Assembly (NCBI GenBank): GCA_022820625.1
Contig: JAJEFE010000088.1
Span: 1 to 64,000, forward strand
Direction of reading: 5' to 3'
DNA length: 64,000 bases
From: Gammaproteobacteria bacterium
Lineage (GTDB): Bacteria; Pseudomonadota; Gammaproteobacteria; Steroidobacterales; Rariloculaceae
The notes beneath the pieces were generated by a model. The model was not told the origin of the DNA. It saw nothing but the letters and a program-made list of their open reading frames with translations, and searched no databases. This document shows, piece after piece, positions 1-64,000 of the stretch. Position numbers and translations under genes: made by a program. The number at the start of each line of letters is the position of its first letter. Positions within the stretch are counted from its first letter, which is position 1.

Positions 1-167
1 ATGTACCAGGGCGTTGCAGGATGACCGTACTCCGCCTGCTGGTCGACTGCTTCGATGACCTCGAAGCCGGCGCTTTGCACGGCCTCGACGTACTCGCCCG
101 CAGTCAGCAGCTCGGGTGTTGCATTGTGTCGTTCGATGCGTGCCCGTCGTCGCAGAGTCCGTTCCAT
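1..167 (-). pseudogene. Truncated second copy of the sterol-methyltransferase-like gene
   Basis: Bases 1 to about 152 are nearly identical to 1387-1538, inside the intact methyltransferase gene on the same strand. Translated on the minus strand, the copy matches about residues 211-262 of the intact protein, including RHNATPELLTAGEYVEAVQ. Similarity stops abruptly near base 152. A TAG lies in frame at 170-168, just upstream of a chance ATG at 167, so the N-terminal two thirds, including the SAM-binding fold, are absent. The rest runs off the left edge of the window. Most of the few differences look like silent or conservative changes. This is a duplication remnant and not a working enzyme. Confidence 0.85.
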
Positions 168-596
168 CTAGCCGAGCCCGCCCCGCGAGCGCCAGCGCGC
201 CTTCCACCGCCCTGACCGTCTCGCCGGCCTCTCGCCAGCCCCGCGCAAGGTCCAGCGCGCGGTCCGCGTAGCTGGCTGCGGGTGAAGAAAGCCGATGGTC
301 AGAGACTGCGCCCGACATTTCTGCTACTGCCAAACTCATTTGGATGCATCTTATGCTTCAAATCTGCACGAAATAGCCAGTTCAAGGAATTTATCGGCCC
401 GATTCAGAGGGATAGGCTCAAGCTTCACCCGGATTCTACGGAGAGAGCGAGTTGGATACCTTGAGAGCACGAGACATGTTGGTGGCCGAGCCCGATGGCG
501 GCAAACGGCCCGCCCCGCGATCATATGATTTTAAGGGCCGAGCAGAATGAGCGTGCTGCCCGGAGCACCCTTGGGATCGTTTCAGCGCTTGCTTGG
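168..596. other. Intergenic stretch with no recognised gene
   Basis: No convincing gene was found here. A minus-strand frame stays open from an ATG near 318 to the left edge. Its segment near 170-290 reads like ordinary helical protein (SYADRALDLARGWREAGET), but it is out of frame with the methyltransferase fragment and I do not recognise it. The plus-strand ORFs in the track look like noise. Confidence 0.4.
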
Positions 597-615
597 GTTA
601 TCATAAACTGATAAC
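597..615. promoter_or_regulatory. Palindromic operator candidate upstream of the HTH antitoxin
   Basis: GTTATCA-TAAAC-TGATAAC is a perfect 7-base inverted repeat with a 5-base spacer. It lies about 35 bases before the short upstream ORF and about 95 bases before the HTH gene. Autoregulation through such palindromes is usual for antitoxins. The binding protein is inferred. Confidence 0.5.
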
Positions 616-648
616 ACGGTTCGGCCATGCGATTACAAGGATGCCGCT

Positions 649-714
649 ATGCTGCTCGAAGACTTTTGGAAGGAAGTGGAAGCGGTTCTGCGGGAAAGAG
701 GATCAATCCCATGA
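649..714 (+). CDS. 21-residue ORF translationally coupled to the HTH antitoxin
   Basis: This short frame starts with ATG 8 bases after an AAGGA ribosome site and ends in a TGA that overlaps the antitoxin ATG (ATGA). It reads MLLEDFWKEV...RERGSIP. The good ribosome site and the overlap suggest real translation. It may be a leader peptide or the last piece of a lost partner gene; TumA-like antitoxins normally sit beside a TumE toxin. A diverged copy of the last part, interrupted by a TAG, lies just before doxX at 5789-5821. The function is unknown. Confidence 0.4.
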   Translation: MLLEDFWKEVEAVLRERGSIP

Positions 715-1109
715 AGACACTGATAACCGGCATCGCCAAATATGAGCGGATGAAGGCCCGCACGATGGCGATCGCGCGCGGTAAGTATAAGCCGGCGAAG
801 GGCGAGCCGACGGTCTGGTTCACCTCCGTTGAGAGTTTTGCGAAGGTGCTGTCCGAACGCAATTGCGAGCTGCTCGCGCTGATCGCGCGGGAGAAGCCGG
901 ACTCTCTCACAGAACTGGCGGAGCTTGCGGGACGCAAAAAATCCAACCTCTCGCGCACCCTGAAGACTATGTCGCGGTACGGCTTGGTGGATTTGACAGC
1001 AGGAGAGCGGGGCAGGTTGATCCCGAGGGTTACATACGATCAAGTGCGTCTGGACGTTTCGTTGACCCCGGCGCCGGGGCTGGGGGAAGCAGCGGAGCTT
1101 GCGCCATGA
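711..1109 (+). CDS. Winged-helix antitoxin-like DNA-binding protein (TumA / HVO_A0114 type)
   Basis: A 132-residue protein starting MKTLITGI, the usual beginning of this family. A central winged helix (about residues 60-100) contains LTELAELAGRKKSNLSRTL, a MarR-like helix-turn-helix. The track start at 627 is rejected because the ATG at 711 has AAAGAGG at the right distance and the extra N-terminus looks unnatural. Family members are antitoxins of TumE-type toxins, but no toxin gene is visible, only a 21-codon upstream ORF. The protein is probably an orphan autoregulator. Its first 20 bases around the start codon and a stretch near its 3' end recur around doxX. Confidence 0.7.
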   Translation: MKTLITGIAKYERMKARTMAIARGKYKPAKGEPTVWFTSVESFAKVLSERNCELLALIAREKPDSLTELAELAGRKKSNLSRTLKTMSRYGLVDLTAGERGRLIPRVTYDQVRLDVSLTPAPGLGEAAELAP

Positions 1110-1160
1110 GAATTCGAGTGACGCTGATCGCCGAACCCAGCACGCTTTCCAGCCGCCCGT

Positions 1161-2171
1161 CTACGCCGGCTTGCGCGCGTGGACCAGGAAGCTCGGTGTG
1201 AAGATGCCGAGTTCGCCCGCTTCGACGAGGGCATCCGCGGCAACGTTGAGAAATCGGGCGGCCTCCGATGTCCCGGCGGGCGCCATGCGCAGCCGTTCCA
1301 GTACACCGGTAACCCCTGCCGTCAGGGCACGGCCTGCCGGAATGCGGGCGAGCGACGATAACGACAAGTCTCTCCCCTGAAGGGCCATGTACCAGGGCGT
1401 TGCAGGATGACCGTACTCCGCTTGCTGGTCGACTGCTTCAATGACCTCAAAGCCGGCGCTTTGCACGGCCTCGACGTACTCGCCCGCGGTCAGCAGCTCG
1501 GGTGTTGCATTGTGTCTTTCGACGCGTGCCCGAATGTCCATGTGTTCCCGGTTTGCGCTGTCAAACGCATCCGTGAGACACCAGTCGACGATCGCCGCTT
1601 CCGCGCCGGTCTTCAGCAGCCTGTACTGTTCGCGGAACGCGAGCGCCCTGTTGGGCGCGTGGCACACGGCCTCGAACGAGTACAGGGCATCGAAAGTGCC
1701 GTCGTCCAATGGGACATCCATGTAGTCCGCGTACAGAAACGCGCACGAGCCGTCCAGCCCCGCGCGCCGCACGCGCTCCTCGCCGCGCCGGATCTGGTGA
1801 GCGTTGAAGTTGATGCCCGTGATGCTCGCGCCCGTGGCCCGGGCGATCGTGACGAGCGGCCCCCCGACGCCGCATCCGATGTCCGCAACGTGCATCGCAG
1901 GCTTCAGCCGAAGCAGTTCGCCGACCCCCAGGTCCTGCCGCCGCTGCGACTCGCGCAGACTCTCCCCGGGCCGCCGCGGCGAGAAGTGAAACGTCGCCCC
2001 CCAGCCGTACTCGTAGAACCGGGTGACGACGTCGTAGAAACGGCTGACGAGCCGAGGCTGCTCGCTGATGCGTTGCGCGTCGGCCTGGGAGAGTTTTTGG
2101 ACTTCGCCGAGGCGGTGGTAGTCGGTGAGGGCGCGTTGCAATTCCGTTTGCTTCATGGGGGTCTCAGGCAT
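1161..2171 (-). CDS. Sterol C-24 methyltransferase-like SAM enzyme (ERG6/SMT family)
   Basis: A 336-residue protein that follows eukaryotic Erg6/SMT along its whole length. Residues about 45-63 carry the sterol-region signature RFYEYGWGATFHF. Residues 96-105 are the SAM-binding ADIGCGVGGP. Residues 165-173 are SFEAVCHAP, matching IEATCHAP of SMTs, and VDWCLTD matches the EWxxTD region. The C-terminal third (HPATPWYMALQG through FTPSFLVHARKP) matches the Sterol_MT_C domain, which ordinary bacterial SAM methyltransferases lack. The expected reaction is methyl transfer from SAM to C-24 of a sterol side chain. No other sterol gene is visible here. The start at 2171 or 2156 (MKQTELQ) is unresolved. 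A truncated second copy lies at the window edge. Confidence 0.85.
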   Translation of the reverse strand: MPETPMKQTELQRALTDYHRLGEVQKLSQADAQRISEQPRLVSRFYDVVTRFYEYGWGATFHFSPRRPGESLRESQRRQDLGVGELLRLKPAMHVADIGCGVGGPLVTIARATGASITGINFNAHQIRRGEERVRRAGLDGSCAFLYADYMDVPLDDGTFDALYSFEAVCHAPNRALAFREQYRLLKTGAEAAIVDWCLTDAFDSANREHMDIRARVERHNATPELLTAGEYVEAVQSAGFEVIEAVDQQAEYGHPATPWYMALQGRDLSLSSLARIPAGRALTAGVTGVLERLRMAPAGTSEAARFLNVAADALVEAGELGIFTPSFLVHARKPA

Positions 2172-2319
2172 TTACCCGGGAAAGGTCGATTATTTTGCGC
2201 GAAGTGACCAGAAAGAGCACTTTTCGACGGCAAGCAGGTGAGTATCCTTGCTTGCATGCTGATGACAATGTCGCACTGCGGCCTGGTGGAAATGAGGGAA
2301 CCCTTGCATGGCGTCCAAT

Positions 2320-2341
2320 AATGTAGTCACATACCTACATT
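2320..2341. promoter_or_regulatory. Operator candidate of the first phd/vapC pair
   Basis: AATGTAG and CTACATT form perfect 7-base arms around an 8-base spacer, 18 bases before the antitoxin ATG. Type II antitoxins of the Phd/VapB class bind such palindromes. Confidence 0.6.
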
Positions 2342-2358
2342 CTTTGCCGGAGGCTGGC

Positions 2359-2613
2359 ATGAACATCACGACCGTCACTAGCCGCGAGCTCAACCAGGAT
2401 GTCGCCCGCGCAAAAAGGGCAGCGAAATCGGGTCCGGTCTTCATCACGACCCGGGGCAAACCGGCACATGTGTTGCTCAGCATCGAGGACTACAGGCGAA
2501 TGGCCGGAGAGCGCCGCAATCTTGCAGACGCCTTGTCCATGGCGGGGCTCGGCGAGATCGATCTGGATCCGCCGCGCTTGCGTATTGAAGTCCCGCGAGC
2601 CGACCTTGACTGA
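2359..2613 (+). CDS. Phd/YefM-type antitoxin
   Basis: An 84-residue antitoxin starting MNITTVTSRELNQDVARAKR, followed by GPVFITTRGKPAHVLLSIEDY, the family pattern. The N-terminal half should form the DNA-binding Phd fold and the C-terminal tail (DLDPPRL...) should bind and mask the toxin. The ATG at 2359 has a GGAGG five bases upstream, which decides against the longer track start at 2308. The stop overlaps the toxin start by one base (TGATG), so the two are co-translated. A palindromic operator lies just upstream. Confidence 0.85.
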   Translation: MNITTVTSRELNQDVARAKRAAKSGPVFITTRGKPAHVLLSIEDYRRMAGERRNLADALSMAGLGEIDLDPPRLRIEVPRADLD

Positions 2614-3053
2614 TGTTTCTGCTGGACACGAACGTCGTCTCGGAATTGCGAAAGGTCGGCGACGGCACGGCCAATTCCCGCGTTGTCGAGTGGGTCTCCG
2701 GCCAGGATGCATCCACCCTGTTCATTTCCGCGCTGACGCTCATGGAGCTGGAGATCGGCATTCTGCGCATCGAGCGGCGTGATGCCGAGCAGGGGAAACG
2801 GCTGAGGATCTGGTTCGACAGGCATGTGCTGCCCGAGTTTCAGGAACGCACACTGCCGATCGATGCCGCCGTCGCCCTGAAGTGCGCCCGGCTGCACGTA
2901 CCCGACCCAAGGGCCGAGCGCGACGCGCTGATCGCAGCAACAGCCATGGTGCACGGCATGACCGTCGTCACGGGCAACCGTACCGATTTCGAAGCGACGG
3001 GCGTGGCGTTCATCGATCCTTGGGCCGGGTCGAGACCGGCGAGGATGTCGTGA
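2613..3053 (+). CDS. PIN-domain toxin (VapC/FitB type)
   Basis: A 146-residue PIN ribonuclease starting MFLLDTNVVSELRK. It has the acidic residues expected of the active site: D5, a Glu in LMELEIG near residue 45, an Asp in RDALIAATA near residue 104, and NRTDF near residue 122. VapC toxins cleave RNA and are neutralised by the upstream Phd-type antitoxin, whose stop codon overlaps this start. The last residues after FIDPW (AGSRPARMS) run into debris of another toxin-antitoxin pair, so the C-terminus may be altered. Confidence 0.85.
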   Translation: MFLLDTNVVSELRKVGDGTANSRVVEWVSGQDASTLFISALTLMELEIGILRIERRDAEQGKRLRIWFDRHVLPEFQERTLPIDAAVALKCARLHVPDPRAERDALIAATAMVHGMTVVTGNRTDFEATGVAFIDPWAGSRPARMS

Positions 3054-3174
3054 TCGCGTGGGAAGGCCGATAGCGGTGCGGGTGTTGCTGGATACCCATG
3101 CGTTTCTCTGGTGGATTGCCGATAGCGAAAAGCTCTCCACGGCCGCACTCGAGGATCGCTGGCTCAGGGGTTGA
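3029..3174 (+). pseudogene. Fused remnant of a second phd-vapC pair
   Basis: Bases 3029-3070 translate as VETGEDVVIAWEGR, the conserved GEDVVIA..GRP motif of Phd antitoxins. After a frame change, 3076-3174 reads VRVLLDTHAFLWWIADSEKLS, a typical VapC N-terminus, then stops after 32 codons. The end of an antitoxin and the start of its toxin have been joined by deletion, with the rest of both lost. The scar directly abuts the intact vapC upstream. Confidence 0.75.
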
Positions 3175-3289
3175 GACAACCATCGGCCATGCGTCGTTTT
3201 TTGCTGCAAAACTGCACGACATGCCTGGATTTGAGGCATCGGTTCGATCACTCCGAAGCGTATACTCCTCGCATTCACGGAGGCGTTGC

Positions 3290-3964
3290 ATGATTCTGTC
3301 GGACAGCGATATTCGATTGGCCCACGAGAGTGGGAAAATCGGGCTTGAGCCGTTCTCGGAGTCTTCGGTTCAACCGGCCTCGTACGATTTGCGCGTTGGA
3401 AACCAGGCCGCGATTTCTTCAGACAAACAGGTCGTCAACCTCGCCACCAGGGGTTTCGTGGAAATCAAGCCCGGCGATTTTGTAATCGTGTCCACCCACG
3501 AGAAGCTCGCGCTGGACTTGAGCCATGCCGGTCGTTTCGGTCTGACAAGCACCTACGCCCGTAAAGGGTTGATCGCCTCGGTTGGCACACAGGTCGATCC
3601 GGGATTCCGGGGCAGATTGTTCGTCGGCCTTACGAACCTGTCGACAAGACCCATTACCCTGCCGCACGCGGATGTGTTCCTTACGGTCGAGTTCCACGCC
3701 CTGCAACGGCCGGTGGATGCGCCATACTCCGGCCCGTATCAGGGCCGCGACGAACTGACGCCCGAAGACATCCGCGTCGTGATGGAACGCGAATACATGT
3801 CTCAAACCGAGATGATGCGCACTCTGGAAACGCTCGTCTCCACCGTGAACAGCCTCAAGCAAAGCATAAATTGGCGCCTTCCATTGACCATGGGGCTCAT
3901 CGTGTCGGTCATCATGACGACCGTGACGCTGGTAATGACGCTGGTGGTGACGTTGGCGCTCTAG
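3290..3964 (+). CDS. dCTP-deaminase/dUTPase-fold protein with C-terminal membrane anchor
   Basis: A 224-residue protein whose first 140 residues follow dCTP deaminase: VQPASYDLRVG (about 27-37), STYARKGL (87-94, equivalent to the SSLARLGL loop), TQVDPGFRGRL (100-110). The position of the catalytic Glu of E. coli Dcd (VLEFYN) is FVGLTN here, with Gly in place of Glu, so deamination is doubtful. Residues about 165-195 look like a short coiled coil, and 198-223 form one hydrophobic membrane segment, unusual for the family. The ATG at 3290 has ACGGAGG six bases upstream; the track start at 3098 is rejected. The NERD-helicase gene lies convergently 17 bases away. It may be a nucleotide-sensing defence protein; that is inference. 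Confidence 0.7.
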   Translation: MILSDSDIRLAHESGKIGLEPFSESSVQPASYDLRVGNQAAISSDKQVVNLATRGFVEIKPGDFVIVSTHEKLALDLSHAGRFGLTSTYARKGLIASVGTQVDPGFRGRLFVGLTNLSTRPITLPHADVFLTVEFHALQRPVDAPYSGPYQGRDELTPEDIRVVMEREYMSQTEMMRTLETLVSTVNSLKQSINWRLPLTMGLIVSVIMTTVTLVMTLVVTLAL

Positions 3965-3981
3965 AGTGTCGCGATTTTGTT

Positions 3982-5643
3982 TCACGGCTCGCGAACCTCG
4001 ATTACCGTCAATAAGTGCTTCGCCCGCGACCGCGCCACGTAGCGATTGACGCGCTCGCGGGCATTGTCGCGGACCGGTGTCTCGATGGTCACGATGGCGT
4101 CGGCCTCCAGGCCCTTGAAGCGATGCCAGGAGGCGAGCAACACGCCCTTGTTTTCGTTCCATTCTTCGAAGCTCGTCGTGGCCGGAACGGCGCCGAATTG
4201 TTCCGGCCAATCGCCGGTGCTGTAGCCGGGTGCGAGGACGGCGACCTGTGAGAATTTGAGGCCGCCCAGATTGGGCATGCACAGGTTGCGGACGCGGCGG
4301 CCCGCCTCGCGGAACGCGTCGGCGAGCGTGCGCACGCGCACTGCCTCCGGTTCGTCGCCCTCGGGCGCCCCGTCCCGGGACTTGCCTTCCTGCCCGACCA
4401 GCGAGGCACAATGTTCCGCGATCCGAACGGTATTCCGGCAGTTCTCCGGCAGCACGTAGGGCTCGCCGAGTTCCGCCGGCAGGCAGGGCCGCTCGACGTA
4501 CAGGTTCTGGTTCGGGTCATGGAAGACGTAGAAGCAGGCCTTGTCGTCCGGATCCCGAAAGACCGATTCGAGGCTCGCCCACCACAGTTCGTGGAAGTCC
4601 TGGCCCTCGTCGACCACGAGGGCATCGAACTTGTGCTCCGGACCCAGCCGATCGCACGCCTGCATCAGCGCCTCCGGGGCCACGTCGTTCCAGAACGCCT
4701 TGTCGTGGGTGTCGCCCATCTCCCAGAGGGGGACGCCGGCTTGCCTGCAAAGCACATCGGTGAGTCCGTGATAATTCTCAATGACCAGGTTGTCGCCCGG
4801 GGACGCAGAAACCGCGTTGCGCAGCCAGTCCTTGAGCGGGCGGTTGTAACAGAGGAACAGCGTGCGCGTGCCGGCCCGCGCGATGGCCTGCGCCTTGGCC
4901 AGTGCCAGGATCGTCTTGCCGGAACCGGCGACGCCCTGGATGGCCGCCCGGGTCTGGTTGGCGAGAATGTCGAGGATGCCTTGCTGGGCGTCGGTAAGGC
5001 GCTGCAGGCGCTCCTCCTGGTCCTCGATCTTGCGCCACATCACCGGGATCAGCCGGTACTTTGGAAACAGCGCCGCGCGGACGGACTCGACGCTGCGGTC
5101 GGTCAGCGCCCGGTGGTCGGCGCGGTTGAAGCTGCGAAAGATCCGCCGGATCGAAGCGTCGACCTGCCGCAGGCTGGCCGCATCCAGGATCAGTTCGCGC
5201 AGGATGCTCGGCGGCAGTTGTCCGTCGACCCGGCAGTCGGGGAACGCCACCGCGAAGCCGTAGGTAAAGGGCAGGTTGTCGCCGGCGCGGCCGAACTGGT
5301 TCTTCACCAGGCCCACGATGTCGTACATGCCGCGCTGCGCCTGGGCAAAAGGGTCTTTATTCAGCAGGCGTTCCTCGCCCCGGACCATCCGCACCCACTG
5401 CCTGCCGTCGAACACAAGCGAACCGCCCTTGACCTCGACGAACAGCAGGCCGTGGTTCGCATCGAGCAGCACGAAGTCGCATTCGCCCTCCTGAATGGTG
5501 CCGGCGCGGCTGCGGGTCAGCCAGTTGAAGCCGTGGAAGACTTCTACACGGTTGGGGAGGTGCTCGATGAGGGCGCGAGCGACGGTGCGTTCGCCTGGGT
5601 TGGCGATCTCGGAGGGGGTGAGCGCGGGGAAGAGTTTGGCCAT
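3982..5643 (-). CDS. NERD-domain nuclease fused to UvrD-like helicase
   Basis: A 553-residue protein. Residues 10-130 carry a nuclease-related (NERD) domain with GECDFVLLD (53-61) and EVKGG (70-74), the acidic and lysine residues of a PD-(D/E)xK nuclease. The superfamily 1 helicase part has Walker A GVAGSGKT (237-244), VDEGQDF (344-350) for motif II, and ASWHRFKGLEADAIV near the C-terminus as in UvrD. The combination suggests a DNA-processing enzyme that unwinds and cuts. Such fusions often occur in accessory or anti-phage regions, which fits the neighbours here. The product faces the Dcd-like gene tail to tail. Host target and partners are unknown. Confidence 0.8.
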   Translation of the reverse strand: MAKLFPALTPSEIANPGERTVARALIEHLPNRVEVFHGFNWLTRSRAGTIQEGECDFVLLDANHGLLFVEVKGGSLVFDGRQWVRMVRGEERLLNKDPFAQAQRGMYDIVGLVKNQFGRAGDNLPFTYGFAVAFPDCRVDGQLPPSILRELILDAASLRQVDASIRRIFRSFNRADHRALTDRSVESVRAALFPKYRLIPVMWRKIEDQEERLQRLTDAQQGILDILANQTRAAIQGVAGSGKTILALAKAQAIARAGTRTLFLCYNRPLKDWLRNAVSASPGDNLVIENYHGLTDVLCRQAGVPLWEMGDTHDKAFWNDVAPEALMQACDRLGPEHKFDALVVDEGQDFHELWWASLESVFRDPDDKACFYVFHDPNQNLYVERPCLPAELGEPYVLPENCRNTVRIAEHCASLVGQEGKSRDGAPEGDEPEAVRVRTLADAFREAGRRVRNLCMPNLGGLKFSQVAVLAPGYSTGDWPEQFGAVPATTSFEEWNENKGVLLASWHRFKGLEADAIVTIETPVRDNARERVNRYVARSRAKHLLTVIEVREP

Positions 5644-5788
5644 GGGGTGCCGTTGGGTTGGGGGCGCTATTACTACTAGGGACGCGCCTTTGCGTCAATG
5701 AACGCGGACTGCGCAGTAAATCTACACAAAATGACCAGGCCAAGCTCTTGCCCATGGCAGGCGGGTGGCTATTCTTGAGCGTATTCTT

Positions 5789-5823
5789 GCGTTTCTGCAG
5801 TAGAGAGGATCAATCCCATGAAG
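5789..5823 (+). repeat. Copy of the TumA-like gene start placed in front of doxX
   Basis: AGAGGATCAATCCCATGAAG at 5804-5823 is identical to 697-716, covering the ribosome site, ATG and second codon of the HTH antitoxin. Including flanking bases, 31 of 35 positions agree (5789-5823 against 682-716). In the frame of the 21-codon ORF this copy is interrupted by TAG at 5801. It marks the 5' end of a lost antitoxin copy whose 3' end survives at 6273. Confidence 0.75.
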
Positions 5824-6207
5824 TTCATGAAGACCTGCGAGAACCACGCTTATGCGTTGATGCGCATCATGGCTGGATTTCTGTTTCTTTGGCACGGAAC
5901 GAGCAAGTATTTCAGTTACCCGAGGGTCTCGCCCGCAGAGGGGTTTGTCCTGGTTGTGGGAGGCGGGATTGAACTGATCGGTGGTCTGTTGATCATGATC
6001 GGTCTGTTCACGTCGCCGGCTGCCTTCATCGCCAGTGGCCACATGGCTGCGGCTTACTGGATCTCGCATGGCACCAATCATTTCTTCCCGATTCTGAATC
6101 AGGGAGAGCTCGCCGCACTCTTCTGCTTCGTCTTTCTGTACATCTCTTCAAAGGGCGACGGAATCTGGAGTCTCGCAGACCGACTTGGAGGACAGCGAGG
6201 AAACTGA
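5818..6207 (+). CDS. DoxX family membrane protein
   Basis: A 129-residue protein with four predicted membrane segments: ALMRIMAGFLFLWHGT, GFVLVVGGGIELIGGLLIMIGL, PAAFIASGHMAAAYWI, and LAALFCFVFLYIS. The first helix with HGTSKYF and the GGGIELIGG stretch are typical of DoxX/YphA-like inner-membrane proteins, whose exact role is mostly unknown; some work in redox or sulfur metabolism. The first three codons (MKF) come from a borrowed antitoxin start. The native start is probably ATG at 5827 (MKTCENHAY). The gene sits inside the two ends of a vanished TumA-like gene, so it probably arrived as an insertion or replacement. Confidence 0.75.
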   Translation: MKFMKTCENHAYALMRIMAGFLFLWHGTSKYFSYPRVSPAEGFVLVVGGGIELIGGLLIMIGLFTSPAAFIASGHMAAAYWISHGTNHFFPILNQGELAALFCFVFLYISSKGDGIWSLADRLGGQRGN

Positions 6208-6272
6208 CACCGTTAATAAACGTTGACAAGTGTCCGGTGTTCGCCGTTGGCGGGCATTCTATGTGCTCCAAC

Positions 6273-6295
6273 GGGTGCGTCTGGACGTATCGTTG
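6273..6295 (+). pseudogene. 3'-end remnant of a TumA-like antitoxin gene
   Basis: These 23 bases match 1043-1065 of the intact antitoxin at 21 positions. In frame they read VRLDVSLT in both copies; the two differences (GTT/GTA and ACC/ACT) are silent third-position changes. Silent-only divergence means the piece was once coding. Together with the start copy at 5804-5823 it brackets doxX. Confidence 0.65.
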
Positions 6296-6297
6296 AC

Positions 6298-6762
6298 TCA
6301 GTCGCCCTGGTCAGGATCCGGCATCGACTGAACCGCCTCGATGGCGTCGACATAATCCTCCGGTAATCCGAGTTCACGGGCGCCGTCGAGCACACAGGCC
6401 TTATAGCTGTCAAAGGGAGGGAGATCGGGCTTTACGTACTCCGGCTCCGCAAGGTAGAGATCGGCCTCGACGACCTGCCCGCCAAGCATCGTCCGGACCG
6501 CAGCGCGCCGGTAGCCGGGACCTTCAAGCGCATCCATCCTGACGATCTGATCCTCGGTCAACCGATAGATTGCCCCCCACACCCTGTCATTCGGATCGTC
6601 CGTGCGATACGCATCGCACTTCCCCGAATAGTCAATAACGCTTTTCTTGTGAAATCGGAGCGCGTACCCGTCGATGTACGCAACCCCGACCCGCTCGCAC
6701 GGGCCGACACGCCGCTCGATCATGGCCCTGGGCATGTTGGATCCGTAGGCGAAATACAGCAT
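6298..6762 (-). CDS. Gamma-glutamylcyclotransferase-like (GGCT fold) protein
   Basis: A 154-residue protein starting MLYFAYGSNM, the substrate-binding YGSN loop of the GGCT superfamily. MDALEGPGYRR near residues 76-86 supplies the conserved catalytic Glu. Members cleave gamma-glutamyl amides to 5-oxoproline or act on related gamma-glutamylamines, in the cytoplasm. Length and both motifs agree with the single-domain family. The gene follows an orphan antitoxin on the same strand with about 100 bases between them. The precise substrate cannot be told from the sequence. Confidence 0.8.
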   Translation of the reverse strand: MLYFAYGSNMPRAMIERRVGPCERVGVAYIDGYALRFHKKSVIDYSGKCDAYRTDDPNDRVWGAIYRLTEDQIVRMDALEGPGYRRAAVRTMLGGQVVEADLYLAEPEYVKPDLPPFDSYKACVLDGARELGLPEDYVDAIEAVQSMPDPDQGD

Positions 6763-6863
6763 TTCGTATGGCCTTCAATCGCGTGAATGGTACGTAAGAT
6801 GTCGGCCTTCGGCAGATCGATACGTACTTCTAACTGACGATATGATAGGTGCGCTTGTAATTC

Positions 6864-7304
6864 TCAGGCGGGGAGACCGTGAAGGCCTCTCTCGATCACC
6901 TCTTCGACTTCACGGCTGCCGATCTCGGTTAGCGCAACCTCCAACGGAGCACGATCCCCAAGTTCCGGATGAGTGCCCGCCAGAAAGCGAACTGTTGCTG
7001 CAGGCTCCCCGAAGACGGCCAACATAATCGCATACAGCCTTGCCATGCGCTCGATTGTTTGACTCACCCGGTGGTCGAACCGGTCAACGCGCTTGTAGAT
7101 CGTGTGCGGCACGATCCGATTGCGCAGCCGAATGGCAAAATCGTCATCCTGTCCGGTGCGAAGGGCCTTGATGAAAGCGACCAGCGCCGACTTCGGCATC
7201 CCGGCGCGCACGACTTCATCGAGCTCGCGCATCTTGGTGACTCGTCGGCCAAGGATCGGAGGACCACCCAGAACATTCGCAATCTGTTCGGCCGAGATGC
7301 CCAT
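6864..7304 (-). CDS. Orphan MbcA/ParS-type (DUF2384) antitoxin
   Basis: A 146-residue protein starting MGISAEQIANVLGG and ending TEIGSREVEEVIERGLHGLPA, the C-terminal MbcA/ParS/Xre region that normally binds a RES toxin. HPELGDRAPLEVAL is the hallmark of that domain. The ATG at 7304 is preferred to the TTG at 7337 given by the track. RES toxin genes normally follow immediately. Here the next 100 bases hold only an open but unrecognised frame (RIDLPKADILRTIHAIEG) and then the GGCT gene, so the toxin seems lost or displaced. Confidence 0.65.
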   Translation of the reverse strand: MGISAEQIANVLGGPPILGRRVTKMRELDEVVRAGMPKSALVAFIKALRTGQDDDFAIRLRNRIVPHTIYKRVDRFDHRVSQTIERMARLYAIMLAVFGEPAATVRFLAGTHPELGDRAPLEVALTEIGSREVEEVIERGLHGLPA

Positions 7305-7395
7305 ATGGCTCTTATAGTCAGTGGTCAAGAAGCGCAAAGGCCTGATTCTTGCAAATCAACTCCTCGACACACAAATTCATCTAAGGAAAACTCGT

Positions 7396-8640
7396 TCAAC
7401 CATCAGCGACAAACAAAGATGCCTGATGTTGTAAGTGCGCCGTCGACTGGTACCTCACGGGTCGCGTCAACTTCGTAATCTTGCCGTCGTCTACGCCTTG
7501 TTTCAGCCAGGTCTTCACCTGTGAGCTTTGAAGATTCAGACAGAGCGCGATCTCATCGGGTTTCAGAGGACCATTTTCAGTAATGGTGAGCACTCGATTC
7601 TGGAACAGCTTGTAGAAGTCCTCTTCACGCTGTTCTGGGGCGTTGCCTGAAATCGGATCATCCGAGGTCGCCAGTAAGGGATGGTCAACTCTGGTGGCTT
7701 CGTACATTTTGGCAGACGAGCCATTCAGCAAGTGTTCAAGGGCTGGCAACTCGGCGGGAATCCATTGTGCTCCTCGCCGGACGAGATGTGGATTGCCTGA
7801 TTTTTCGCTATGGGTACGTTTAACCCACAAGGGAACCCAATCAGCTTTCAGATCCTCGACAGCCCCGTTCCAAGTACCGCCTCTATTGGGGGTGCTGCTT
7901 GCCACTATCGCGGCGTCCGCCAAGCAGTAAATGTACCGGTTTCTGGACATCGCATTCCCGACGTTGAATCCCGCTTCTGGATTGAAGGGAGTTGTAAGTA
8001 CGAGATCGTTCGACAGCAGGTACTTTCGATACTTGGCAGAAGTCGCTGCCCGCATGAGGCTGTCAGCCAATACACCGATTGCGGTGCCCTCCTTCTGCAG
8101 CGCGCTGAACATTGCACACTGGTCCACACCGCGAGCGCCACCGGAGACAATGGAGTAGCCCTGCGCCGAAGCAGCACTGCCAATGTTCTCCGCGAAAGCC
8201 AATTCATCCTTGTCTGCATTTCGCGAACCGACGACAGCGATGCCACCCTTCTCCAGAAGCGCCTTGTTACCGCACCCAAAAAGCACCGGTGGAGAACCCA
8301 TGCGCAGTCGACGTTTCAACCGTTGGGGATACTCCGGTGCCGAGCGGGTAAGGATCCAAAGACCTGCTCGCTGCCATTTCTCAAGCGCGAGTCCCAAGGC
8401 TCCCCCTCGCTGCAGGAGACTCTCCAATCGTGACAGGGGAATAGAACGATCCGTCCACTCCGAAAGTTGGTTTCTCAACTCCCGCTGCAACAGCGCCGAT
8501 GGATCGAGATCACGATCCTTCAACCAGACGGCCAAGCGTGCCCATTCTCTTGCAGAAAGGGGTTTTGCGCTCGTCTTGTCATGTTTTCCGAAACGGACGG
8601 TAAGGAGCATTATCGCCTGAGCCTGGGCGTCTAGGTACAT
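7396..8640 (-). CDS. DprA-like (SMF Rossmann fold) protein with C-terminal winged helix
   Basis: A 414-residue protein. Residues about 130-275 form a DprA/SMF Rossmann domain with IAVVGSRNADKDELAFAE, YSIVSGGARGVDQCAM and a later SRNRYIYCLADAAIVAS. The C-terminal region (about 345-395: PLKPDEIALCLNLQSSQVKTWL) looks like a winged helix. Classical DprA loads RecA on incoming single-stranded DNA. Paralogs joined to a phosphoribosyltransferase or RecQ-like partner occur in accessory, possibly defensive, gene pairs. Such a partner is present here only as a 48-codon stub ending one base before this ATG, so the pair was an operon and has been crippled. Confidence 0.75.
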   Translation of the reverse strand: MYLDAQAQAIMLLTVRFGKHDKTSAKPLSAREWARLAVWLKDRDLDPSALLQRELRNQLSEWTDRSIPLSRLESLLQRGGALGLALEKWQRAGLWILTRSAPEYPQRLKRRLRMGSPPVLFGCGNKALLEKGGIAVVGSRNADKDELAFAENIGSAASAQGYSIVSGGARGVDQCAMFSALQKEGTAIGVLADSLMRAATSAKYRKYLLSNDLVLTTPFNPEAGFNVGNAMSRNRYIYCLADAAIVASSTPNRGGTWNGAVEDLKADWVPLWVKRTHSEKSGNPHLVRRGAQWIPAELPALEHLLNGSSAKMYEATRVDHPLLATSDDPISGNAPEQREEDFYKLFQNRVLTITENGPLKPDEIALCLNLQSSQVKTWLKQGVDDGKITKLTRPVRYQSTAHLQHQASLFVADG

Positions 8641-8641
8641 C

Positions 8642-8788
8642 TCACGATCCCATGCTCGACGTTGCCAGCGCCAATGGCCAAACGCACCCGCTGCCGGATC
8701 CCCGGAGCAGTGCGGATACGACGGTTAGTGTCCACCCGGAATCCACAACATCGTCGATCAGCAGCAAGTCATTGGTAGACTTGTGCAT
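8642..8788 (-). pseudogene. C-terminal stub of a phosphoribosyltransferase-domain protein
   Basis: The 48-codon frame contains LLLIDDVVDSGWTLTVVSA, the PRPP-binding loop of type I phosphoribosyltransferases as found at the C-terminus of some RecQ-like helicases, followed by PLALA. The stop lies one base before the DprA-like start. The first codons (MHKSTNDLLL) resemble the N-terminus of the nitroreductase at 9581 (STVDLLL), and the upstream DNA is a copy of the nitroreductase leader with an in-frame TAG. The stub is a fusion made at a CTGCTGCTGA-like microhomology; the N-terminal part of the PRTase protein is gone. Confidence 0.8.
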
Positions 8789-8816
8789 GGTGCTCGACTA
8801 TAGCAGGTTCATGCCG
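8786..8816. repeat. Copy of the nitroreductase leader and start
   Basis: 27 of 31 bases equal 9579-9609, including the ATG and the codons ATG AAC CTG CTA upstream of it. Similarity resumes further inside the gene (AGTCTACC...CTGCTGCTGA on the minus strand), with about 20 bases missing in this copy. It is a duplicated gene start, now fused to the PRTase stub. Confidence 0.75.
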
Positions 8817-8864
8817 ACCCAGATCTCGTCGAGGTCACGTCGTGCTCCGGGAGAAAACCGATAT

Positions 8865-9581
8865 TCAGGTGCTTCGCCCGACAAGTTTGGTGGCCATTTC
8901 TTCCTTGAACGACTCGCCGTCGAACGGCTCGGGCTCGCCGCTCGCCTCACCCTTGATCAGTTCGCTGCGTATTGCGTCATTCCGGCCCGGCCGCCACTCG
9001 CTGACGATGTTGTCGAATTCCGGCCGCGGCCTCTCATTGGGCGGCGTTTCCACGCTACCGATATGAATGAACGCCACAATCCGGGTCCCCTCGCCATGCC
9101 CCAGGTATCCGATCACCTCCGGATGGTATGCCGGCCAATCCGTCAGCCATTGCCCCCGGTAGCCCATCGCTGCGGTCGCCACGAGGATGTTCTGACAAAG
9201 GGCGGCGCACGACAGCAATTGCTCCACCTCCGGGATTTTCGCCAGCTTCTGCTCGTTGACGTGGAACGTCACCACCAGAAGCGTCGGCGAACGCTGCGGC
9301 CGCTGCCGTTCCAGCTCGACCAGGACTTCATTGGCCTCGGGGTGTTCCCGCTGAAACAATTCGGCACAGAAATCGCCCAGTGCCTGCTGGGCTGGCTTGT
9401 CCAGGATCTGGATTCGCCAGGGCTCTGCCCGGCTGTGGTCGGGTACGCGCAGGCCGCAGCGCAGGATGGTCTGAAGTTCCTCGTCGGACGGGCCGGGCAG
9501 AATCATGTCCTTGGCCAGTACGGAGCGGCGGGTCAGCAGCAGATCGACGGTAGACTGATTCGTGTGTCTGGACTCATTCAT
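8865..9581 (-). CDS. Nitroreductase family FMN enzyme (YdjA-like)
   Basis: A 238-residue protein with the nitroreductase opening LLLTRRSVLAKDMILPGPSDEEL, a HSRAEPWRIQILD FMN-binding region near residue 50, and GYRGQWLTDWPAYHPEV, which resembles the YdjA/TdsD branch. These flavoproteins reduce nitro compounds or quinones with NAD(P)H in the cytoplasm. The ATG at 9581 is chosen; eight codons further upstream an alternative ATG (9605) lies in a leader that has been duplicated at 8786-8816. The gene lies downstream of the arylsulfotransferase-like gene on the same strand. Confidence 0.8.
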   Translation of the reverse strand: MNESRHTNQSTVDLLLTRRSVLAKDMILPGPSDEELQTILRCGLRVPDHSRAEPWRIQILDKPAQQALGDFCAELFQREHPEANEVLVELERQRPQRSPTLLVVTFHVNEQKLAKIPEVEQLLSCAALCQNILVATAAMGYRGQWLTDWPAYHPEVIGYLGHGEGTRIVAFIHIGSVETPPNERPRPEFDNIVSEWRPGRNDAIRSELIKGEASGEPEPFDGESFKEEMATKLVGRST

Positions 9582-9677
9582 GGCGCGCGACTTTAGCAGG
9601 TTCATTCCGCTGAAGCATCGAGCGCTGCGATGGCGCGCTTTCTCTCGGTGGGCGGTATTCGCCTGCCTCTTTCCGCG

Positions 9678-11195
9678 TCAGTCACCCAGCATGATGTCCG
9701 TGATCTTCCCCATCGGCGTCAGTTCTCTGCCCGCCAGTCCCGGATGATCCGGCGCGATCCAGTGCGCCGTGAAGATCCGGTTGTCGTCCTTGTCCGTCAT
9801 GGCTTTCCTGAAGACGTCGCTCGGCGCGGTCCCATCGGGCACGCTGGACATCACGGGATTGATGTACTCCCACACAACTTCCCCGTCCGGCGTCACCTGG
9901 AACACGTGTCCCTGCCTGCCCGCGATTCCGAGCGTATTGCCATTGGCCAGGCGCTGGACGCCGGAGATATTCTCGCTGTAGAAGCTGTTGGCGTGCACGG
10001 CCCGGAAGCTCCACACGATCTGATTGGCCGGACCGCCCGCCTCCACCTCCGACAGATACGGCGCATCGGGATACGCCCCGTCATAAGGATTGACCTCGAG
10101 CAGCACCGAATAGTAGGCACCCGCGCGCCGCGACCCGTTGTCGAAGACCAGGAAATTGCCCGCGCCCGGCAACCTGTCCTTGATCCACTGAATGTCGTGG
10201 TGGTGGAAGAGCAACCGGTCGCCTTCCGAGGTCGCATCGCCGTCGGGGTTGTAGCTTGGCGCCTCGCCCGAATCGTAGAGCGCCGGGTTGCCCCACCGGT
10301 AGATGATGTCGCCCGCGGGTCCTGCCGCGAGCGCCTTGCTGGCTTCGAAATCCCCGACCACGAAGGTGCCGCCGTGGTCGATGACGTAGATCTCACCCAT
10401 CCGGTCGTTGTTGACCACGATCTGGTCCTTTTCCCGGTGGTAGTCGAGCGCGTTCTGGTGCGTGAAGTCGCCACTCAGCCCAGGTCCCCAGTTGAGATCG
10501 AACCGCCCCGGGTTCTCGGCCAGCACGCCGTAGTTGGGCCAGTCGGGATTCATGTCCTGGATCACGTGGTCCAGCGACCACCACTCCCAGACGATGTTGC
10601 CGTCCATGTCCACCTCGACGACCCCGTCGGGTGCGGCATCCCATTCGACCGACGGGTCGGCGCCCGCCGCCACGGCCTGTTCCTGGGACATCGGAAACAT
10701 CGACGTGAAGATGATGGTCCAGTCGTCGAGGTGGTTGTTCCAGATGCGCTTGAAGTTGTGATGGTAGAGGTAGCCCTCCCGCGGATCGCTGAAAGCCCAG
10801 ACGACGTTGCCGTCCCAGTCCAGTTCCAGCAGGGCCCGCTCGCCTTCGGTGGTGTGCCCGGCCGTGCTGAGGCCTTGGACGATGGTGCCCTTCTCGGTCA
10901 GGCGGGCGGTTTTCTCAAGGACAAATCCGCGCCCCTGGTACTCCGGCGGAACGGTCTTCCACATGTGAACCACTTCCCCGTCCAGGTTGATGAGGTAGGT
11001 GTATTCGTAATCCTCGTGCCGCGGCCACGAAGGCAGCAAAAGATATCCGGGCGCCGCCTTCTCGGGATCGGAGTAGATCAGCTCAGTGGGCCCGTGGAAG
11101 GTTTCGTAGGCGATCGCCGGCCCTGGCAACGTCAGGATACATGCCGCTGGTATCAGTGCCAGGGCCAGATCGTGATGTCTCTTGTTGTTTCGCAT
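9678..11195 (-). CDS. Secreted arylsulfotransferase (ASST)-family protein
   Basis: A 505-residue protein with a Sec signal peptide (RHHDLALALIPAACILTLPGPAIA) and repeated beta-propeller blades: GEVVHMW, GNVVWAF, GNIVWEWW, GEVVWEY. Conserved histidines lie in YLYHHNFKRI, FTHQNALDY and LLFHHHDIQWI, as expected of the ASST/Arylsulfotran_2 group, which transfers sulfate between phenolic compounds in the periplasm. The ATG at 11195 has AAGGAGAG upstream; the track start at 11477 adds 94 unlikely residues. No DsbA/DsbB-like partner, common beside classical ASST genes, is visible. A sulfatase lies at the far end of the window. Confidence 0.75.
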   Translation of the reverse strand: MRNNKRHHDLALALIPAACILTLPGPAIAYETFHGPTELIYSDPEKAAPGYLLLPSWPRHEDYEYTYLINLDGEVVHMWKTVPPEYQGRGFVLEKTARLTEKGTIVQGLSTAGHTTEGERALLELDWDGNVVWAFSDPREGYLYHHNFKRIWNNHLDDWTIIFTSMFPMSQEQAVAAGADPSVEWDAAPDGVVEVDMDGNIVWEWWSLDHVIQDMNPDWPNYGVLAENPGRFDLNWGPGLSGDFTHQNALDYHREKDQIVVNNDRMGEIYVIDHGGTFVVGDFEASKALAAGPAGDIIYRWGNPALYDSGEAPSYNPDGDATSEGDRLLFHHHDIQWIKDRLPGAGNFLVFDNGSRRAGAYYSVLLEVNPYDGAYPDAPYLSEVEAGGPANQIVWSFRAVHANSFYSENISGVQRLANGNTLGIAGRQGHVFQVTPDGEVVWEYINPVMSSVPDGTAPSDVFRKAMTDKDDNRIFTAHWIAPDHPGLAGRELTPMGKITDIMLGD

Positions 11196-11478
11196 GGATC
11201 CACTCTCCTTGCCAGTGTTCGTATTGTAGTTTGAACAATGCGCCTGGCCACCCGCTCCTAAAATCGCTCCGCCGACGATTCCGACGCGCATCAGAGCGTA
11301 CCTTCGGAGGCGGCGACTCGACAACGCACGTGGAGACCTTGCATTACGCCATCGGCGCAAAGATGCCGGCCGGTGCTCGCCTTCGCGCTCAAATCCATAT
11401 TCGCTCCCTGATGCCTCTTCGTCGCGATAGTATCCCGTATCCCGGAAATCACCCTGCGAGTCAAGCGATGGAGGCACA

Positions 11479-11764
11479 ATGAAAATACGCAGACTCTTGT
11501 CGATCGTGCTGACGCTGTCAGCAAATGCGTGGAGCCAGGATGATGGGCGGGATCGACGTCACGTTCGACGGCGTCATCTTCCTCGGCTACCACGCAGGCA
11601 CGGCGAACATGGATGGCGTGCGCGCGCACACGTTTTCCAGCGCCAACATCACGAGCCTGAAGCTGAACGGCATCGAGACGTCCGAGGGCAACATGAACGC
11701 GGCTATCGCCGGGCACTTTGACGGATGCCGGAAACTCTGCGCCTGTTGCTTGACTCCAAAGTGA
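11479..11764 (+). pseudogene. Remnant of a secreted M55 D-aminopeptidase (DppA-like)
   Basis: The first codons give a signal peptide (MKIRRLLSIVLTLSANAWSQ). After a frame change the sequence reads MMGGIDVTFDGVIFLGYHAG and then VRAHTFSSANITSLKLNG, the middle of the DppA/M55 metallopeptidase family. The metal-binding N-terminal part and the C-terminus are missing. The gene start and core have been joined by deletion and the frame is broken. Confidence 0.7.
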
Positions 11765-11818
11765 GACTTGTGCGAATTTGATGCCGCCGCACTCCGAATC
11801 AACGGATGCGGCAAGAGA

Positions 11819-11905
11819 CCTGAGGGGTGGCTACGCGCCTGAGATGCCCGCCAATCGGCGGCAGACCCTTGGAACCTGAACCAGGTAATGCTGGCGGAGG
11901 AACAG
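11819..11905 (+). promoter_or_regulatory. TPP riboswitch (THI box)
   Basis: The conserved TPP-aptamer elements occur in order: GGGGTGG (11824), CTGAGA (11839-11844), a variable stem CCCGCC...GGCGG, ACCC (11865), GAACCTGA (11872-11879) and CAGGTAATGCTGGCG, then AGG. The 3' strand overlaps the GGAGGAA ribosome site of the TonB receptor, whose ATG follows at 11910. Thiamine pyrophosphate binding would therefore block translation of the receptor. Confidence 0.92.
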
Positions 11906-11909
11906 GCCA

Positions 11910-14042
11910 ATGCCCATCTACCGTAATTCCCATTGTTTTTTCTCTGCTGCGTATCGATGTTTGCAGTCCCTTCCCGTACTGACAAGCGGAGCGTTGCTGC
12001 TTCCCATCGCTCTGCCCGTTATACCCACCTGGGTGCAAGCCCAGGAGATCGACGAGATCATCGTGTATGGCGACCTGCGGGAATCCGAAATCGAGGACGT
12101 ACCCACCAGCGTGACGGTGCTCGATGAAGCGCTCATCCGCCAGCGCAATGCTTCGCACTTCGAGGAGATGGTCGCGGCTGCGGCGAACCTGAATCTCTCC
12201 AACGGCGCCTCCCGCGCGCGGTTCTTCCAGATCCGCGGTGTCGGCGAACGCGGCCAGTTCACCGAGCCCCTGAACCCATCGGTGGGCCTGCTCATCGACG
12301 GCGTGGACTTCAGCGGCATCGGGGGCATCTCAACGCTCTTCGATGTCGAGCAGATCGAAGTGTTTCGCGGGCCCCAGGGCGATCTCTACGGCGCCAACGC
12401 GCTGGCGGGACTCATTTCGCTGCGCAGCCACGCCGCGGAACATGAGCCTTCCGGTCACCTTCGACTGGAAGCCGGCGACTACGGCGTACGCAGCCTCGGC
12501 GCCGCCTATGGCGGATCGCTTTCCGACACCGTCGCCTTCCGCACCTCGCTGTCGACCTATGCCGGCGACGGATACATCCACAACATCCATCTCGACACCC
12601 GCGACACCAACAAGCTGGACGAGCTCACCTGGCGCGGCAAGTTGCGGATCGACGTATCGGACAACGCCAGCCTCGATGTGAATGTCGGTATCGTGGACCT
12701 GAATAACGGCTACGACGCCTTCTCACTGGACAACGACCGGCGCACCCGTTCCGACCAGCCCGGCGCCGATAACCAGCAAAGCGTCTTCGGTTCCCTGCGC
12801 CTTGCGGTTGCAAGCGAGCTGTTCGACACCGAACTCAGCATCGCCAGCGCAAAATCCGACATCGAATACGGCTACGACGAGGACTGGACCTACGATGGAT
12901 TCCATCCCTGGGGCTACTCCTCAACGGACCAGTACAACCGCGACCGCGACACGCTGACCGCGGAGGTCCGCCTGACTTCCTCCGAAGCCGGCAGCCTGTT
13001 CGACGGCCGCGGCGCCTGGGTGGCCGGCCTCTACATGCTGCGCCAGCAGGTCGATCTGCTCCGGGTCTACACGTACGCGGACTCGGATTTCGGCAGCCGT
13101 TTCGAGATCCAGCGCCTGGCCGCCTACGGACGCATCGAAAGCGACCTCTCCGACCGCGGTCGCCTGACGGTCGGCCTGCGCCTGGAAGCCCACGAGTCCG
13201 ACTATTCGGACACCGCCGATCTGGCCTACAACCCGGACGAGAACCTGGTCGGCGGCCGCATTGCCTATGACCAGGCCCTCACGGACAACTGGTCCGGCTA
13301 CGCGAGCGTTTCGCGCGGTTACAAGGCCGGGGGGTTCAACCTGGACGGTTCGCTGGACGAGAGCCTGCGCCAGTACGACGCCGAGTTTCTCTACAACTAC
13401 GAACTCGGCCTGAAGGGCCAGTCGCCGGATGCCGGGCTGCGAATGCGCGTCGCACTGTTTCGCATGACCCGCGACGATGTCCAGATAGACAGTTCAACCA
13501 CCCTGCTGCGGGCCGATGGCAGCAGCGAGTTCATCGACTTCATCGGCAATGCCGCCGAAGGAATCAACCAGGGCGTGGAGGCGGAACTCGCCTGGAGTCC
13601 CGGCGACCGCGTCCGAATCACGGGCAGTCTCGGCCTGCTCAACAGCGAATACGAGAACTACATCAACGGCAACGGCGAAGACCTCGGGGGACGCGAGCAG
13701 GCGCACGCGCCAGGCTATCAATATCACCTGGCGGCCAACATCGGACTGCTTGAGAACCTCGGGCTGTCGCTGATGTTCGAAGGGCGGGATTCGTTCTATT
13801 TTTCGGACAGCCACGACGCCAGATCCCGTGCATACGATCTCTTCCATGCGTCCCTCAACTGGGACTGGCAGAATTTCTCCTTCAGCCTGTGGGGCCGCAA
13901 CCTCTCCGACGAGGACTACTTCGTGCGCGGCTTCTTCTTCGGCAACGACCCGCGCGATGGCTACGTCGGGCACCGCTACACGCAGCTTGGTGAACCGCGG
14001 CGGTTCGGCCTGACCCTGTCGCGGGAATTCGGGTCTCCCTAA
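11910..14042 (+). CDS. TonB-dependent outer-membrane receptor under TPP control (thiamine uptake candidate)
   Basis: A 710-residue protein with a signal peptide ending near WVQAQ and a TonB box EIDEIIVYGD. The plug domain includes PTSVTVLDEALI, VGLLIDGVDFSG and IEVFRGPQGDLYGANALAG. A long beta-barrel follows (SRGYKAGGFNLDG, LWGRNLSDEDYF) and the protein ends with an aromatic strand near FGLTLSREFGSP. The riboswitch directly before the start links it to thiamine, its phosphates or a thiamine precursor. No thiamine biosynthesis or inner-membrane transporter gene is adjacent. The ThDP-dependent enzyme at 44.9-46.6 kb is one possible consumer, but that link is not shown. Confidence 0.85.
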   Translation: MPIYRNSHCFFSAAYRCLQSLPVLTSGALLLPIALPVIPTWVQAQEIDEIIVYGDLRESEIEDVPTSVTVLDEALIRQRNASHFEEMVAAAANLNLSNGASRARFFQIRGVGERGQFTEPLNPSVGLLIDGVDFSGIGGISTLFDVEQIEVFRGPQGDLYGANALAGLISLRSHAAEHEPSGHLRLEAGDYGVRSLGAAYGGSLSDTVAFRTSLSTYAGDGYIHNIHLDTRDTNKLDELTWRGKLRIDVSDNASLDVNVGIVDLNNGYDAFSLDNDRRTRSDQPGADNQQSVFGSLRLAVASELFDTELSIASAKSDIEYGYDEDWTYDGFHPWGYSSTDQYNRDRDTLTAEVRLTSSEAGSLFDGRGAWVAGLYMLRQQVDLLRVYTYADSDFGSRFEIQRLAAYGRIESDLSDRGRLTVGLRLEAHESDYSDTADLAYNPDENLVGGRIAYDQALTDNWSGYASVSRGYKAGGFNLDGSLDESLRQYDAEFLYNYELGLKGQSPDAGLRMRVALFRMTRDDVQIDSSTTLLRADGSSEFIDFIGNAAEGINQGVEAELAWSPGDRVRITGSLGLLNSEYENYINGNGEDLGGREQAHAPGYQYHLAANIGLLENLGLSLMFEGRDSFYFSDSHDARSRAYDLFHASLNWDWQNFSFSLWGRNLSDEDYFVRGFFFGNDPRDGYVGHRYTQLGEPRRFGLTLSREFGSP

Positions 14043-14671
14043 CCCAGTCCGTATCCCAGCTCGCCGGCGGCGTTCCTCAGGATTTCCAGCATCGCCGGGT
14101 CGGCGAGCGCCCGGTGGAATCCGGGTTGCGACGGCAATGCGCCGGCAGCCTCCGCGCGATCGGTCAGCACGACCGCGGTTCGATTGGCGTGCATTGACGA
14201 CGGATACCGAAGCCCGTGGATTGCCGGGTACGCATCGTAGAATCCCCGCGCCCAGTTGCGGCTCACGGACCGCGGTCCGGACATAAGGCCCATCGAGGCC
14301 CCGGCCCGGGTGGCAAAACGGCCCATCAGGTCCAGCAGTTCAATATCCGATGCCAGCTCGAACCCGGCCAGCCATCCTGCGAGCGCCGAACGGTGGATCG
14401 TTCGAGTCTTCTGGAACGCCTCGCCCAAACAGGTCACGGGACTCCTCGCAGCGTAAAGCACGCTCCTTGCCTGATACGCGGGCTCCTCTCCGTCGTGGTG
14501 GTCGAAGCGGGAATCCAGTGGGCCCACATGGCGGAATTCATTCCAGAACGTCGGGTGCTTGCCGCCCCGAAAGTACACCCTCCAGAGCAAGGCGCCCCTG
14601 GGAAGCACGTGGACATCGGGTTCGGCCTCGCGCAGTCGCGCGAGGTTCGGTTGGCGAGGAACCTTCGGCAC
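14039..14671 (-). CDS. RES-domain toxin
   Basis: A 210-residue protein with the RES fold: an N-terminal ALLWRVYFRGG, then YAARSPVTCLGEAF with the conserved Tyr and Glu, and a later SRNWARGFYDAYPAIHGLRYPS. RES toxins such as MbcT and ParT attack NAD or transfer ADP-ribose. The start is taken as GTG at 14671, which overlaps the stop of the antitoxin by one base (TAGTG); the longer track start lies inside the antitoxin. The stop overlaps the end of the convergent TonB receptor gene by four bases. It should be silent while the antitoxin is made. Confidence 0.8.
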   Translation of the reverse strand: MPKVPRQPNLARLREAEPDVHVLPRGALLWRVYFRGGKHPTFWNEFRHVGPLDSRFDHHDGEEPAYQARSVLYAARSPVTCLGEAFQKTRTIHRSALAGWLAGFELASDIELLDLMGRFATRAGASMGLMSGPRSVSRNWARGFYDAYPAIHGLRYPSSMHANRTAVVLTDRAEAAGALPSQPGFHRALADPAMLEILRNAAGELGYGLG

Positions 14672-15255
14672 TACGCGTTTGGAACGATCTTGATGAGGGT
14701 CCGCGCATTGCGGCCTGATTTGAGCCACTCCAGCGGGGTCATGAGGTTGCCGGAGTTGTCCTCGAGTTCCGGGTCCGCAGTCGTATACCAGCGCATCACC
14801 GACACCGGGTCGAGTTCCGCCAGCCGCTCGGTGACCTGGCCGATGTTGGGAATCAGGGCACTACCGTCGAACTGGAAAATCGGCACATGCCACCGGCCGT
14901 CCACCCGAATCGCATACAGCGTGCGCTGACGGACCAACTGCCGCACTCTCACGGGCGTCACGCCAAGCAGCCTGGCGACTGCGGCCGGGGTCAGGCTCGT
15001 GGCCAGAATCGCGGCAAATTCCGTCGCATACCGGAGCACGGGGTCCGTTTCTCCCGGGCGCGCATCCACATCGGCACCGGCGCGCTCGAGCATCGCCACC
15101 TCCGCCGCCGTCAACTCCGATCGCGCGGGTCCATAGACACTTGCCTCCAGGCGCCCGATGGCCTCCTTCAACGCCGAATTGAGAGCCTCCGGAGGTTGCG
15201 CGCGCAAACCGTGCTGTTGAAAGTAGTGGCGACCGACCTCTTCTACCGTACTCAT
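14671..15255 (-). CDS. Antitoxin of the RES toxin (HTH plus ParS/MbcA-like C-terminus)
   Basis: A 194-residue protein starting MSTVEEVGRHYFQ. The middle has a helix-turn-helix (LTPAAVARLLGVTPVRVRQLV, about residues 95-115). The C-terminus NLMTPLEWLKSGRN matches the toxin-binding end of RES-associated antitoxins. The ATG at 15255 is preferred to the track start at 15297, which would run through the operator. It is translationally coupled to the RES gene. A perfect palindrome upstream suggests autorepression. Confidence 0.75.
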   Translation of the reverse strand: MSTVEEVGRHYFQQHGLRAQPPEALNSALKEAIGRLEASVYGPARSELTAAEVAMLERAGADVDARPGETDPVLRYATEFAAILATSLTPAAVARLLGVTPVRVRQLVRQRTLYAIRVDGRWHVPIFQFDGSALIPNIGQVTERLAELDPVSVMRWYTTADPELEDNSGNLMTPLEWLKSGRNARTLIKIVPNA

Positions 15256-15271
15256 TTCCCGCCCGTATTTT

Positions 15272-15293
15272 CCTGTACTATCGACGATACAAA
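15272..15293. promoter_or_regulatory. Operator candidate of the RES/antitoxin pair
   Basis: TATCGACGATA (15279-15289) is a perfect 11-base palindrome, flanked by TGTAC on one side and ACA on the other. It lies about 25 bases before the antitoxin ATG, in promoter position. Confidence 0.5.
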
Positions 15294-15411
15294 ACAAAAT
15301 CTTACCACGTCATTCGCTGTTTCCGCTACGGGCTGCATCCAATCCGGATGCTGCGGGCATCTATTCCACAAAGGCGGCAGTTTCGCCGCAACGCTGCACG
15401 GGAGAGAAAAG

Positions 15412-15519
15412 ATGTACCGCAGAATCCATGAAGGTTCAGTCCAGTTTGTGGTGGTCGTGCTAATCGGCCTCGCCTATGCTCAGTGCCTGTATCAGTCGTT
15501 CGCGATCCTGACGGTCTGA
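15412..15519 (+). CDS. 35-residue membrane peptide
   Basis: The sequence begins MYRRIHEGSVQFVVVV and continues with LIGLAYAQCLY, one hydrophobic segment after a basic start. A GGGAGAG ribosome site lies six bases before the ATG. It precedes the DUF6249-like membrane protein and the ECF sigma factor by 60 bases on the same strand, so it may belong to that operon. It is too short for family assignment. The track shows only a longer frame beginning at 14887, which crosses the antitoxin. Confidence 0.5.
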   Translation: MYRRIHEGSVQFVVVVLIGLAYAQCLYQSFAILTV

Positions 15520-15579
15520 GCCGGGCTGTTGAACCACGGATAACTCCGAAGCCGAAACACTCATTTCAGGGAGAAAGCA

Positions 15580-15972
15580 ATGGAAGAAGAAGTTGTTGCC
15601 ATATTCGTTCCGATCGTCATGTTCATCGCCATCGCGGTCGTCATGTGCGTTTACTACTACATGCGCCACCGCACCGGCGAGGCTGTCCAGAAGACCGTGC
15701 AAACGGCGATCGAGCAAGGTCAGGAACTCACCCCCGAGATACTCGAACGGCTCGGGCAGGCGCCGAAGCGAAAGCCGGCGGATCTCAAGCTGGCGGATCT
15801 GCGCCGGGGCGTGATCCTGATCAGCGTCGGGGTCGGGATAGCGGCCTTCGGGGCGCTGGTCGGCGAGGAAGACGCCATGCGTCCGCTGCTGGCCATCGGT
15901 ACGCTTCCGTTCCTGATCGGCGTTGCTTACCTCGGATTGTGGAAATTCGGCAAGTCGGGCAAGTCCGGCTAG
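15580..15972 (+). CDS. DUF6249-like membrane protein
   Basis: A 130-residue protein with an N-terminal membrane segment (AIFVPIVMFIAIAVVMCVYYYM), a cytoplasmic stretch TIEQGQELTPEILERLG-like, and two further segments (RRGVILISVGVGIAAFGALVG and AIGTLPFLIGVAYLGLW). This layout fits the DUF6249 group, often found just before an ECF sigma factor, as here. A good ribosome site (AGGGAGAAAG) precedes the ATG. The role is unknown; a part in signalling to the sigma factor is inferred from position. Confidence 0.65.
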   Translation: MEEEVVAIFVPIVMFIAIAVVMCVYYYMRHRTGEAVQKTVQTAIEQGQELTPEILERLGQAPKRKPADLKLADLRRGVILISVGVGIAAFGALVGEEDAMRPLLAIGTLPFLIGVAYLGLWKFGKSGKSG

Positions 15973-15991
15973 CACGCCGGGTCGCACGCCC

Positions 15992-16543
15992 GTGGAGAGC
16001 CGCGACGGGGAACTCGTTGCCCGCGCCATCGCGACCGGCAATCCAGCGGACTACGACGAACTGATCCGCCGGTACCAGTCCGATGTGCGCAACTGGCTCC
16101 GCCACCTCACGGGCGAACCCTCGCGGGCGGACGACCTGGCGCAGGAAACCTTCATCCGAGCATGGGAACGGCTGCATACGATCGGTGACGGCAAACGGTT
16201 CAAGGCCTGGATAATGAAGATCGCCTACAACATGTTTCTCCAGTCAAGCCGTCGGCAGGGCAGGGAGGCAAGGCTGGCGGACGCCCTGGGCCGGGAGCAA
16301 CTGGCGACCGAAAGCCACGTCACCCCGAGCCGCGACGCCGGGGTGGCCGACCTGCCCAGGATGCTGGCGACATTGAGCCAAGACGAGCGCGCGGCCATGG
16401 TCCTCTGCTACGCTTACGGCATGAGTCACCGGGAGATCACCGAACTCACCGACATGCCGCTGGGTACGGTGAAGTCGCACATTCGCAGAGGGGCGGCGCG
16501 GATTCGAGACCGCTTCGACCTGGGGAGCCCTGCTCATGGATAG
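15992..16543 (+). CDS. ECF-family RNA polymerase sigma factor
   Basis: A 183-residue protein. Region 2 has YDELIRRYQSDVRNWLRHLTG, DDLAQETFIRAWERL and FKAWIMKIAYN; region 4 has LSQDERAAMVLCYAYGMSHREI and MPLGTVKSHIRRGAARI. Such sigma factors direct polymerase to stress or envelope genes. The start is probably GTG at 15992 (VESRDGEL), because the track start lies inside the upstream gene. The stop overlaps the next gene by eight bases, so the two are coupled. Confidence 0.88.
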   Translation: MESRDGELVARAIATGNPADYDELIRRYQSDVRNWLRHLTGEPSRADDLAQETFIRAWERLHTIGDGKRFKAWIMKIAYNMFLQSSRRQGREARLADALGREQLATESHVTPSRDAGVADLPRMLATLSQDERAAMVLCYAYGMSHREITELTDMPLGTVKSHIRRGAARIRDRFDLGSPAHG

Positions 16544-16904
16544 AACGGACAGACCCGTGACCCCTGAAGAGGAAGGCCGGCTTTCGGAACTCTTCGAGGC
16601 GCTCACACCGCCGCTGCAAGACGAGGGCTTCAGCGCAAACGTTTTGCGGCGCATCAGGCGGCGCGTATGGTTGCGGCGGTTGGTGCTTGGCACGGCCGTG
16701 GTCGTTGGAGGCGCGCTGGCGCTCGGCCCGCTCTCCGAACTGTCCGTCCTGCTCTCCGGAGTGCCCGTTCTGCTTTCCGACGGCCTGATTACGGTGGCCA
16801 CGAGCTGGAATGACCCGGCCTGGCTGGCTCAGAACCGGATGGTCCTGATGCTGGCGATTCTGGCCGTATCCATGCCCGGGGCGATTCGACTATTGGACAG
16901 ATAG
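16536..16904 (+). CDS. Putative membrane anti-sigma factor
   Basis: A 122-residue protein. An acidic N-terminal part (TPEEEGRLSELFEALTPPLQDEGFSANVLRRI) is followed by two hydrophobic segments (LVLGTAVVVGGALALGPLSEL and MVLMLAILAVSMPGAI). Coding begins inside the end of the sigma factor gene, the standard position of an anti-sigma regulator. No zinc-binding HxxxCxxC motif is present, so it is not a classical ZAS protein. The inhibitory role is inferred from position and topology. Confidence 0.6.
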   Translation: MDRTDRPVTPEEEGRLSELFEALTPPLQDEGFSANVLRRIRRRVWLRRLVLGTAVVVGGALALGPLSELSVLLSGVPVLLSDGLITVATSWNDPAWLAQNRMVLMLAILAVSMPGAIRLLDR

Positions 16905-17005
16905 CAACGGGTACGGATTCACCGACCCGTGCGGACCCGGCCGGTGATCTCGTGGCTTGACGCTGCGTCGCTTATCGCTCTGCTCGACCGTAAACGCAAA
17001 CCGGT

Positions 17006-18481
17006 TCAGGCCTCGAGCAACTCCCGCGCCCCGCGCACTGTGGCGTTCGTACGATTCCACGGACCGTTGAAGTAGGCGAAGCCGGCGGCGAGATAGCGGT
17101 CCCGCCACGGCGAACGTGGCGACAGAGCGTGATTCTCGATGGCCGCCTCGGCGAACTTGTAGTGGTGCGAATCGGTGCCATTGGCGACCAGGTAGTGCCT
17201 GATCCGGTCGACGAGCGGTTGCACGGCGCCGCCGGCCTCGAGATAGGCCAGAGTCTTGCCGATGGCCTGCGATCTCCCTCCTCGCCCGGCCGAGAACACT
17301 TCGTCCAGCGCCTCCGCGCCTGATGCCGGAGCTGTAAGGGCAAGGGGCTCAAACTCGTTCAATGCCGCCACGCCCCGTCTGGCACGCCCCGACATGCCCC
17401 GGAACCTGGGGATGAAGGCGGCGCCCTGCATCAGCATGAGCTGTCGGGTCCCCGCGTCCGAAGACTGGTGGAACGCGTAATGCAGGGCGTTGGATACGGT
17501 CTGCGCGTGCAACGGCACCACGCCGGGATCGGTCATCAGGAGCTCAGCCCCCGCCGCGTGAAGGGCATGCCAGATTGAATCGGGCGAAATTCCGTCCCTG
17601 AGAAAGTCCACGACGGCGCGGCTGGTCTCAAGCGTGTCGCCTTCCCGGAGCGCCGCCAGCACATCGGCGCTCGCGGCCGAATCGAGCCGCCCGTGGAGCC
17701 AGTTCTCGGGAATCTCCCGGCGTAATGCCGTGTTCTGCCGCCACGCCGCCTCTTCCCGGAGTTCGGTCGTTGCAGGATTGGGATCTTCGTAGAAATTCAC
17801 CAGGGCAGCTACCGTAGAGCGCAGCACCGGGTCGCGGTGCTCCCAGCCCAGCAGGTTCAGCATCCGGTGCGCGTTCTGCACCGTGATGGCCTTGTGGCCG
17901 ATGCCGCGGAAATCGCGGGCGCCATACTGCCAGAGTAGTTCAAAGACCTCGCGCGACTCCGCGACGCCGGCGTAATTCACCACGGCGGTGTCGGCGGCCT
18001 CCAGGTCCCAGTTGTCCAGCGCGGCAACCAACGCACTCCGGGCCTGATCCTGCGAGGGTGCGGGAGTCGGAACCGGCGGGCGGGCGGCCATGGTCCAGCC
18101 GCTGGAATGGCGTTCGTCTGCCTGCTCCTCCTTGAAGTAGTCCACGGCCCACAGCATCGGCAGCCAGCGCTCCGCAGGCGGCATGCCCATCGTGGTGTGA
18201 TGGATGGCGTGCAGCACCATCACGGCGTGGTACTTGAAGCCCACGTCCGGGTAGGGCGATACGTTGCGCACCGTCGCCAGCGTCAGTGCGGCGAGCAGGT
18301 CCTCGTAGCTCGTGCCGGAACGAATCCGCGCGACAACGCGCTCGATGATCTGCGAGCGCGGCGTTTCTTCCAGAAGGTCGAGCAGGTCGTAGATGTCGGC
18401 GGGCGCTGTCCGGCCCGACGGGCTGGCGATGGTCAGGGTTGCTGCGCCGCCGACGGCTCTCAGAAAATCTCGGCGGTCCAT
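17006..18481 (-). CDS. Tat-exported protein of unknown function
   Basis: A 491-residue protein starting MDRRDFLRAVGGAATL, a twin-arginine signal. The body is helical and rich in His near MVLHAIHHTTMGMPPAERW (about 95-115) and SNALHYAFHQSSDAG (about 330), which could hold a metal or cofactor. I do not recognise the family. The ATG at 18481 has GGAGGT upstream; the track start at 18613 is rejected. It faces the sigma/anti-sigma genes tail to tail and is preceded by an Lrp-type regulator gene on the same strand. Confidence 0.6.
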   Translation of the reverse strand: MDRRDFLRAVGGAATLTIASPSGRTAPADIYDLLDLLEETPRSQIIERVVARIRSGTSYEDLLAALTLATVRNVSPYPDVGFKYHAVMVLHAIHHTTMGMPPAERWLPMLWAVDYFKEEQADERHSSGWTMAARPPVPTPAPSQDQARSALVAALDNWDLEAADTAVVNYAGVAESREVFELLWQYGARDFRGIGHKAITVQNAHRMLNLLGWEHRDPVLRSTVAALVNFYEDPNPATTELREEAAWRQNTALRREIPENWLHGRLDSAASADVLAALREGDTLETSRAVVDFLRDGISPDSIWHALHAAGAELLMTDPGVVPLHAQTVSNALHYAFHQSSDAGTRQLMLMQGAAFIPRFRGMSGRARRGVAALNEFEPLALTAPASGAEALDEVFSAGRGGRSQAIGKTLAYLEAGGAVQPLVDRIRHYLVANGTDSHHYKFAEAAIENHALSPRSPWRDRYLAAGFAYFNGPWNRTNATVRGARELLEA

Positions 18482-18633
18482 ACGCACCTCCGGCTCCCCC
18501 AATCTCTTTTCGACCCATGGTAGGCCGTTCGGGATTGCGGGTCCAGTGAAGGACACCGTCTCATGGGACGTAGTCCTCGCCTCTTGCCGGAGCAGACCGA
18601 AATCCGCATTCATCTCCGGACAGGCACATCATC

Positions 18634-19134
18634 TCACTCAAGCCACTTCAACTTCTCGATCGGGTAGCCAAGATACCACTTCGACCGTTCCAGTATGGGC
18701 CGCGTGACGATTCGCTTGATCCTGAGTTCCGGCTTCGCGCTCATCGCGTCGCAGATCTTGTTGAGCGCCTGAATATTGCGCGCGCAGGTGAACGAAACGT
18801 AGTCGACTTCGCCGGATACCCTGAGGCAATCCATGAACTCGGGATACTTCTCGATTTCGGCTTCGAACACCCGGCGGGACGGCAGCGAGTTATCGCTCAG
18901 CGTGAATTCGACATAGGCGAGCACATGCTCGAACGTCCTGTCGAGATCGACTTCGCAATGGAAGTTGAAGAAATAGCCGGCTTCCCTCAAGGCGGAAACA
19001 CGTTGCGAGCAGGCCGCCGGCGACAGGCCGATTTCCTCCGCGAGCCGCTGATTGGTGATATCCGACTGCAGGTGAATCTTCGCAATGATCTTGCGATTGA
19101 TCGGATCGAGTTTTACCTGCTTCCGGGTAGGCAT
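18634..19134 (-). CDS. Lrp/AsnC-family transcriptional regulator
   Basis: A 166-residue protein: N-terminal helix-turn-helix (DITNQRLAEEIGLSPAACSQRVSALREAGYF, about 25-55) and a C-terminal RAM ligand domain (YVEFTLSDN, DYVSFTCARNIQALN). Lrp/AsnC proteins sense amino acids and control their metabolism or transport. It is divergent from the TonB receptor that opens the hydantoin/arginase cluster, with 247 bases between, so it is a likely regulator of that cluster. The start at 19134 (MPTRKQ) or 19149 is not settled; neither has a strong ribosome site. Confidence 0.8.
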   Translation of the reverse strand: MPTRKQVKLDPINRKIIAKIHLQSDITNQRLAEEIGLSPAACSQRVSALREAGYFFNFHCEVDLDRTFEHVLAYVEFTLSDNSLPSRRVFEAEIEKYPEFMDCLRVSGEVDYVSFTCARNIQALNKICDAMSAKPELRIKRIVTRPILERSKWYLGYPIEKLKWLE

Positions 19135-19286
19135 GGCCGCTCGACACATTGACTGCTGAAGAGAATTCCAAGTTTAGGCCGAATCGCCAAATTGTTCACG
19201 GCGGGCGCCCTGCAATTCAATCCAAGTTATTGCGCAACCGGGACGATAATTTAGGGACAATCCATTCCGCGTCCCGGAGTGGTCCA

Positions 19287-19350
19287 TTGACCGGCCGAAC
19301 GCGGCAGGAGCCGCGAGCCGGACGGCGCCATCGACCCTCCGAACGCGGCA
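19287..19350. repeat. Imperfect direct repeat in the regulator/receptor intergenic region
   Basis: Two 20-base units (19287-19306 and 19331-19350) agree at 17 of 20 positions and share CCGAACGCGGCA. They are 44 bases apart and end about 30 bases before the receptor ATG. They could be paired binding sites, perhaps for the divergent Lrp-type regulator. Confidence 0.4.
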
Positions 19351-19381
19351 TCGTGGCTCGCAATGCCCACGGGGGAACATC

Positions 19382-21520
19382 ATGAATTACTACGGATCCA
19401 TCAAGTCCTTGATGGTTGCGCTGCCGACCGCCTGCGCGCTCGGGTTCGCGACCGTCGCCGGCGCCCAGCAATCGGTGAGTACCGGCGTCGGGGTCATTGA
19501 AGAAGTAGTTGTCACGGCCCGAAAACGCTCGGAGAATCTCCAGGAGATTCCCGACTCGGTCACCGTCTTCGGGGAGACGGCGATCGAACGCGCCGGCATC
19601 GACAACATGTCGGATTTCGCCGCGTTGACGCCGAATTTTTCCGCGTACGGCAACTTCCGGCCCAACCTGACCAATATTTCCATTCGCGGATTCACTTCGA
19701 CCCAGCTCGGTGAGCCTCCGGTGGCGTTCGTCGTCGACGGGATCACTGTCCCCAATCTCGAATTCATGAACCAGGGCCTCATCGACATCCAGCAGATCGA
19801 GGTCATCCGGGGTCCCCAGGGCGCGCTCTACGGCAAGAATGCGATTGGCGGTGTCATCAACATCACGACCCGGGCGCCTTCGGACGATACGGAATTTGCG
19901 GTTCGCGGCGCGCTGGGATCGGGCAGCGACGCGCGCCTGAGCGCGTCGGTTTCCGGATCCCTTGCCGACAACGCGGTCTATCGCCTGGCCGCCTTCTATC
20001 GGAGTTTCGACGGCCTGATCGAGGACACGTTCAACGGGGAGACATCGGATTTCGTCGACGAGGCGGGTGTGCAAGGCTTGCTCGGCTTCGAGCTATCCGA
20101 CCGCACGTACATCGACTTTCGCGCACGCTACTCGAGCGGCGATTACGGCCTCGGCTACTACGAGAACGTGGATTTCGACACCCTGAGCGACAAGTCCGTG
20201 ACCCCGGCTCACAACGTGCTTCCGAACGACGAGAACACCCTGAGCAACGTCTCCGCGAAGCTGGAACACGAAGCCGATGCCGGATCGCTGATGGTGGTCG
20301 CCGGCTACAACAAGTCCACGGACGACAACTTCCTCGATTCGGATTTTTCCGCGCTGCCACCCGACTATGACAATTTTTTCTTCACCGGTGGACAGCACAG
20401 TCTGATTGAAGACGCGGCCACCACACTGGAAGCACGCTTCACCTCGCCTTCGGACAGCGCCTTCCGCTGGCTCGTCGGCGCCTACTACCAGGACCGCGAA
20501 CGCCTCAACGATTTCGACATCTACGACGACCTCGTCGGAACGGTGGTGCGGGACCGGCCGTCGTTCGCAGACGAGTTCGTGCTCGAGATTGTCCGCGACC
20601 GCCAGGAAAGCAACGCATTCGCGCTGTTCGGGCAGGCGAACTACGACATGTCCGATGTGCTGGAACTGACGCTGGCGCTTCGCTACGACGAGGAAGAACG
20701 GCAAGGCGTGGACCCGCGCGATCCGGACTCCTTCGCCAGCCGCACCTTCGACGAACTGCAGCCGAAAGTGTCCCTGGCATGGCAGGCGACGGAGCGGTTC
20801 CTGGCTTACGCGACCACAGCGCGGGGTTTTCGGTCCGGCGGCTTCAACGAGGTGGCTCCGACCGTGATCCGGGCATTCGAAGCGGAGACCTCCGACACCA
20901 CGGAAATCGGCTTCAAGTCCACCCTCGCGGAGGGTGTGCTGAGCCTGAACGCGGCGTTCTTCAACACGAGTCAGGACAATGCCCAGTTCACGCGCTTCAA
21001 CCCGGATACCTTTTCGCTCGAGCAACTCTCCATTGCCGCAGTGGATATCAGCGGGTTCGAGTTCGAAGGCTGGTGGAGTCCGACGGAGTCGGTCGACGTG
21101 CAACTGGGGTACGGCAGCATCGACAACGAGATCACGGACTTCAATTCGGACGACTACATATTCCCGCCCGAGGGCATCGTCGGCAACTCGATGCCGCGCG
21201 TCGCGGACTGGAACGCCAACCTGAGCGTCACCTGGACAGCGCCGCTGGGCGGCGCCATGGATTTCGTCACCCGGGTCTCCGGCAACTGGCTCGGCAAGCG
21301 CCATTTCGACCTCGAGAACCTCATGGTCGATGACAACGCGGCGTACCTGAACCTTTCACTGGGAATCGAGGCGGATGCCTGGACAGTCCAGTTACGTGGC
21401 ACCAACCTGGCGGACCGGCTGGAACCTGAAGACGCCTTTTACGGAATTGCTTCCACGCTGGCACGATTCCGCAATACGCCGCGGCAGGTGATGGCCGAGT
21501 TTACGTACCGCCTCCAGTAA
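19382..21520 (+). CDS. TonB-dependent outer-membrane receptor
   Basis: A 712-residue protein with a signal peptide (LPTACALGFATVAGAQQ) and a TonB box region GVIEEVVVTARKRSENLQEIP, typical of the Sphingomonas/gammaproteobacterial receptor group. The plug has SIRGFTSTQLGEPPVAFVVDG and IEVIRGPQGALYGKNAIGG. The barrel includes YATTARGFRSGGFNEV and ends in VMAEFTYRLQ. It opens a same-strand cluster with a cytosine-permease-like transporter, hydantoinase, DUF917 and arginase, so its substrate may be a nitrogen-rich organic compound. That substrate is inferred only from the neighbours. Confidence 0.85.
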   Translation: MNYYGSIKSLMVALPTACALGFATVAGAQQSVSTGVGVIEEVVVTARKRSENLQEIPDSVTVFGETAIERAGIDNMSDFAALTPNFSAYGNFRPNLTNISIRGFTSTQLGEPPVAFVVDGITVPNLEFMNQGLIDIQQIEVIRGPQGALYGKNAIGGVINITTRAPSDDTEFAVRGALGSGSDARLSASVSGSLADNAVYRLAAFYRSFDGLIEDTFNGETSDFVDEAGVQGLLGFELSDRTYIDFRARYSSGDYGLGYYENVDFDTLSDKSVTPAHNVLPNDENTLSNVSAKLEHEADAGSLMVVAGYNKSTDDNFLDSDFSALPPDYDNFFFTGGQHSLIEDAATTLEARFTSPSDSAFRWLVGAYYQDRERLNDFDIYDDLVGTVVRDRPSFADEFVLEIVRDRQESNAFALFGQANYDMSDVLELTLALRYDEEERQGVDPRDPDSFASRTFDELQPKVSLAWQATERFLAYATTARGFRSGGFNEVAPTVIRAFEAETSDTTEIGFKSTLAEGVLSLNAAFFNTSQDNAQFTRFNPDTFSLEQLSIAAVDISGFEFEGWWSPTESVDVQLGYGSIDNEITDFNSDDYIFPPEGIVGNSMPRVADWNANLSVTWTAPLGGAMDFVTRVSGNWLGKRHFDLENLMVDDNAAYLNLSLGIEADAWTVQLRGTNLADRLEPEDAFYGIASTLARFRNTPRQVMAEFTYRLQ

Positions 21521-21530
21521 ACTCAGCCCA

Positions 21531-22853
21531 GTGAACGCACCGGCCGGAACAGAGTCCGGCGGTTCGGGACCGGACGGCGAATCGCTTGAATTCGCCACGG
21601 AACCCGTGCCGCGCGGCCACAGGGTGGGCTGGATTCGGGTCGGCCTGATCAGCGCCATGGTGGCGTTCTCCCTGCCGACGTTCGTGACCGGCGCGGAGGT
21701 TCTGCTGGCCATCGACAACGCCCGCGGCATGGACGCCATTCTGATGGGCTGCGCCCTGGTGACCCTGATCGGCTCCATCGCCGGCGCGATCGGCACGCGC
21801 ACGCACCTCAGTTCCTACATGCTGGCGCGAATCGCCTTCGGCACCCGCGGTGCTGCCATCGTGAACATCGCGTTCGCGATTTCCCTGCTCGGCTGGTTCG
21901 GCGTCAACATCGACCTGTTCAGCGGCGCCATCCTGCGCTTGCTTCGGGATACGCTGGACATTTCGGCCCCTCCCTGGGCGATCGAACTGTTCGCCGGCGT
22001 GCTGATGACCGTCACGACCATCTACGGATTCCGGGCAATCAATACCCTGTCCGCTCTGCTGGTGCCCGCCATGATGGTGGTCACGGCGGTGTTGTTGTAC
22101 CAGGCGCTGGGGGAGCGGTCGTTCGCCGACACGCTCAACGTCCTGCAAGTACCGGAGATCGGGCTGGGCTACGCCATATCGTCCATCGTCGGCGGAATCA
22201 TTGTGGGAGCGGTCATCCTTCCGGATATCACTCGGTTCATACGCCACTGGCGCGGCGCGATCTTTACGGCGGTCCTCGCCTACTTGCTGGTGCAGCCTAT
22301 TGTGATGGTCGCCGGCGGGCTTGCGGCGGACCTGCTGGCGAACGACGACTTCCTGGACGTGCTCATCGTGATGGGCCTGAGCTGGGCGGCCTTCGTCATC
22401 GTCATCGCCGGAAGCTGGGTGCTCAATTCACTCAACCTGTACAGCACCTCCCTGAGCGTTGAAGCCACCTTTCCCGGGACGGAGAACCGCCTCCTCATCG
22501 TTGTGCTGGGCGCCCTGGGAACCGTGGCCGCGTTCATGAACATTCTCGATTATTTTCTGACGTTCCTCTTCTACCTGGCCATCGTGTTCGTGCCCGTGGC
22601 GGGCGTGATTGCCGTGGATCATTTCTTCGCCCGGCCATCAGCCTATTTCGGCGAACTGGTTGCGGCCGAACGCACCGTGTCGCCCATGGCGCTCGCCGCG
22701 TGGGCGGCCGGCAGCGTCGTGGCCCTGCTGGGGGCCGAGGAGATGATCCGGCTCACCGGTGTCGCGGCACTGGACGCGATGCTGGTATCGGCCAGCGGCT
22801 ACGCCATCCTGAGCCGCTTCGACCCGTCATTGTCGAATCCCCGGGCGGCATAG
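21531..22853 (+). CDS. Cytosine/purine permease-like transporter (NCS1 family)
   Basis: A 440-residue protein with about twelve membrane segments. ISAMVAFSLPTFVTGAEVLLA near residue 45, IGTRTHLSSYMLARIAFGTRGA and NSLNLYSTSLSVEATFP resemble CodB-like NCS1 symporters, which import cytosine, purines, hydantoins or similar bases with a cation. The start is GTG at 21531, ten bases after the receptor stop. The hydantoinase gene follows after 12 bases. A hydantoin-like or pyrimidine substrate is plausible from context. Confidence 0.75.
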   Translation: MNAPAGTESGGSGPDGESLEFATEPVPRGHRVGWIRVGLISAMVAFSLPTFVTGAEVLLAIDNARGMDAILMGCALVTLIGSIAGAIGTRTHLSSYMLARIAFGTRGAAIVNIAFAISLLGWFGVNIDLFSGAILRLLRDTLDISAPPWAIELFAGVLMTVTTIYGFRAINTLSALLVPAMMVVTAVLLYQALGERSFADTLNVLQVPEIGLGYAISSIVGGIIVGAVILPDITRFIRHWRGAIFTAVLAYLLVQPIVMVAGGLAADLLANDDFLDVLIVMGLSWAAFVIVIAGSWVLNSLNLYSTSLSVEATFPGTENRLLIVVLGALGTVAAFMNILDYFLTFLFYLAIVFVPVAGVIAVDHFFARPSAYFGELVAAERTVSPMALAAWAAGSVVALLGAEEMIRLTGVAALDAMLVSASGYAILSRFDPSLSNPRAA

Positions 22854-22865
22854 AGAGGAGCGGAC

Positions 22866-24440
22866 ATGCTCAGAATCGGCATCGATGTCGGCGGAACGCA
22901 TACGGATGCGGTATTGCTCGATGACGACGCCGTCATCGCGTCCACGAAGGCGTTGACGACAGCCGATGTGCTCACCGGCATCATGGATGCGCTCGAAGCG
23001 ATCCTTTCCGGGCATCCCGGCCGCGAAGACTCCATCGAAGCCGTAATGCTGGGGACGACCCAGTTCACCAACGCCGTGGTCGAGCGCCGCGAGCTCTCAG
23101 AGGTGGCGGCGATCCGGATCGGCAATCCGTCCGGAATCGGCCTGCCGCCCAAGATCGGCTGGCCCGAGGATATCGCCCGCTGCCTCGGGGAAAACGTGTA
23201 CACGATCCGGGGCGGCTACCTGTACGACGGCTGGCGCCTGGCGGAACTGGATGACGTGGAGATCGACACGGTCATCAGCGACCTGATGCGCAGGAAAGTC
23301 GAGGCGGTCGCCATCTCCTCGGCCTTCTCGCCGATGAATCCCGAACCGGAACTGGAGGTCGGCCGGCGCGTCAGGGCCGCGTTGCCGAATGCTCACGTCA
23401 CGCTTTCTCACAAGATCGGTCGGCTCGGCCTGCTGGAAAGGGAGAACGCCGCCTTGCTCAACACGAGCCTGCTGAGGTTCGCCGACCATGTCGTCACGTC
23501 CTTTGTCGAAGCGATCCGAAGCCGCGGTCTGGGCTGCCGCTTTTTCGTCAGTCAGAACGACGGCACGCTGATGGATGCCGCGTTCGCCCGCCACTACCCT
23601 GCGCTGACGTTCGCCTCAGGGCCGACCAACTCCCTGCGCGGGGCCTGCAAGCTGACCGGCCTGGACAACGCCGTGGTCGTGGATATCGGGGGCACGACTT
23701 CCGACGTTGGAATACTGCGGGACGGCTTTCCCAGGGAGTCGAACGTGGTCATCGAAGTGGGCGGCGTGCGGACGAACTTCCGGATGCCGGACATTCTCTC
23801 CATCGGCTTGGGTGGCGGCAGCCTCGTCGAGCCGGATGGAAACCGCATCGGGCCGCGCTCCGTCGGCCATCGCCTGGTTGAGGAAGGGCTGGTATTCGGA
23901 GGCACAACGCTGACTGCCACCGATATCGTCGTTGCCGGCGGCCACGCGGCGATAGGCGATGCCTCCCGGGTAGCCAACCTGGATTCGGACACGGTATCGG
24001 CGGCGACGCGGCGCATTTCCGACACGTTGAACCTGAGCATAGAAAGGATGAAACCGAGCAGCGATCCGTTGCCGGTGGTTCTCGTCGGCGGCGGCGCGAT
24101 CCTCGTCACGGAAAAACCGGCTGCGGCATCGGAGATGTTACGGCCCGAACATGCAGGCGTGGCCAACGCCATCGGTGCCGCCATTGCGCAGATCGGCGGG
24201 GAAACCGAACGGCTTGTTTCCTACGACAAGGTGCCGCGGAAGGACGCCATTCGGGATGTGACCGGGGAGGCGAGGAGACTCGCCGTGGCGGCCGGCGCCG
24301 ACGGTTCCACGCTGCGTGTGGCGGACGTCGAAGAAACGGCCATGTCGTACATGGAGGGCAATACAACCCGGCTACGCGCCAAGGTGGTCGGAGAAATTGC
24401 CGGACTGACGGGCTTCAAAGCCGCGAGGCAGGCCTCATGA
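22866..24440 (+). CDS. Hydantoinase/oxoprolinase family protein (HyuA-type)
   Basis: A 524-residue protein starting MLRIGIDVGGTHTDAVLLDD, the ATP-binding actin-like fold of HyuA proteins. Later VVVDIGGTTSDVGILRDGFP (about 277-296) and LSIGLGGGSLVEPDG are hallmark motifs. These enzymes open hydantoin or 5-oxoproline rings with ATP. The partner HyuB is not beside it; instead a DUF917 protein overlaps its stop by four bases (ATGA), the common arrangement for this subgroup. A GAGAGGAG ribosome site lies upstream. Confidence 0.85.
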   Translation: MLRIGIDVGGTHTDAVLLDDDAVIASTKALTTADVLTGIMDALEAILSGHPGREDSIEAVMLGTTQFTNAVVERRELSEVAAIRIGNPSGIGLPPKIGWPEDIARCLGENVYTIRGGYLYDGWRLAELDDVEIDTVISDLMRRKVEAVAISSAFSPMNPEPELEVGRRVRAALPNAHVTLSHKIGRLGLLERENAALLNTSLLRFADHVVTSFVEAIRSRGLGCRFFVSQNDGTLMDAAFARHYPALTFASGPTNSLRGACKLTGLDNAVVVDIGGTTSDVGILRDGFPRESNVVIEVGGVRTNFRMPDILSIGLGGGSLVEPDGNRIGPRSVGHRLVEEGLVFGGTTLTATDIVVAGGHAAIGDASRVANLDSDTVSAATRRISDTLNLSIERMKPSSDPLPVVLVGGGAILVTEKPAAASEMLRPEHAGVANAIGAAIAQIGGETERLVSYDKVPRKDAIRDVTGEARRLAVAAGADGSTLRVADVEETAMSYMEGNTTRLRAKVVGEIAGLTGFKAARQAS

Positions 24441-25555
24441 AGCTGGGTTTCGAGTCGCTGGAAGATCTCTCCGCGGGCGCCGTGTTCCTGGCCACCGGCG
24501 GCGGCGGCGACCCCTATACATCGTATCTCGCGACGCTGCAGGTGCTGAAGCGGACCGGGCCCGTGGAACTGATCCCGGTCGAAGACCTGGACGACGACGC
24601 CTTTGTACCGGCCATCGGCGGCGTGGGCGCACCGTCCGTGAGTCTCGAAATGCTGCCGTCCGTCGACGATCCGATCAAGGCCCTGCAAGCCTTCGAGGAA
24701 CACGTCGGCCGTACGGTTGACGCGGTCGTACCTTTCGAGATCGGCGGCGGTAACTCCATGGTCCCGCTGATTGCGGCGGCCGAACGGGGGATCCCGGTGG
24801 TCAACGGCGATGGCATGGGCCGTGCCCTGCCGGAAGCGCAGATGATGACCTATCCGATCGCCGGAGTCGCGCCGACGCCTGCCGTGGCCCTCGACTACGC
24901 CGGCAACAGGGTAACGTTCTCGACCGACTCCACCGCGGTATTCGAGCGCCACGTGCGCAGTGTGGCGGCCGCGATGGGCGGCATGATCACCACGGTCGAG
25001 CACCCGATGACCGGCAGGCAGCTCAAGTCCTGCATCGTGCCGGACACCATCAGTTTTTCCATCGAGATCGGCCGCATCCTCAGGGAGTTCCGAGGCAACG
25101 CCCTGCGTACTTTCCACCCGCTTCGAGACGCCTTCGCGCAATCGTTGTACGGCGACATCTTCCATCTCTACACGGGCAAGGTCGTCGACCATTCCAGCAC
25201 GGTCATCGGCGGATACGACATCGGCGAAGCGGTGCTCGAGCCGTTCGACAACGACACCGCGCCTCTGAAGATAAACATCAAGAACGAGTACCTGGTCGCC
25301 CGGATCGGCGAGAAGGTCGTGGCGTCGGTACCCGACCTGATCACGGTGCTGGACTACGAAACCTCGACTCCGATCAACGCAGAGCGGTTGCGATACGGTC
25401 AGCGGGTCACGGTGCTGGGCATTGGTTGTCCCGCCTTTTACCGCAGGGACGATGCCATGGCCGTGGTGGCGCCACGTTGCTTCGGCTTCGATTTCGACTT
25501 CGTTTCCATCGAAGACCTGACGGGACATCACCAGGCGCTCCCCGGGACAGGCTGA
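24437..25555 (+). CDS. DUF917 family protein
   Basis: A 372-residue protein with LEDLSAGAVFLATGGGGDPY near the start, VPFEIGGGNSMVPLIAAAERGIPVVNGDGMGRALPE in the middle and an RCFGFDFDFVS-type C-terminus. DUF917 proteins accompany HyuA-type hydantoinases and are thought to work with them, but the exact activity is not established. The start overlaps the hydantoinase stop (ATGA), so the two are co-translated. Confidence 0.85.
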   Translation: MKLGFESLEDLSAGAVFLATGGGGDPYTSYLATLQVLKRTGPVELIPVEDLDDDAFVPAIGGVGAPSVSLEMLPSVDDPIKALQAFEEHVGRTVDAVVPFEIGGGNSMVPLIAAAERGIPVVNGDGMGRALPEAQMMTYPIAGVAPTPAVALDYAGNRVTFSTDSTAVFERHVRSVAAAMGGMITTVEHPMTGRQLKSCIVPDTISFSIEIGRILREFRGNALRTFHPLRDAFAQSLYGDIFHLYTGKVVDHSSTVIGGYDIGEAVLEPFDNDTAPLKINIKNEYLVARIGEKVVASVPDLITVLDYETSTPINAERLRYGQRVTVLGIGCPAFYRRDDAMAVVAPRCFGFDFDFVSIEDLTGHHQALPGTG

Positions 25556-25633
25556 GCACCGCATTGGCCATCCATGTTTTGAACATCGATGTATCCGGCA
25601 TTGTCCAAACTGTAACTGCACGGAGGAGCCGGC

Positions 25634-25717
25634 ATGACTCGGTTCGTTGATGTTTCCACCCTTCGCCGGATGGTGAACCGCGTCGGCGCGGGTCCGTTCC
25701 GTTCGGGATGGTGGTGA
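25634..25717 (+). pseudogene. N-terminal stub of an ornithine cyclodeaminase gene
   Basis: After a strong GGAGGAG ribosome site, 27 codons read MTRFVDVSTLRRMVNRVGAG and then end (PFRSGWW stop). The opening resembles the N-terminus of ornithine cyclodeaminase, the enzyme that turns ornithine into proline and ammonia. It sits directly before arginase, which makes ornithine, so the match fits the pathway. All but the first 20 or so residues are gone. A regulatory leader peptide is a less likely alternative. Confidence 0.55.
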
Positions 25718-25742
25718 GTCGCCGCACCGAGTGAGACAGGCC

Positions 25743-26663
25743 ATGATTCAGACCGAAAAACCCATTCGCATCATCAATGTACCGCTCGACCTGGGCGCTT
25801 CGCGCCGGGGAACCGACGCGGGCCCTTCGGCCTTTCGCGTGGCGGGTCTCCGCAACGCGATCCGCTCGTTGGGTTATTCGGTCGTCAAGGAGACGGACGT
25901 CCCGATTTCATCCATGGAAACGTTGCCGCCGGGCGACTCGACGGCGCGTTTCAAGGACGAGATTCTGGCAGCGTGCGTCCAGGTTGCCGAGCACACCCGC
26001 GACGCGCTCGAGGCAGGTGAGTGGCCACTGGTGATCGGCGGCGATCACTCGATCGCCATGGGTACGGTGTCCGGCGTTGCCGCGCATCTGAAACGTGCGG
26101 ACCATACGCTCGGCGTCATCTGGTTCGACGCCCACGGCGACATGAATCTTCCCGAGACATCGCCGTCCGGCAATGTGCACGGCATGCCGCTGGCGCACCT
26201 GCTTGGCTATGGCGACCAGGATCTCTCCAGCATTCTCGGCGTCCACCCCGCGATCAAGGCAGAAAACGTCGTCCTGATCGGGATTCGGGATATCGACGCA
26301 GACGAGCGCGACTTCATCCGGGAATCCGGAGTCACGGCATTCACGATGCGCGAAATCGACCAGCTCGGAATGAGCCGGGTCGCCGGCGAGGCGCTGGAGA
26401 TCGTCAACAACGGCACCGCCGGATTTCATGTCAGCTTCGACCTGGACGGCTGCGACCCGGACGTGATTCCCGGTACCGGGACCGTTGTCCCCGGCGGCGT
26501 CAGCTTCAGGGAGGCGCACCTGCTGCTGGAGGAATGCGCGGCGAACGGGCGGATGATGTCCATGGAAGTCGTCGAACTCAATCCGTTCCTGGATCACGCC
26601 AACATCTCCGCCGAACGCGCCGTCACGCTGGTTCAGAGCGCGCTGGGACGCAGCATCCTCTGA
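25743..26663 (+). CDS. Arginase/agmatinase (ureohydrolase) family enzyme
   Basis: A 306-residue protein with all ureohydrolase metal motifs: GGDHSIAMGT (about 98-107), WFDAHGDMN (about 125-133), SFDLDGCDPDVIPGTGT (about 226-242) and SMEVVELNPFLD near the end. The two-manganese centre should be intact. RIINVPLDLGASRRGTDAGPSA at the N-terminus is nearer to arginase than to agmatinase, so the reaction is probably arginine to ornithine and urea. ATG at 25743 is used; an in-frame GTG lies at 25731. It follows the ornithine cyclodeaminase stub. Confidence 0.85.
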   Translation: MIQTEKPIRIINVPLDLGASRRGTDAGPSAFRVAGLRNAIRSLGYSVVKETDVPISSMETLPPGDSTARFKDEILAACVQVAEHTRDALEAGEWPLVIGGDHSIAMGTVSGVAAHLKRADHTLGVIWFDAHGDMNLPETSPSGNVHGMPLAHLLGYGDQDLSSILGVHPAIKAENVVLIGIRDIDADERDFIRESGVTAFTMREIDQLGMSRVAGEALEIVNNGTAGFHVSFDLDGCDPDVIPGTGTVVPGGVSFREAHLLLEECAANGRMMSMEVVELNPFLDHANISAERAVTLVQSALGRSIL

Positions 26664-26793
26664 TTCCGGCAGGAACGGTGAAGAGCCTCAAACCGGAATC
26701 GCTCTCGGTTGCGGCGGCGACTGCGAAAAGCCAAAGACCGAAATCTCCCCCCGTTTCGGGGATAATTGCCGCGCCGAATCCCATGGAAAAACG

Positions 26794-27789
26794 GTGGCGG
26801 ACATCCCCGAGACCCAGCAGCCCTACGCCGACCTCAGCCCCGACCGGATACTCGACTCGCTGGAGAGCGTCGGGTTCGCCTGCGACGGACGCATCCTCGC
26901 GCTCAACAGCTACGAGAACCGCGTCTACCAGCTTGGGCAGGAGGACGGCGGTTTCGTGGTGGCGAAGTTCTACCGGCCGGGGAGGTGGAGTGACGAGGGC
27001 ATCCGCGAGGAGCATCGTTTCGCGCTGGAGCTTGTGGAGAACGAGCTTCCCATCGTGCCGCCGATCGCGGTGGACGGGGAGACACTGCACCGCCACACAG
27101 GCTTTCGCTTCGCCGTCTACCCGCGCCAGGGCGGCCGCTGGCCCGAACTCGGCCGTGACGAGGATTGGGAGATGCTTGGCCGGTTCATCGGCCGCATACA
27201 CGCGGTCGGCTCGATCGGTTCCTTTGCCCACCGCCAGGAAATCTCCATCGAGCGCATGGGACGGGAGGCCTCGCACTTCGTTCTGCTGAGCGACTGGATG
27301 CCGCCGCACCTGGTGCAGAGCTACCACGCAATTGTCGACCGGCTACTGGTGGACGTGGACGAAGCGTTCGACCGGGCGGAGCCTTTTCGGCGGTTGCGGA
27401 TTCATGGCGACTGCCATTTCGGCAACGTGCTGTGGACAGATGATGGCCCACACTTCGTGGACCTGGACGACTGCGTGACCGGACCGGCCGTTCAGGATCT
27501 CTGGCTGTTCCTGTCGGGTGAACGCGAGGAGCGCTCCCTCCAGCTACAGCGCCTGCTTCGCGGTTATCGCCAGTTCCACGACTTCGACTACCGCGAACTT
27601 CACCTCATTGAAGCGTTGCGCACGCTGCGCATGATCAACTACACGGCCTGGATCGCCCGCCGCTGGGAGGATCCTGCGTTCCCGAAGGCGTTCCCCTGGT
27701 TCGTGGAGACGAAATACTGGGAGGAGCACGTGCTGGCGCTCAAGGAACAGGCGGCGGCCCTTGCGGAGCCGGTCCTGGAGGTGATGTAG
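26794..27789 (+). CDS. srkA: Stress response kinase A-like protein (SrkA/YihE)
   Basis: A 331-residue protein of the aminoglycoside-phosphotransferase-like fold. LNSYENRVYQLGQEDGGFVVAKFYRPGRW (about 36-64) is the SrkA nucleotide-binding region, RIHGDCHFGNVLWTD (about 208-222) the catalytic loop, and HFVDLDDCVTGPAVQDLWLF the metal-binding motif. SrkA phosphorylates proteins and counteracts programmed death under stress in E. coli. The start is GTG at 26794; no ATG lies nearby in frame. A C-rich/G-rich hairpin (CCCCGTTTCGGGG) upstream may be part of its leader. Confidence 0.85.
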   Translation: MADIPETQQPYADLSPDRILDSLESVGFACDGRILALNSYENRVYQLGQEDGGFVVAKFYRPGRWSDEGIREEHRFALELVENELPIVPPIAVDGETLHRHTGFRFAVYPRQGGRWPELGRDEDWEMLGRFIGRIHAVGSIGSFAHRQEISIERMGREASHFVLLSDWMPPHLVQSYHAIVDRLLVDVDEAFDRAEPFRRLRIHGDCHFGNVLWTDDGPHFVDLDDCVTGPAVQDLWLFLSGEREERSLQLQRLLRGYRQFHDFDYRELHLIEALRTLRMINYTAWIARRWEDPAFPKAFPWFVETKYWEEHVLALKEQAAALAEPVLEVM

Positions 27790-27872
27790 ATCAAGCGTGA
27801 CCGCGCTCGCTTGACCTCGGGTCGCAGCACTCGCGCGATTCAAGAGCAAGTGCAATCAGTGTCCAATGCCGG

Positions 27873-27953
27873 TTAGAGCGGCTGAATCCTCACATTGCGG
27901 AACCTGACGATGCCGCTGCCGTATTGCAGCGTAAACGGGCCTTCGGCGTTGGT
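27873..27953 (-). pseudogene. C-terminal stub of a DUF1080 (3-keto-disaccharide hydrolase) gene
   Basis: Twenty-six codons read TNAEGPFTLQYGSGIVRFRN and then VRIQPL before TAA, the typical end of DUF1080 proteins. A TGA lies in frame just upstream, so the rest of the gene is gone. The remaining intergenic DNA (27954-28044) shows nothing recognisable. Confidence 0.7.
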
Positions 27954-28044
27954 TCATCTCCGTGCGAAGAGCTTTTGTGTTTGTCGCGCTACGGGGCCAG
28001 CTTACCAACCGGAACCCTCGCCAGGGGAAACCCTGGACCGCAGG

Positions 28045-29469
28045 CTAGCCGCCCAGCGCCTCCATCAGCGCCTCGATTTCGGCGAGGCGCGCGTCGATGT
28101 CGCTGCGGGAGAGCCACACGCCGTTGACCATCACGCCGTCGCTGTCGGCAAAGTGGCCGATGTCATCCAACGGATTGGCGTTCAACAGCACGAGGTCGGC
28201 GCGCTGTCCCACGGCAACCCGGCCGAAGTCCTCGGCGCCCAGGAAGTCGGCGACCGCCGCGGTACCGGCGTGCAGCACCTGGTACGGCGTGAGGCCCGAT
28301 TCCACCATCACCTGCATCTCCCTGTGGATGGAGAATCCCGGGACCGAGAAAATCTGGGGGGAATCCGTGCCGAGCAGGACCGGGACCCCGGCGTCGTGGA
28401 GTTCCTTGATGAGGCGGCGGCGCATTTCGATCACAGGCCAGCCTGCGTCCGGTTGCGGGAGCGCCGCGCTGCGCCCATCCGTTTGCTGCACCCAGCGGTT
28501 CACGCCCGAGGCGACGCCCGGAATGCTGTCCCGGACCCAGTATCGGGTCTCAGGCAATTCCGCCAGGATGTCCGCACCGCTGCGCCCGCCGAGAAACGTC
28601 TCCCAGAGCACCTCCGTGGGCACGACGCCGGCGCCGGCCTCGACCGTGGCGGCAATAACGTCCCCAACCTTCGCCTCATCCACCTGCGACATCACGTTCG
28701 GCAGCTCCAGCAGACCCAGTTCCGCCACGACCTCGGGGTCATCGATCATCGCCTCGATGTAGTTGTCGAGGTGATCGATGGTGCTCTGCCCCTGTTCGAG
28801 CGCCGAGTACAATCCCACCCGGTTCGACACATGGCCCGAAAAGGTGAGCCCGGCTTCCGCCGCCGTCTCGGCGATGGCCGAAAAAACTTCCGGGGCCAGG
28901 CCCTCGGCCACCTTGATGTGATCGAATCCGGCGGCAGCCGCTTCGCGCACGAGACGCACGGCATCCTCCGGCCGCGTGACATTGTTCCCCGACATGGCAG
29001 GCGCGCAGACCAGCAGTCGCGGCCCGACGATCTCCCGCGCCTCGATGGCGTCGCGGAGCGGCAGGTGACTGGCGCCGCCCTGCATGCCGCGCACCAGGGT
29101 GACGCCGTTGGCAACGTACAGGTGCATCACCGCCTCGGTGAACTCGCTTGCGTCCGGGTTCGGATAATGCCCATGCATCTCCGCTACGCCGGGCATCAGG
29201 TACTTGCCGCCGCCGTCGATCACTGTGACTCCGTCGGGAACCATGATGTCGGCAGCCGAACCTGCATGCACGATGCGCCCGTCCCCGACGAGTACCGTCT
29301 GCCCCGCGAGCACGCGCTCGCTGTCCATGGGCAACACGTTTACGTCGACGAAGGCATGGGAGATCGCCGGCGTGTCCGTGGTTGCGGTTGCCTGCGACGA
29401 GGCGTTTTGCGGGATGCCTGCGATCGCGGCAAACGCCGCGGCCGCCCAGACTGCAGTAAGATTTTTCAT
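28045..29469 (-). CDS. Secreted amidohydrolase-family metalloenzyme
   Basis: A 474-residue protein with a signal peptide (VWAAAAFAAIAGIPQNASSQA). The amidohydrolase TIM-barrel shows GGGKYLMPGVAEMHGHYP (about 83-100) as the first metal site, KVAEGL near residue 180, SGHVSN near 209, and VLLGTDSP near 365 as the final Asp. RVAVGQRADLVLLNANPLDD is the usual C-terminal signature. Such proteins hydrolyse cyclic amides or peptides in the periplasm; the substrate is unknown. Its ATG overlaps the stop of the PIN toxin (ATGA), so it is expressed with the antitoxin and toxin upstream. Confidence 0.85.
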   Translation of the reverse strand: MKNLTAVWAAAAFAAIAGIPQNASSQATATTDTPAISHAFVDVNVLPMDSERVLAGQTVLVGDGRIVHAGSAADIMVPDGVTVIDGGGKYLMPGVAEMHGHYPNPDASEFTEAVMHLYVANGVTLVRGMQGGASHLPLRDAIEAREIVGPRLLVCAPAMSGNNVTRPEDAVRLVREAAAAGFDHIKVAEGLAPEVFSAIAETAAEAGLTFSGHVSNRVGLYSALEQGQSTIDHLDNYIEAMIDDPEVVAELGLLELPNVMSQVDEAKVGDVIAATVEAGAGVVPTEVLWETFLGGRSGADILAELPETRYWVRDSIPGVASGVNRWVQQTDGRSAALPQPDAGWPVIEMRRRLIKELHDAGVPVLLGTDSPQIFSVPGFSIHREMQVMVESGLTPYQVLHAGTAAVADFLGAEDFGRVAVGQRADLVLLNANPLDDIGHFADSDGVMVNGVWLSRSDIDARLAEIEALMEALGG

Positions 29470-29885
29470 GGTGGAGGTTCCTGGAAAGGGTTGATCACGC
29501 GCAGGCCATCGTAGTCCTGTTCCGAACTGAAGTCCTCGGAGTACACCGCGTCGCAGCCCGCTCTTCGTGCCGCAGCCAGGATGGCGCTGTCCCAGTAGGA
29601 AAGCCTGAACCGTTCACAGATGGATACCGCGTCCTGAAACAGATCGACGGTCATGGGCACAACCGGAAAGCTCGCCATGGAATGCAGAAAACCTTGTGCC
29701 TGCCCGCTCGTCAGTGCGTTCGCCCGACTTGGCCGCGTCACTTGATGAAAGAACTCCTGCATGACCTGGACCGAAAGTGCGAGATCACCATCCCCAAGGA
29801 GATTCTGTGCGCTGCGACGCTTGGCCGCGTCCTGCATCGCCGGGCTGACCGCATATATCAGTACATTTGTGTCAACGAAGCGCAC
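29466..29885 (-). CDS. PIN-domain toxin (VapC-like)
   Basis: A 139-residue PIN protein starting MRFVDTNVLIYAVSP. It has D5, a Glu in MQEFFHQVTRP near residue 43, and LSYWDSAILAAARRAGCD near 95-112 with the catalytic Asp, followed by YSEDF. It probably cleaves RNA. The start overlaps the antitoxin by 14 bases and the stop overlaps the amidohydrolase start by four bases, giving a three-gene chain of overlapping frames. Confidence 0.8.
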   Translation of the reverse strand: MRFVDTNVLIYAVSPAMQDAAKRRSAQNLLGDGDLALSVQVMQEFFHQVTRPSRANALTSGQAQGFLHSMASFPVVPMTVDLFQDAVSICERFRLSYWDSAILAAARRAGCDAVYSEDFSSEQDYDGLRVINPFQEPPP

Positions 29886-30138
29886 GTCTTTCGTACAATT
29901 CTTCGCGGGAAACGTTATCGGACGCCTTGAACCCCGGACGTGTTCTCTTGATGTCCTCGAATACCTCGTTCATCAGGCGCCGGCGGCGTTCTCTCTCGAC
30001 TTCAGCCGAGGCAGTCTTTCCGGACAGCGTCCGGAGATAATCACGCACCAGTGCCGATATCGAGGTTTCGAGTTCAGCCGCGCGAATTCGCGCGAGACGA
30101 TGAGTTTCATCATCGATTGCCACGGTGATGTTCTTCAT
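29872..30138 (-). CDS. Ribbon-helix-helix type antitoxin
   Basis: An 88-residue protein starting MKNITVAIDDETHRLARIRAAELETSISALVRDYL, a ribbon-helix-helix DNA-binding opening of the CopG/VapB kind, followed by a charged tail that should bind the PIN toxin. The ATG at 30138 is chosen over the track start at 30168 because the latter would run through the operator palindrome. It overlaps the toxin gene. Confidence 0.75.
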   Translation of the reverse strand: MKNITVAIDDETHRLARIRAAELETSISALVRDYLRTLSGKTASAEVERERRRRLMNEVFEDIKRTRPGFKASDNVSREELYERRALR

Positions 30139-30149
30139 AATCACAGTTT

Positions 30150-30162
30150 CACAGATTCTGTG
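30150..30162. promoter_or_regulatory. Operator candidate of the antitoxin/PIN/amidohydrolase operon
   Basis: CACAGATTCTGTG is an inverted repeat (CACAG-ATT-CTGTG) 12 bases before the antitoxin ATG on the minus strand. TCACAG occurs three times in the surrounding 30 bases, suggesting cooperative sites. Confidence 0.45.
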
Positions 30163-30386
30163 CTTCACAGCATACTCTGATCGATTCTTCGATTCAATGG
30201 CGTGTCGATCGGTACGACTGGCCCCAATGGTTCACTAAGTGATTCCCAAAGGCCGCCCGATGAGGCGTCGAAGAGGGTATCGTGGCGACCGGCGATTCGC
30301 TGACGCTGCCCAGGCACTTCGTATGGGTGCCGGGGCTTGAGATTCGACTTTACGGGTGCACGGAGGAGTAGGCAGTCAGACGACCG

Positions 30387-30458
30387 TCACCGTCGCTTCG
30401 TGCCCTCGCCCTGATTGCCCGTCCAGGTCAGCTTCGTCTTGTACACATGTGCCGCCAT
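30387..30458 (-). pseudogene. N-terminal stub of an OsmC-family gene
   Basis: Twenty-three codons begin MAAHVYKTKLTWTGNQGEGT, the typical start of OsmC-like peroxide-resistance proteins, then KRR and a stop. A ribosome-site-like AGGAG precedes the ATG and the stub lies 37 bases after the nitroreductase on the same strand. The rest of the gene, including the catalytic cysteines, is missing. The region 30181-30386 holds nothing else recognisable. Confidence 0.65.
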
Positions 30459-30495
30459 TTGCTGCTCCTGCTTCATCCAAACCTGTTCTTGCCGG

Positions 30496-31089
30496 CTATA
30501 AAACCGTACAAGCTTCATCGAATTCCAGCCGCGGCAACCGTCCGAAAAGACTCTCCGGATCGCCCCTGCCCAGGCCGCAGATGAAGTTGGACCTGTACTG
30601 CCCGTCGGGGAAAAACTCCGCATCCACACCCGCGTTGTCGAAGCCCGACATCGGGCCGCAATCCAGGCCCACGGCCCGGGCCGCAATCAGAAAATACGCC
30701 CCCTGCAGCGTGCCGTTGCGAAACGCCGTCACCCTGGCGAGTTCCTCGTTGCCGGCGAAGAAATCCCGGGTTTCCGGCCTGTGGGGCGTGAGTTTCGGCA
30801 TCTGCTCGTAGAACAGCGAGTCGTGGGCGATGATTGCCACCACGGGGGCGGTCATCACCTTGTGGACGTTGGCCGGCCGCAGATGCGCCTCGATACGCTT
30901 CTTCGCTTCCGGCGTGCTCAGGAACACGAACCGCGCCGGGCAGCAGTTGAAGCTGGTGGGACCCATTTTCAGGATGTCGTAGAGGCGGCGTAGCTGGTCC
31001 TCGGCGACCGGGCCCTCAAGCCATCCGTTGTAGCTTCGGGCATCGAAAAAGAGTTGCTGCAGGGGCTCAAGGCCAATCTCGAATTTCAT
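30496..31089 (-). CDS. Nitroreductase-fold oxidoreductase (RutE/HadB-like)
   Basis: A 197-residue protein with FFDARSYNGWLEGPVAEDQL at the start, MGPTSFNCCPARFVFLSTPEAK as FMN-binding region and NGTLQGAYFLIAARAVGLDCGPMSGFD, the signature of RutE-type malonic semialdehyde reductases. RutE reduces 3-oxopropanoate in uracil breakdown. The gene starts nine bases after a RidA-family gene on the same strand; RutC is also a RidA-family protein, so the pair resembles a fragment of the Rut pathway, although no RutA, RutB or RutD is visible. Confidence 0.75.
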   Translation of the reverse strand: MKFEIGLEPLQQLFFDARSYNGWLEGPVAEDQLRRLYDILKMGPTSFNCCPARFVFLSTPEAKKRIEAHLRPANVHKVMTAPVVAIIAHDSLFYEQMPKLTPHRPETRDFFAGNEELARVTAFRNGTLQGAYFLIAARAVGLDCGPMSGFDNAGVDAEFFPDGQYRSNFICGLGRGDPESLFGRLPRLEFDEACTVL

Positions 31090-31098
31090 GGGTGGGCC

Positions 31099-31485
31099 TC
31101 AGGAAAGTACGGCAATGAATTCCAACTGGATGTGCCGGCCCGGCGGCATGTCCGCCGGAACCATGTGGCGCACGGGGCGGTCGTCCTCGTCCGGGAACAT
31201 CTCGAGCCAATGGGGATTGACCTTCGGCCGGATACTGCGGTCCCTGACGTAGACCGTGACCTTGGCGATATCGGCCGCGGACCCGCCGGCCCTGCGCATG
31301 ATGTTGCGCACCGTCCGGAAGGCATTGGCGATCTGGCTCTCCTCGTCCTCGGGTAACTCGTGTGTCTCAGGATCATCGCCGCCCGTGGCTGCCGAAAAAA
31401 CCATGTTGCCGATCTTGACGGCCGCGGGAAATGGGTTGACATGCTCGGGAATATCGGGTCCGGAAATTCGTTGTCTGGCAGCCAT
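31099..31485 (-). CDS. RidA/RutC-family protein
   Basis: A 128-residue protein with the YjgF/RidA fold: VNPFPAAVKIGNMVFSAA, ESQIANAFRTVRNIMRRAGGS and VTVYVRDRSI. RPVRHMVPADMPPGRHIQLEFIAVLS contains the C-terminal Arg/Glu region of the family, although the usual R of P.RS.V... is RHM here. RidA proteins deaminate reactive enamines and imines; RutC acts on aminoacrylate derivatives. The track joins it to a long antisense frame; the ATG at 31485 (or 31503) is chosen. It is divergent from the molybdenum hydroxylase subunit. Confidence 0.75.
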   Translation of the reverse strand: MAARQRISGPDIPEHVNPFPAAVKIGNMVFSAATGGDDPETHELPEDEESQIANAFRTVRNIMRRAGGSAADIAKVTVYVRDRSIRPKVNPHWLEMFPDEDDRPVRHMVPADMPPGRHIQLEFIAVLS

Positions 31486-31647
31486 GTTCAAGGTGTCCTC
31501 CATGGAGGTCGGCAACTGGGCGCGTATTATCGCAAGGCGCCGCGAGGCCGTGTCAACGGCCCGCGTACGGTGGGACAATAAACTCCCTGTAACCCACGAC
31601 ACTGAAACGTACCCTGTAGTATTTTGGGCCGTAACGGAGGAACTCGT

Positions 31648-34044
31648 ATGGCCTACAACCTGATCGGCAAGGATTTCACGCCGCCCGACGTCCGGGCAAA
31701 GGTAACCGGCAGCGCCAAGTACGCCGAAGACATACGTGCCGAGGGCATGGTGTTTGCGCGGCTCCTGACAAGCCCGATGCCCCACGGCCGGATCAACCGG
31801 ATCGACACATCCGCCGCGATGGCCATGCCGGGCGTCATCGGCGTGCTCACCGCCGATGACGAGGGCGCCGACACGCTCCTGACCAACGAACCGAAGTTCG
31901 TCGGCGACCTGATCCTTGCGCTGGCGGCCACCGACGAAACCACCGCCCAGGACGCCATCGACAGCATCGTGCTGGACATCGAGCCGCTGGAGTTCACGGT
32001 CGATCCCCTGGAGAGCCTGTATCCGGGCGGGCCGGACGCCCGCGCCAACGGCAACAACGTCGGCGGCGGCCGCAGCGGGCTCGATCCGCACCAGGTCAAG
32101 TGGACGGCCCGGGACTTCGCTGCCGTAGAGGATGGCCAGCTTCCCTTCGGCGAGCCTGCTGTCGGCTGGTCCTACGGCGACGTGGAAGGAGGCCTGGCCG
32201 AGGCTGCGCTGGTTTACGACGAAAGTTTCACAACCCAGGGCAATTCCCACCATTCCATGGAACCCCGAACAGCCATGGCCTGGTGGGAGAACGGCAAGTG
32301 CTACGTGCACGCCGGATGCCAGAGCCTCACCGCGACGCTGACGAGCCTGGCGCGGCAGTGCGGCGTGGAACTGGAGAACCTGGTCTACGTCAACGAGTTC
32401 TGCGGCGGCGGCTTCGGCTCCAAGGGCACCGCGGCACAGACCGCCGGCATCGCTGCGCGGCTGTCCAGGAAGATCGACCGACCGGTATTGCTGCGCATCA
32501 GCCGTGCGGAGGAGTTCTATATCGGCTCGGCCCGCGGGACGTTCCAGGGCCGGGCGCGCATCGGGTTCCGGGCCGACGGGCGGGTGACGGCCATCGACTT
32601 CTCGGTGGTCCAGGACGGCGGCGGCAACGGCGGGTTCGGGGACTCGGTGGATGCGGCCCAGGCCGTTTCCATCATCTACCAGCCGCTGGCCATGCGTTTT
32701 CGCGGCGTCCCGGTGCTGACCAACACCACGCCGCGCGGGCCGCAGCGCGGGCCGGGGCAGAACCAGATCGCCGCGGCGCTGGAGCCGTTCATGGATCGGG
32801 CCGCCCGGGAATTGGGCCTCGACCCGCTTGAGCTGCGCAAGATCAACGCCCCCACCAACGATGCCCGCATCGGCGGCAATCAGATCCCGGTCACAAGCGC
32901 CTACATGCCCGAAGCGCTCGACCGCGGCGCGGAGATGTTCGACTGGCAGAACAAGCGCCAGCTCAGCGGCCAGCGCGACGGCTCGAAGATCTACGGTGTG
33001 GGGATCGGGCAGGCCTACCATGACGTCGGCCGCCGCGGCTACGACGGCCTGCTGGTGCTGACGCCGGAGGGACAGCTTCACCTGCACAGCGGCGTCGGCA
33101 ACCTCGGCACCTATTCCTATGCGAGCACCGTCCGCGCCGCGGCCGAATTGCTCAAGTGCGACTGGGAAAACTGCGTCGTCCACCAGGGCGCCAACATGCG
33201 CCACCTGCCCATCGCATCCACCCAGACCGGCAGCAACACCTGCTGGACGATGGTTCGCACCAACGTGGTGGCAGCCTGGGACGCCATCGCCAAGCTCAAG
33301 GAAATCGCCGCCATGGATCTCGGCGGTTCCCCCGACGACTACGACATCGGCGATCACCGGGTGTTTGCGATGGCAGACCCTTCCCGCTCCATGACCTATC
33401 CGGAGGCGGCGCAACGCGCCATCGAGTTGGGCGGAAAGTTCTCCGGCGAGGAAGTGCCGGAGGAATTGCACGACGTCACCAAGCTGGCAGTGGCAGGGGT
33501 CGCCGGAACGGGCCTGGTCGGCGTGGCCAAGGACAACCTGCGAATGGAAGGCGACGTGCCGGCGCTGGCCTGCGGTTTTGCCGCGGTAGAGGTCGATGTG
33601 GAAACCGGCGAGGTGGATCTCGTGGACTACGTCGCCGTGGCCGACTGCGGTACGGTGCTGCACCCCCAGGGGCTGTCGCAACAGATGAAGGGCGCCACGG
33701 TCTGGGGCATCGGCATGGCGCTGTACGAGCGGCAGATCTACGACCCGCAGAACGGCCTGCCGGGCAACATCGGATTCGAACAGTGCAAGCCGGCAACCTA
33801 CCTGGACGTGCCGTCCACCATGGCGTGGGATGCGGTGAACCTCCCCGAGCCCCAGAACCCCGTCGGCACCCGCGGGATTGGCGAACCGCCCATGGGCGCG
33901 GCGGCCGCGGCCATTGTCTGCGCCATCTCCAACGCCCTCGGCGGACACATCTTCAACCGAATCCCCATCGTGCCGGACATGATCGTCAACCACGCGGCAG
34001 GGCAGGAGCAGTCCCACCGGCCGTTGCAGATCCACACTGCCTGA
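31648..34044 (+). CDS. Molybdenum hydroxylase large subunit (xanthine dehydrogenase family)
   Basis: A 798-residue protein. DVRAKVTGSAKYAEDI opens the a/b hammerhead domain. The molybdopterin domain has VYVNEFCGGGFGSKGT (about 250-265), PRGPQRGPGQNQIAAALEP and the C-terminal GTRGIGEPPMGAAAAA, which contains the catalytic Glu. The family hydroxylates purines, aldehydes, nicotinate or CoA thioesters. The ATG at 31648 has GGAGG upstream and replaces the track start at 31624. No FAD subunit or [2Fe-2S] subunit lies on either side, which is unusual; partners must be elsewhere or lost. It is divergent from RidA. Confidence 0.85.
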   Translation: MAYNLIGKDFTPPDVRAKVTGSAKYAEDIRAEGMVFARLLTSPMPHGRINRIDTSAAMAMPGVIGVLTADDEGADTLLTNEPKFVGDLILALAATDETTAQDAIDSIVLDIEPLEFTVDPLESLYPGGPDARANGNNVGGGRSGLDPHQVKWTARDFAAVEDGQLPFGEPAVGWSYGDVEGGLAEAALVYDESFTTQGNSHHSMEPRTAMAWWENGKCYVHAGCQSLTATLTSLARQCGVELENLVYVNEFCGGGFGSKGTAAQTAGIAARLSRKIDRPVLLRISRAEEFYIGSARGTFQGRARIGFRADGRVTAIDFSVVQDGGGNGGFGDSVDAAQAVSIIYQPLAMRFRGVPVLTNTTPRGPQRGPGQNQIAAALEPFMDRAARELGLDPLELRKINAPTNDARIGGNQIPVTSAYMPEALDRGAEMFDWQNKRQLSGQRDGSKIYGVGIGQAYHDVGRRGYDGLLVLTPEGQLHLHSGVGNLGTYSYASTVRAAAELLKCDWENCVVHQGANMRHLPIASTQTGSNTCWTMVRTNVVAAWDAIAKLKEIAAMDLGGSPDDYDIGDHRVFAMADPSRSMTYPEAAQRAIELGGKFSGEEVPEELHDVTKLAVAGVAGTGLVGVAKDNLRMEGDVPALACGFAAVEVDVETGEVDLVDYVAVADCGTVLHPQGLSQQMKGATVWGIGMALYERQIYDPQNGLPGNIGFEQCKPATYLDVPSTMAWDAVNLPEPQNPVGTRGIGEPPMGAAAAAIVCAISNALGGHIFNRIPIVPDMIVNHAAGQEQSHRPLQIHTA

Positions 34045-34114
34045 GCGGCCGGGGAGCGCCCCCCGGACAATCGGCGTGGCTCGATTTTGGCACGCGCTGC
34101 CGCGCAGCCGCCGC

Positions 34115-34978
34115 CTACCTGGTGTGTTCGGCGACTTGCAGCAACGCCCGAGCCCGCTTCACCACGGGAACGTCGATGACCTTGCCGTCCAGCGACGTGG
34201 AGCCGCGGCCGACCCGTTCGGCTTCTTCGAACGCCGCTACCACGCGCCGGGCGTATTCGATCTCTGCCCGGGATGGCGAGAAGGACTGGTTGATGGCCTC
34301 GATCTGGGCCGGGTGTATCGCAAACTTGCCCTTGAAGCCGAACTGTTTGGCTTTCGCACAGTTGTCCCGCAGCCCCTCCTCGTCCCTGAAACGGAAATAG
34401 GGTGTGTCAAGCGCCCGGACTTCCGCCGCTCGAGCGGCGATGCAGAGGAGATTACGCGCCACGGCGACTTCGGACTCGTCCTCGAGCCGCTTGATCCCCA
34501 TGTCATGGGTGAAGTCCTCGCCGCCGAAGGCGACACCCTCGATGCGGGGGCTGGCGCTGCAGATTTCGTAGCAGTGCACCATGGCCCTGGCGGACTCCAG
34601 CCACAGAAACAACTTGACCTGGCCCGATTCAAGCCGTGCCTGAGCTTCGAGCCCGTCCAATAGCGCGGAAATCCGGTGCACATCGTCGGGGACGTGAACC
34701 TTGCCGATGGAAATGCCGTAGATGGAAGGACCCGCCACGGCGGCAAGATCGTCCGCAGTCCAACCCGTGTCCAGGGCGTTGACCCGGGGTATCACCGGGA
34801 TTCCCGTGGACGCAAGCTCCGACAGGAAGGAAGCGATCGTATCGCGCGCATTCGCCTTCTCGGCATCGGGAACGGAGTCTTCCATGTCCGGGACCAGGGC
34901 ATCGGGCCGGAAATTCATCGCCTTGCGGAGCATCGACTCCTTGTTTCCCGGAACGAATAGCAAGCTTCTGAAGTGCAT
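34115..34978 (-). CDS. HpcH/HpaI aldolase / CitE-like lyase
   Basis: A 287-residue TIM-barrel protein starting MHFRSLLFVPGNKESMLRKA, with ALVPDMEDSVPDAEKANARD (about 30-50) carrying acidic and substrate-binding residues, VIPRVNALDTGW, LFLWLESARAMV with the metal Glu, and AFGGEDFTHDMG. The end KGKFAIHPAQIEAINQSFSPS is typical of citrate lyase beta-like and malyl-CoA/citramalyl-CoA lyases, which cleave or form C-C bonds in acyl-CoA substrates. The ATG at 34978 is preferred to 34990. It converges with the molybdenum hydroxylase gene. Confidence 0.8.
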   Translation of the reverse strand: MHFRSLLFVPGNKESMLRKAMNFRPDALVPDMEDSVPDAEKANARDTIASFLSELASTGIPVIPRVNALDTGWTADDLAAVAGPSIYGISIGKVHVPDDVHRISALLDGLEAQARLESGQVKLFLWLESARAMVHCYEICSASPRIEGVAFGGEDFTHDMGIKRLEDESEVAVARNLLCIAARAAEVRALDTPYFRFRDEEGLRDNCAKAKQFGFKGKFAIHPAQIEAINQSFSPSRAEIEYARRVVAAFEEAERVGRGSTSLDGKVIDVPVVKRARALLQVAEHTR

Positions 34979-35203
34979 CTGGTACCCCACCTGGAGCTGG
35001 CGTCCGCAAGTACCGCTGAACCAACTTTCAACGCTGGCTCCATGCTAGAGGGGCTGGAGCCGAAATTGCAATCGGCCTGCGTATACCGGACGGGCCTGCG
35101 TGCATCCGCGATAGGCAATGCGCCGCTCCGGATGCGCCTGTCATGCGCCTTTCGCCGGCACTGCGGGTAGAATTGCGTTCGATTCGGGCTCTGAGGAAAC
35201 AAG

Positions 35204-37261
35204 ATGCGGAGAAGGTCCTCGATACTCATTCTACTGATCCTCCTCGGCCACGCTGGCGGCGTGTACGGCCAGGATGATCCGCTCTCGCTTGAAGACATCG
35301 TCACGCTCAGACAGGTGGTTTCGGCAGTCCTGTCGCCCGGCGGTGAGCACATCGCCTATGTGCTCAATGTGCCGCGCATCCCGTATGTCGACGACGATGG
35401 CGGCGCCTGGCGCGAGTTGCACATCACCGACCTTGAAGGCAACTCGCGCGGCTTCATCACCGGCGAGGTCAACATCGGGCAGATCGCCTGGTCCACGGAT
35501 GGCGAGACCGTCTACTACCTGGCGGAACGCAATGACGATGACGAGTTCCGGGCGCTCTACGGCATTCCGCTCGCAGGCGGCGAGTCGCAGCGCCTCTACT
35601 CCCACGACGCCAACATTCAGAGTTTCCATCCCTCACCGGACGGGCGGCACATCGCCTTCCTGGCCACTGAGGGCTCCCCGTCCGAGCGGGAAGAGTTGGC
35701 GAACCTGGGCTTCCGGGCCGTGGTTTACGGGGAGTCCCGGCGCTCCACGCGAGTCTGGACCCTGGATATCGACGCCGATGAGCCCGAGGCCGCAGCGGCC
35801 GAACTGCCGGGATCGGCCAGCGACTTTCTGTGGGCGCCCGAAGGTGACCGCTACCTGGTGGCACTGGCCCCGACACCCAGCGTCGACGACAGTTTCATGA
35901 GCCGGCAGTTTCACATCGTCCAGGCGGATTCGGGTGAAGTACTGGTGCAACTTGAAACCGTCGGCAAACTCGGCGATGCCGCCTGGTCGCCGGACGGCGG
36001 GCAAGTCGCCTTCGTTGGCGCAGTGGACCTCAGCGACCCGTTGCCAGGCCAGATTTTCATCGCTGCGGCCGATGGCGAAGGGATTCGTGCGCTGACGCCT
36101 GGCTACCCCGGTCATGTGGCCCAGCTGGAGTGGCGCGACGCCGACACACTCTGGTATCGCGGCTCGCGCGGCCTCTGGAACGAGATCGGCGTGCTGGCCG
36201 CAGACGGGTCTTCGGTTCTGAGCACCCAGCCGGAGGGCGATCCCATCGCGCGCTCATTCGACGCGATACCCGGCTCCGGCACGCTGGCGGCGATCGCCGA
36301 CACGCCCGGGCATCCGCGCGAACTCTACGTCTGGAGCGAATCCGGCGGATACCGGCGGCTCACGGATTCCAATCCCGGGCTCGCCGAGAGACCCCTGGCG
36401 GTTCAGGAGACCGTCACCTACCCCGCCCGCGACGGGCTGGAACTCGAAGGCGTTCTGGTTCGCCCGCTGGAAAGTGACCCGGGGCAACGCCACCCGTTGA
36501 TTCTCGTCATCCACGGCGGTCCCGAGGCGCACTACAGCAACGGCTGGATGTCGGGTTATTCCGCCCCGGCGCAGACGCTCGCCGCCAGGGGTTATGCGCT
36601 CTTCTACCCCAACTACCGGGCCAGCACCGGCCGCGGGGTGGAGTTCTCGAAACTCGACCACCACGACCCCGCCGGCAAGGAATTCGATGACCTGGTCGAT
36701 GCCAAGGCCCATCTGGTCGACATCGGGCTGGCGGACCCCGGCCGCGTGGGCATCACCGGCGGATCCTACGGCGGCTATGCCACCATGTGGGCATCGACCG
36801 CATTGAGCGAACACTTCGCCGCGGGCGTTGCCTTCGTCGGTATCTCCAACCTGGTTTCCAAGGTGGTGTCGGGCGATATTCCGCGCGAGCTATTCGAGGT
36901 GCACATGCGCTTCTGGCCCTGGGACGACTGGCAACTCGCACTGGAGCGAAGTCCCATCTACCACGCGGGCAATTCGCGGACGCCGTTGCTGATCCTCGGC
37001 GGCGACAGGGATACGCGGGTCAATCCCGCCCAGTCGCTCGAGCTGTACCAGACTCTGAAGCTGCGCGGCGACACGCCGGTGCGGCTGGTGATCTATCCCG
37101 GCGAAGGCCATGGCAACAGCCGCATGGCTGCACGGCTCGACTACTCGATGCGCCTCGTGCGCTGGATGGATCACTATCTCACGGGTCCGGGCGGCGAAGC
37201 GCCGCCGTACGAGCTGGATCATGCGGGCCGGCTGGCCGAGATCAAGGAGGGCACAGAGTAG
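35204..37261 (+). CDS. Secreted prolyl-oligopeptidase family S9 serine peptidase
   Basis: A 685-residue protein with a signal peptide (SSILILLILLGHAGGVYGQ), an N-terminal beta-propeller with TolB-like repeats (HPSPDGRHIAFLA, WSPDGGQVAFVG) and a C-terminal alpha/beta hydrolase. The catalytic triad is visible: GGSYGGYATMW for Ser, GGDRDTRVNP for Asp and PGEGHGNSR for His. HGGPEAHYSNGWM is the oxyanion region. It cleaves oligopeptides in the periplasm or outside. The esterase gene follows two bases after the stop. Confidence 0.88.
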   Translation: MRRRSSILILLILLGHAGGVYGQDDPLSLEDIVTLRQVVSAVLSPGGEHIAYVLNVPRIPYVDDDGGAWRELHITDLEGNSRGFITGEVNIGQIAWSTDGETVYYLAERNDDDEFRALYGIPLAGGESQRLYSHDANIQSFHPSPDGRHIAFLATEGSPSEREELANLGFRAVVYGESRRSTRVWTLDIDADEPEAAAAELPGSASDFLWAPEGDRYLVALAPTPSVDDSFMSRQFHIVQADSGEVLVQLETVGKLGDAAWSPDGGQVAFVGAVDLSDPLPGQIFIAAADGEGIRALTPGYPGHVAQLEWRDADTLWYRGSRGLWNEIGVLAADGSSVLSTQPEGDPIARSFDAIPGSGTLAAIADTPGHPRELYVWSESGGYRRLTDSNPGLAERPLAVQETVTYPARDGLELEGVLVRPLESDPGQRHPLILVIHGGPEAHYSNGWMSGYSAPAQTLAARGYALFYPNYRASTGRGVEFSKLDHHDPAGKEFDDLVDAKAHLVDIGLADPGRVGITGGSYGGYATMWASTALSEHFAAGVAFVGISNLVSKVVSGDIPRELFEVHMRFWPWDDWQLALERSPIYHAGNSRTPLLILGGDRDTRVNPAQSLELYQTLKLRGDTPVRLVIYPGEGHGNSRMAARLDYSMRLVRWMDHYLTGPGGEAPPYELDHAGRLAEIKEGTE

Positions 37262-37262
37262 C

Positions 37263-38132
37263 GTGAGCCCAGGCCTGGCAAGAAAGATGGCCCCGTGGGG
37301 AATGCTCGTCCCCGGCGTGATCCTGATCGCCTGTCAGGCGACCGCTCAAGTGACGCCACTGGCTTCGGAAGCCCCACGCCCGCTCGATCATCTTCCAGCT
37401 CTCAATGGCGATTATTTCCTGTTCGAGTCGCGCAATGTCGGGCGACAGTTTCACATCTACGTTCGGTTGCCTGAAGGTTACGATGGAAATTTGAGCGAGC
37501 AGTATCCTGTCGTGTATCTGCTCGACGGCGATTCGCTGTTCCCGATTCTTGCCGCCAATCACTTGTTCCTCAATTACGATGACGGCCTGCCGGAAGCCAT
37601 TGTCGTGGGCATTGCCTACGGTTCATTTGATCCCGAAACGAACAAGCGCGGCTTTGATTTCTCGGCGCCGGCGCCTGATGCCGGTCCGGATCAGGGTGGG
37701 GCGCCCGCGTTCCACGCATTCCTGAAATCGGAACTTCTTCCCGAAGTCGAATCGCGCTATCCCGTCGATCCCTCTCGTCGAGTCCTGTTCGGTCAAAGCA
37801 GGGGCGGATACATGGTGCTTTACTCCGCCTTTGCCGATCCGGACCTGTTCTGGGGACGTATCGCGAGCAACCCGGTCTTTGAACCGGGGCGCGAGCGGTT
37901 CTTTTCACCGGCTGCAACCGCTACACGCGACGATCTGGGCCTGGTCGTCACCAGCGGTTCACGTGACTATCCGGAGCTTCGTGAGTCCGCGCTTGAATGG
38001 TTCCGGGAATGGCAGGAGCGTAACGATGCACCGTGGGAGCTGAATGCCGTGACTATCGAAGGCGGCACCCATGCCGCAGACAGCCCGAACAGCTATCGCC
38101 TTGCAATGACCTGGCTGTTCAACCGCAACTGA
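37263..38132 (+). CDS. Lipoprotein esterase of the alpha/beta hydrolase fold (Fes/IroE-like)
   Basis: A 289-residue protein. The GTG start at 37263 gives a signal with lipobox LIAC (MLVPGVILIACQAT), so a lipoprotein is likely; ATG at 37287 is the alternative. The hydrolase domain shows FHIYVRLPEGY, YPVVYLLDGDSLFPI and VLFGQSRGGYMVLYSAF with the nucleophile Ser in GQSRGG, plus a His in EGGTHAADS near the end. This resembles the putative-esterase (PF00756) group, including siderophore esterases. It is tightly linked to the S9 peptidase. Confidence 0.75.
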   Translation: MSPGLARKMAPWGMLVPGVILIACQATAQVTPLASEAPRPLDHLPALNGDYFLFESRNVGRQFHIYVRLPEGYDGNLSEQYPVVYLLDGDSLFPILAANHLFLNYDDGLPEAIVVGIAYGSFDPETNKRGFDFSAPAPDAGPDQGGAPAFHAFLKSELLPEVESRYPVDPSRRVLFGQSRGGYMVLYSAFADPDLFWGRIASNPVFEPGRERFFSPAATATRDDLGLVVTSGSRDYPELRESALEWFREWQERNDAPWELNAVTIEGGTHAADSPNSYRLAMTWLFNRN

Positions 38133-38194
38133 ATCTGAAACGGGGCCTGTGTTGGACCGTCCTGCCGAGGTCTGTCTGGTTGGGAGAACCGGCA

Positions 38195-38578
38195 ATGCTC
38201 TATAGAGGGGCCTGCCATTGCGGATCCGTTGCCTTCGAGGTTGAAGCGCCGGAGCGTGTGGAGTGCGCGGAGTGCAACTGTTCCATTTGCAGCAAATCGG
38301 GAAACTTGCACCTGATCGTTCCGAAGTCTCAATTCAAGCTGCTTCGGGGTGAGTCCGAACTCACCACGTATACGTTCAATACGGGCATCGCCAGGCACCT
38401 TTTCTGCAAGACCTGCGGGATCAAGCCCTTCTATATTCCCCGCTCCAATCCGGATGGCTTTTCCGTAAACGTTCACTGCCTGGAACCTCCGCCGCTTGAA
38501 GTCGTCATCGAGCAGTTCGATGGGCAAAACTGGGAGAAGCATGCGCACACACTCACGCATTTGAGCCAAGACACGTAA
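38195..38578 (+). CDS. GFA/CENP-V family zinc-binding protein
   Basis: A 127-residue protein starting MLYRGACHCGSVAFEVE, with ECNCSICSKSG and HLFCKTCGIKPFY: the spaced cysteines (CHCG, CNCSIC, CKTCG) that bind structural and labile zinc in glutathione-dependent formaldehyde-activating-like proteins. Most members have unknown substrates. The ATG at 38195 is preceded by GGGAG; the track start at 38033 lies inside the esterase gene. Confidence 0.85.
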   Translation: MLYRGACHCGSVAFEVEAPERVECAECNCSICSKSGNLHLIVPKSQFKLLRGESELTTYTFNTGIARHLFCKTCGIKPFYIPRSNPDGFSVNVHCLEPPPLEVVIEQFDGQNWEKHAHTLTHLSQDT

Positions 38579-38661
38579 GCATCAACCTCGGCAATTCGGA
38601 TGGCTGTTCTACCTGCCGGCGGACACATTCCCGGCGGCGCCTGTTGAGATGAATTGGGCTC

Positions 38662-38687
38662 AAGAATAGGCTAGAATTCCTATTCTT
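38662..38687. promoter_or_regulatory. Operator candidate of the third phd/vapC pair
   Basis: AAGAATAGG and CCTATTCTT form perfect 9-base arms around CTAGAATT, about 35 bases before the antitoxin ATG. It is the longest perfect operator-like repeat seen in the window. Confidence 0.65.
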
Positions 38688-38720
38688 TCTAGACAGATTT
38701 TCACAAAGCGCATACCCACA

Positions 38721-38960
38721 ATGGTTGAAGTCGGAATTTTCGAAGCCAAGAATCACCTGTCGGCCCTGGTGGAACACGTCCGTGGGGGTCAGGAAGTCGT
38801 CATCACACGGCATGGCAACCCCGTCGCACGCTTGGTGCCCTACAAGACCGAAGATGAAGCACGTGTTCGCGCGGCCGTCGACGGGTTGCTGGCCGTGCGC
38901 CGCGGCTGCCGGCTGGGCGATACGGATTGGAAGGCGTTGCGTGACGCAGGGCGTCGATGA
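38721..38960 (+). CDS. Phd/YefM-type antitoxin
   Basis: A 79-residue antitoxin: VGIFEAKNHLSALVEHVRGG, then QEVVITRHGNPVARLVPY, the classical Phd/YefM pattern, and a tail RRGCRLGDTDWKALRDAG for binding the toxin. The stop overlaps the PIN toxin start by four bases (ATGA). A strong palindrome lies upstream. Confidence 0.88.
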   Translation: MVEVGIFEAKNHLSALVEHVRGGQEVVITRHGNPVARLVPYKTEDEARVRAAVDGLLAVRRGCRLGDTDWKALRDAGRR

Positions 38961-39379
38961 CCGAGTTTGTGCTGGATTGCTCTGTGGCGATAGCCTGGGT
39001 CTTCGACGATCAGGCTGACGACGCCACGGATACGCTGCTGCGCGAATTGCAGGACGGTGGCCGAGCCGTGGTTCCGGCGCTGTGGCATCTCGAACTCGGC
39101 AACGTACTGGTACAGGCCGAGCGCCGCCGAAAGCTTACCGCGGCGGAGACGAGTCAGCGCCTGGCGTTCTTTGCCGACCTGCCCATCGCTACCGACACCG
39201 CCATGGACGCGGACTCGCGATCAGGCATCGTACAACTGGCGCGCAGAACGTCGCTGACTACCTACGATGCCAGCTATCTGGAATTGGCCTCACGTCGCGG
39301 ACTGGCGTTGGCGACGCGGGACAAGGCATTGCGCCGCGCTGCGGGAAAAGAGGGCGTTGCCATTCTCCCGAACCAATGA
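38957..39379 (+). CDS. PIN-domain toxin (VapC-like)
   Basis: A 140-residue PIN protein starting MTEFVLDCSVAIAWVFDDQ, with WHLELGNVLVQAERR (conserved Glu near residue 47), TTYDASYLELASRRGLALATRDKALRRAA carrying the later acidic residues. A predicted ribonuclease toxin, co-translated with the Phd-type antitoxin in front of it. Confidence 0.88.
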   Translation: MTEFVLDCSVAIAWVFDDQADDATDTLLRELQDGGRAVVPALWHLELGNVLVQAERRRKLTAAETSQRLAFFADLPIATDTAMDADSRSGIVQLARRTSLTTYDASYLELASRRGLALATRDKALRRAAGKEGVAILPNQ

Positions 39380-39449
39380 ACCGGGAACCATGGCTATCGA
39401 ATACCGCCATGCGATAATCGGGTTGCGACTTGATCCGGGAGACAGCTCG

Positions 39450-39707
39450 ATGCGGCGACGAGAAATTTTGCAGGGACTTGTTCTGGGTGCTCCGACTGCA
39501 GCCGTGGCGGTGGCCAGCGTAGCGGCAGCCAGGTCGACGGGCTATGTGCGCGATAAATCGGAGCAGTCGCTGGAAACATGCAAACGTCAACTGGACGAGC
39601 TTCGAGAGCGGATGGATCGCTCCGAGGCATCGACCGGGAAAGCTCTCAAGGTCGTTTTCGCGCTTACCGCCCTTTCGCTGGGCGTTGATGCCAGCGCGCT
39701 GCTCTAG
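39450..39707 (+). CDS. Small protein with Tat-like start, coiled coil and membrane segment
   Basis: An 85-residue protein starting MRRREILQGLVLGAPTAAVAVASVAAA, which looks like a short twin-arginine-like or membrane-anchor sequence. A charged helix follows (SLETCKRQLDELRERMDRSE), then a hydrophobic segment (VVFALTALSLGVDASALL). A GGGAGA ribosome site lies before the ATG at 39450; the track start at 39267 lies inside the toxin gene. No family is recognised. Confidence 0.5.
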   Translation: MRRREILQGLVLGAPTAAVAVASVAAARSTGYVRDKSEQSLETCKRQLDELRERMDRSEASTGKALKVVFALTALSLGVDASALL

Positions 39708-39856
39708 CGTGGGTCACGCCTCGATTCTGATTGCGAAGAACAATCAACAAAATTCACGGGCGTACAGGCTGATATCACGACAGGCGCTTCACCTCGGTCG
39801 GTACAGCTTGGGGTAATGCCTGAACTAATCGGCAGTGCTGCCGGTCCAAGGCCCCG

Positions 39857-41128
39857 ATGAAACGATGGCCGAAGATCCCGGAGGGATGGAGAGGCACTGC
39901 CGCACACAGCGTCAGCCTCTGGGAGACTGCCAGGTGCGGCGCGTCGTACAACCCCCTTTCAGCGCGCGACATCCAGAATCCCTACCGGACCTATGCCCGG
40001 CTGCGTCGCCACAGCCCGGTTCATCGAAGCAAAATCCTCGGAAGCTGGGTGCTGACCCGGTATGAGGACGTCCTGACCGCCGCAAGGGATCACGAACGTT
40101 TCTCCAATGATCCCCGGTGGCGCCGAGCGACCACCAGCGTGCTGCCGCCTGCCCCGGACGACTACAGTATCCTGCTCGTAGATCCGCCTGAACACACCCG
40201 TCTGCGCAAGGTCGTCGCCGAGGTCTTCTCGAGGACGCACTTGCAGGCACTGAAGGAGATCATTGAAGACACCGCATGCGAGCTTGTCGAGCGAGCCGCC
40301 AGACGGCGTACGATCGACTGGGTCGGCGACGTTGCCGCGCCGGCAGCGATGCGCGTGATGCTTGCGATGATGGCCATTCCCCAGAGCGATCAGGAGCAGT
40401 GGGAAATCTGGTCGCGTGATCGCGCACGACTGCTCGAAATGATTGCCACCCGGCAACAGCGCAAAACCGCGCACCTCGCGGGTGCCGAGATCCAACAATA
40501 CTTCGCGGGGCTGCTGGATGATCGGATGCAGTCCACCAAGCCCGATGCGATCAGCGTGCTGGCGAGGCACGCCGCCGAAGGAGAAAGAATCAGCCCCGTC
40601 GAAGCCTGCGACATGCTGATGGTGCTGATGATCGCCGGCAACGAGACGACGACCAATCTGATCGGCAACGGCATGCTGGCGCTGCTGCGTCATCCCCGGC
40701 AGATGCAACTCCTGCGCGACGAACCGGGCCGGATACGCGACGCAATAAACGAGATGCTGCGCTTCGACAGCCCCGTGCAGACCGACTTCCGTATCGCCCG
40801 TACGGAGATTGCCCTGCGGGGACGCAAGATAAGGACCGGCGACGGCGTCATTCTGCTGACGGGTTCGGCCAACCGGGATGAGAGAGCCTTCGAGGATGCG
40901 GACACCTTTGACATCACCCGCAAGGGCCCCGGACACCTTTCGTTCGGCCAGGGCGTTCATCACTGTATCGGCGCCGAACTCGCACGGCTGGAAGCGAGCG
41001 CGATTTTCAGGGTGGCGCTGGGAAAACTTGGGACGATGGAGCTGGGTGGCGGAGAACCGCAGTACCGCACATCCACGGTGATCCGGGGCCTTTCGGCGCT
41101 CCCGCTGCTTGTCAAGGGAAACAACTAA
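39857..41128 (+). CDS. Cytochrome P450
   Basis: A 423-residue P450. LLVDPPEHTRLRKVVAEVFS near residue 100 is the C-helix region. LMVLMIAGNETTTNLIGNG (about 255) is the I-helix oxygen-activating motif. EMLRFDSPVQ provides ExxR and HLSFGQGVHHCIGAELARLE the haem cysteine loop. It is a soluble class I bacterial enzyme needing ferredoxin and reductase, neither of which is nearby. The substrate cannot be inferred; sterol or terpenoid substrates are possible given the SMT-like gene in the same window, but there is no direct evidence. Confidence 0.92.
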   Translation: MKRWPKIPEGWRGTAAHSVSLWETARCGASYNPLSARDIQNPYRTYARLRRHSPVHRSKILGSWVLTRYEDVLTAARDHERFSNDPRWRRATTSVLPPAPDDYSILLVDPPEHTRLRKVVAEVFSRTHLQALKEIIEDTACELVERAARRRTIDWVGDVAAPAAMRVMLAMMAIPQSDQEQWEIWSRDRARLLEMIATRQQRKTAHLAGAEIQQYFAGLLDDRMQSTKPDAISVLARHAAEGERISPVEACDMLMVLMIAGNETTTNLIGNGMLALLRHPRQMQLLRDEPGRIRDAINEMLRFDSPVQTDFRIARTEIALRGRKIRTGDGVILLTGSANRDERAFEDADTFDITRKGPGHLSFGQGVHHCIGAELARLEASAIFRVALGKLGTMELGGGEPQYRTSTVIRGLSALPLLVKGNN

Positions 41129-41230
41129 CGTTTCGATGAAATAAATGCGACCGGCATTCGCGTCAAATCAAGTCCAATGCGCTGTATTTTCCTTTCACGG
41201 GAGACCTCGGCCGATGGTAGGATCTTTCCC

Positions 41231-41413
41231 ATGGAGATTATTGGCACAGTGATCGGAACCGGTGTAACGCTGGCTGGATTGATCGTCGCCTCACACTGGC
41301 GCTTAAGCACGCGCTTGACGGCCGTTGAAAAAGAAACTGCGCGACTGTCCGGTCTTCTGGAGGGCTCGGGAATGTCAGGGCGGATCGGCCGTCGCGTATC
41401 TGCACCGAAATAG
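41231..41413 (+). CDS. Small membrane-anchored coiled-coil protein
   Basis: A 60-residue protein starting MEIIGTVIGTGVTLAGLIVAS, one membrane segment, followed by a short coiled-coil (TRLTAVEKETARLSGLLEGSG). An AGGA-like site lies about eight bases before the ATG at 41231; the track start at 41177 is less likely. Such tiny proteins ending in a LEGLLEGxG-like stretch are widespread but uncharacterised. Confidence 0.5.
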   Translation: MEIIGTVIGTGVTLAGLIVASHWRLSTRLTAVEKETARLSGLLEGSGMSGRIGRRVSAPK

Positions 41414-41468
41414 AAGGATTCAGACAACGGTAACCTCACGCCAGGCCGAACCGGTTCGCTGCCACCCG

Positions 41469-43601
41469 CTACAACATCCCCGCTCCCCTTGCCCACTGGT
41501 ACTTTGCGCCGAGGATCGCGACTGGCAGTTCCGTCGTGTACGGACACGACACGATCCCGCGTTCGTAGAGGTACTCGGAGGCTTCCTCCACCTCCACGTC
41601 GCCCACCAGCGACGCGACTATGGGCTTGTGGATGCCCTCGTCGCGAGCTTCCTGCACCACGCGCGCACATAGCTCCGCGAACACCATGGGTGGAGTGATG
41701 ATGGTGTGCCAGTACCCGAGGATCAGCGAGTGTACGCGCTCATCCTTCAGCCCCAGGCGGATGGTGTTCTCATAGGTGATGGGGGGTTCGCCGCCGGTAA
41801 TGTCCACCGGATTGCCGGAAGCGCCGAAAGGCGGGATGTATTGCTTGAAGGCCTCGTCCAGGTCCGGCGGGAACGTCATCAGCGACAGGCCGTGGTCCAC
41901 CACCGCGTCGGCCAGCAGCACGCCCGAGCCGCCGGCGCCGGTGATGATGACGATGTTTTCGCCCGTGGGCGCAGGCAGTACCGGCAGACCGCGGGAGAAC
42001 TGCAGCATGTCGTTCAGGCTGTAGGCCCGGATCACGCCGCTGGCCCGCAGGATGTCGTCGTAGACCTTGTCGTTGCCGGCCAGCGCACCGGTATGCGAAG
42101 CGGCGGCCCTGGCTCCAAGCTGGGTGCGGCCGGCCTTGAGCATGACCACCGGCTTCTTCTTCGAGACCCGTTTGGCGACTTCGGCGAAGCTGCGCCCATC
42201 CTTGAGGTCCTCGGCGTGCATGGCGACGACATCGGTGTTGTCGTCCTGCTCGAAGTAGGTGAGCAGGTCGTCCTCGTCCAGGTCGGACTTGTTGCCGAGC
42301 CCGACGATGGCCGATACCCCCATTTTCGTCGAACGGCTGTAACCGATGATGGACATGCCCACGCCGCCGCTCTGGGACGACAGCGCGGTCTTGCCCTTGA
42401 CGTCGTAGGGCGTGCAGAACGTCGCGCAGAGATTGGACGGGGTGTAGTAGAAGCCGTAGATGTTGGGCCCCATGATGCGCACGCCGTGCTTGCGCGCCAC
42501 CGCCAGCAGTTCGTCCTGCGCCTGGGTCTCGCCCACCTCGGCAAAGCCGGACGGGATCATGATGGCGCCGGGAATTCCCTTCTGGCCCACCTCCTCCATC
42601 GCGCCGGCGCAGAACCTGGCCGGCACCGCGAAGACGGCCACGTCGATCACGCCAGGCACGTCCATGACGCTCTTGTACGCTTTCCTGCCCAGGATCTCGT
42701 CCGCCTTGGGATTGATCGGGTAAAGCTCGCCCGCGTAACCGCCGTTGATGATGTTCTTCATCACCGAATTGCCGATCTTGCCCTCGCCCTCGGAAGCGCC
42801 GATGACGGCCACCGCTCGCGGATTCATGATCCGGTCCATGGCGGCCACGATCGCCTCCTGGCTGGGCCGGAAGATCTCCTTCGGCGGCGAGAAGTCCACC
42901 GCTATCAGCGCGTCGACCGCGGTGGCGCCCTGCGCACCGGCGAGAACAGGGTTGAGGTCAATCTCGCTGATCTCGGGAAAGTCTCCGATCAGCTCGGAGA
43001 CGTTGACGATGATGGCCGCCAATGCATCGCGATCCACGGCCTCCGCACCCCGCACGCCATCGAGCACCTCGGCGGCCTGGATGCCGTCGAGCATCGAGCG
43101 GGCGTCGTCCGAGGTGGCGGGCGCGAGCCGGAAAGTGATGTCCTTGAGAACTTCCACCAGCACGCCGCCCAGACCGAAGGCCACGAGCTTGCCGAAGCTG
43201 GGGTCGGTGACAGCCCCGACGATGACTTCCTGGGCGTCGCCCGTCACCATCTGCTGGACCTGCACACCGTCGATCCGCGCATCCGACTGGTACGCACGGG
43301 CGCCGGCGACGATGGCCTCGTAGGCCGCAGCGGTCGCATCGCCGTCGGCGACCCCAACCACGACACCTCCGGCCTCTGTCTTGTGGAGGATGTCCGGTGA
43401 AACGATCTTCATTACCACCGGGTAGCCAATGTCATCCGCAATGGCGCGCGCTTCGGCTGCGGACTGGACGAGCCCTTCGCGCGGCAGGGGTATTCCGTAT
43501 GCGTCGCAGACGATCTTGCATTGCGGCGCGGTGAGGGCGGTGAACCCACCGGCCCTGGCCTGATTCAGAACTCCGCGGACAGTATCTTGCCTATCGGGCA
43601 T
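41469..43601 (-). CDS. ADP-forming acyl-CoA synthetase (acetate-CoA ligase type)
   Basis: A 710-residue fusion in beta-alpha order. The N-terminal ATP-grasp part has AIADDIGYPVVMKIVSPDILHKTEAGGVVVG. From about residue 250 the CoA-binding/ligase part has RAVAVIGASEGEGKIGNSVM, LSSQSGGVGMSII and AGRTQLGARAAASHTGALAG with the phospho-accepting His. The family converts acyl-CoA plus ADP and phosphate to acid, CoA and ATP, or the reverse. AAGGAGATG forms an excellent ribosome site. It is the last gene of a three-gene operon, 23 bases after the Frc-like gene; it could harvest ATP from formyl-CoA or another acyl-CoA made there. Confidence 0.85.
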   Translation of the reverse strand: MPDRQDTVRGVLNQARAGGFTALTAPQCKIVCDAYGIPLPREGLVQSAAEARAIADDIGYPVVMKIVSPDILHKTEAGGVVVGVADGDATAAAYEAIVAGARAYQSDARIDGVQVQQMVTGDAQEVIVGAVTDPSFGKLVAFGLGGVLVEVLKDITFRLAPATSDDARSMLDGIQAAEVLDGVRGAEAVDRDALAAIIVNVSELIGDFPEISEIDLNPVLAGAQGATAVDALIAVDFSPPKEIFRPSQEAIVAAMDRIMNPRAVAVIGASEGEGKIGNSVMKNIINGGYAGELYPINPKADEILGRKAYKSVMDVPGVIDVAVFAVPARFCAGAMEEVGQKGIPGAIMIPSGFAEVGETQAQDELLAVARKHGVRIMGPNIYGFYYTPSNLCATFCTPYDVKGKTALSSQSGGVGMSIIGYSRSTKMGVSAIVGLGNKSDLDEDDLLTYFEQDDNTDVVAMHAEDLKDGRSFAEVAKRVSKKKPVVMLKAGRTQLGARAAASHTGALAGNDKVYDDILRASGVIRAYSLNDMLQFSRGLPVLPAPTGENIVIITGAGGSGVLLADAVVDHGLSLMTFPPDLDEAFKQYIPPFGASGNPVDITGGEPPITYENTIRLGLKDERVHSLILGYWHTIITPPMVFAELCARVVQEARDEGIHKPIVASLVGDVEVEEASEYLYERGIVSCPYTTELPVAILGAKYQWARGAGML

Positions 43602-43624
43602 GACATCTCCTTAATTGCTCCAAT

Positions 43625-44863
43625 TCAGCGGGTGAAGGCGCCCGCCGCCTTGAGCGCCTCGATCTCGTCGCCGGCGTAGTCCAGCACCTCGCCGAGGATC
43701 TCGTCGGTGTGCTCGCCGAGCAGCGGTGAACGCTTCACCTCCACCGGTGAGTCGGACAGCTTCATGGGACAGCCGAGGTTGTACCACTTGCCCCGCTGCG
43801 GGTGATCCAGTTCCACGTACATCTCGCGCAGCTTGACGTGGTCGTCGTTGGCCAAGTCCTTCGTGCTCATGATGGGACCGCAGGGCACGTCGATCTCGTT
43901 GAGGATGACCATCAGTTCGCGCTTGGTGTAGTTGCCGGCGAAGCCGGTCAGGATCTGCCACATCTCGGCCTGGTTCTCGCGGCGCACGTCGATATTGATG
44001 AAGCGCGGATCGTTCGCCAGATCCTCGCCGCCGACCCGGTTGGCCAGCGCGTTCCACACGTGCTCCTGGACCACCACGTAGATATAGTCGTTGGGACCGC
44101 CCGGCTTGCACTGGATGGCGTTGCCCAGCTGCCCGCCGCCGGAGTCGTTGCCGGCCCGCGGAGTGAAGTCCTCGAAGTCCTGGCTCGAATATTCCGCCAG
44201 TGGACCGTGGTCGAGGCGCTGATGGTCGCGCCACTTGACGCGCACGAGGTTCATCACGCAGTCCATCATGGCGCACTCCACGTACTGGCCGCGGCCGGTG
44301 CGCTGGCGCTGGATGATCGCCGCCAGGATGCCGGCCATGAGATGCACGCCCGTGCCGGAGTCGCCAATCTGCGCGCCGGTGACTACCGGTGGCCCGCCCT
44401 GAATACCGGACGTACTCATGGAGCCGCCCATGGCCTGGGCGACGTTCTCGTAGGCCTTGAACGCCGCGTAGGGGCCCTCGGTGCCGAACCCCTTGATGGA
44501 AGCCATGATGATGCGCGGGTTGATCTTCTGAACCTGTTCCCAGCTGAATCCGAGCCGGTCGAGCACGCCGGGACCGAAGTTCTCCATGACCACGTCGCAG
44601 CACTCGATCAGTTTGGTGAAGATCTCCTTGCCCCGGTCGTTCTTCAGGTTCAGCGTGATCGAGCGCTTGTTGCAGTTCAGCATGGTGAAGTACAGGCTGT
44701 CGGCGCCGGGGATGTCCACCAACTGCTTGCGGGTGGCATCGCCCCAGGGCGACTCGACCTTGATCACGTCGGCGCCGAGAAAAGCCATGAGCTGGCTTGA
44801 GGTGGGGCCTGCCTGCACATGAGTCATGTCGAGTATTCGAATGCCTGAGAGAGCCTTGTCCAT
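43625..44863 (-). CDS. frc: Formyl-CoA:oxalate CoA-transferase-like (family III, Frc)
   Basis: A 412-residue CaiB/BaiF family protein very close to Frc as I remember it from Oxalobacter: ILDMTHVQAGPTSSQLMAFLG, DSLYFTMLNCNKRSITLNLK, MENFGPGVLDRLGFSWEQV, and GAQIGDSGTGVHLMAGILAA with the catalytic Asp of Frc. A glycine-rich loop (GNDSGGGQLGNAIQCK) matches the flexible lid. Frc moves CoA from formyl-CoA to oxalate. The ATG at 44863 is 15 bases after the ThDP enzyme stop; the longer track frame runs antisense-like into that gene. Other 2-hydroxy acids or dicarboxylates as acceptors cannot be excluded. Confidence 0.82.
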   Translation of the reverse strand: MDKALSGIRILDMTHVQAGPTSSQLMAFLGADVIKVESPWGDATRKQLVDIPGADSLYFTMLNCNKRSITLNLKNDRGKEIFTKLIECCDVVMENFGPGVLDRLGFSWEQVQKINPRIIMASIKGFGTEGPYAAFKAYENVAQAMGGSMSTSGIQGGPPVVTGAQIGDSGTGVHLMAGILAAIIQRQRTGRGQYVECAMMDCVMNLVRVKWRDHQRLDHGPLAEYSSQDFEDFTPRAGNDSGGGQLGNAIQCKPGGPNDYIYVVVQEHVWNALANRVGGEDLANDPRFINIDVRRENQAEMWQILTGFAGNYTKRELMVILNEIDVPCGPIMSTKDLANDDHVKLREMYVELDHPQRGKWYNLGCPMKLSDSPVEVKRSPLLGEHTDEILGEVLDYAGDEIEALKAAGAFTR

Positions 44864-44877
44864 GGTCCGGACCCCGT

Positions 44878-46629
44878 TTACTTGTACATGGTCTGGCGCT
44901 TGGTGCCGGGCGCCCATTCCTGCGGGTCCACCCAGATGTTGATCACCGCCGACTTGCCGGAGGAGGCCACCGATTCCCGTGCTCGCTGCAGCGCGGGCTG
45001 GATCTGGCCGGGACTTCGCACCTCCTCGCCGTAGCCGCCGAGCATTTCGGCGAACTTCGAGAAAGGCACGTCGCCCAGCAGGTTGCCCACGTTGCCGCGC
45101 ACCTCGCCGTACTTGGCCAGTTGCCCGTAGCGGATCTGGTTCATGGCGGAGTTGTTGCCGATGACGGCGATGTAGGGTGCGCCGAAGCGGTTGGCGGTCT
45201 CCATGTCGAAGGCAGTCATGCCGAAGGAGCCGTCGCCGTAGTAGCACAGCACCTCCTTGTCCGGATGAGCCAGCCCCGACGCCATCGCGAAGCCGGTGCC
45301 CACGCCGAGGCCGCCCAGCGCGCCGGGATCCATCCAGTTGCCCGGCGCGCGCGGCTGCACGGCCTGGGCGCTGATGGTGACCACGTCGCCGCCGTCGCCG
45401 ATGTAGATGGTCTTCTCGGTGAGGAATTCGTTGAGCTCCCACGCCACCCGGTAGGGATGGATCGGCTCGGCGTCGGAGAGGAACAGCGGCATGAGACGCT
45501 CGGTCTTCACCTTCTCGATGCCGCGCAGGTGGGCCAGCCACTCGCTGCGCCGGGCCGCGCCGTTGTCGGTGAGGCCGGTGGTCGCGTCGAGCACGGCGCC
45601 CAGGATCGCGCCCGGATCGCCCACGAGACCGAGGGAGACGTCTCGATTCCTCGCAACGGTCTTGTAGTCCATGTCGATATGCACCACCGTGGCATCGTCA
45701 CGCAGTCGCCGCCCGTAGCCCATGCGGAAGTCGAACGGCGTGCCGACGATGACGATGACGTCGGCCTGCTTGAAGGCATCGCCGCGGGTGCGGTGGAAAT
45801 AGTGGGAATCGCCCGGGGGCAGAAGCCCGCGGGACGCGCCGTTCATGTAGCCCGGGATATTGAGTCCCTTGAGCAGGTCGATGGCCTGCTTGTGGCCGCG
45901 GCACATCCAGACCTGCGTTCCCAGGAGGATGGCGGGGCGCTCCGATTCCACCAGTAGCTGCGCCAGTTTCTCGATGTCCGCGGGATCGCCGATGGACCTG
46001 GTCGATGCACGGTAGTGCCCGGGCTGCGGGATGACCGCTTTCTCCAGCGGCACCTCGGCGTCGAGGATGTCGCGGGGAATTTCAAGATAGCTGGGGCCCG
46101 GAGCGCCGGCGAAGCACTCCCGAACCGCCATGGCGACCATGTCGGCGATGCGCTCGGTGGAGCGCACGCCCGCGGAGAACTTGGTGATCGGCGCGGCGAT
46201 GTCCACGTGCGGCAGGTCCTGCAGCGACCCCATCTTGTGCTGGGTCAGCGCGCCCTGCCCGCCGATGTGCAGCACCGGGCTCTCGGACCGAAGCGCCGTG
46301 GCGATGCCGGTCAGCGCATTGGTGAATCCCGGTCCTGCGGTGGTGATCACGCAGCCCAGCCCTCCGGTCTGGCGCGCATACCCGTCGGCGGCGTGGGCGG
46401 CGACCTGCTCGTGGCGCACGTCGATGATGCGGATGTCGTTGTCGATGCAACCGTCGTAAGTATCGATGATGTGCCCGCCGCAGAGCGTGAAGATCGTGTC
46501 CACGCCTGCGTTCTTAAGCGCCGCGCCCACCAGGTGCCCGCCGGATATGACGCCGGCTTCCCGGCTCTTCTTCGCCAGAGTGTCTTCGGCCGTGGTGGAT
46601 CTAATTCGTGCTTCGGCTACGCTCGCCAT
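44878..46629 (-). CDS. ThDP-dependent acyl-CoA lyase/decarboxylase (oxalyl-CoA decarboxylase / HACL-like)
   Basis: A 583-residue member of the acetolactate synthase superfamily. The N-terminal domain has GVDTIFTLCGGHIIDTYDG and IIDVRHEQVAAHAADGYAR with the catalytic Glu. The C-terminal cofactor motif is GDGSFGMTAFDMETANRFGA...GNNS. The end lacks acetolactate-synthase features, and operon context (Frc-like and acyl-CoA synthetase) points to an acyl-CoA substrate. Oxalyl-CoA decarboxylase and 2-hydroxyacyl-CoA lyase, both releasing formyl-CoA, are the leading options; the sequence looks closer to bacterial HACL-like proteins than to Oxc. A GGGAG ribosome site precedes the ATG. Confidence 0.75.
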   Translation of the reverse strand: MASVAEARIRSTTAEDTLAKKSREAGVISGGHLVGAALKNAGVDTIFTLCGGHIIDTYDGCIDNDIRIIDVRHEQVAAHAADGYARQTGGLGCVITTAGPGFTNALTGIATALRSESPVLHIGGQGALTQHKMGSLQDLPHVDIAAPITKFSAGVRSTERIADMVAMAVRECFAGAPGPSYLEIPRDILDAEVPLEKAVIPQPGHYRASTRSIGDPADIEKLAQLLVESERPAILLGTQVWMCRGHKQAIDLLKGLNIPGYMNGASRGLLPPGDSHYFHRTRGDAFKQADVIVIVGTPFDFRMGYGRRLRDDATVVHIDMDYKTVARNRDVSLGLVGDPGAILGAVLDATTGLTDNGAARRSEWLAHLRGIEKVKTERLMPLFLSDAEPIHPYRVAWELNEFLTEKTIYIGDGGDVVTISAQAVQPRAPGNWMDPGALGGLGVGTGFAMASGLAHPDKEVLCYYGDGSFGMTAFDMETANRFGAPYIAVIGNNSAMNQIRYGQLAKYGEVRGNVGNLLGDVPFSKFAEMLGGYGEEVRSPGQIQPALQRARESVASSGKSAVINIWVDPQEWAPGTKRQTMYK

Positions 46630-46935
46630 GATCTGCTCCCGCGTGTCTCTGTCGCTTCCTCAACCGGCGCTCTTATAGCACGTCAACTGAATGGTTTCAC
46701 TGAACTTGCTTACACGTTGCGGCCGGATCGCCAAGGCTCACGGCCGAATCGTTCCGGTTGCGCCCGACTCGTACAGGGCGGCAAGCGTGTACCTGTGACA
46801 TCCGACCGTCCGGCCGGCGGCAACGACAGACCCTAACGTCAGGAGGATTACCGCAAGCCGTCGACAGCGTGTGGGCTACAATCACAATTCTTTGCGGTTT
46901 TATCTCCGGTCGCGCAAACGGCCCTCAACTCCTCG

Positions 46936-48891
46936 ATGTCATCAGAACCAACCGGCGGCGGCAACGATCCCTCCGCAATCGCACGCCAGGCGCCGGCGGG
47001 GCGTGTATCGCAGTTCGGGTTGCTGCGGACGCGGCGGCTGCTGCCTTTGTTCATCACCCAGTTTCTCGGGGCCTTCAACGACAACCTGTACAAGTTCGCG
47101 CTGACGCTGATCCTCGTTTACGGCGGCCTGATCAGCGAGGACGCCACCGACCTGCTCGTCAACGTCGCGGCGGGACTGCTGATCCTGCCCTTCTTCCTGT
47201 TCTCGGCCACGGCCGGGACACTGGCCGACCGGTACGAGAAGTCGCGCCTGATCCGCTACGTCAAGCTCGGTGAAATAGCCGTCGCCATCTGCGCGGCACT
47301 GGCGCTGTACCTGCAGAACGTCACCGTGCTGCTGGCCGTGGTTTTCCTGCTGGGCGTGCAATCGACCTTCTTCGGGCCGCTCAAGTTCGCGATCCTTCCC
47401 CAGCACCTGCACAACACCGAGCTCGTCGGCGGCAACGCCATGGTCGAGATGGGGACCCTGGTGGCCATCCTGCTGGGTACCATCGCCGGCGGCATCATCG
47501 GCGGCGCAACGGCGGGGGACAACAGCGGCAGCGTGTCGCTGGCGCTTTCGGTCATGGTGGTGATGGTGGCCGTGACCGGGTACCTCTCCAGCCTCGGCAT
47601 TCCCCGGGCGCCGTCGGCGCTGCGCGGATCCGTGTCCTGGAATCCCGTAACGGAAACCTGGGGGCTCATACGCCTGGCGGCGGAGAAGAAGGCGGTATTC
47701 CAGTCCGTGCTGGGCGTGTCCTGGTTTTGGCTCATCGGCTCGGTCTACCTGGCGCAGATCGCCAACATGACGCGCCTGCACCTGGCCGGCGATTCGGGTG
47801 TCGTGACCCTGATCCTGGCCTTCTTCACCATTTCCATCGCCGTGGGCTCGCTGCTGTGCGAGAAACTCTCCGGCCGGCGGGTCGAGATCGGCCTGGTGCC
47901 CCTGGGCGCCGCCGGCATCAGCGTGTTCGGCATCGACTCCTACTTCGCCATGGGCCAGATCGAGGCGGAAGGCCTGCGCACGGCGAGTGAATTCCTGGCG
48001 GGCGAGGGCACGCCGCGGCTGCTGGTGGACCTGGGCCTGATGGGGATGTTCGCCGGCATGTTCGTGGTGCCGCTGCAGGCCAATATCCAGGCGCGTACGC
48101 CCGACGACCGCCGCGCCCGGATCATCGCCGCCAACAACATCCTCAACGCGCTGTTCCTTGTCGCAGGCTCCGGTCTTGCGATCTTCTGGCTCGTCTACCT
48201 GGACTTCAGCATCCCCTCGCTGTTCCTGTTCGTGGCCATAGCCAACGCGGCAGTGGCGGGTTACATCTTCCAGCAGGTGCCGGAATTCACCATGCGATTC
48301 CTAGTGTGGCTGCTGTCGCACTCCATGTACCGCGTCCGCCACGAGGGGCTGGAGGCCATTCCGGAACGCGGTCCCGCGGTCATCGTCTGCAACCACGTCA
48401 GCTATGTGGATGCGCTGCTGCTGGCGGGTGCCATCCGGCGGCGGATCCGGTTCGTGATGGCCAGGAGCATCTACGACCTGCCGGTGCTGAATTTCGTGTT
48501 TCGAACCAGCCGAACCATTCCCATCACCTCGAAACGTGCCGATCCCGATACCTACGAGGCTGCGTTCGCGCAGATACGCGAGGCACTGGAATCACGCCAC
48601 GTGGTGTGCATCTTCCCGGAAGGCCACCTGACCCACGACGGCGAGATCGACGTCTTCCGCCCGGGTATCGAACGGATCATCGGAGAAACGCCGGTGCCGG
48701 TGGTGCCAATGGCCCTGCGCGGCCTGTGGGGCAGCTTCTTCAGCCGCCAGGGCAAGGGCGCGTTCCACCGGCAATGGTCGCGCATATGGAGCCGGGTTGA
48801 CATCGTCGCGGCCGATCCGATACCGCCCGCGAAGGTCAGCGCCGATGACCTGCGGGACCGGGTGCGTGAGTTGAGGGGAGAGTCGCGTTAA
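46936..48891 (+). CDS. MFS lysophospholipid transporter-acyltransferase fusion (LplT-PlsC type)
   Basis: A 651-residue protein. Residues 30-425 form an MFS transporter (LLPLFITQFLGAFNDNLYKFA, PFFLFSATAGTLADRYEKSR, typical of LplT). Residues about 450-640 are a PlsC acyltransferase with NHVSYVDALLLAG (the NHxxxxD site) and FPEGHLTHDGEIDVFRPG. It should flip lysophospholipids inward and re-acylate them. The related Aas-type fusions carry a third acyl-ACP synthetase domain that is absent here; the stop follows the PlsC domain naturally (RVRELRGESR). Confidence 0.85.
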   Translation: MSSEPTGGGNDPSAIARQAPAGRVSQFGLLRTRRLLPLFITQFLGAFNDNLYKFALTLILVYGGLISEDATDLLVNVAAGLLILPFFLFSATAGTLADRYEKSRLIRYVKLGEIAVAICAALALYLQNVTVLLAVVFLLGVQSTFFGPLKFAILPQHLHNTELVGGNAMVEMGTLVAILLGTIAGGIIGGATAGDNSGSVSLALSVMVVMVAVTGYLSSLGIPRAPSALRGSVSWNPVTETWGLIRLAAEKKAVFQSVLGVSWFWLIGSVYLAQIANMTRLHLAGDSGVVTLILAFFTISIAVGSLLCEKLSGRRVEIGLVPLGAAGISVFGIDSYFAMGQIEAEGLRTASEFLAGEGTPRLLVDLGLMGMFAGMFVVPLQANIQARTPDDRRARIIAANNILNALFLVAGSGLAIFWLVYLDFSIPSLFLFVAIANAAVAGYIFQQVPEFTMRFLVWLLSHSMYRVRHEGLEAIPERGPAVIVCNHVSYVDALLLAGAIRRRIRFVMARSIYDLPVLNFVFRTSRTIPITSKRADPDTYEAAFAQIREALESRHVVCIFPEGHLTHDGEIDVFRPGIERIIGETPVPVVPMALRGLWGSFFSRQGKGAFHRQWSRIWSRVDIVAADPIPPAKVSADDLRDRVRELRGESR

Positions 48892-48956
48892 CCGGCCGAG
48901 TATTGAGGATCGCCAGCAGCAGGGCGTTGTCGAGTCGCCGGTTATTCATGCCGCAC

Positions 48957-50393
48957 TCACGACGCTTGCCGGGGTCGCTGCGCGTGCTGCCGAATCGTTT
49001 CGGCAACGCAGCAGGTCAGTTTCTGCGCCGTAGGGATGTGCAGGAACTCGTTCGGTCCGTGGGCGTTGGACTCCGGGCCGAGCACGCCGGTGACGAGGAA
49101 CTGGGCGGCGGGAAACTCCGCGCCGAGCATCGCCATGAACGGGATCGTTCCGCCTTCGCCCATGTACATGGCGGGCCTGCCGAAGTAGGTCTGCGACGAC
49201 GCAAGCAGCGCGGCCTCGAGCCAGGCCGCGAGCGGCGGCGCGTTCCAGCCGTCGTTGCCCTGCGCCTCGAAGCGGACCCGGGCGCCGTGAGGCGGGTCCC
49301 GCGTCAGAAGATCGGTCAGGCGCGCGGCGGCAGCGTCGCCCGAGACGCTCGGCGGTAGCCGGAGGCTCAGGCGGACCGACGTGCCAGGCCGCATGACGTT
49401 GCCGGCGTCGCCGAGGTCCGGCAGGCCGCCGGCGCCGGTCACGGCGAGCGCTGGACGCCAGCTACGGGCAAGCACGAGGTCGACCAGGTCGTCGGTCATC
49501 GGCCGCACGCCTTCGCGCCACGGGAATCGCGCCCAGACGCGGTCGCCGATTACGGCAGCGGCGGCTCGCGCCTGCTCGACGCGTTGCACGGGAATCTCCG
49601 CATGCAGCCAGTCTGGAAGGATCGCGCCATCCGTTTCGTTCTCGAGTCGCGACAGCAGCATGCGCAGAACGCGGAAGCTCGACGGGACGACGCCGCCGGC
49701 GTCGCCGGAGTGGACACCTTCGCCGATCACGTCGACGTGCAGATTGCCGGCTACCATGCCGCGCAGCGACGTCGTGCACCAGAGCTGATCGTAGTTGCCG
49801 GCGCCGGAGTCGAGGCAGACGACGAGGCTCGGCTCGCCGATCCGTTCGCGCAGATGCTCGATGTAGAAGGGCAGGTCCGGGCTGCCGCTTTCCTCGCTGC
49901 CCTCGATAATCACCACGCAGCGCGCGTGGGAAATCCCCTGCTCCTGCAGGATACGGATGGCCGAGAGCGACGAAAAGGTCGAGTAGCCGTCGTCGGCGCC
50001 GCCGCGCCCGTACAGCCGCTCGCCGCGCAGCACCGGCTTCCAGGGACCGAGTCCCTCGTTCCAGCCGGTCATCTCGGGCTGCTTGTCCATGTGGCCGTAG
50101 AGCAGGACAGTGTCGTCGATCTCGCCCGGTATTTCGATGAAAAGCAGCGGCGTTCGTCCCGGAAGCTCGACGACCTCGAGCTTCATGCGGTCCGCCGGAT
50201 GCGCCCGGCACCACTCCACGATGAGAGCCATCGCGTCGTGCATGTGGCCGTTGGCCGCCCAGTCCGGATCGAACTCGGGGGACTTGTTCGGGATCCTGAT
50301 GTAATCGACCAGCGCAGGGACGATCGACTCGTCGAACTCGCTCGCGACGAATGCCTGCGACTGCCTTGCGTCGATCGCCTTGTCCATGGTCAT
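48957..50393 (-). CDS. M20-family metallopeptidase (dipeptidase-like)
   Basis: A 478-residue protein with the M20 zinc motifs: TVLLYGHMDKQPEM (about 90, with His and Asp), GRGGADDGYSTF (about 122, second Asp), IIEGSEESGSPD (about 155, Glu pair), and LDSGAG. A His in ESNAHGPNEFLHIP near the end is the last ligand. The insertion VHSGDAGGVVPSSFRVL is the dimerisation or lid domain of carnosinase/CNDP-like enzymes. It hydrolyses di- or tripeptides in the cytoplasm. The start at 50393 (MTMDKA) is chosen over 50432. Confidence 0.85.
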   Translation of the reverse strand: MTMDKAIDARQSQAFVASEFDESIVPALVDYIRIPNKSPEFDPDWAANGHMHDAMALIVEWCRAHPADRMKLEVVELPGRTPLLFIEIPGEIDDTVLLYGHMDKQPEMTGWNEGLGPWKPVLRGERLYGRGGADDGYSTFSSLSAIRILQEQGISHARCVVIIEGSEESGSPDLPFYIEHLRERIGEPSLVVCLDSGAGNYDQLWCTTSLRGMVAGNLHVDVIGEGVHSGDAGGVVPSSFRVLRMLLSRLENETDGAILPDWLHAEIPVQRVEQARAAAAVIGDRVWARFPWREGVRPMTDDLVDLVLARSWRPALAVTGAGGLPDLGDAGNVMRPGTSVRLSLRLPPSVSGDAAAARLTDLLTRDPPHGARVRFEAQGNDGWNAPPLAAWLEAALLASSQTYFGRPAMYMGEGGTIPFMAMLGAEFPAAQFLVTGVLGPESNAHGPNEFLHIPTAQKLTCCVAETIRQHAQRPRQAS

Positions 50394-50459
50394 GGGCGCA
50401 ATGTGCTCAATTCGGGTTTCGACGCGCGCCAACCGTTCCCGTTATTCCTCAATCTCGGC

Positions 50460-50780
50460 CTACACGCCGTTGCCCTGAGTAATGATGATGCCGAGTATCG
50501 TCGTCGCCAACGCGATGGCGGCAATCATCACTCCCACTGAAATAAGGTGCGTACGCAAGCTATCCGCCCGCAATTCGGCTACAACTCCGTCAATCCGGGC
50601 GTGCAACTCGGTGTTGGCCGCGTGCAACTTCGCGATCTCCGCATCGAAGTGCTCTGTGGTCACCAGTTGATTGACGGATTGGCCCATGACCTCCACGATG
50701 GCCTCAGCGTGTTCGAACTCAATGCCCGCCGCCTTGAGCTTGCGGGCGGCGTCAAGTGTATCAAAAGCGTTAGCGGCCAT
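50460..50780 (-). CDS. DUF1640/CCDC90-like coiled-coil membrane protein
   Basis: A 106-residue protein: FDTLDAARKLKAAGIEFEHAEAIVEVM at the N-terminus, then LVTTEHFDAEIAKLHAANTELHARIDGV, a coiled coil, and a C-terminal membrane segment (LISVGVMIAAIALATTILGIII). The layout matches DUF1640 proteins, distant relatives of the mitochondrial MCUR1/CCDC90 family. The function in bacteria is unknown. It follows the M20 peptidase stretch on the same strand with its own start. Confidence 0.7.
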   Translation of the reverse strand: MAANAFDTLDAARKLKAAGIEFEHAEAIVEVMGQSVNQLVTTEHFDAEIAKLHAANTELHARIDGVVAELRADSLRTHLISVGVMIAAIALATTILGIIITQGNGV

Positions 50781-51010
50781 GACCAGTCTCCTGCGTTCCG
50801 CCGCTGGGTGGATTTACGCGGCGCAGGTACAGAGCCACGATAGCATTCGCGGCACGAAACGAAACGCCCATTTCTTGCCGAAATCGCCAGAAACGGGCGG
50901 GTTCGGGATCACCCAATCCCCCTGATTCCGGAAATCGACAGCTTCGATGGTGACGGAAGGCCGCTCGTGGGCTATAGCGGGCGCGATTCGACGAACGGAT
51001 ACCCGGCGGC

Positions 51011-51314
51011 TTACTCCACCTTCGACGGCCCCTGCCGCTTCAGCTTCACGCCGAAGCCGCGCCCCTTGACGATAGCCGCCTCGCCGAACCGTTCCCGTAC
51101 GCTGTCCAGCGCCCGATCCACGGGCCCGTCGGTCGGCCCGTCGCTGAGTAGATCGCCCTGGGGAGATTCGGCGGCCTGGATCAGATCGTGGGCGCCCACG
51201 CCGATCAGCCGGCTCGTCGCGCAGCTCGGGCCGGTCGCGTTTCTCGATGGCGGCGTAGAACGCGTCGCAGTCCAGATGCGCGATCGTCAACTCATGTAAC
51301 GCATCGTGGCGCAC
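51011..51314 (-). pseudogene. dinB: Internally deleted DNA polymerase IV gene (dinB remnant)
   Basis: The start reads [19 protein letters not shown] and then RPELRD, the N-terminus of DinB with its catalytic Asp. Near 51217 the frame changes and the sequence continues as [25 protein letters not shown] and [18 protein letters not shown], the C-terminus of DinB. About 300 central residues are missing. A single large deletion joined the two gene ends out of frame. Confidence 0.85.
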
Positions 51315-51443
51315 CAGGCGTGCCGAATCGCACTCTGGGCATGTTCCGGCGTCACCGGTGGTGCAGCTACCGCAGTCTCAACACAAGGAACTCATGGTTG
51401 GACGATACGGAGAGGAATTCCCCCGGTCGGTAGTGGACGAGAT

Positions 51444-51872
51444 CTAGGTCCCCGAGGGCTCCTCCCATGGATCGTAGGAACCGATGTTCCAGAGGTACCC
51501 TTCCGGATCGCGGCAAGCGAAGAACACGCCACCGTATTCCGGGTTCTGCAATGGCGCCACGATCTCCGCTCCTGCGGTTACCGCGCGTTCGTGAACGGCG
51601 TGGGGATCGTCAACCACCAGGCAGGCACTCTGCGTGTTCTCGCAGTTCGGCCCGGGCGTTTTGACAAGCTGACCGTATTCGTCGTCGCGCGCACTGCCCA
51701 ACATGATCATGCCATCACCGAGAACCAACTGGGCGTGCGCGATGCCACCGTCTTCAAGCGGCACGACCAGGTGTTTCGAAAATCCGAGCACGCTGCACAA
51801 CCATTCGATGGCAGCCGGTGCATCCTCATATCGCATCGCGGGGATGACGGGAGACTTGCCGGGCGTGGGCAT
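51444..51872 (-). CDS. VOC-family (glyoxalase/bleomycin-resistance fold) protein
   Basis: A 142-residue protein with AMRYEDAPAAIEWLCSVLGF, the glyoxalase-fold opening, AQLVLGDGMIMLGSARDDE, and the C-terminal FFACRDPEGYLWNIGSYDPW with a conserved DPEG loop. Such proteins bind a metal and act as lyases, dioxygenases or drug-binding proteins; the substrate is not predictable. The flanking stretch 51315-51443 contains an unrecognised open fragment (HKELMVGRYGEEFPRSVV). Confidence 0.8.
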   Translation of the reverse strand: MPTPGKSPVIPAMRYEDAPAAIEWLCSVLGFSKHLVVPLEDGGIAHAQLVLGDGMIMLGSARDDEYGQLVKTPGPNCENTQSACLVVDDPHAVHERAVTAGAEIVAPLQNPEYGGVFFACRDPEGYLWNIGSYDPWEEPSGT

Positions 51873-52056
51873 GGAAGGTCCTCTGGCGAAGATTGGCGGC
51901 GCCAGTATAGCCCCGCCGATCGCGCGAAACGGAACTTCTCTCCTGATTTGGATTCAAACAATCAGAGCGCTTGCGGCCAGCGCTGTTGCCGACGGCCATA
52001 CTGTCAGGAATCAATCAAACTATACGGCCGCACTCCAACCTGTCCCGGAGAACGCC

Positions 52057-52635
52057 ATGCAGATCCCCGCCAATCGCAATTCGCACATCGCCGGCGCCCC
52101 CATCGCCGCCGTCGCCTTCGCAGCCCTGGCTGCTGCCACCCTGACCGGCTGCGCCAACCGCAGCCTGTCCAGCCAGACCTTTCCGGCCAGCGGTGCGCAA
52201 ACCGTCTGGAATGTCGAGTACGGAGAGGTCGTCGATGTGCGGCCAGCGGACGTCGAGGGTGAAATATCCCTGTTGGGCGTCCTCGTGGGCAGTGCGGTCG
52301 GGCATGCCGTCGGCACGGAGGTCAGCAACTCCAACAATGCCGGGGCTGTCGGAGCCGTCGCCGGCGCCGCGGCCGGCGCCGCGATCGAGCAGGCCGTGAC
52401 GGACAGGAGCGCCCAGCAGATCACGGTCGATCTGGATAGCGGCAGCACCGTGGCCATCGTGCAGGACGACCAGGAACAGTTCCAGAACGGTGAGCGCGTG
52501 CGAGTCCTGACGGCCAATATCGCGACTCCAGGTCCCGGCTCGGTGCGCACCGGCGGCATATTCGGCCGTTCCGGGGTCGTCGGCCGGGCAGGCCCGCCCG
52601 TTCCCGTAACCCGCGCCCGGGTCCAGCACCTGTAG
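52057..52635 (+). CDS. Outer-membrane lipoprotein with glycine zipper (SlyB-like)
   Basis: A 192-residue protein with a lipoprotein signal (AAVAFAALAAATLTGC). A glycine-zipper region (LLGVLVGSAVGHAVGTEVS and VGAVAGAAAGAAIEQAV) should insert in a membrane, as in SlyB/Pal-like 2TM lipoproteins. The stretch VDVRPADVEGEISL is typical of SlyB. The tail (RVRVLTANIATPGPGSV) is a small beta domain. GGAG lies before the ATG at 52057; the track start at 51703 runs antisense through the VOC gene. Confidence 0.8.
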   Translation: MQIPANRNSHIAGAPIAAVAFAALAAATLTGCANRSLSSQTFPASGAQTVWNVEYGEVVDVRPADVEGEISLLGVLVGSAVGHAVGTEVSNSNNAGAVGAVAGAAAGAAIEQAVTDRSAQQITVDLDSGSTVAIVQDDQEQFQNGERVRVLTANIATPGPGSVRTGGIFGRSGVVGRAGPPVPVTRARVQHL

Positions 52636-52666
52636 GCCGAAAACTCGGGACGGAAGCGGCGGGCTG

Positions 52667-53650
52667 CTAGGCCACCGCCAGCACGATCTTCCCGAAATGG
52701 GCGCTGGACTCCATCATTCGGTGCGCCGCCGCCGCTTCCTCCAGGGGCAGGACCTGGTGGATGAGTGGCTCGATTCGGCCATCGGCGAAGAACGGCACGA
52801 CGGTCTCGTTGAATTCCCGGGCGATCATGGCCTTCTCATCGACCGGGCGGGAACGCAGCACCGAGCCGATGACCTGCTGACGCCGGACCATCAACGGTGC
52901 GAGATTGATTTCCGACTTCGCACCGCCCATCAGGCCGATGATCACCAGTCGGCCGCCCAGCGCCAGGGATCGCAGGTTGCGCTTCAGGTAGAGTCCGCCA
53001 AGATGGTCGAGGATGACGTCCGCGCCCTTTTTTTCCGTCGCGGCGGCCACGCCTTCGACGAAATCCCCGGTCCGGTAGTCGATGACGTGATCGGCGCCCA
53101 GGGCACGAACTCGCTCGACCTTCCCGGTGGACGCGGTAACGATGACCCTGGCACTGGGGGTCAACGCCTTGCAGAGCTGGATGGCGGACGTATTCACGCC
53201 GCCGCCGCCGCCATGGACCAGCACAGTTTCGCCGTCCTTGAGGCCCGCCAGCATGAAGATGTTGAGATAGGCGGTGATGTAGGTCTCGCAGACGCAGGCA
53301 GCCTGATGGAAGTCGAGGCGTTCGGGGATTCTCATGACGTGGCTTGCGTAGGCCACGGCGTATTCTGCGTAACCGCCGCCACCCACCAATGACATGACCC
53401 GCTCGCCGACTTCAAAGCCCGAAACTCCGGAGCCCAACGCATCGACGGTTCCGGCCACCTCCAGCCCCAGGATGGGAGAATCGCCCGGCGGCTGATGGTA
53501 ATTGCCCTGCCGCTGCACGCAGTCCGCCCGATTGACGGTTGTCGCCGCCACCCTGATGCGGACTTGCCCCTCACCGGGTTGAGGCGTCGCCGTCTCCCCC
53601 GTATAGAGTGTTCCAGCGCCCCCAAACTCCGTCTGCAATACCGCTTTCAT
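52667..53650 (-). CDS. NADPH:quinone oxidoreductase-like MDR enzyme
   Basis: A 327-residue medium-chain reductase. MKAVLQTEFGGAGTLY at the start, RADCVQRQGNYHQPPGDSPILGLEVAGTV in the catalytic domain and GETVLVHGGGGGVNTSAIQL (about 145) for NADPH binding. It is close to the TP53I3/PIG3-like quinone reductases, which reduce quinones or enones in the cytoplasm. No zinc ligands are evident. The ATG at 53650 (MKAV) is favoured over the track start two codons earlier. Confidence 0.85.
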   Translation of the reverse strand: MKAVLQTEFGGAGTLYTGETATPQPGEGQVRIRVAATTVNRADCVQRQGNYHQPPGDSPILGLEVAGTVDALGSGVSGFEVGERVMSLVGGGGYAEYAVAYASHVMRIPERLDFHQAACVCETYITAYLNIFMLAGLKDGETVLVHGGGGGVNTSAIQLCKALTPSARVIVTASTGKVERVRALGADHVIDYRTGDFVEGVAAATEKKGADVILDHLGGLYLKRNLRSLALGGRLVIIGLMGGAKSEINLAPLMVRRQQVIGSVLRSRPVDEKAMIAREFNETVVPFFADGRIEPLIHQVLPLEEAAAAHRMMESSAHFGKIVLAVA

Positions 53651-53837
53651 CTCCATTCCCTGTCCGGGGAAGGCGCAATCCTATCGAATTGCAGCGTCGG
53701 CCACATTCAATCGATGAATCCGATTTGGCGGAGACTGGCGCGGGAGAATTGCGCCGGAGGGAACTTAAAGGGTATTTTTGCTCCTGACACGCATCGGTCC
53801 TTCACCGGTTTCGAACAATAACGAAGAGGAGCTTGTC

Positions 53838-54323
53838 ATGCGCACGCTTAGTGTACTCGTCGGAGGCATTCTGGTCGGAATGGGCATCCAGATAGCCATG
53901 AGTCAGAGTCAGAACAGCGGTATCGTCGGCGTCAACCATGTAGGCATCGCGTTCGATGACCTTGACGCGGCTGTCGAGTATTACACCGAGACCCTGGGCT
54001 ATCCCGAGGCCTTCCGGATCGAGAACGATGCCGGCGAGGTTGCCCTGGTCTACGTTCAGGTCAGCCAGGGCACGTTCGTGGAACTGCAGCCCACCAACGA
54101 GAACCGCGGACCGGGAATCAACCACTTCGGCGTGGTTGTGGACGACATGGATGCCGTGATCGGCATGTGGAGGGATCGCGGCGCCGAAGTGCAGGACGCG
54201 CGCTCCAGCAGCACCAACGCGATCCTGTCGAATATCTTCGACCCAAACGGCAACCGCATGGAGCTATTGGAACTGCCGCCGGAGTCCGAGCACGCCCAGG
54301 CCATGGCGCGCTGGGGTCAGTAA
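53838..54323 (+). CDS. Exported VOC-family protein
   Basis: A 161-residue protein with a signal-like N-terminus (MRTLSVLVGGILVGMGIQIAMSQSQ) and a single glyoxalase fold: VNHVGIAFDDLDAAVEYYTETLGY, NHFGVVVDDMDAVIGMWRDRG and NIFDPNGNRMELLEL. Metal ligands His, Glu and the C-terminal Glu appear to be present (VNHVG, FVELQ, NHFG, MELLE). An AGAGGAG site precedes the ATG. Export is unusual for this cytoplasmic family. Confidence 0.75.
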   Translation: MRTLSVLVGGILVGMGIQIAMSQSQNSGIVGVNHVGIAFDDLDAAVEYYTETLGYPEAFRIENDAGEVALVYVQVSQGTFVELQPTNENRGPGINHFGVVVDDMDAVIGMWRDRGAEVQDARSSSTNAILSNIFDPNGNRMELLELPPESEHAQAMARWGQ

Positions 54324-54336
54324 GACTCAGCGTATC

Positions 54337-54414
54337 GTGATCGCCCGCTTCGGCGTGTGCGTCGACAAGTTCGGCGTCACCTGGCAGATCAACTTCCAGT
54401 ATCCTGCGGACTGA
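54337..54414 (+). pseudogene. C-terminal stub of a PhnB-like VOC gene
   Basis: Twenty-five codons end FGVCVDKFGVTWQINFQYPA before D and TGA, the standard end of PhnB/demethylubiquinone-methyltransferase-like VOC proteins (DKFGVxWQI). Nothing upstream continues the fold; the region directly follows the exported VOC gene. The stretch 54415-54586 shows no gene. Confidence 0.65.
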
Positions 54415-54586
54415 AGCGCCAGCCGGATCGAACTTTGGCCTGCTTGGCCCATCTAACCGCAGTATTCCGGCCTTCAGAATAATCGGGTATTCGGCTGCGC
54501 GGCACCGCTTTTCAAAATAGGTCCCGGCATGGCCCGCGTGCGACCCTGGCGCACATGTGGGGAACGGCCGGCGCCCAGGACACGGC

Positions 54587-55759
54587 ATGAAGAAGAAACT
54601 TCTCATCATCGGCGCACTCGCCGCGGCCGCCGCGGCGGCACTGCTGTTGAGCCGCCCGTTGTGGGACGGCAGAACCGAGGAAGTCCAGGTCGCGACCCTG
54701 GCGCCGCGCAGCATCCAGGCGTCGGTGCTGGCGTCCGGGCACCTGGTGCACGAAGAGGAAGTGATGCTGACCACCGAGGTCATCGGCAGGGTCACCGGAA
54801 TATACGTCGAGGAAGGCGACCGCGTGACGGCGGGGCAGTTGTTGCTGCAGATCGACGACGAGATCTACCGTGCGGCGGTCGAGCAGAACGAGGCCACCGT
54901 GCGGATGCAGGAAATCGCCATTCAACGCCAGCAGGTGCGGGCGGACAACCTGCGCACGCAGTGGGAACGTCAACGGGCGCTGCACGAGCGCAACCTCATC
55001 GATGACGACAGTTTCGATGCGGTGACCAACGAATTGAGCGTCGCGGAAATCGACCTGCAGTCGAGCCGCGAATCCCTCTCACAAGCTGAAGCGCAGCTTG
55101 AGCAGGCCGCGGACCGCCTGAGCAAGACGCGCGTCGTCTCGCCGATTGGCGGCACCGTCACCTCGCTGGACATCAAGGTTGGCGAAACGGCCATTTCCAG
55201 CACGACGAACATTCCCGGTTCGAGCCTCATGACCATCGCGAATCCCGACAGCATTCATGCCGAAGTCAACGTCGACGAAGCGGACATCGCCAATGTCGCC
55301 GTCGGCCAGAAGGCGCAGATCTTCGCGATCGCGTACCCCGATCGGCCGATGGAAGGCGTCATCGATTCGATCGCCGTATCCGCCAGGGTCGCCGAAGGCG
55401 CACAGGGTTTGAGCTTTGCAGTCAAGATTCGCCTGGAGAAGACCAACCGCGTGGTGCTGCGGCCCGGCATGAGCTGCCGCGTGGAGATCTACACGGATAT
55501 CAGGGAGGGAATACTCGCCGTTCCCATTCAGGCGATTCTCGTGGACGAAATCCGCAGCGAAAACCGCATCACGTACCACGTCTTCGAATACGAGGACCGG
55601 GCGGCGCGCCAGGTCGAGGTGCAGGTGGGCCTGTCGGACGATACCTGGCAGGCCGTGACCGGCGGACTGAACGAGGGCGACGAGGTCATTGTCGGGCCCG
55701 ACCGCGTACTGCGCAGTCTCGCTGACGGGGACCGCGTGACGACCGCGGCCCCGGAATAG
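54587..55759 (+). CDS. Periplasmic adaptor (membrane-fusion) protein, MacA-like
   Basis: A 390-residue protein with an N-terminal membrane anchor (LLIIGALAAAAAAALLLS). A biotinyl-lipoyl half (GRVTGIYVEEGDRVTAGQLLLQIDDE) precedes a long hairpin coiled coil (about 90-165), then SPIGGTVTSLDIKVGETAI, and beta-barrel and membrane-proximal domains. It should bridge an inner-membrane ABC permease to an outer-membrane factor. ATG at 54587 (MKKKLLI) is chosen over the track start. The MacB-like permease follows after nine bases. Confidence 0.85.
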   Translation: MKKKLLIIGALAAAAAAALLLSRPLWDGRTEEVQVATLAPRSIQASVLASGHLVHEEEVMLTTEVIGRVTGIYVEEGDRVTAGQLLLQIDDEIYRAAVEQNEATVRMQEIAIQRQQVRADNLRTQWERQRALHERNLIDDDSFDAVTNELSVAEIDLQSSRESLSQAEAQLEQAADRLSKTRVVSPIGGTVTSLDIKVGETAISSTTNIPGSSLMTIANPDSIHAEVNVDEADIANVAVGQKAQIFAIAYPDRPMEGVIDSIAVSARVAEGAQGLSFAVKIRLEKTNRVVLRPGMSCRVEIYTDIREGILAVPIQAILVDEIRSENRITYHVFEYEDRAARQVEVQVGLSDDTWQAVTGGLNEGDEVIVGPDRVLRSLADGDRVTTAAPE

Positions 55760-55767
55760 GCCGTCGC

Positions 55768-57018
55768 TTGGCAGTCACCAGGTTTCCGGTGTGGTTCGCG
55801 GCCACCGAAGCCGTGCGCGCCGCGCTGGGTTCGATCCGGGCACACGGGTTCCGCAGTTTCCTGACCACGCTCGGCATCGTGATCGGCGTTGCGTCGGTCA
55901 TCGGAATGGTGTCGATCATCCAGGGGCTGAGCTTCGCAATCGGCGAGCAACTTCAGGGTCTCGGCAGCAACGGCATCACGGTCCAGTCGTACACACCGGT
56001 GATGCAGCGCCTGCAGGGCCGCCGCGCCCGGCTCACCCAGGAGGACCTGGACCTCATCAGCTACCGCGTGGACGGCATCGACTCGATCACACCGATCATG
56101 TATTCGCAGGGCGGCCAGAGCCGGATACGCCACGGCTCCCGGACCGCCCTCGCCTGGGTGCTCGGGACGACGTACTCCTTTCAGGATATCGGCGGGTATT
56201 TTTCCCGGCATGGCCGGTTCCTGTCCGACAGCGACAACAGAACCCGCCGGCGCGTCGCCGTAGTCGCCGAACAGACGCGCGCGGACCTGGGGTTACCCGA
56301 AAATCCCGTGGGCGAGTTCATACAGGTCAACGGTGAATGGCTCAGGATCATCGGGCTGCCGGAACCCAAGGGCGAGATTCTTGGGCAGCAGCTCGACAAC
56401 CGCGTGATGATTCCATACAGCACGATGGTCAGCATGCTGGGAAATCAGAGATCTCCGGACATCCAGATTCAATTGACGGTCGCCGATCTCAACGAGATGG
56501 ACACGGTGGTCCGGCTGATCGCCCGACTGCTCAGAAATGCGCACGGCCTGCAGCCGGCCGAGCCCGACGACTTCCGGATTCAGACGGCGGAGCAGGTTCG
56601 GGCGACGTTCGATACGATCATCGGCACCATGACGATCGCCATGGGGGGCATCGTCGGCATCTCCCTGCTCGTCGGCGGCATCGGAATCATGAACATCATG
56701 CTCGTGTCGGTGACCGAGCGGACGCGCGAGATCGGCATCTGCAAGGCGATCGGCGCGACGCGACAACACATCCTGCTGCAGTTTCTGTTCGAGGCGCTCT
56801 TCCTGTGCCTGCTCGGCGGCCTGGCCGGGCTGGTCGCCGGCTACGGAATCGGAGCGGTCGCAGCATCGTTCATCCCGGGTTTCCCGGCGGCGCACACACC
56901 TGTGTGGTCCATCGCGCTGGCGCTCGGTTTCTCCGTGGCCGTCGGCATGATATTCGGCATACTGCCGGCCATAAAAGCAGCGAACCTGGACCCGATCGGC
57001 GCACTGCGCTACGAATAG
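55768..57018 (+). CDS. MacB-like ABC transporter permease (FtsX fold)
   Basis: A 416-residue protein: first membrane segment (FRSFLTTLGIVIGVASVIGMVSII), a periplasmic core domain, then three segments (GGIVGISLLVGGIGIMNIMLVSVTERTREIGICKAIGAT, FLFEALFLCLLGGLAGLVAGYGI, IALALGFSVAVGMIFGILPAIKAA). The TERTREIGI loop is the FtsX coupling motif. The start is TTG at 55768. The ATP-binding subunit usually adjacent (LolD/MacB-type) is absent; the next gene is an unrelated acetyltransferase on the other strand. Confidence 0.85.
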   Translation: MAVTRFPVWFAATEAVRAALGSIRAHGFRSFLTTLGIVIGVASVIGMVSIIQGLSFAIGEQLQGLGSNGITVQSYTPVMQRLQGRRARLTQEDLDLISYRVDGIDSITPIMYSQGGQSRIRHGSRTALAWVLGTTYSFQDIGGYFSRHGRFLSDSDNRTRRRVAVVAEQTRADLGLPENPVGEFIQVNGEWLRIIGLPEPKGEILGQQLDNRVMIPYSTMVSMLGNQRSPDIQIQLTVADLNEMDTVVRLIARLLRNAHGLQPAEPDDFRIQTAEQVRATFDTIIGTMTIAMGGIVGISLLVGGIGIMNIMLVSVTERTREIGICKAIGATRQHILLQFLFEALFLCLLGGLAGLVAGYGIGAVAASFIPGFPAAHTPVWSIALALGFSVAVGMIFGILPAIKAANLDPIGALRYE

Positions 57019-57024
57019 CCGGAC

Positions 57025-57453
57025 TCAGTCCTCACGCACCATCGTCACGTGCTCGATGTCCGCCTCCAGGAAGATCCCGCCCACGGCCCGAAACCCGAGC
57101 CGGCCATAGAACTCCTCCAGGTGCGCCTGGGCGTTCATGCGATAACTTGAGTATCCGCGCTCCCGCGCCAATTTCATCAGGAAGCGGGTGATTTCGGCGC
57201 CTATTCCCCGGCCGCGGTACGGCGCACGAACGGCGATGCGTTCCAGCTTGGCGTAATCGGGCAGGCAGCGCAGCCGGCCCGCGGCAACGGGCTCGCCATC
57301 GATTTCGCCCAGGACATGGGTCGCGGTGTCTTCGAATTCGTCATGTTCAATGTCATAGCGTACGCCCTGCTCGCCGCAAAACACGACCCACCGCACCATG
57401 AATGCCTTCAGCCGGTCTTCGGGCGAGCCGGCTACCTTGAGGGAAACGTCCAT
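57025..57453 (-). CDS. GNAT-family N-acetyltransferase (ElaA-like)
   Basis: A 142-residue protein with VRWVVFCGEQGVRYDIEHDEFED, CLPDYAKLERIAVRAPYRGRGIGAEITRF containing the acetyl-CoA binding (R/Q)xxGxG/A loop RGRGIG, and NAQAHLEEFYGRLGFRAVG. It resembles ElaA and related acetyltransferases. The substrate is unknown. Start choice is uncertain: ATG at 57453, 57489 or 57498; the longest would overlap the Nramp-like gene's leader. It converges with the ABC permease gene. Confidence 0.8.
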   Translation of the reverse strand: MDVSLKVAGSPEDRLKAFMVRWVVFCGEQGVRYDIEHDEFEDTATHVLGEIDGEPVAAGRLRCLPDYAKLERIAVRAPYRGRGIGAEITRFLMKLARERGYSSYRMNAQAHLEEFYGRLGFRAVGGIFLEADIEHVTMVRED

Positions 57454-57554
57454 GGGTCGGAGATTACTTGTGTTGGAAATTACTTGCATGCGATCCACCC
57501 TGCCTCATGTACCATAGCGCCGGCACACGTGCCCGGATCCGGAAACAAGTACCG

Positions 57555-59081
57555 ATGAACGATAAATCCAACCAATCACCGGCAACCGGCGATTCCTTCC
57601 AGTCGCTGCAACTGCCGTCCATGAAGCCCGCGAGCCTCATCCGCAAGTTCGGGCCGGGCATGATCCTGATGATGACCGGTATCGGCACCAGCCACCTGGT
57701 GACCGCACCGGTGGCAGGCGGGCGGTACGGCTATGCGCTGCTGTGGTGCATTCCCATTGCCTACATCTTCAAGTACTACGGTTTCGAGATGGCGTTCCGC
57801 TTCACCCACGCCACCGGGCGCAGCATTCTGGACGCCTATTCCACCGCCTGGAAGAAGATCCCGGTGTGGTACGTGCTGATCACCGCGATCATCCAGGCGG
57901 CCGTCGGCCAGGCCGGGCGCCTGGTGGCCAGCGCCGCGGTGGTCTACTACTTTTTCCGGCAGTACCTGGGCTGGGACATTCCGGGACTCGGCGACGACGC
58001 CGAACTCTCGTTCTACGCGCTGCTGCTGGGGATCGTTTCGGTGGCCATCATCCTGGGTGGAAAATACGGGGCGGTGGAACTGGTGACCAAGATCACCGCT
58101 GGCATCCTTATCGTCTGCAGCGTCGGCGTCTACCTGGTCAACCCCGCGCCGGTGGGCGAGTTCGTGCACTTCTTCCAACTGGACACGCCCGAGGGGTCCT
58201 GGCTGATCATCGCCTCCTTCCTGGGGCTGCTGCCCACCGGGATCGACGTTTCGCTCCTGGCTTCGGAGTGGGGCAAGGCCAAGAACACGGGCATGGGCCG
58301 GATCCGGGACGAACTCGAAGCGCAGGGCATGGCCGCGCGCTTCGACACGTTTACCAGCGCCAAGGAAGACCTGGCCGTGGACACCTCGCGGATGCCCGGG
58401 CACGCCCGGGAGTATTGCCGGCGGTGGTTCAAGATCGGCTTGTGGGATTTCCGGGTCGGGCACGTGATCTCCTTCATCCTGGCATGCGTTTTCATGCTGC
58501 TGGCGGCGGTGTGGCTGTTCCCGAGCGAGATCCAGGGCAATGCCGTGATGGGCGAGATCGCCCGAATATTCACCGACAGCGTCGGTCCCGGGATGATGCT
58601 CGTCTTTCTTGCGGGCGCGATGGCGGCCACCTACTCCACCGCCTTCAACTACTTCGATGGCAGGCCCAGGCTCGTCGGCGCCTGCTGCCGGAACCTCTTC
58701 CCGGCCACGGCGGCACTGCCCGGAACGGCCAGGGATGACCTCGGAACCGAGCATCGCACCCGCTGGTACTCCGAGTACAACATCTACCGCCTCACCATGC
58801 TGTTCTCGCTGGTGACCGCGGTGGCGATCATCGCGGGTGTGCCCCGCCCGGTTTTTCTGGTGCTGGTAGCTTCCGCGCTGGCGTATTTCGTCGCGCCGGT
58901 GGTCTTCTTTCTCAACCTGTACTACTGCCTTACGGTCATCCCGAAGGAGGACAAGGTCTTCTATCCGTCGACATTTGCGAAGTGGTTCGGCTGGCTGAGC
59001 CTGGCGGTCTTCACCGGGATGTCGCTGGTGCTGATCTGGCAGCAACTCGTACCCCGGGTAGCCGGCGCATTCGGTGGATAG
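57555..59081 (+). CDS. Nramp-like membrane transporter
   Basis: A 508-residue protein with about eleven membrane segments. FGPGMILMMTGIGTSHLVTAP (about 35-55) occupies the place of the Nramp first helix, but the metal-binding DPGN is replaced by TGIGTSH. GGKYGAVELVTKITAGILIVCSV and FLGLLPTGIDVSLLASEWGKAK (normally MPHN in Nramp) are likewise changed. It therefore belongs to a divergent branch of the Nramp superfamily whose substrate may not be manganese or iron. The ATG at 57555 is chosen. Confidence 0.7.
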   Translation: MNDKSNQSPATGDSFQSLQLPSMKPASLIRKFGPGMILMMTGIGTSHLVTAPVAGGRYGYALLWCIPIAYIFKYYGFEMAFRFTHATGRSILDAYSTAWKKIPVWYVLITAIIQAAVGQAGRLVASAAVVYYFFRQYLGWDIPGLGDDAELSFYALLLGIVSVAIILGGKYGAVELVTKITAGILIVCSVGVYLVNPAPVGEFVHFFQLDTPEGSWLIIASFLGLLPTGIDVSLLASEWGKAKNTGMGRIRDELEAQGMAARFDTFTSAKEDLAVDTSRMPGHAREYCRRWFKIGLWDFRVGHVISFILACVFMLLAAVWLFPSEIQGNAVMGEIARIFTDSVGPGMMLVFLAGAMAATYSTAFNYFDGRPRLVGACCRNLFPATAALPGTARDDLGTEHRTRWYSEYNIYRLTMLFSLVTAVAIIAGVPRPVFLVLVASALAYFVAPVVFFLNLYYCLTVIPKEDKVFYPSTFAKWFGWLSLAVFTGMSLVLIWQQLVPRVAGAFGG

Positions 59082-59159
59082 GCGCCGGGGACGCCGGCCG
59101 GAGATGGAAAGTGCCAGCCGGTTGTCTTTGGTGAACCACTTGCGGGGAGACCGGACAAT

Positions 59160-59175
59160 CGAGAGCAGGCTCTCG
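59160..59175. promoter_or_regulatory. Perfect hairpin at the start codon of the CNT-like gene
   Basis: CGAGAGC-AG-GCTCTCG is a 7-base perfect inverted repeat whose last base is the G of the GTG start codon. A two-base loop is too tight for an RNA hairpin unless the end pairs open, so it could alternatively be a protein site. Confidence 0.35.
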
Positions 59176-60419
59176 TGACGTTCGTTCAGCCTGGCATCGG
59201 TCTGGCGGCGCTGATCGCCCTCGCCTGGTCCCTGAGCCAGGACCGGCGCGTATTTCCGTGGCGGCTCGTCACGGCCGGACTGGCGGTCCAGTTCCTGGCC
59301 GCAGTGATACTGATCCGGATGCCCGGCTCGCAGGTCGCGTTCGTCTGGATAAACAACGGCGTGCTCGCGCTGCAGCGGGCCACCGAGGCGGGAACGTCCC
59401 TGGTATTCGGCTTTCTCGGCGGCGCGCCGCTGCCGTACGAGGAGACCTATCCCGGTGCGACATTCGTGCTGGCGTTCCGGTCGCTTCCGCTGGTGCTGGT
59501 GATCAGCGCGCTCACCGCGTTGCTGTATCACTGGCGCGTGCTGCCCCCCATCGTGCGGGGGTTTGCCTGGGTCCTGTCCAGGGCGCTCCGGATCGGCGGC
59601 GCCGCCAGCTTCGCCACGGCGGCAAACCTGTTCGTGGGCATGGTCGAAGCGCCGCTGCTCGTCAAACCCTACCTGGAGCGCATGAGCCGGGCGGACCTTT
59701 TCGTCGTCATGACCGCGGGACTGGCGACAATCGCGGGCACAGTCTTCGTGCTTTATTCCACTCTGCTGCAGGACATTCTGCCCAATGCGGCCGGGCACCT
59801 GCTGACCGCATCGGTGCTCAGCGCGCCAGCCGCGGTCGTGGTGGCGCGCCTGATGATTCCCGCCGGGGCGAGCGCCGTGCGGGAACGCATCGAGCTCGAG
59901 CGCCGCTACAACAGCGCCATGGACGCCATCGCCGAGGGAACCATCGATGGCCTGCGGCTGCTGGCCTACATCATCGGCTTCGTGCTGGTGCTGGTGGCGC
60001 TGGTGGAACTTGCCAACATCGTATTCGGCCTCCTGCCGGACGTTGGCGGCGCGCCCCTCACGTTGCAGCGCATCCTCGGCTGGGTGCTGGCCCCGGTCGC
60101 CTGGCTCATCGGCGTCCCGTGGGGTGACGCGGCCAGCGCCGGGCAACTGCTCGGCAGCAAGATCGTCCTGACCGAGTTTGTCGCCTATCTGGAGATGAGC
60201 CAACTGGACCCGGGCGAACTCGGCGACCGCAGCCGCCTGATACTGGCCTACGCCCTGTGCGGGTTCGCCAACTTCGGCGGACTCGGCATCATGCTCGGCG
60301 GTCTTGGCGCGCTGGTTCCGTCACGGCGCAAGGATGTCCTCGAGCTCGGCATCAAGTCCCTGGTTGCCGGCAATATCGCCACGCTCATGACCGGCGCGGT
60401 GGCGGCGTTGGTCGCGTAG
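59175..60419 (+). CDS. Concentrative nucleoside transporter (CNT) family protein with altered binding site
   Basis: A 414-residue protein with the CNT fold: GVLALQRATEAGTSLVFGFLGG, AANLFVGMVEAPLLVKPYLERM, VLTEFVAYLEMSQ and LCGFANFGGLGIMLGGLGALVPSRR. CNT proteins import nucleosides with sodium or protons. The nucleobase-contacting GQTE of Vibrio CNT is GMVE here, and the serine after the FAN motif is Gly, so the substrate may differ from a standard nucleoside. The start is GTG at 59175. Confidence 0.8.
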   Translation: MTFVQPGIGLAALIALAWSLSQDRRVFPWRLVTAGLAVQFLAAVILIRMPGSQVAFVWINNGVLALQRATEAGTSLVFGFLGGAPLPYEETYPGATFVLAFRSLPLVLVISALTALLYHWRVLPPIVRGFAWVLSRALRIGGAASFATAANLFVGMVEAPLLVKPYLERMSRADLFVVMTAGLATIAGTVFVLYSTLLQDILPNAAGHLLTASVLSAPAAVVVARLMIPAGASAVRERIELERRYNSAMDAIAEGTIDGLRLLAYIIGFVLVLVALVELANIVFGLLPDVGGAPLTLQRILGWVLAPVAWLIGVPWGDAASAGQLLGSKIVLTEFVAYLEMSQLDPGELGDRSRLILAYALCGFANFGGLGIMLGGLGALVPSRRKDVLELGIKSLVAGNIATLMTGAVAALVA

Positions 60420-60575
60420 CGCATCTGGACGTGGCCGTTGCGCTGAACACAGCAGTCAAAAGGTGCGAGGCGGAAGCAAACGGCGGAGACGGGTGAACGC
60501 AACTCGGCGTGCCGAATCCACAGCAACCAACCGGACCAAGTCGCCGATACTTGACGGGCAGCTCCGCAGGAAAAA

Positions 60576-60602
60576 TAATACTACTTTGCCATAGTGGTAT
60601 TA
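60576..60602. promoter_or_regulatory. Operator candidate of the CopG/PIN pair
   Basis: TAATACTAC and GTGGTATTA form near-perfect 9-base arms (8 of 9) around TTTGCCATA, about 13 bases before the antitoxin ATG. Confidence 0.55.
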
Positions 60603-60614
60603 CATGGAAGCGCC

Positions 60615-60854
60615 ATGACAACGGTTTCGCTGAAATTGCCCGATCCTCTTGCCTTGCGGCTGGCCCAGACAGCCAAGCGCCGCAGCACGAGCAAATCCGC
60701 CGTGATCCGGGATGCGCTGGAGGTCTACTTGTCCGGGATTGAGACCCTTCCGCAAGGGTCGGCATTATCGCTCGCCTGCGATGTCCAGGGAATGTTGTCG
60801 GGTCCGGAAGATCTCTCGACCAACAAGAACTACCTGCAAAATTTCGGCCGTTGA
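60615..60854 (+). CDS. CopG-type ribbon-helix-helix antitoxin
   Basis: A 79-residue protein starting MTTVSLKLPDPLALRLAQTAKRRSTSKSAVIRDALEVYL, a clear ribbon-helix-helix (TVSLKLP strand and two helices). A tail (SLACDVQGMLSGPEDLSTNKNYL) should bind the toxin. GGAAG lies before the ATG at 60615. The stop overlaps the toxin start by four bases (TTGA). Confidence 0.85.
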   Translation: MTTVSLKLPDPLALRLAQTAKRRSTSKSAVIRDALEVYLSGIETLPQGSALSLACDVQGMLSGPEDLSTNKNYLQNFGR

Positions 60855-61273
60855 GCCTGATTCTCGACACGGGGCCTCTCGTGGCGTTGCTGAATCGCCG
60901 CGACAGACATCACGGCTGGGCATCGGAACAATGGTCGCATGCCGCCCCACCCTTCCTGACCTGCGAACCGGTCATCGCCGAGGCGTGCTTCCTGGTGCAG
61001 CCGTTCGCCGGCGCGCAGTCGGCCGTGCTCGGCCTGATAACGCGAGGGATTCTGGACCTGTCGTTTCAATTGGCCGATGAATTGAAGGCCGTCTCCCAGC
61101 TGCTGAACAAGTACCGGGACGTCCCGATATCCCTTGCCGATGGCTGCCTGGTGCGTATGGCCGAATTGCACGCCCACGGCGTGATTCTGACATTGGACAG
61201 CGACTTCAGCATCTATCGGAAGAACGGCCGCCAAGTCATTCCCACCATTACTCCCGGTCGCGAGACTCCATAA
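60851..61273 (+). CDS. PIN-domain toxin (VapC-like)
   Basis: A 140-residue PIN protein: SLILDTGPLVALLNRRDRHH, CEPVIAEACFLVQPF with the conserved Glu, and ISLADGCLVRMAELH and LTLDSDFSIYRKNG with later acidic residues. It starts with TTG at 60851, overlapping the antitoxin stop (TTGA). It is a predicted ribonuclease toxin of the CopG-linked PIN group. Confidence 0.85.
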   Translation: MSLILDTGPLVALLNRRDRHHGWASEQWSHAAPPFLTCEPVIAEACFLVQPFAGAQSAVLGLITRGILDLSFQLADELKAVSQLLNKYRDVPISLADGCLVRMAELHAHGVILTLDSDFSIYRKNGRQVIPTITPGRETP

Positions 61274-61444
61274 CCCCTGCCGCCCGCGCCATCGACTGCA
61301 GCCTGGTAAATGGAACCGGCAACGTCACCGTGATTGTAGGCCGGATCTGCGAGCGCACGCGGATCGATCAGCCGGTCCGACACCGTTTCCTGTGGATTCG
61401 GCCATGCGGTATTGCTATCGTCCGGCTTCACGCAGGTCGATTCG

Positions 61445-62530
61445 ATGCGAATGCAGTTTGAAGCAAGGGAGATTGGTGCGAGTTTGCTTTCGGCGATCCT
61501 CCTGTGCATGGCGGCACCGAACGGTTTCGCCCATCACGCGATTGTGGGAAATTTTGACCCTCAACAGGAGGTTTTCCTCGCCGACGCGGTGCTCACCGAG
61601 TTCAGGTTCGTCAATCCGCACGTCTACCTGTACCTGGACGTAACCGACGACGAGGGCGCCGTGACCCACTGGCGCTGCGAGATGGCGGCCGCCAGCCGGC
61701 TCCGGCGGCGCGGCTGGACGGCCGAGTCGCTGCTGCCGGGCCAGATCATGTCCATTGACGGTTCGCCGGCCTGGCGTGAAGAGAATGTCTGTCATGTCGG
61801 GATGATCATGCTTGAAGACGGTACGACGGTGGCCGAATACGATGGGCGTCCGACGGCGGAGGAGGTTTCGGGCGGCCTTGTTTCCGAGGATGCCGCGCGG
61901 TCTCGGCCGGCCCGGCTCCCCAACGGCCAGCCCAACCTTCGCGGACCGTGGGTCTCGACCCAGGCCTCCCTGAACCCGCCCGAGGTCGAACCGACTCCGG
62001 AGGGTGCCCGGCTCGCCGAAGGCCGCGTCCGGCACTTCGACAGCCCGGCGCTGCGTTGCGAGACGATCAACATCCTCTATGACTGGGCATTCGAGCGGGA
62101 GTCGAACGACATCTACCAGGACGAGGACCGGATCACCCTGCAGTATGGCTATGTGGATCTCGTCAGGACCATCCACCTGAACCGGTCTGAGCACCCGGGG
62201 GACATCGAACCGAGCGTCACCGGCCATTCCATCGGCTGGTGGGAGGACGATACGCTGGTGGTCGACACGATCGGGTTCGCACCGGGCGTGTTCGACCACC
62301 TGGATTGGCCGCGATTTCGCATGCACAGCGACCAGTGGCACGTCGTGGAACGCTTCCGGGTGAGCCGGGACGGGCGGACATTGACTCGCAACTATACCTT
62401 CGAAGATCCCCTGTACATGCAGGGAACGTATTCCGGCCAGGATACGCACTCGCTCACCAACGAACCCTACGTACCCTATGCCTGCGAAGACCTGGGCGGG
62501 CTGAACAACCTGCGACCCGAGGGAGAATAA
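61445..62530 (+). CDS. Exported DUF6152-type protein
   Basis: A 361-residue protein with a signal peptide (SLLSAILLCMAAPNGFAHH). The domain after it (HHAIVGNFDPQQEVFLADAVLTEFRFVNPHVYLYLDV) has the HHA.. FDP... F.NPH pattern of DUF6152, whose members lie in the periplasm and may bind metal through the His residues. A second part (GRPTAEEVSGGLVS, then LPNGQPNLRGPWVS and WWEDDTLVVDTIGF) looks like a repeated C-terminal module of these proteins. It precedes a sulfatase gene by four bases. The start at 61445 or 61451 is unsettled. Confidence 0.7.
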   Translation: MRMQFEAREIGASLLSAILLCMAAPNGFAHHAIVGNFDPQQEVFLADAVLTEFRFVNPHVYLYLDVTDDEGAVTHWRCEMAAASRLRRRGWTAESLLPGQIMSIDGSPAWREENVCHVGMIMLEDGTTVAEYDGRPTAEEVSGGLVSEDAARSRPARLPNGQPNLRGPWVSTQASLNPPEVEPTPEGARLAEGRVRHFDSPALRCETINILYDWAFERESNDIYQDEDRITLQYGYVDLVRTIHLNRSEHPGDIEPSVTGHSIGWWEDDTLVVDTIGFAPGVFDHLDWPRFRMHSDQWHVVERFRVSRDGRTLTRNYTFEDPLYMQGTYSGQDTHSLTNEPYVPYACEDLGGLNNLRPEGE

Positions 62531-62534
62531 GACC

Positions 62535-64000
62535 TTGACAGCCTTGATCCGCACAAAGAATGCACCATTGACCGCCCTTGCCCCCGCAGGAGCCTTCGCG
62601 GCGCCCCTGATGTTGATCCTGGGACTGGTATTCCTGGTTCCCGGGCCGACTCGTGCGCAGCAACCCAATATCCTGTTGATCATTGTCGATGATGTCGGAT
62701 TCTCCGACCTTGGCGCCTACGGGGGCGAAATTCGTACGCCCAACCTGGACCGGCTCGCCCGGACCGGAGTGCAACTGACGAACTTTCACTCCGCCGCCAC
62801 CTGCGGACCGACCCGGGCGATGCTCATGACGGGACTGCACCCGCATGAGGTCGGGCTGGGGAGCTTCGGCACCCGGCTCGCAGGCGCCCCCGAGTTGCAC
62901 GGCCTGCCGGGGTACCTCGGCCGCCTGGAAGAAAGCGTCACCATGGTCACGGAGTTGATCGACGCGGCCGGCTACGACACCTACATGGCCGGCAAGTGGC
63001 ACCTGGGCGGCGGCGCCAACGATCCCAGCGTGCGCGGCTTCGACCGCACCTTCGCGCTGATGGACGGAGGCGCCAGCCACTACGCCGATGCAACGGGCGT
63101 CTACCTCGGCATGGCCACCTACACGCAGGACGGAGAACGCGTCGAGGAACTGCCGCCGGATTTCTTCTCCAGCCGTTTCTACACCGACACCCTGATCGAG
63201 TACCTGCAATCCGGCCGCGACAGCGACAACCCGTTCTTCGCCTACCTGTCATTCACCGCGCCCCACTGGCCGCTGCACGCGCCCGACGAGTGGCTTGCGC
63301 GGACGCGGGGCCGATACGACGCCGGTTGGGACGAGATTCGAGCGCAGCGCCTGGCACGGCTCAGGGAACTCGGCCTGATATCGGCTGAACACACCCCGTT
63401 CCAATCCCCCTCGATCCCTTCCTGGGACGAACTGAGCGAGCTGGCGAAGCGAGTAGAAGCCAGGCGGATGGAAGTCTACGCCGCCATGGTCGAGAACCTG
63501 GACTACCACGTCGGCCGGGTTCTCGAACAACTGGAGACGATGGATGAACGAGACGAGACGGTCATCCTGTTCCTGTCGGATAACGGGCCCGAGGCCGAGG
63601 AACTGGTCGAAGGCGACCGGCTGTACTGGATTCCGGCAACGTTCGATAACCGCTACGAGAACATGGGGCGCCCCGGATCCCACATCATGCTGGGCCGGGG
63701 CTGGGCCCAGACCTCCGCCACGCCGCTGCGCATGTACAAGCGCTACACGACCGAAGGGGGCTTGCGGGTTCCCGCCTTTGTGCACCACGGCTCCTTCGCG
63801 AGGCAGGGCGAACGCAACGGGGAACTGATCACACCCATGGACCTGGCGCCGACGCTGCTGGACCTGGCCGGCATCGACCCCGCAGACCATCCCGTTGCAC
63901 GAGAAATGCGCGGACAGTCTCTGCTGCCGTACCTGGTCGGGGACAACCCGGAAGTTTTCGAAGGAGAGCGCCCTGTAGGCTGGGAAATGTACAGCCACCG
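62535..64000 (+). CDS. Secreted sulfatase, cut by the window end
   Basis: At least 488 codons, continuing past the right edge. A signal peptide (MLILGLVFLVPGPTRAQ) precedes the sulfatase domain: ILLIIVDDVGFSDLGAYGGEIRTPNLDRLARTG with metal Asp pair, TCGPTRAMLMTG with the CxPxR formylglycine motif, AGKWHLGGG, and FLSDNGPEAEE with the second metal site. It hydrolyses sulfate esters after Cys-to-formylglycine maturation. The apparent start is TTG at 62535 (LTALIRTK...), four bases after the DUF6152 gene stop, so the two form an operon. The 3' end is not visible. Confidence 0.9.
   Translation, partial: MTALIRTKNAPLTALAPAGAFAAPLMLILGLVFLVPGPTRAQQPNILLIIVDDVGFSDLGAYGGEIRTPNLDRLARTGVQLTNFHSAATCGPTRAMLMTGLHPHEVGLGSFGTRLAGAPELHGLPGYLGRLEESVTMVTELIDAAGYDTYMAGKWHLGGGANDPSVRGFDRTFALMDGGASHYADATGVYLGMATYTQDGERVEELPPDFFSSRFYTDTLIEYLQSGRDSDNPFFAYLSFTAPHWPLHAPDEWLARTRGRYDAGWDEIRAQRLARLRELGLISAEHTPFQSPSIPSWDELSELAKRVEARRMEVYAAMVENLDYHVGRVLEQLETMDERDETVILFLSDNGPEAEELVEGDRLYWIPATFDNRYENMGRPGSHIMLGRGWAQTSATPLRMYKRYTTEGGLRVPAFVHHGSFARQGERNGELITPMDLAPTLLDLAGIDPADHPVAREMRGQSLLPYLVGDNPEVFEGERPVGWEMYSH

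Follow-up and report, generated by a model that had tools for sequence, protein, structure and literature searches.

What does a protein with the fold of a dCTP deaminase (Dcd) do when it lacks the catalytic glutamate of that enzyme and ends in a membrane helix? The gene for such a protein lies in the window analysed here, by which we mean the whole stretch of 64,000 nucleotides taken from contig JAJEFE010000088.1 of a gammaproteobacterial assembly (GCA_022820625.1). A preliminary description had read the product as a membrane-anchored and probably inactive relative of Dcd, paired with a neighbouring NERD-helicase.

Fold and layout of the protein

The gene and its surroundings are listed in Table 1. 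A longer in-frame reading frame opening at position 3098 has no support as the start of the gene, since the homologues begin at the same MILSD.

Table 1. Features of the window at and around the gene for the DCD/dUTPase-fold membrane protein
Feature	Position	Strand	Remarks
Phd/YefM antitoxin and PIN toxin pair	2308..3053	+	upstream of the DCD gene; profile matches
Truncated start of a PIN-type (VapC-like) gene, ...VRVLLDTHAFLWWIADS...	3070..3174	+	left slot edge; PIN identity read from sequence
Shine-Dalgarno-like GGAGG	3278..3282	+	7 bases 5' of the DCD gene's ATG
DCD/dUTPase-fold membrane protein gene	3290..3964	+	224 aa plus stop; intact ORF
DCD/dUTPase-fold domain, residues 1-156	3290..3757	+	AlphaFold2, structure matches, alignment
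Helical linker, residues 157-195	3758..3874	+	possible coiled coil; AlphaFold2, comparison with L002
C-terminal membrane helix, residues 196-224	3875..3961	+	hydropathy; no tail past the membrane
NERD-helicase, 553 aa	3982..5643	-	right edge of slot; tail to tail with the DCD gene, 17 bases apart
PsyrA-like (DprA-family) gene	7396..8640	-	same island, 3.4 kb from the DCD gene; PADLOC PsyrA 1.8e-149

The protein matches the Pfam DCD family (PF22769, E 5.8e-24) and scores 106 bits on TIGR02274 (dCTP_deam) against a cut-off of 92.8, and AlphaFold2 models its DCD domain with confidence (block pLDDT mostly 90-96). Together with the structural matches, these results bear out the fold proposed in the preliminary description. 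The best structural matches of the model are dUTPases, including 9ln0 and 9ln3 ('dUTPase P45'; TM-score over target 0.92-0.93, 37% identity), and the Thermococcus pacificus dUTPase solved with dUMP (8y1w) gives a TM-score of 0.91 at 36% identity. No match to PF00692, the classical trimeric Dut family, was obtained at E 0.01, and the C-terminal tail reads PY.G.YQ in place of the Gly-rich motif V of classical Dut.

Behind the DCD domain AlphaFold2 places two C-terminal helices, at residues 158-192 (pLDDT 54-75) and 196-223. The second falls within a hydrophobic segment (residues 196-224; hydropathy averaging 2.39 over 19 residues), which agrees with the membrane helix described earlier; no such segment was found in the canonical Dcds checked, whose hydropathy is at most 1.25. 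For the first, a short coiled coil had been claimed: the helix is there in the model, but it is predicted with low confidence and the coiled coil is plausible only. Between the window protein and its nearest homologue (L002), 28 of 39 linker residues are identical (72%), compared with 94 of 156 residues in the DCD domain (60%) and 9 of 22 in the membrane helix. The linker is thus more conserved than either of the parts it connects, which argues that it does more than join them.

The best reading of this layout is that the cytosolic part of a tail-anchored inner-membrane protein would be a dUTPase-superfamily domain closest to the archaeal P45-type dUTPases.

The missing glutamate and the active-site pocket

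Residue columns were read from an alignment of 39 relatives, in which the window protein falls into a group of eight close relatives, group A. The catalytic Glu of Dcd (E138 in E. coli, within the LEF/LEL.N strand) is present in all nine canonical Dcds, this genome's own included, and is replaced by Gly113 in the window protein, as had been claimed. Within group A the column holds Gly in seven members and Thr in one; it is Met in both archaeal dUTPases of solved structure (9ln0 and 8y1w), and in the Dut of this genome it is Ser. Judged by its residues, the window protein cannot deaminate dCTP by the known mechanism. The missing Glu excludes that mechanism but is no sign of a dead protein, because dUTPases lack it too. 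With most of a dUTPase-type pocket also retained, the earlier verdict of 'probably inactive' could not be upheld. Not every viral 'dUTPase' of this kind is without the Glu, which is present in the SIRV1 and STSV2 proteins and missing only from the P45 and Thermococcus enzymes. The TIGR02274 equivalog model scores above its cut-off on the window protein and on the protein of L061 (6001-6678), both of which lack the Glu. Labels based on it therefore include proteins unable to deaminate by the known mechanism, and automatic annotation as dCTP deaminase is misleading.

The pocket residues retained in the window protein are S87, R91, D103, Y146, Y150 and Q151, and D33, S87, R91, D103, Y146 and Q151 are invariant across group A (8/8, bacterial and phage members alike). 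D33, S87, A90, R91, D103 and the PY.G.YQ tail are shared with the P45-type and Thermococcus dUTPases. In dUTPases the Arg of motif II and the Gln of motif IV contact phosphates. In the motif II column five members of group A keep Arg, the window protein (T86) and L002 have Thr and L022 has Ser, and the motif IV column holds Thr or Ser in all eight (Thr132 in the window protein). These changes may have cost the window protein affinity or catalysis. Group A also has a new invariant pair of residues, E134 and H136, which is shared with its sister L065 and occurs together in no other group of the alignment. Since residues 132, 134 and 136 would share one face of a strand, the invariant E134 beside motif IV could be a candidate alternative Glu facing the pocket.

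Compared with known enzymes, the window protein thus has the fold of the archaeal P45-type dUTPases (9ln0, 9ln3, 8y1w; about 37% identity), their lack of the deaminase Glu and the same S/R/D and PY.G.YQ residues. Unlike it, those enzymes lack a helical linker, the E134/H136 pair and, over the portion visible, any membrane segment, and they do have the Gln of motif IV and the Arg of motif II. Dcd and bifunctional Dcd-Dut enzymes (E. coli Dcd, M. tuberculosis 2qxx, M. jannaschii 1ogh) have the DCD fold in common with the window protein, which differs in lacking the catalytic Glu and in its anchor, absent from the canonical Dcds checked.

The strongest rival to the reading we prefer is that of an ordinary active dUTPase which happens to be tethered, providing extra nucleotide sanitation near the membrane by converting dUTP to dUMP and signalling nothing. 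No member of group A varies at the catalytic Asp or in most of the P45-type pocket, the nearest structures are true dUTPases, and a Pyrococcus furiosus protein labelled dCTP deaminase proved to be an efficient dUTPase devoid of deaminase activity (PMC5122711). However, every member of group A has another residue in place of the motif IV Gln and three of the eight also lack the motif II Arg, the anchor would serve no simple need, the linker is unusually conserved and the slot occupied by the gene otherwise holds defence or toxin genes. In addition, the genome has its own Dut on contig 143, as well as a Glu-bearing Dcd on contig 82, and the window protein evidently does not replace these housekeeping enzymes. 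We regard a plain tethered dUTPase as somewhat unlikely.

Relatives in bacteria and phages, and the exchange slot

Group A comprises the window protein, L002 (about 60% identical), L022 (genome G316), L023 (genome G042) and proteins from four IMG/VR contigs. The architecture of the window protein recurs in these seven homologues at 36-59% identity, with a C-terminal membrane segment in all eight members. Comparison with L002 gave a dN of 0.33 and a dS of 1.63, the latter near saturation, hence a dN/dS of about 0.2. Recurrence and dN/dS together indicate that the architecture is more than chance. The family is rare, with matches in four of 369 genomes of the class, the window genome counted; the match in G323, included in the four, is a group B protein. 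In the tree, groups A, B and C form separate clades (support 98/90, 100/100 and 100/99, respectively), and their joining is weak (83/69). The sister protein L065 (6001-6933) has the same DCD domain followed by a C-terminus resembling the winged-helix regions of phage replication proteins, without a membrane helix.

All four IMG/VR contigs encode full-length group A proteins, and Mu-like phage genes are found on at least three of them. On L063 and L064 the gene lies amid genes for a Mu-like transposase or transposition protein, a gp16-like protein and terminase, and on L064 it precedes an endolysin-like gene; the L062 contig has a matching small terminase and the L061 contig a terminase-like protein. 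Additional IMG/VR scans yielded no more group A phages. Such carriage speaks for a moron gene of Mu-like phages, serving uracil control, counter-defence or exclusion of other phages, with the bacterial copies as strays. Against this, phage genes were not found alongside the window, L022 and L023 copies, and the other occupants of the window's exchange slot are defence or toxin-antitoxin genes. We consider the moron account unlikely, although an origin as a moron is compatible both with our preferred reading and with a plain dUTPase.

Homologues scattered without defence neighbours had been named beforehand as telling against the preliminary reading. The members of group A are indeed scattered among Gammaproteobacteria, but several homologues have defence-type or mobile neighbours. 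The group A genes of L022, L023 and L002 are flanked mostly by housekeeping rather than defence genes.

In the window, the gene occupies a slot whose edges can be followed into congeners. On the left, the PIN-type gene is truncated at almost identical points in the window and in G752, and positions 3055-3119 match G752 at 95%, the match ending within the start of the broken gene. On the right, the NERD-helicase is 93% identical to that of G752 and 90% identical to that of G748, both of the same genus. The DCD gene is absent from both congeners although the helicase is present, and a search of 57 other relatives did not find it in any of them. Beside the helicase, G748 holds an AbiEii toxin (PADLOC 1.2e-104), and the G752 product bears a Peptidase_M78 (IrrE-like) domain. 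These slot contents, the Phd/PIN pair and the PsyrA-like gene point to an exchangeable position in a defence-type island. To judge from the three genomes, the only ones in which the slot is informative, the DCD gene is an exchangeable cassette within it. The PsyrA-like gene is of antitoxin type. Positions 25-146 and 1411-1886 of the window both match one place in L090 (96-97%), and hence the window's start holds a second copy of part of the methyltransferase region.

The same comparison bears on the pairing with the NERD-helicase put forward in the preliminary description: the tail-to-tail arrangement stands, but the pairing is not conserved. A catalytically dead Dcd acting with the helicase as a two-gene unit would fit the Gly at the Glu column and the 17 bases between the genes. 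However, the congeners keep the helicase without the DCD gene and fill the slot with others, and most of the dUTPase-type pocket is retained. The helicase was hence rejected as a conserved or obligate partner, the two-gene pairing is largely refuted, and we hold this account to be very improbable. Least credible of all is that a gene of nucleotide metabolism has decayed here and no longer serves a function: a remnant of a group A gene (its first ~31 codons) does survive in L020 (8001-8093), but the window gene is an intact frame with a ribosome-binding site, its dN and dS indicate purifying selection and its pocket residues are invariant even in distant members.

A tentative model and the wider family

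The reading we prefer, quite possible but held tentatively, is that of a dUTPase-like protein, tethered to the membrane, that would bind nucleotides and sense or clear them in phage-host conflict. The protein would be tail-anchored in the inner membrane with its dUTPase-superfamily domain in the cytosol, where three subunits would assemble into the trimer usual for the DCD/dUTPase fold, with dUTP or a related (d)NTP as the ligand of the retained pocket. Binding or hydrolysis could then be signalled along the helical linker to the three membrane helices, bundled together, abnormal nucleotide pools in infection being sensed or cleared at the membrane. The gene travels as an exchangeable cassette in the defence-type island and, in relatives, with Mu-like phages.

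Anti-phage dCTP deaminases are zinc enzymes of the CDA fold, and none of the PADLOC families matches the window protein at E 0.01; the likening to those enzymes in the preliminary description was therefore abandoned. Comparable are the DefensePredictor systems, among which those with thymidylate synthase and 5-hmdU kinase domains were validated and those with dUTPase and MazG domains predicted (PMC13092281). Its dUTPase, MazG and aGPT-PPlase systems place nucleotide-pool domains in defence contexts, as here; the dUTPase system is a prediction only and is likened to the window protein by domain type (PMC13092281). CARF-TM Cam1 likewise has a nucleotide-binding domain fused to a membrane part, but the sensor fold and signal differ and the likeness is one of analogy only (PMC10808066). 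In the literature open to search, which includes few subscription papers, we found nothing specific on membrane-anchored Dcd/dUTPase proteins. If the preferred reading is true, a textbook nucleotide-enzyme family would gain a membrane-anchored branch, and anti-phage responses at the membrane would be tied to uracil and dNTP metabolism; the protein is in this sense a candidate for a novel means by which cells or phages respond to DNA building blocks.

A broader proposal, which we think improbable in this general form though less so than the moron account, is that the Glu-less DCD/dUTPase-fold family consists of membrane-bound nucleotide sensors of phage-host conflict. Its members would read dUTP or phage-altered dNTPs and act through varied outputs, namely membrane helices in groups A-C and a DNA-binding-like domain in L065, and the group A active site would have been remodelled at Thr/Ser132, Glu134 and His136.

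Group B (L024, L025 and L068-L074), whose members are more distant relatives, is found on alphaproteobacterial plasmids and also in G323. Its proteins, annotated 'deoxycytidine triphosphate deaminase' on the plasmids, share the layout of the window protein, with a DCD domain lacking the Glu, a helical linker and, in nearly all, a C-terminal membrane helix, but form a separate clade (100/100). Unlike the window protein they have lost R91 and, for the most part, S87 and the YQ tail; D103 is kept. They also have recurrent gene company, with UDG, MazG, HTH, ImmA/IrrE, C1 peptidase, and thymidylate synthase or base-hypermodification genes as neighbours. In L068-L072 (plasmids), L025 and L026 there recur HTH, ImmA/IrrE, C1 peptidase, hypothetical, UDG and MazG-type genes with that for the membrane-helix DCD protein, and a thymidylate synthase or base-hypermodification gene as well. 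This cluster has the appearance of a conflict or base-modification system that is yet to be characterised, so that relatives of the window protein are found in plasmid gene clusters resembling such systems.

Three further arrangements were observed. In L030 (G323, 7270-9685) a 196-aa gene, a gene for a membrane-helix DCD protein and an HMUDK_hel gene (PF18723, 1e-95) form a run near a large methylase-like gene, a helicase-like gene and an integrase-like gene, these last three being read by eye. L032 (1024-2127, minus strand) encodes a DCD protein in which MazG-like motifs, also read by eye, lie C-terminal to the domain; Pfam and NCBIfam searches gave no MazG match there. In L075 (244-5726) a DCD protein with two membrane segments is encoded right after AAA ATPase and UvrD-helicase genes, an arrangement reminiscent of Gabija.
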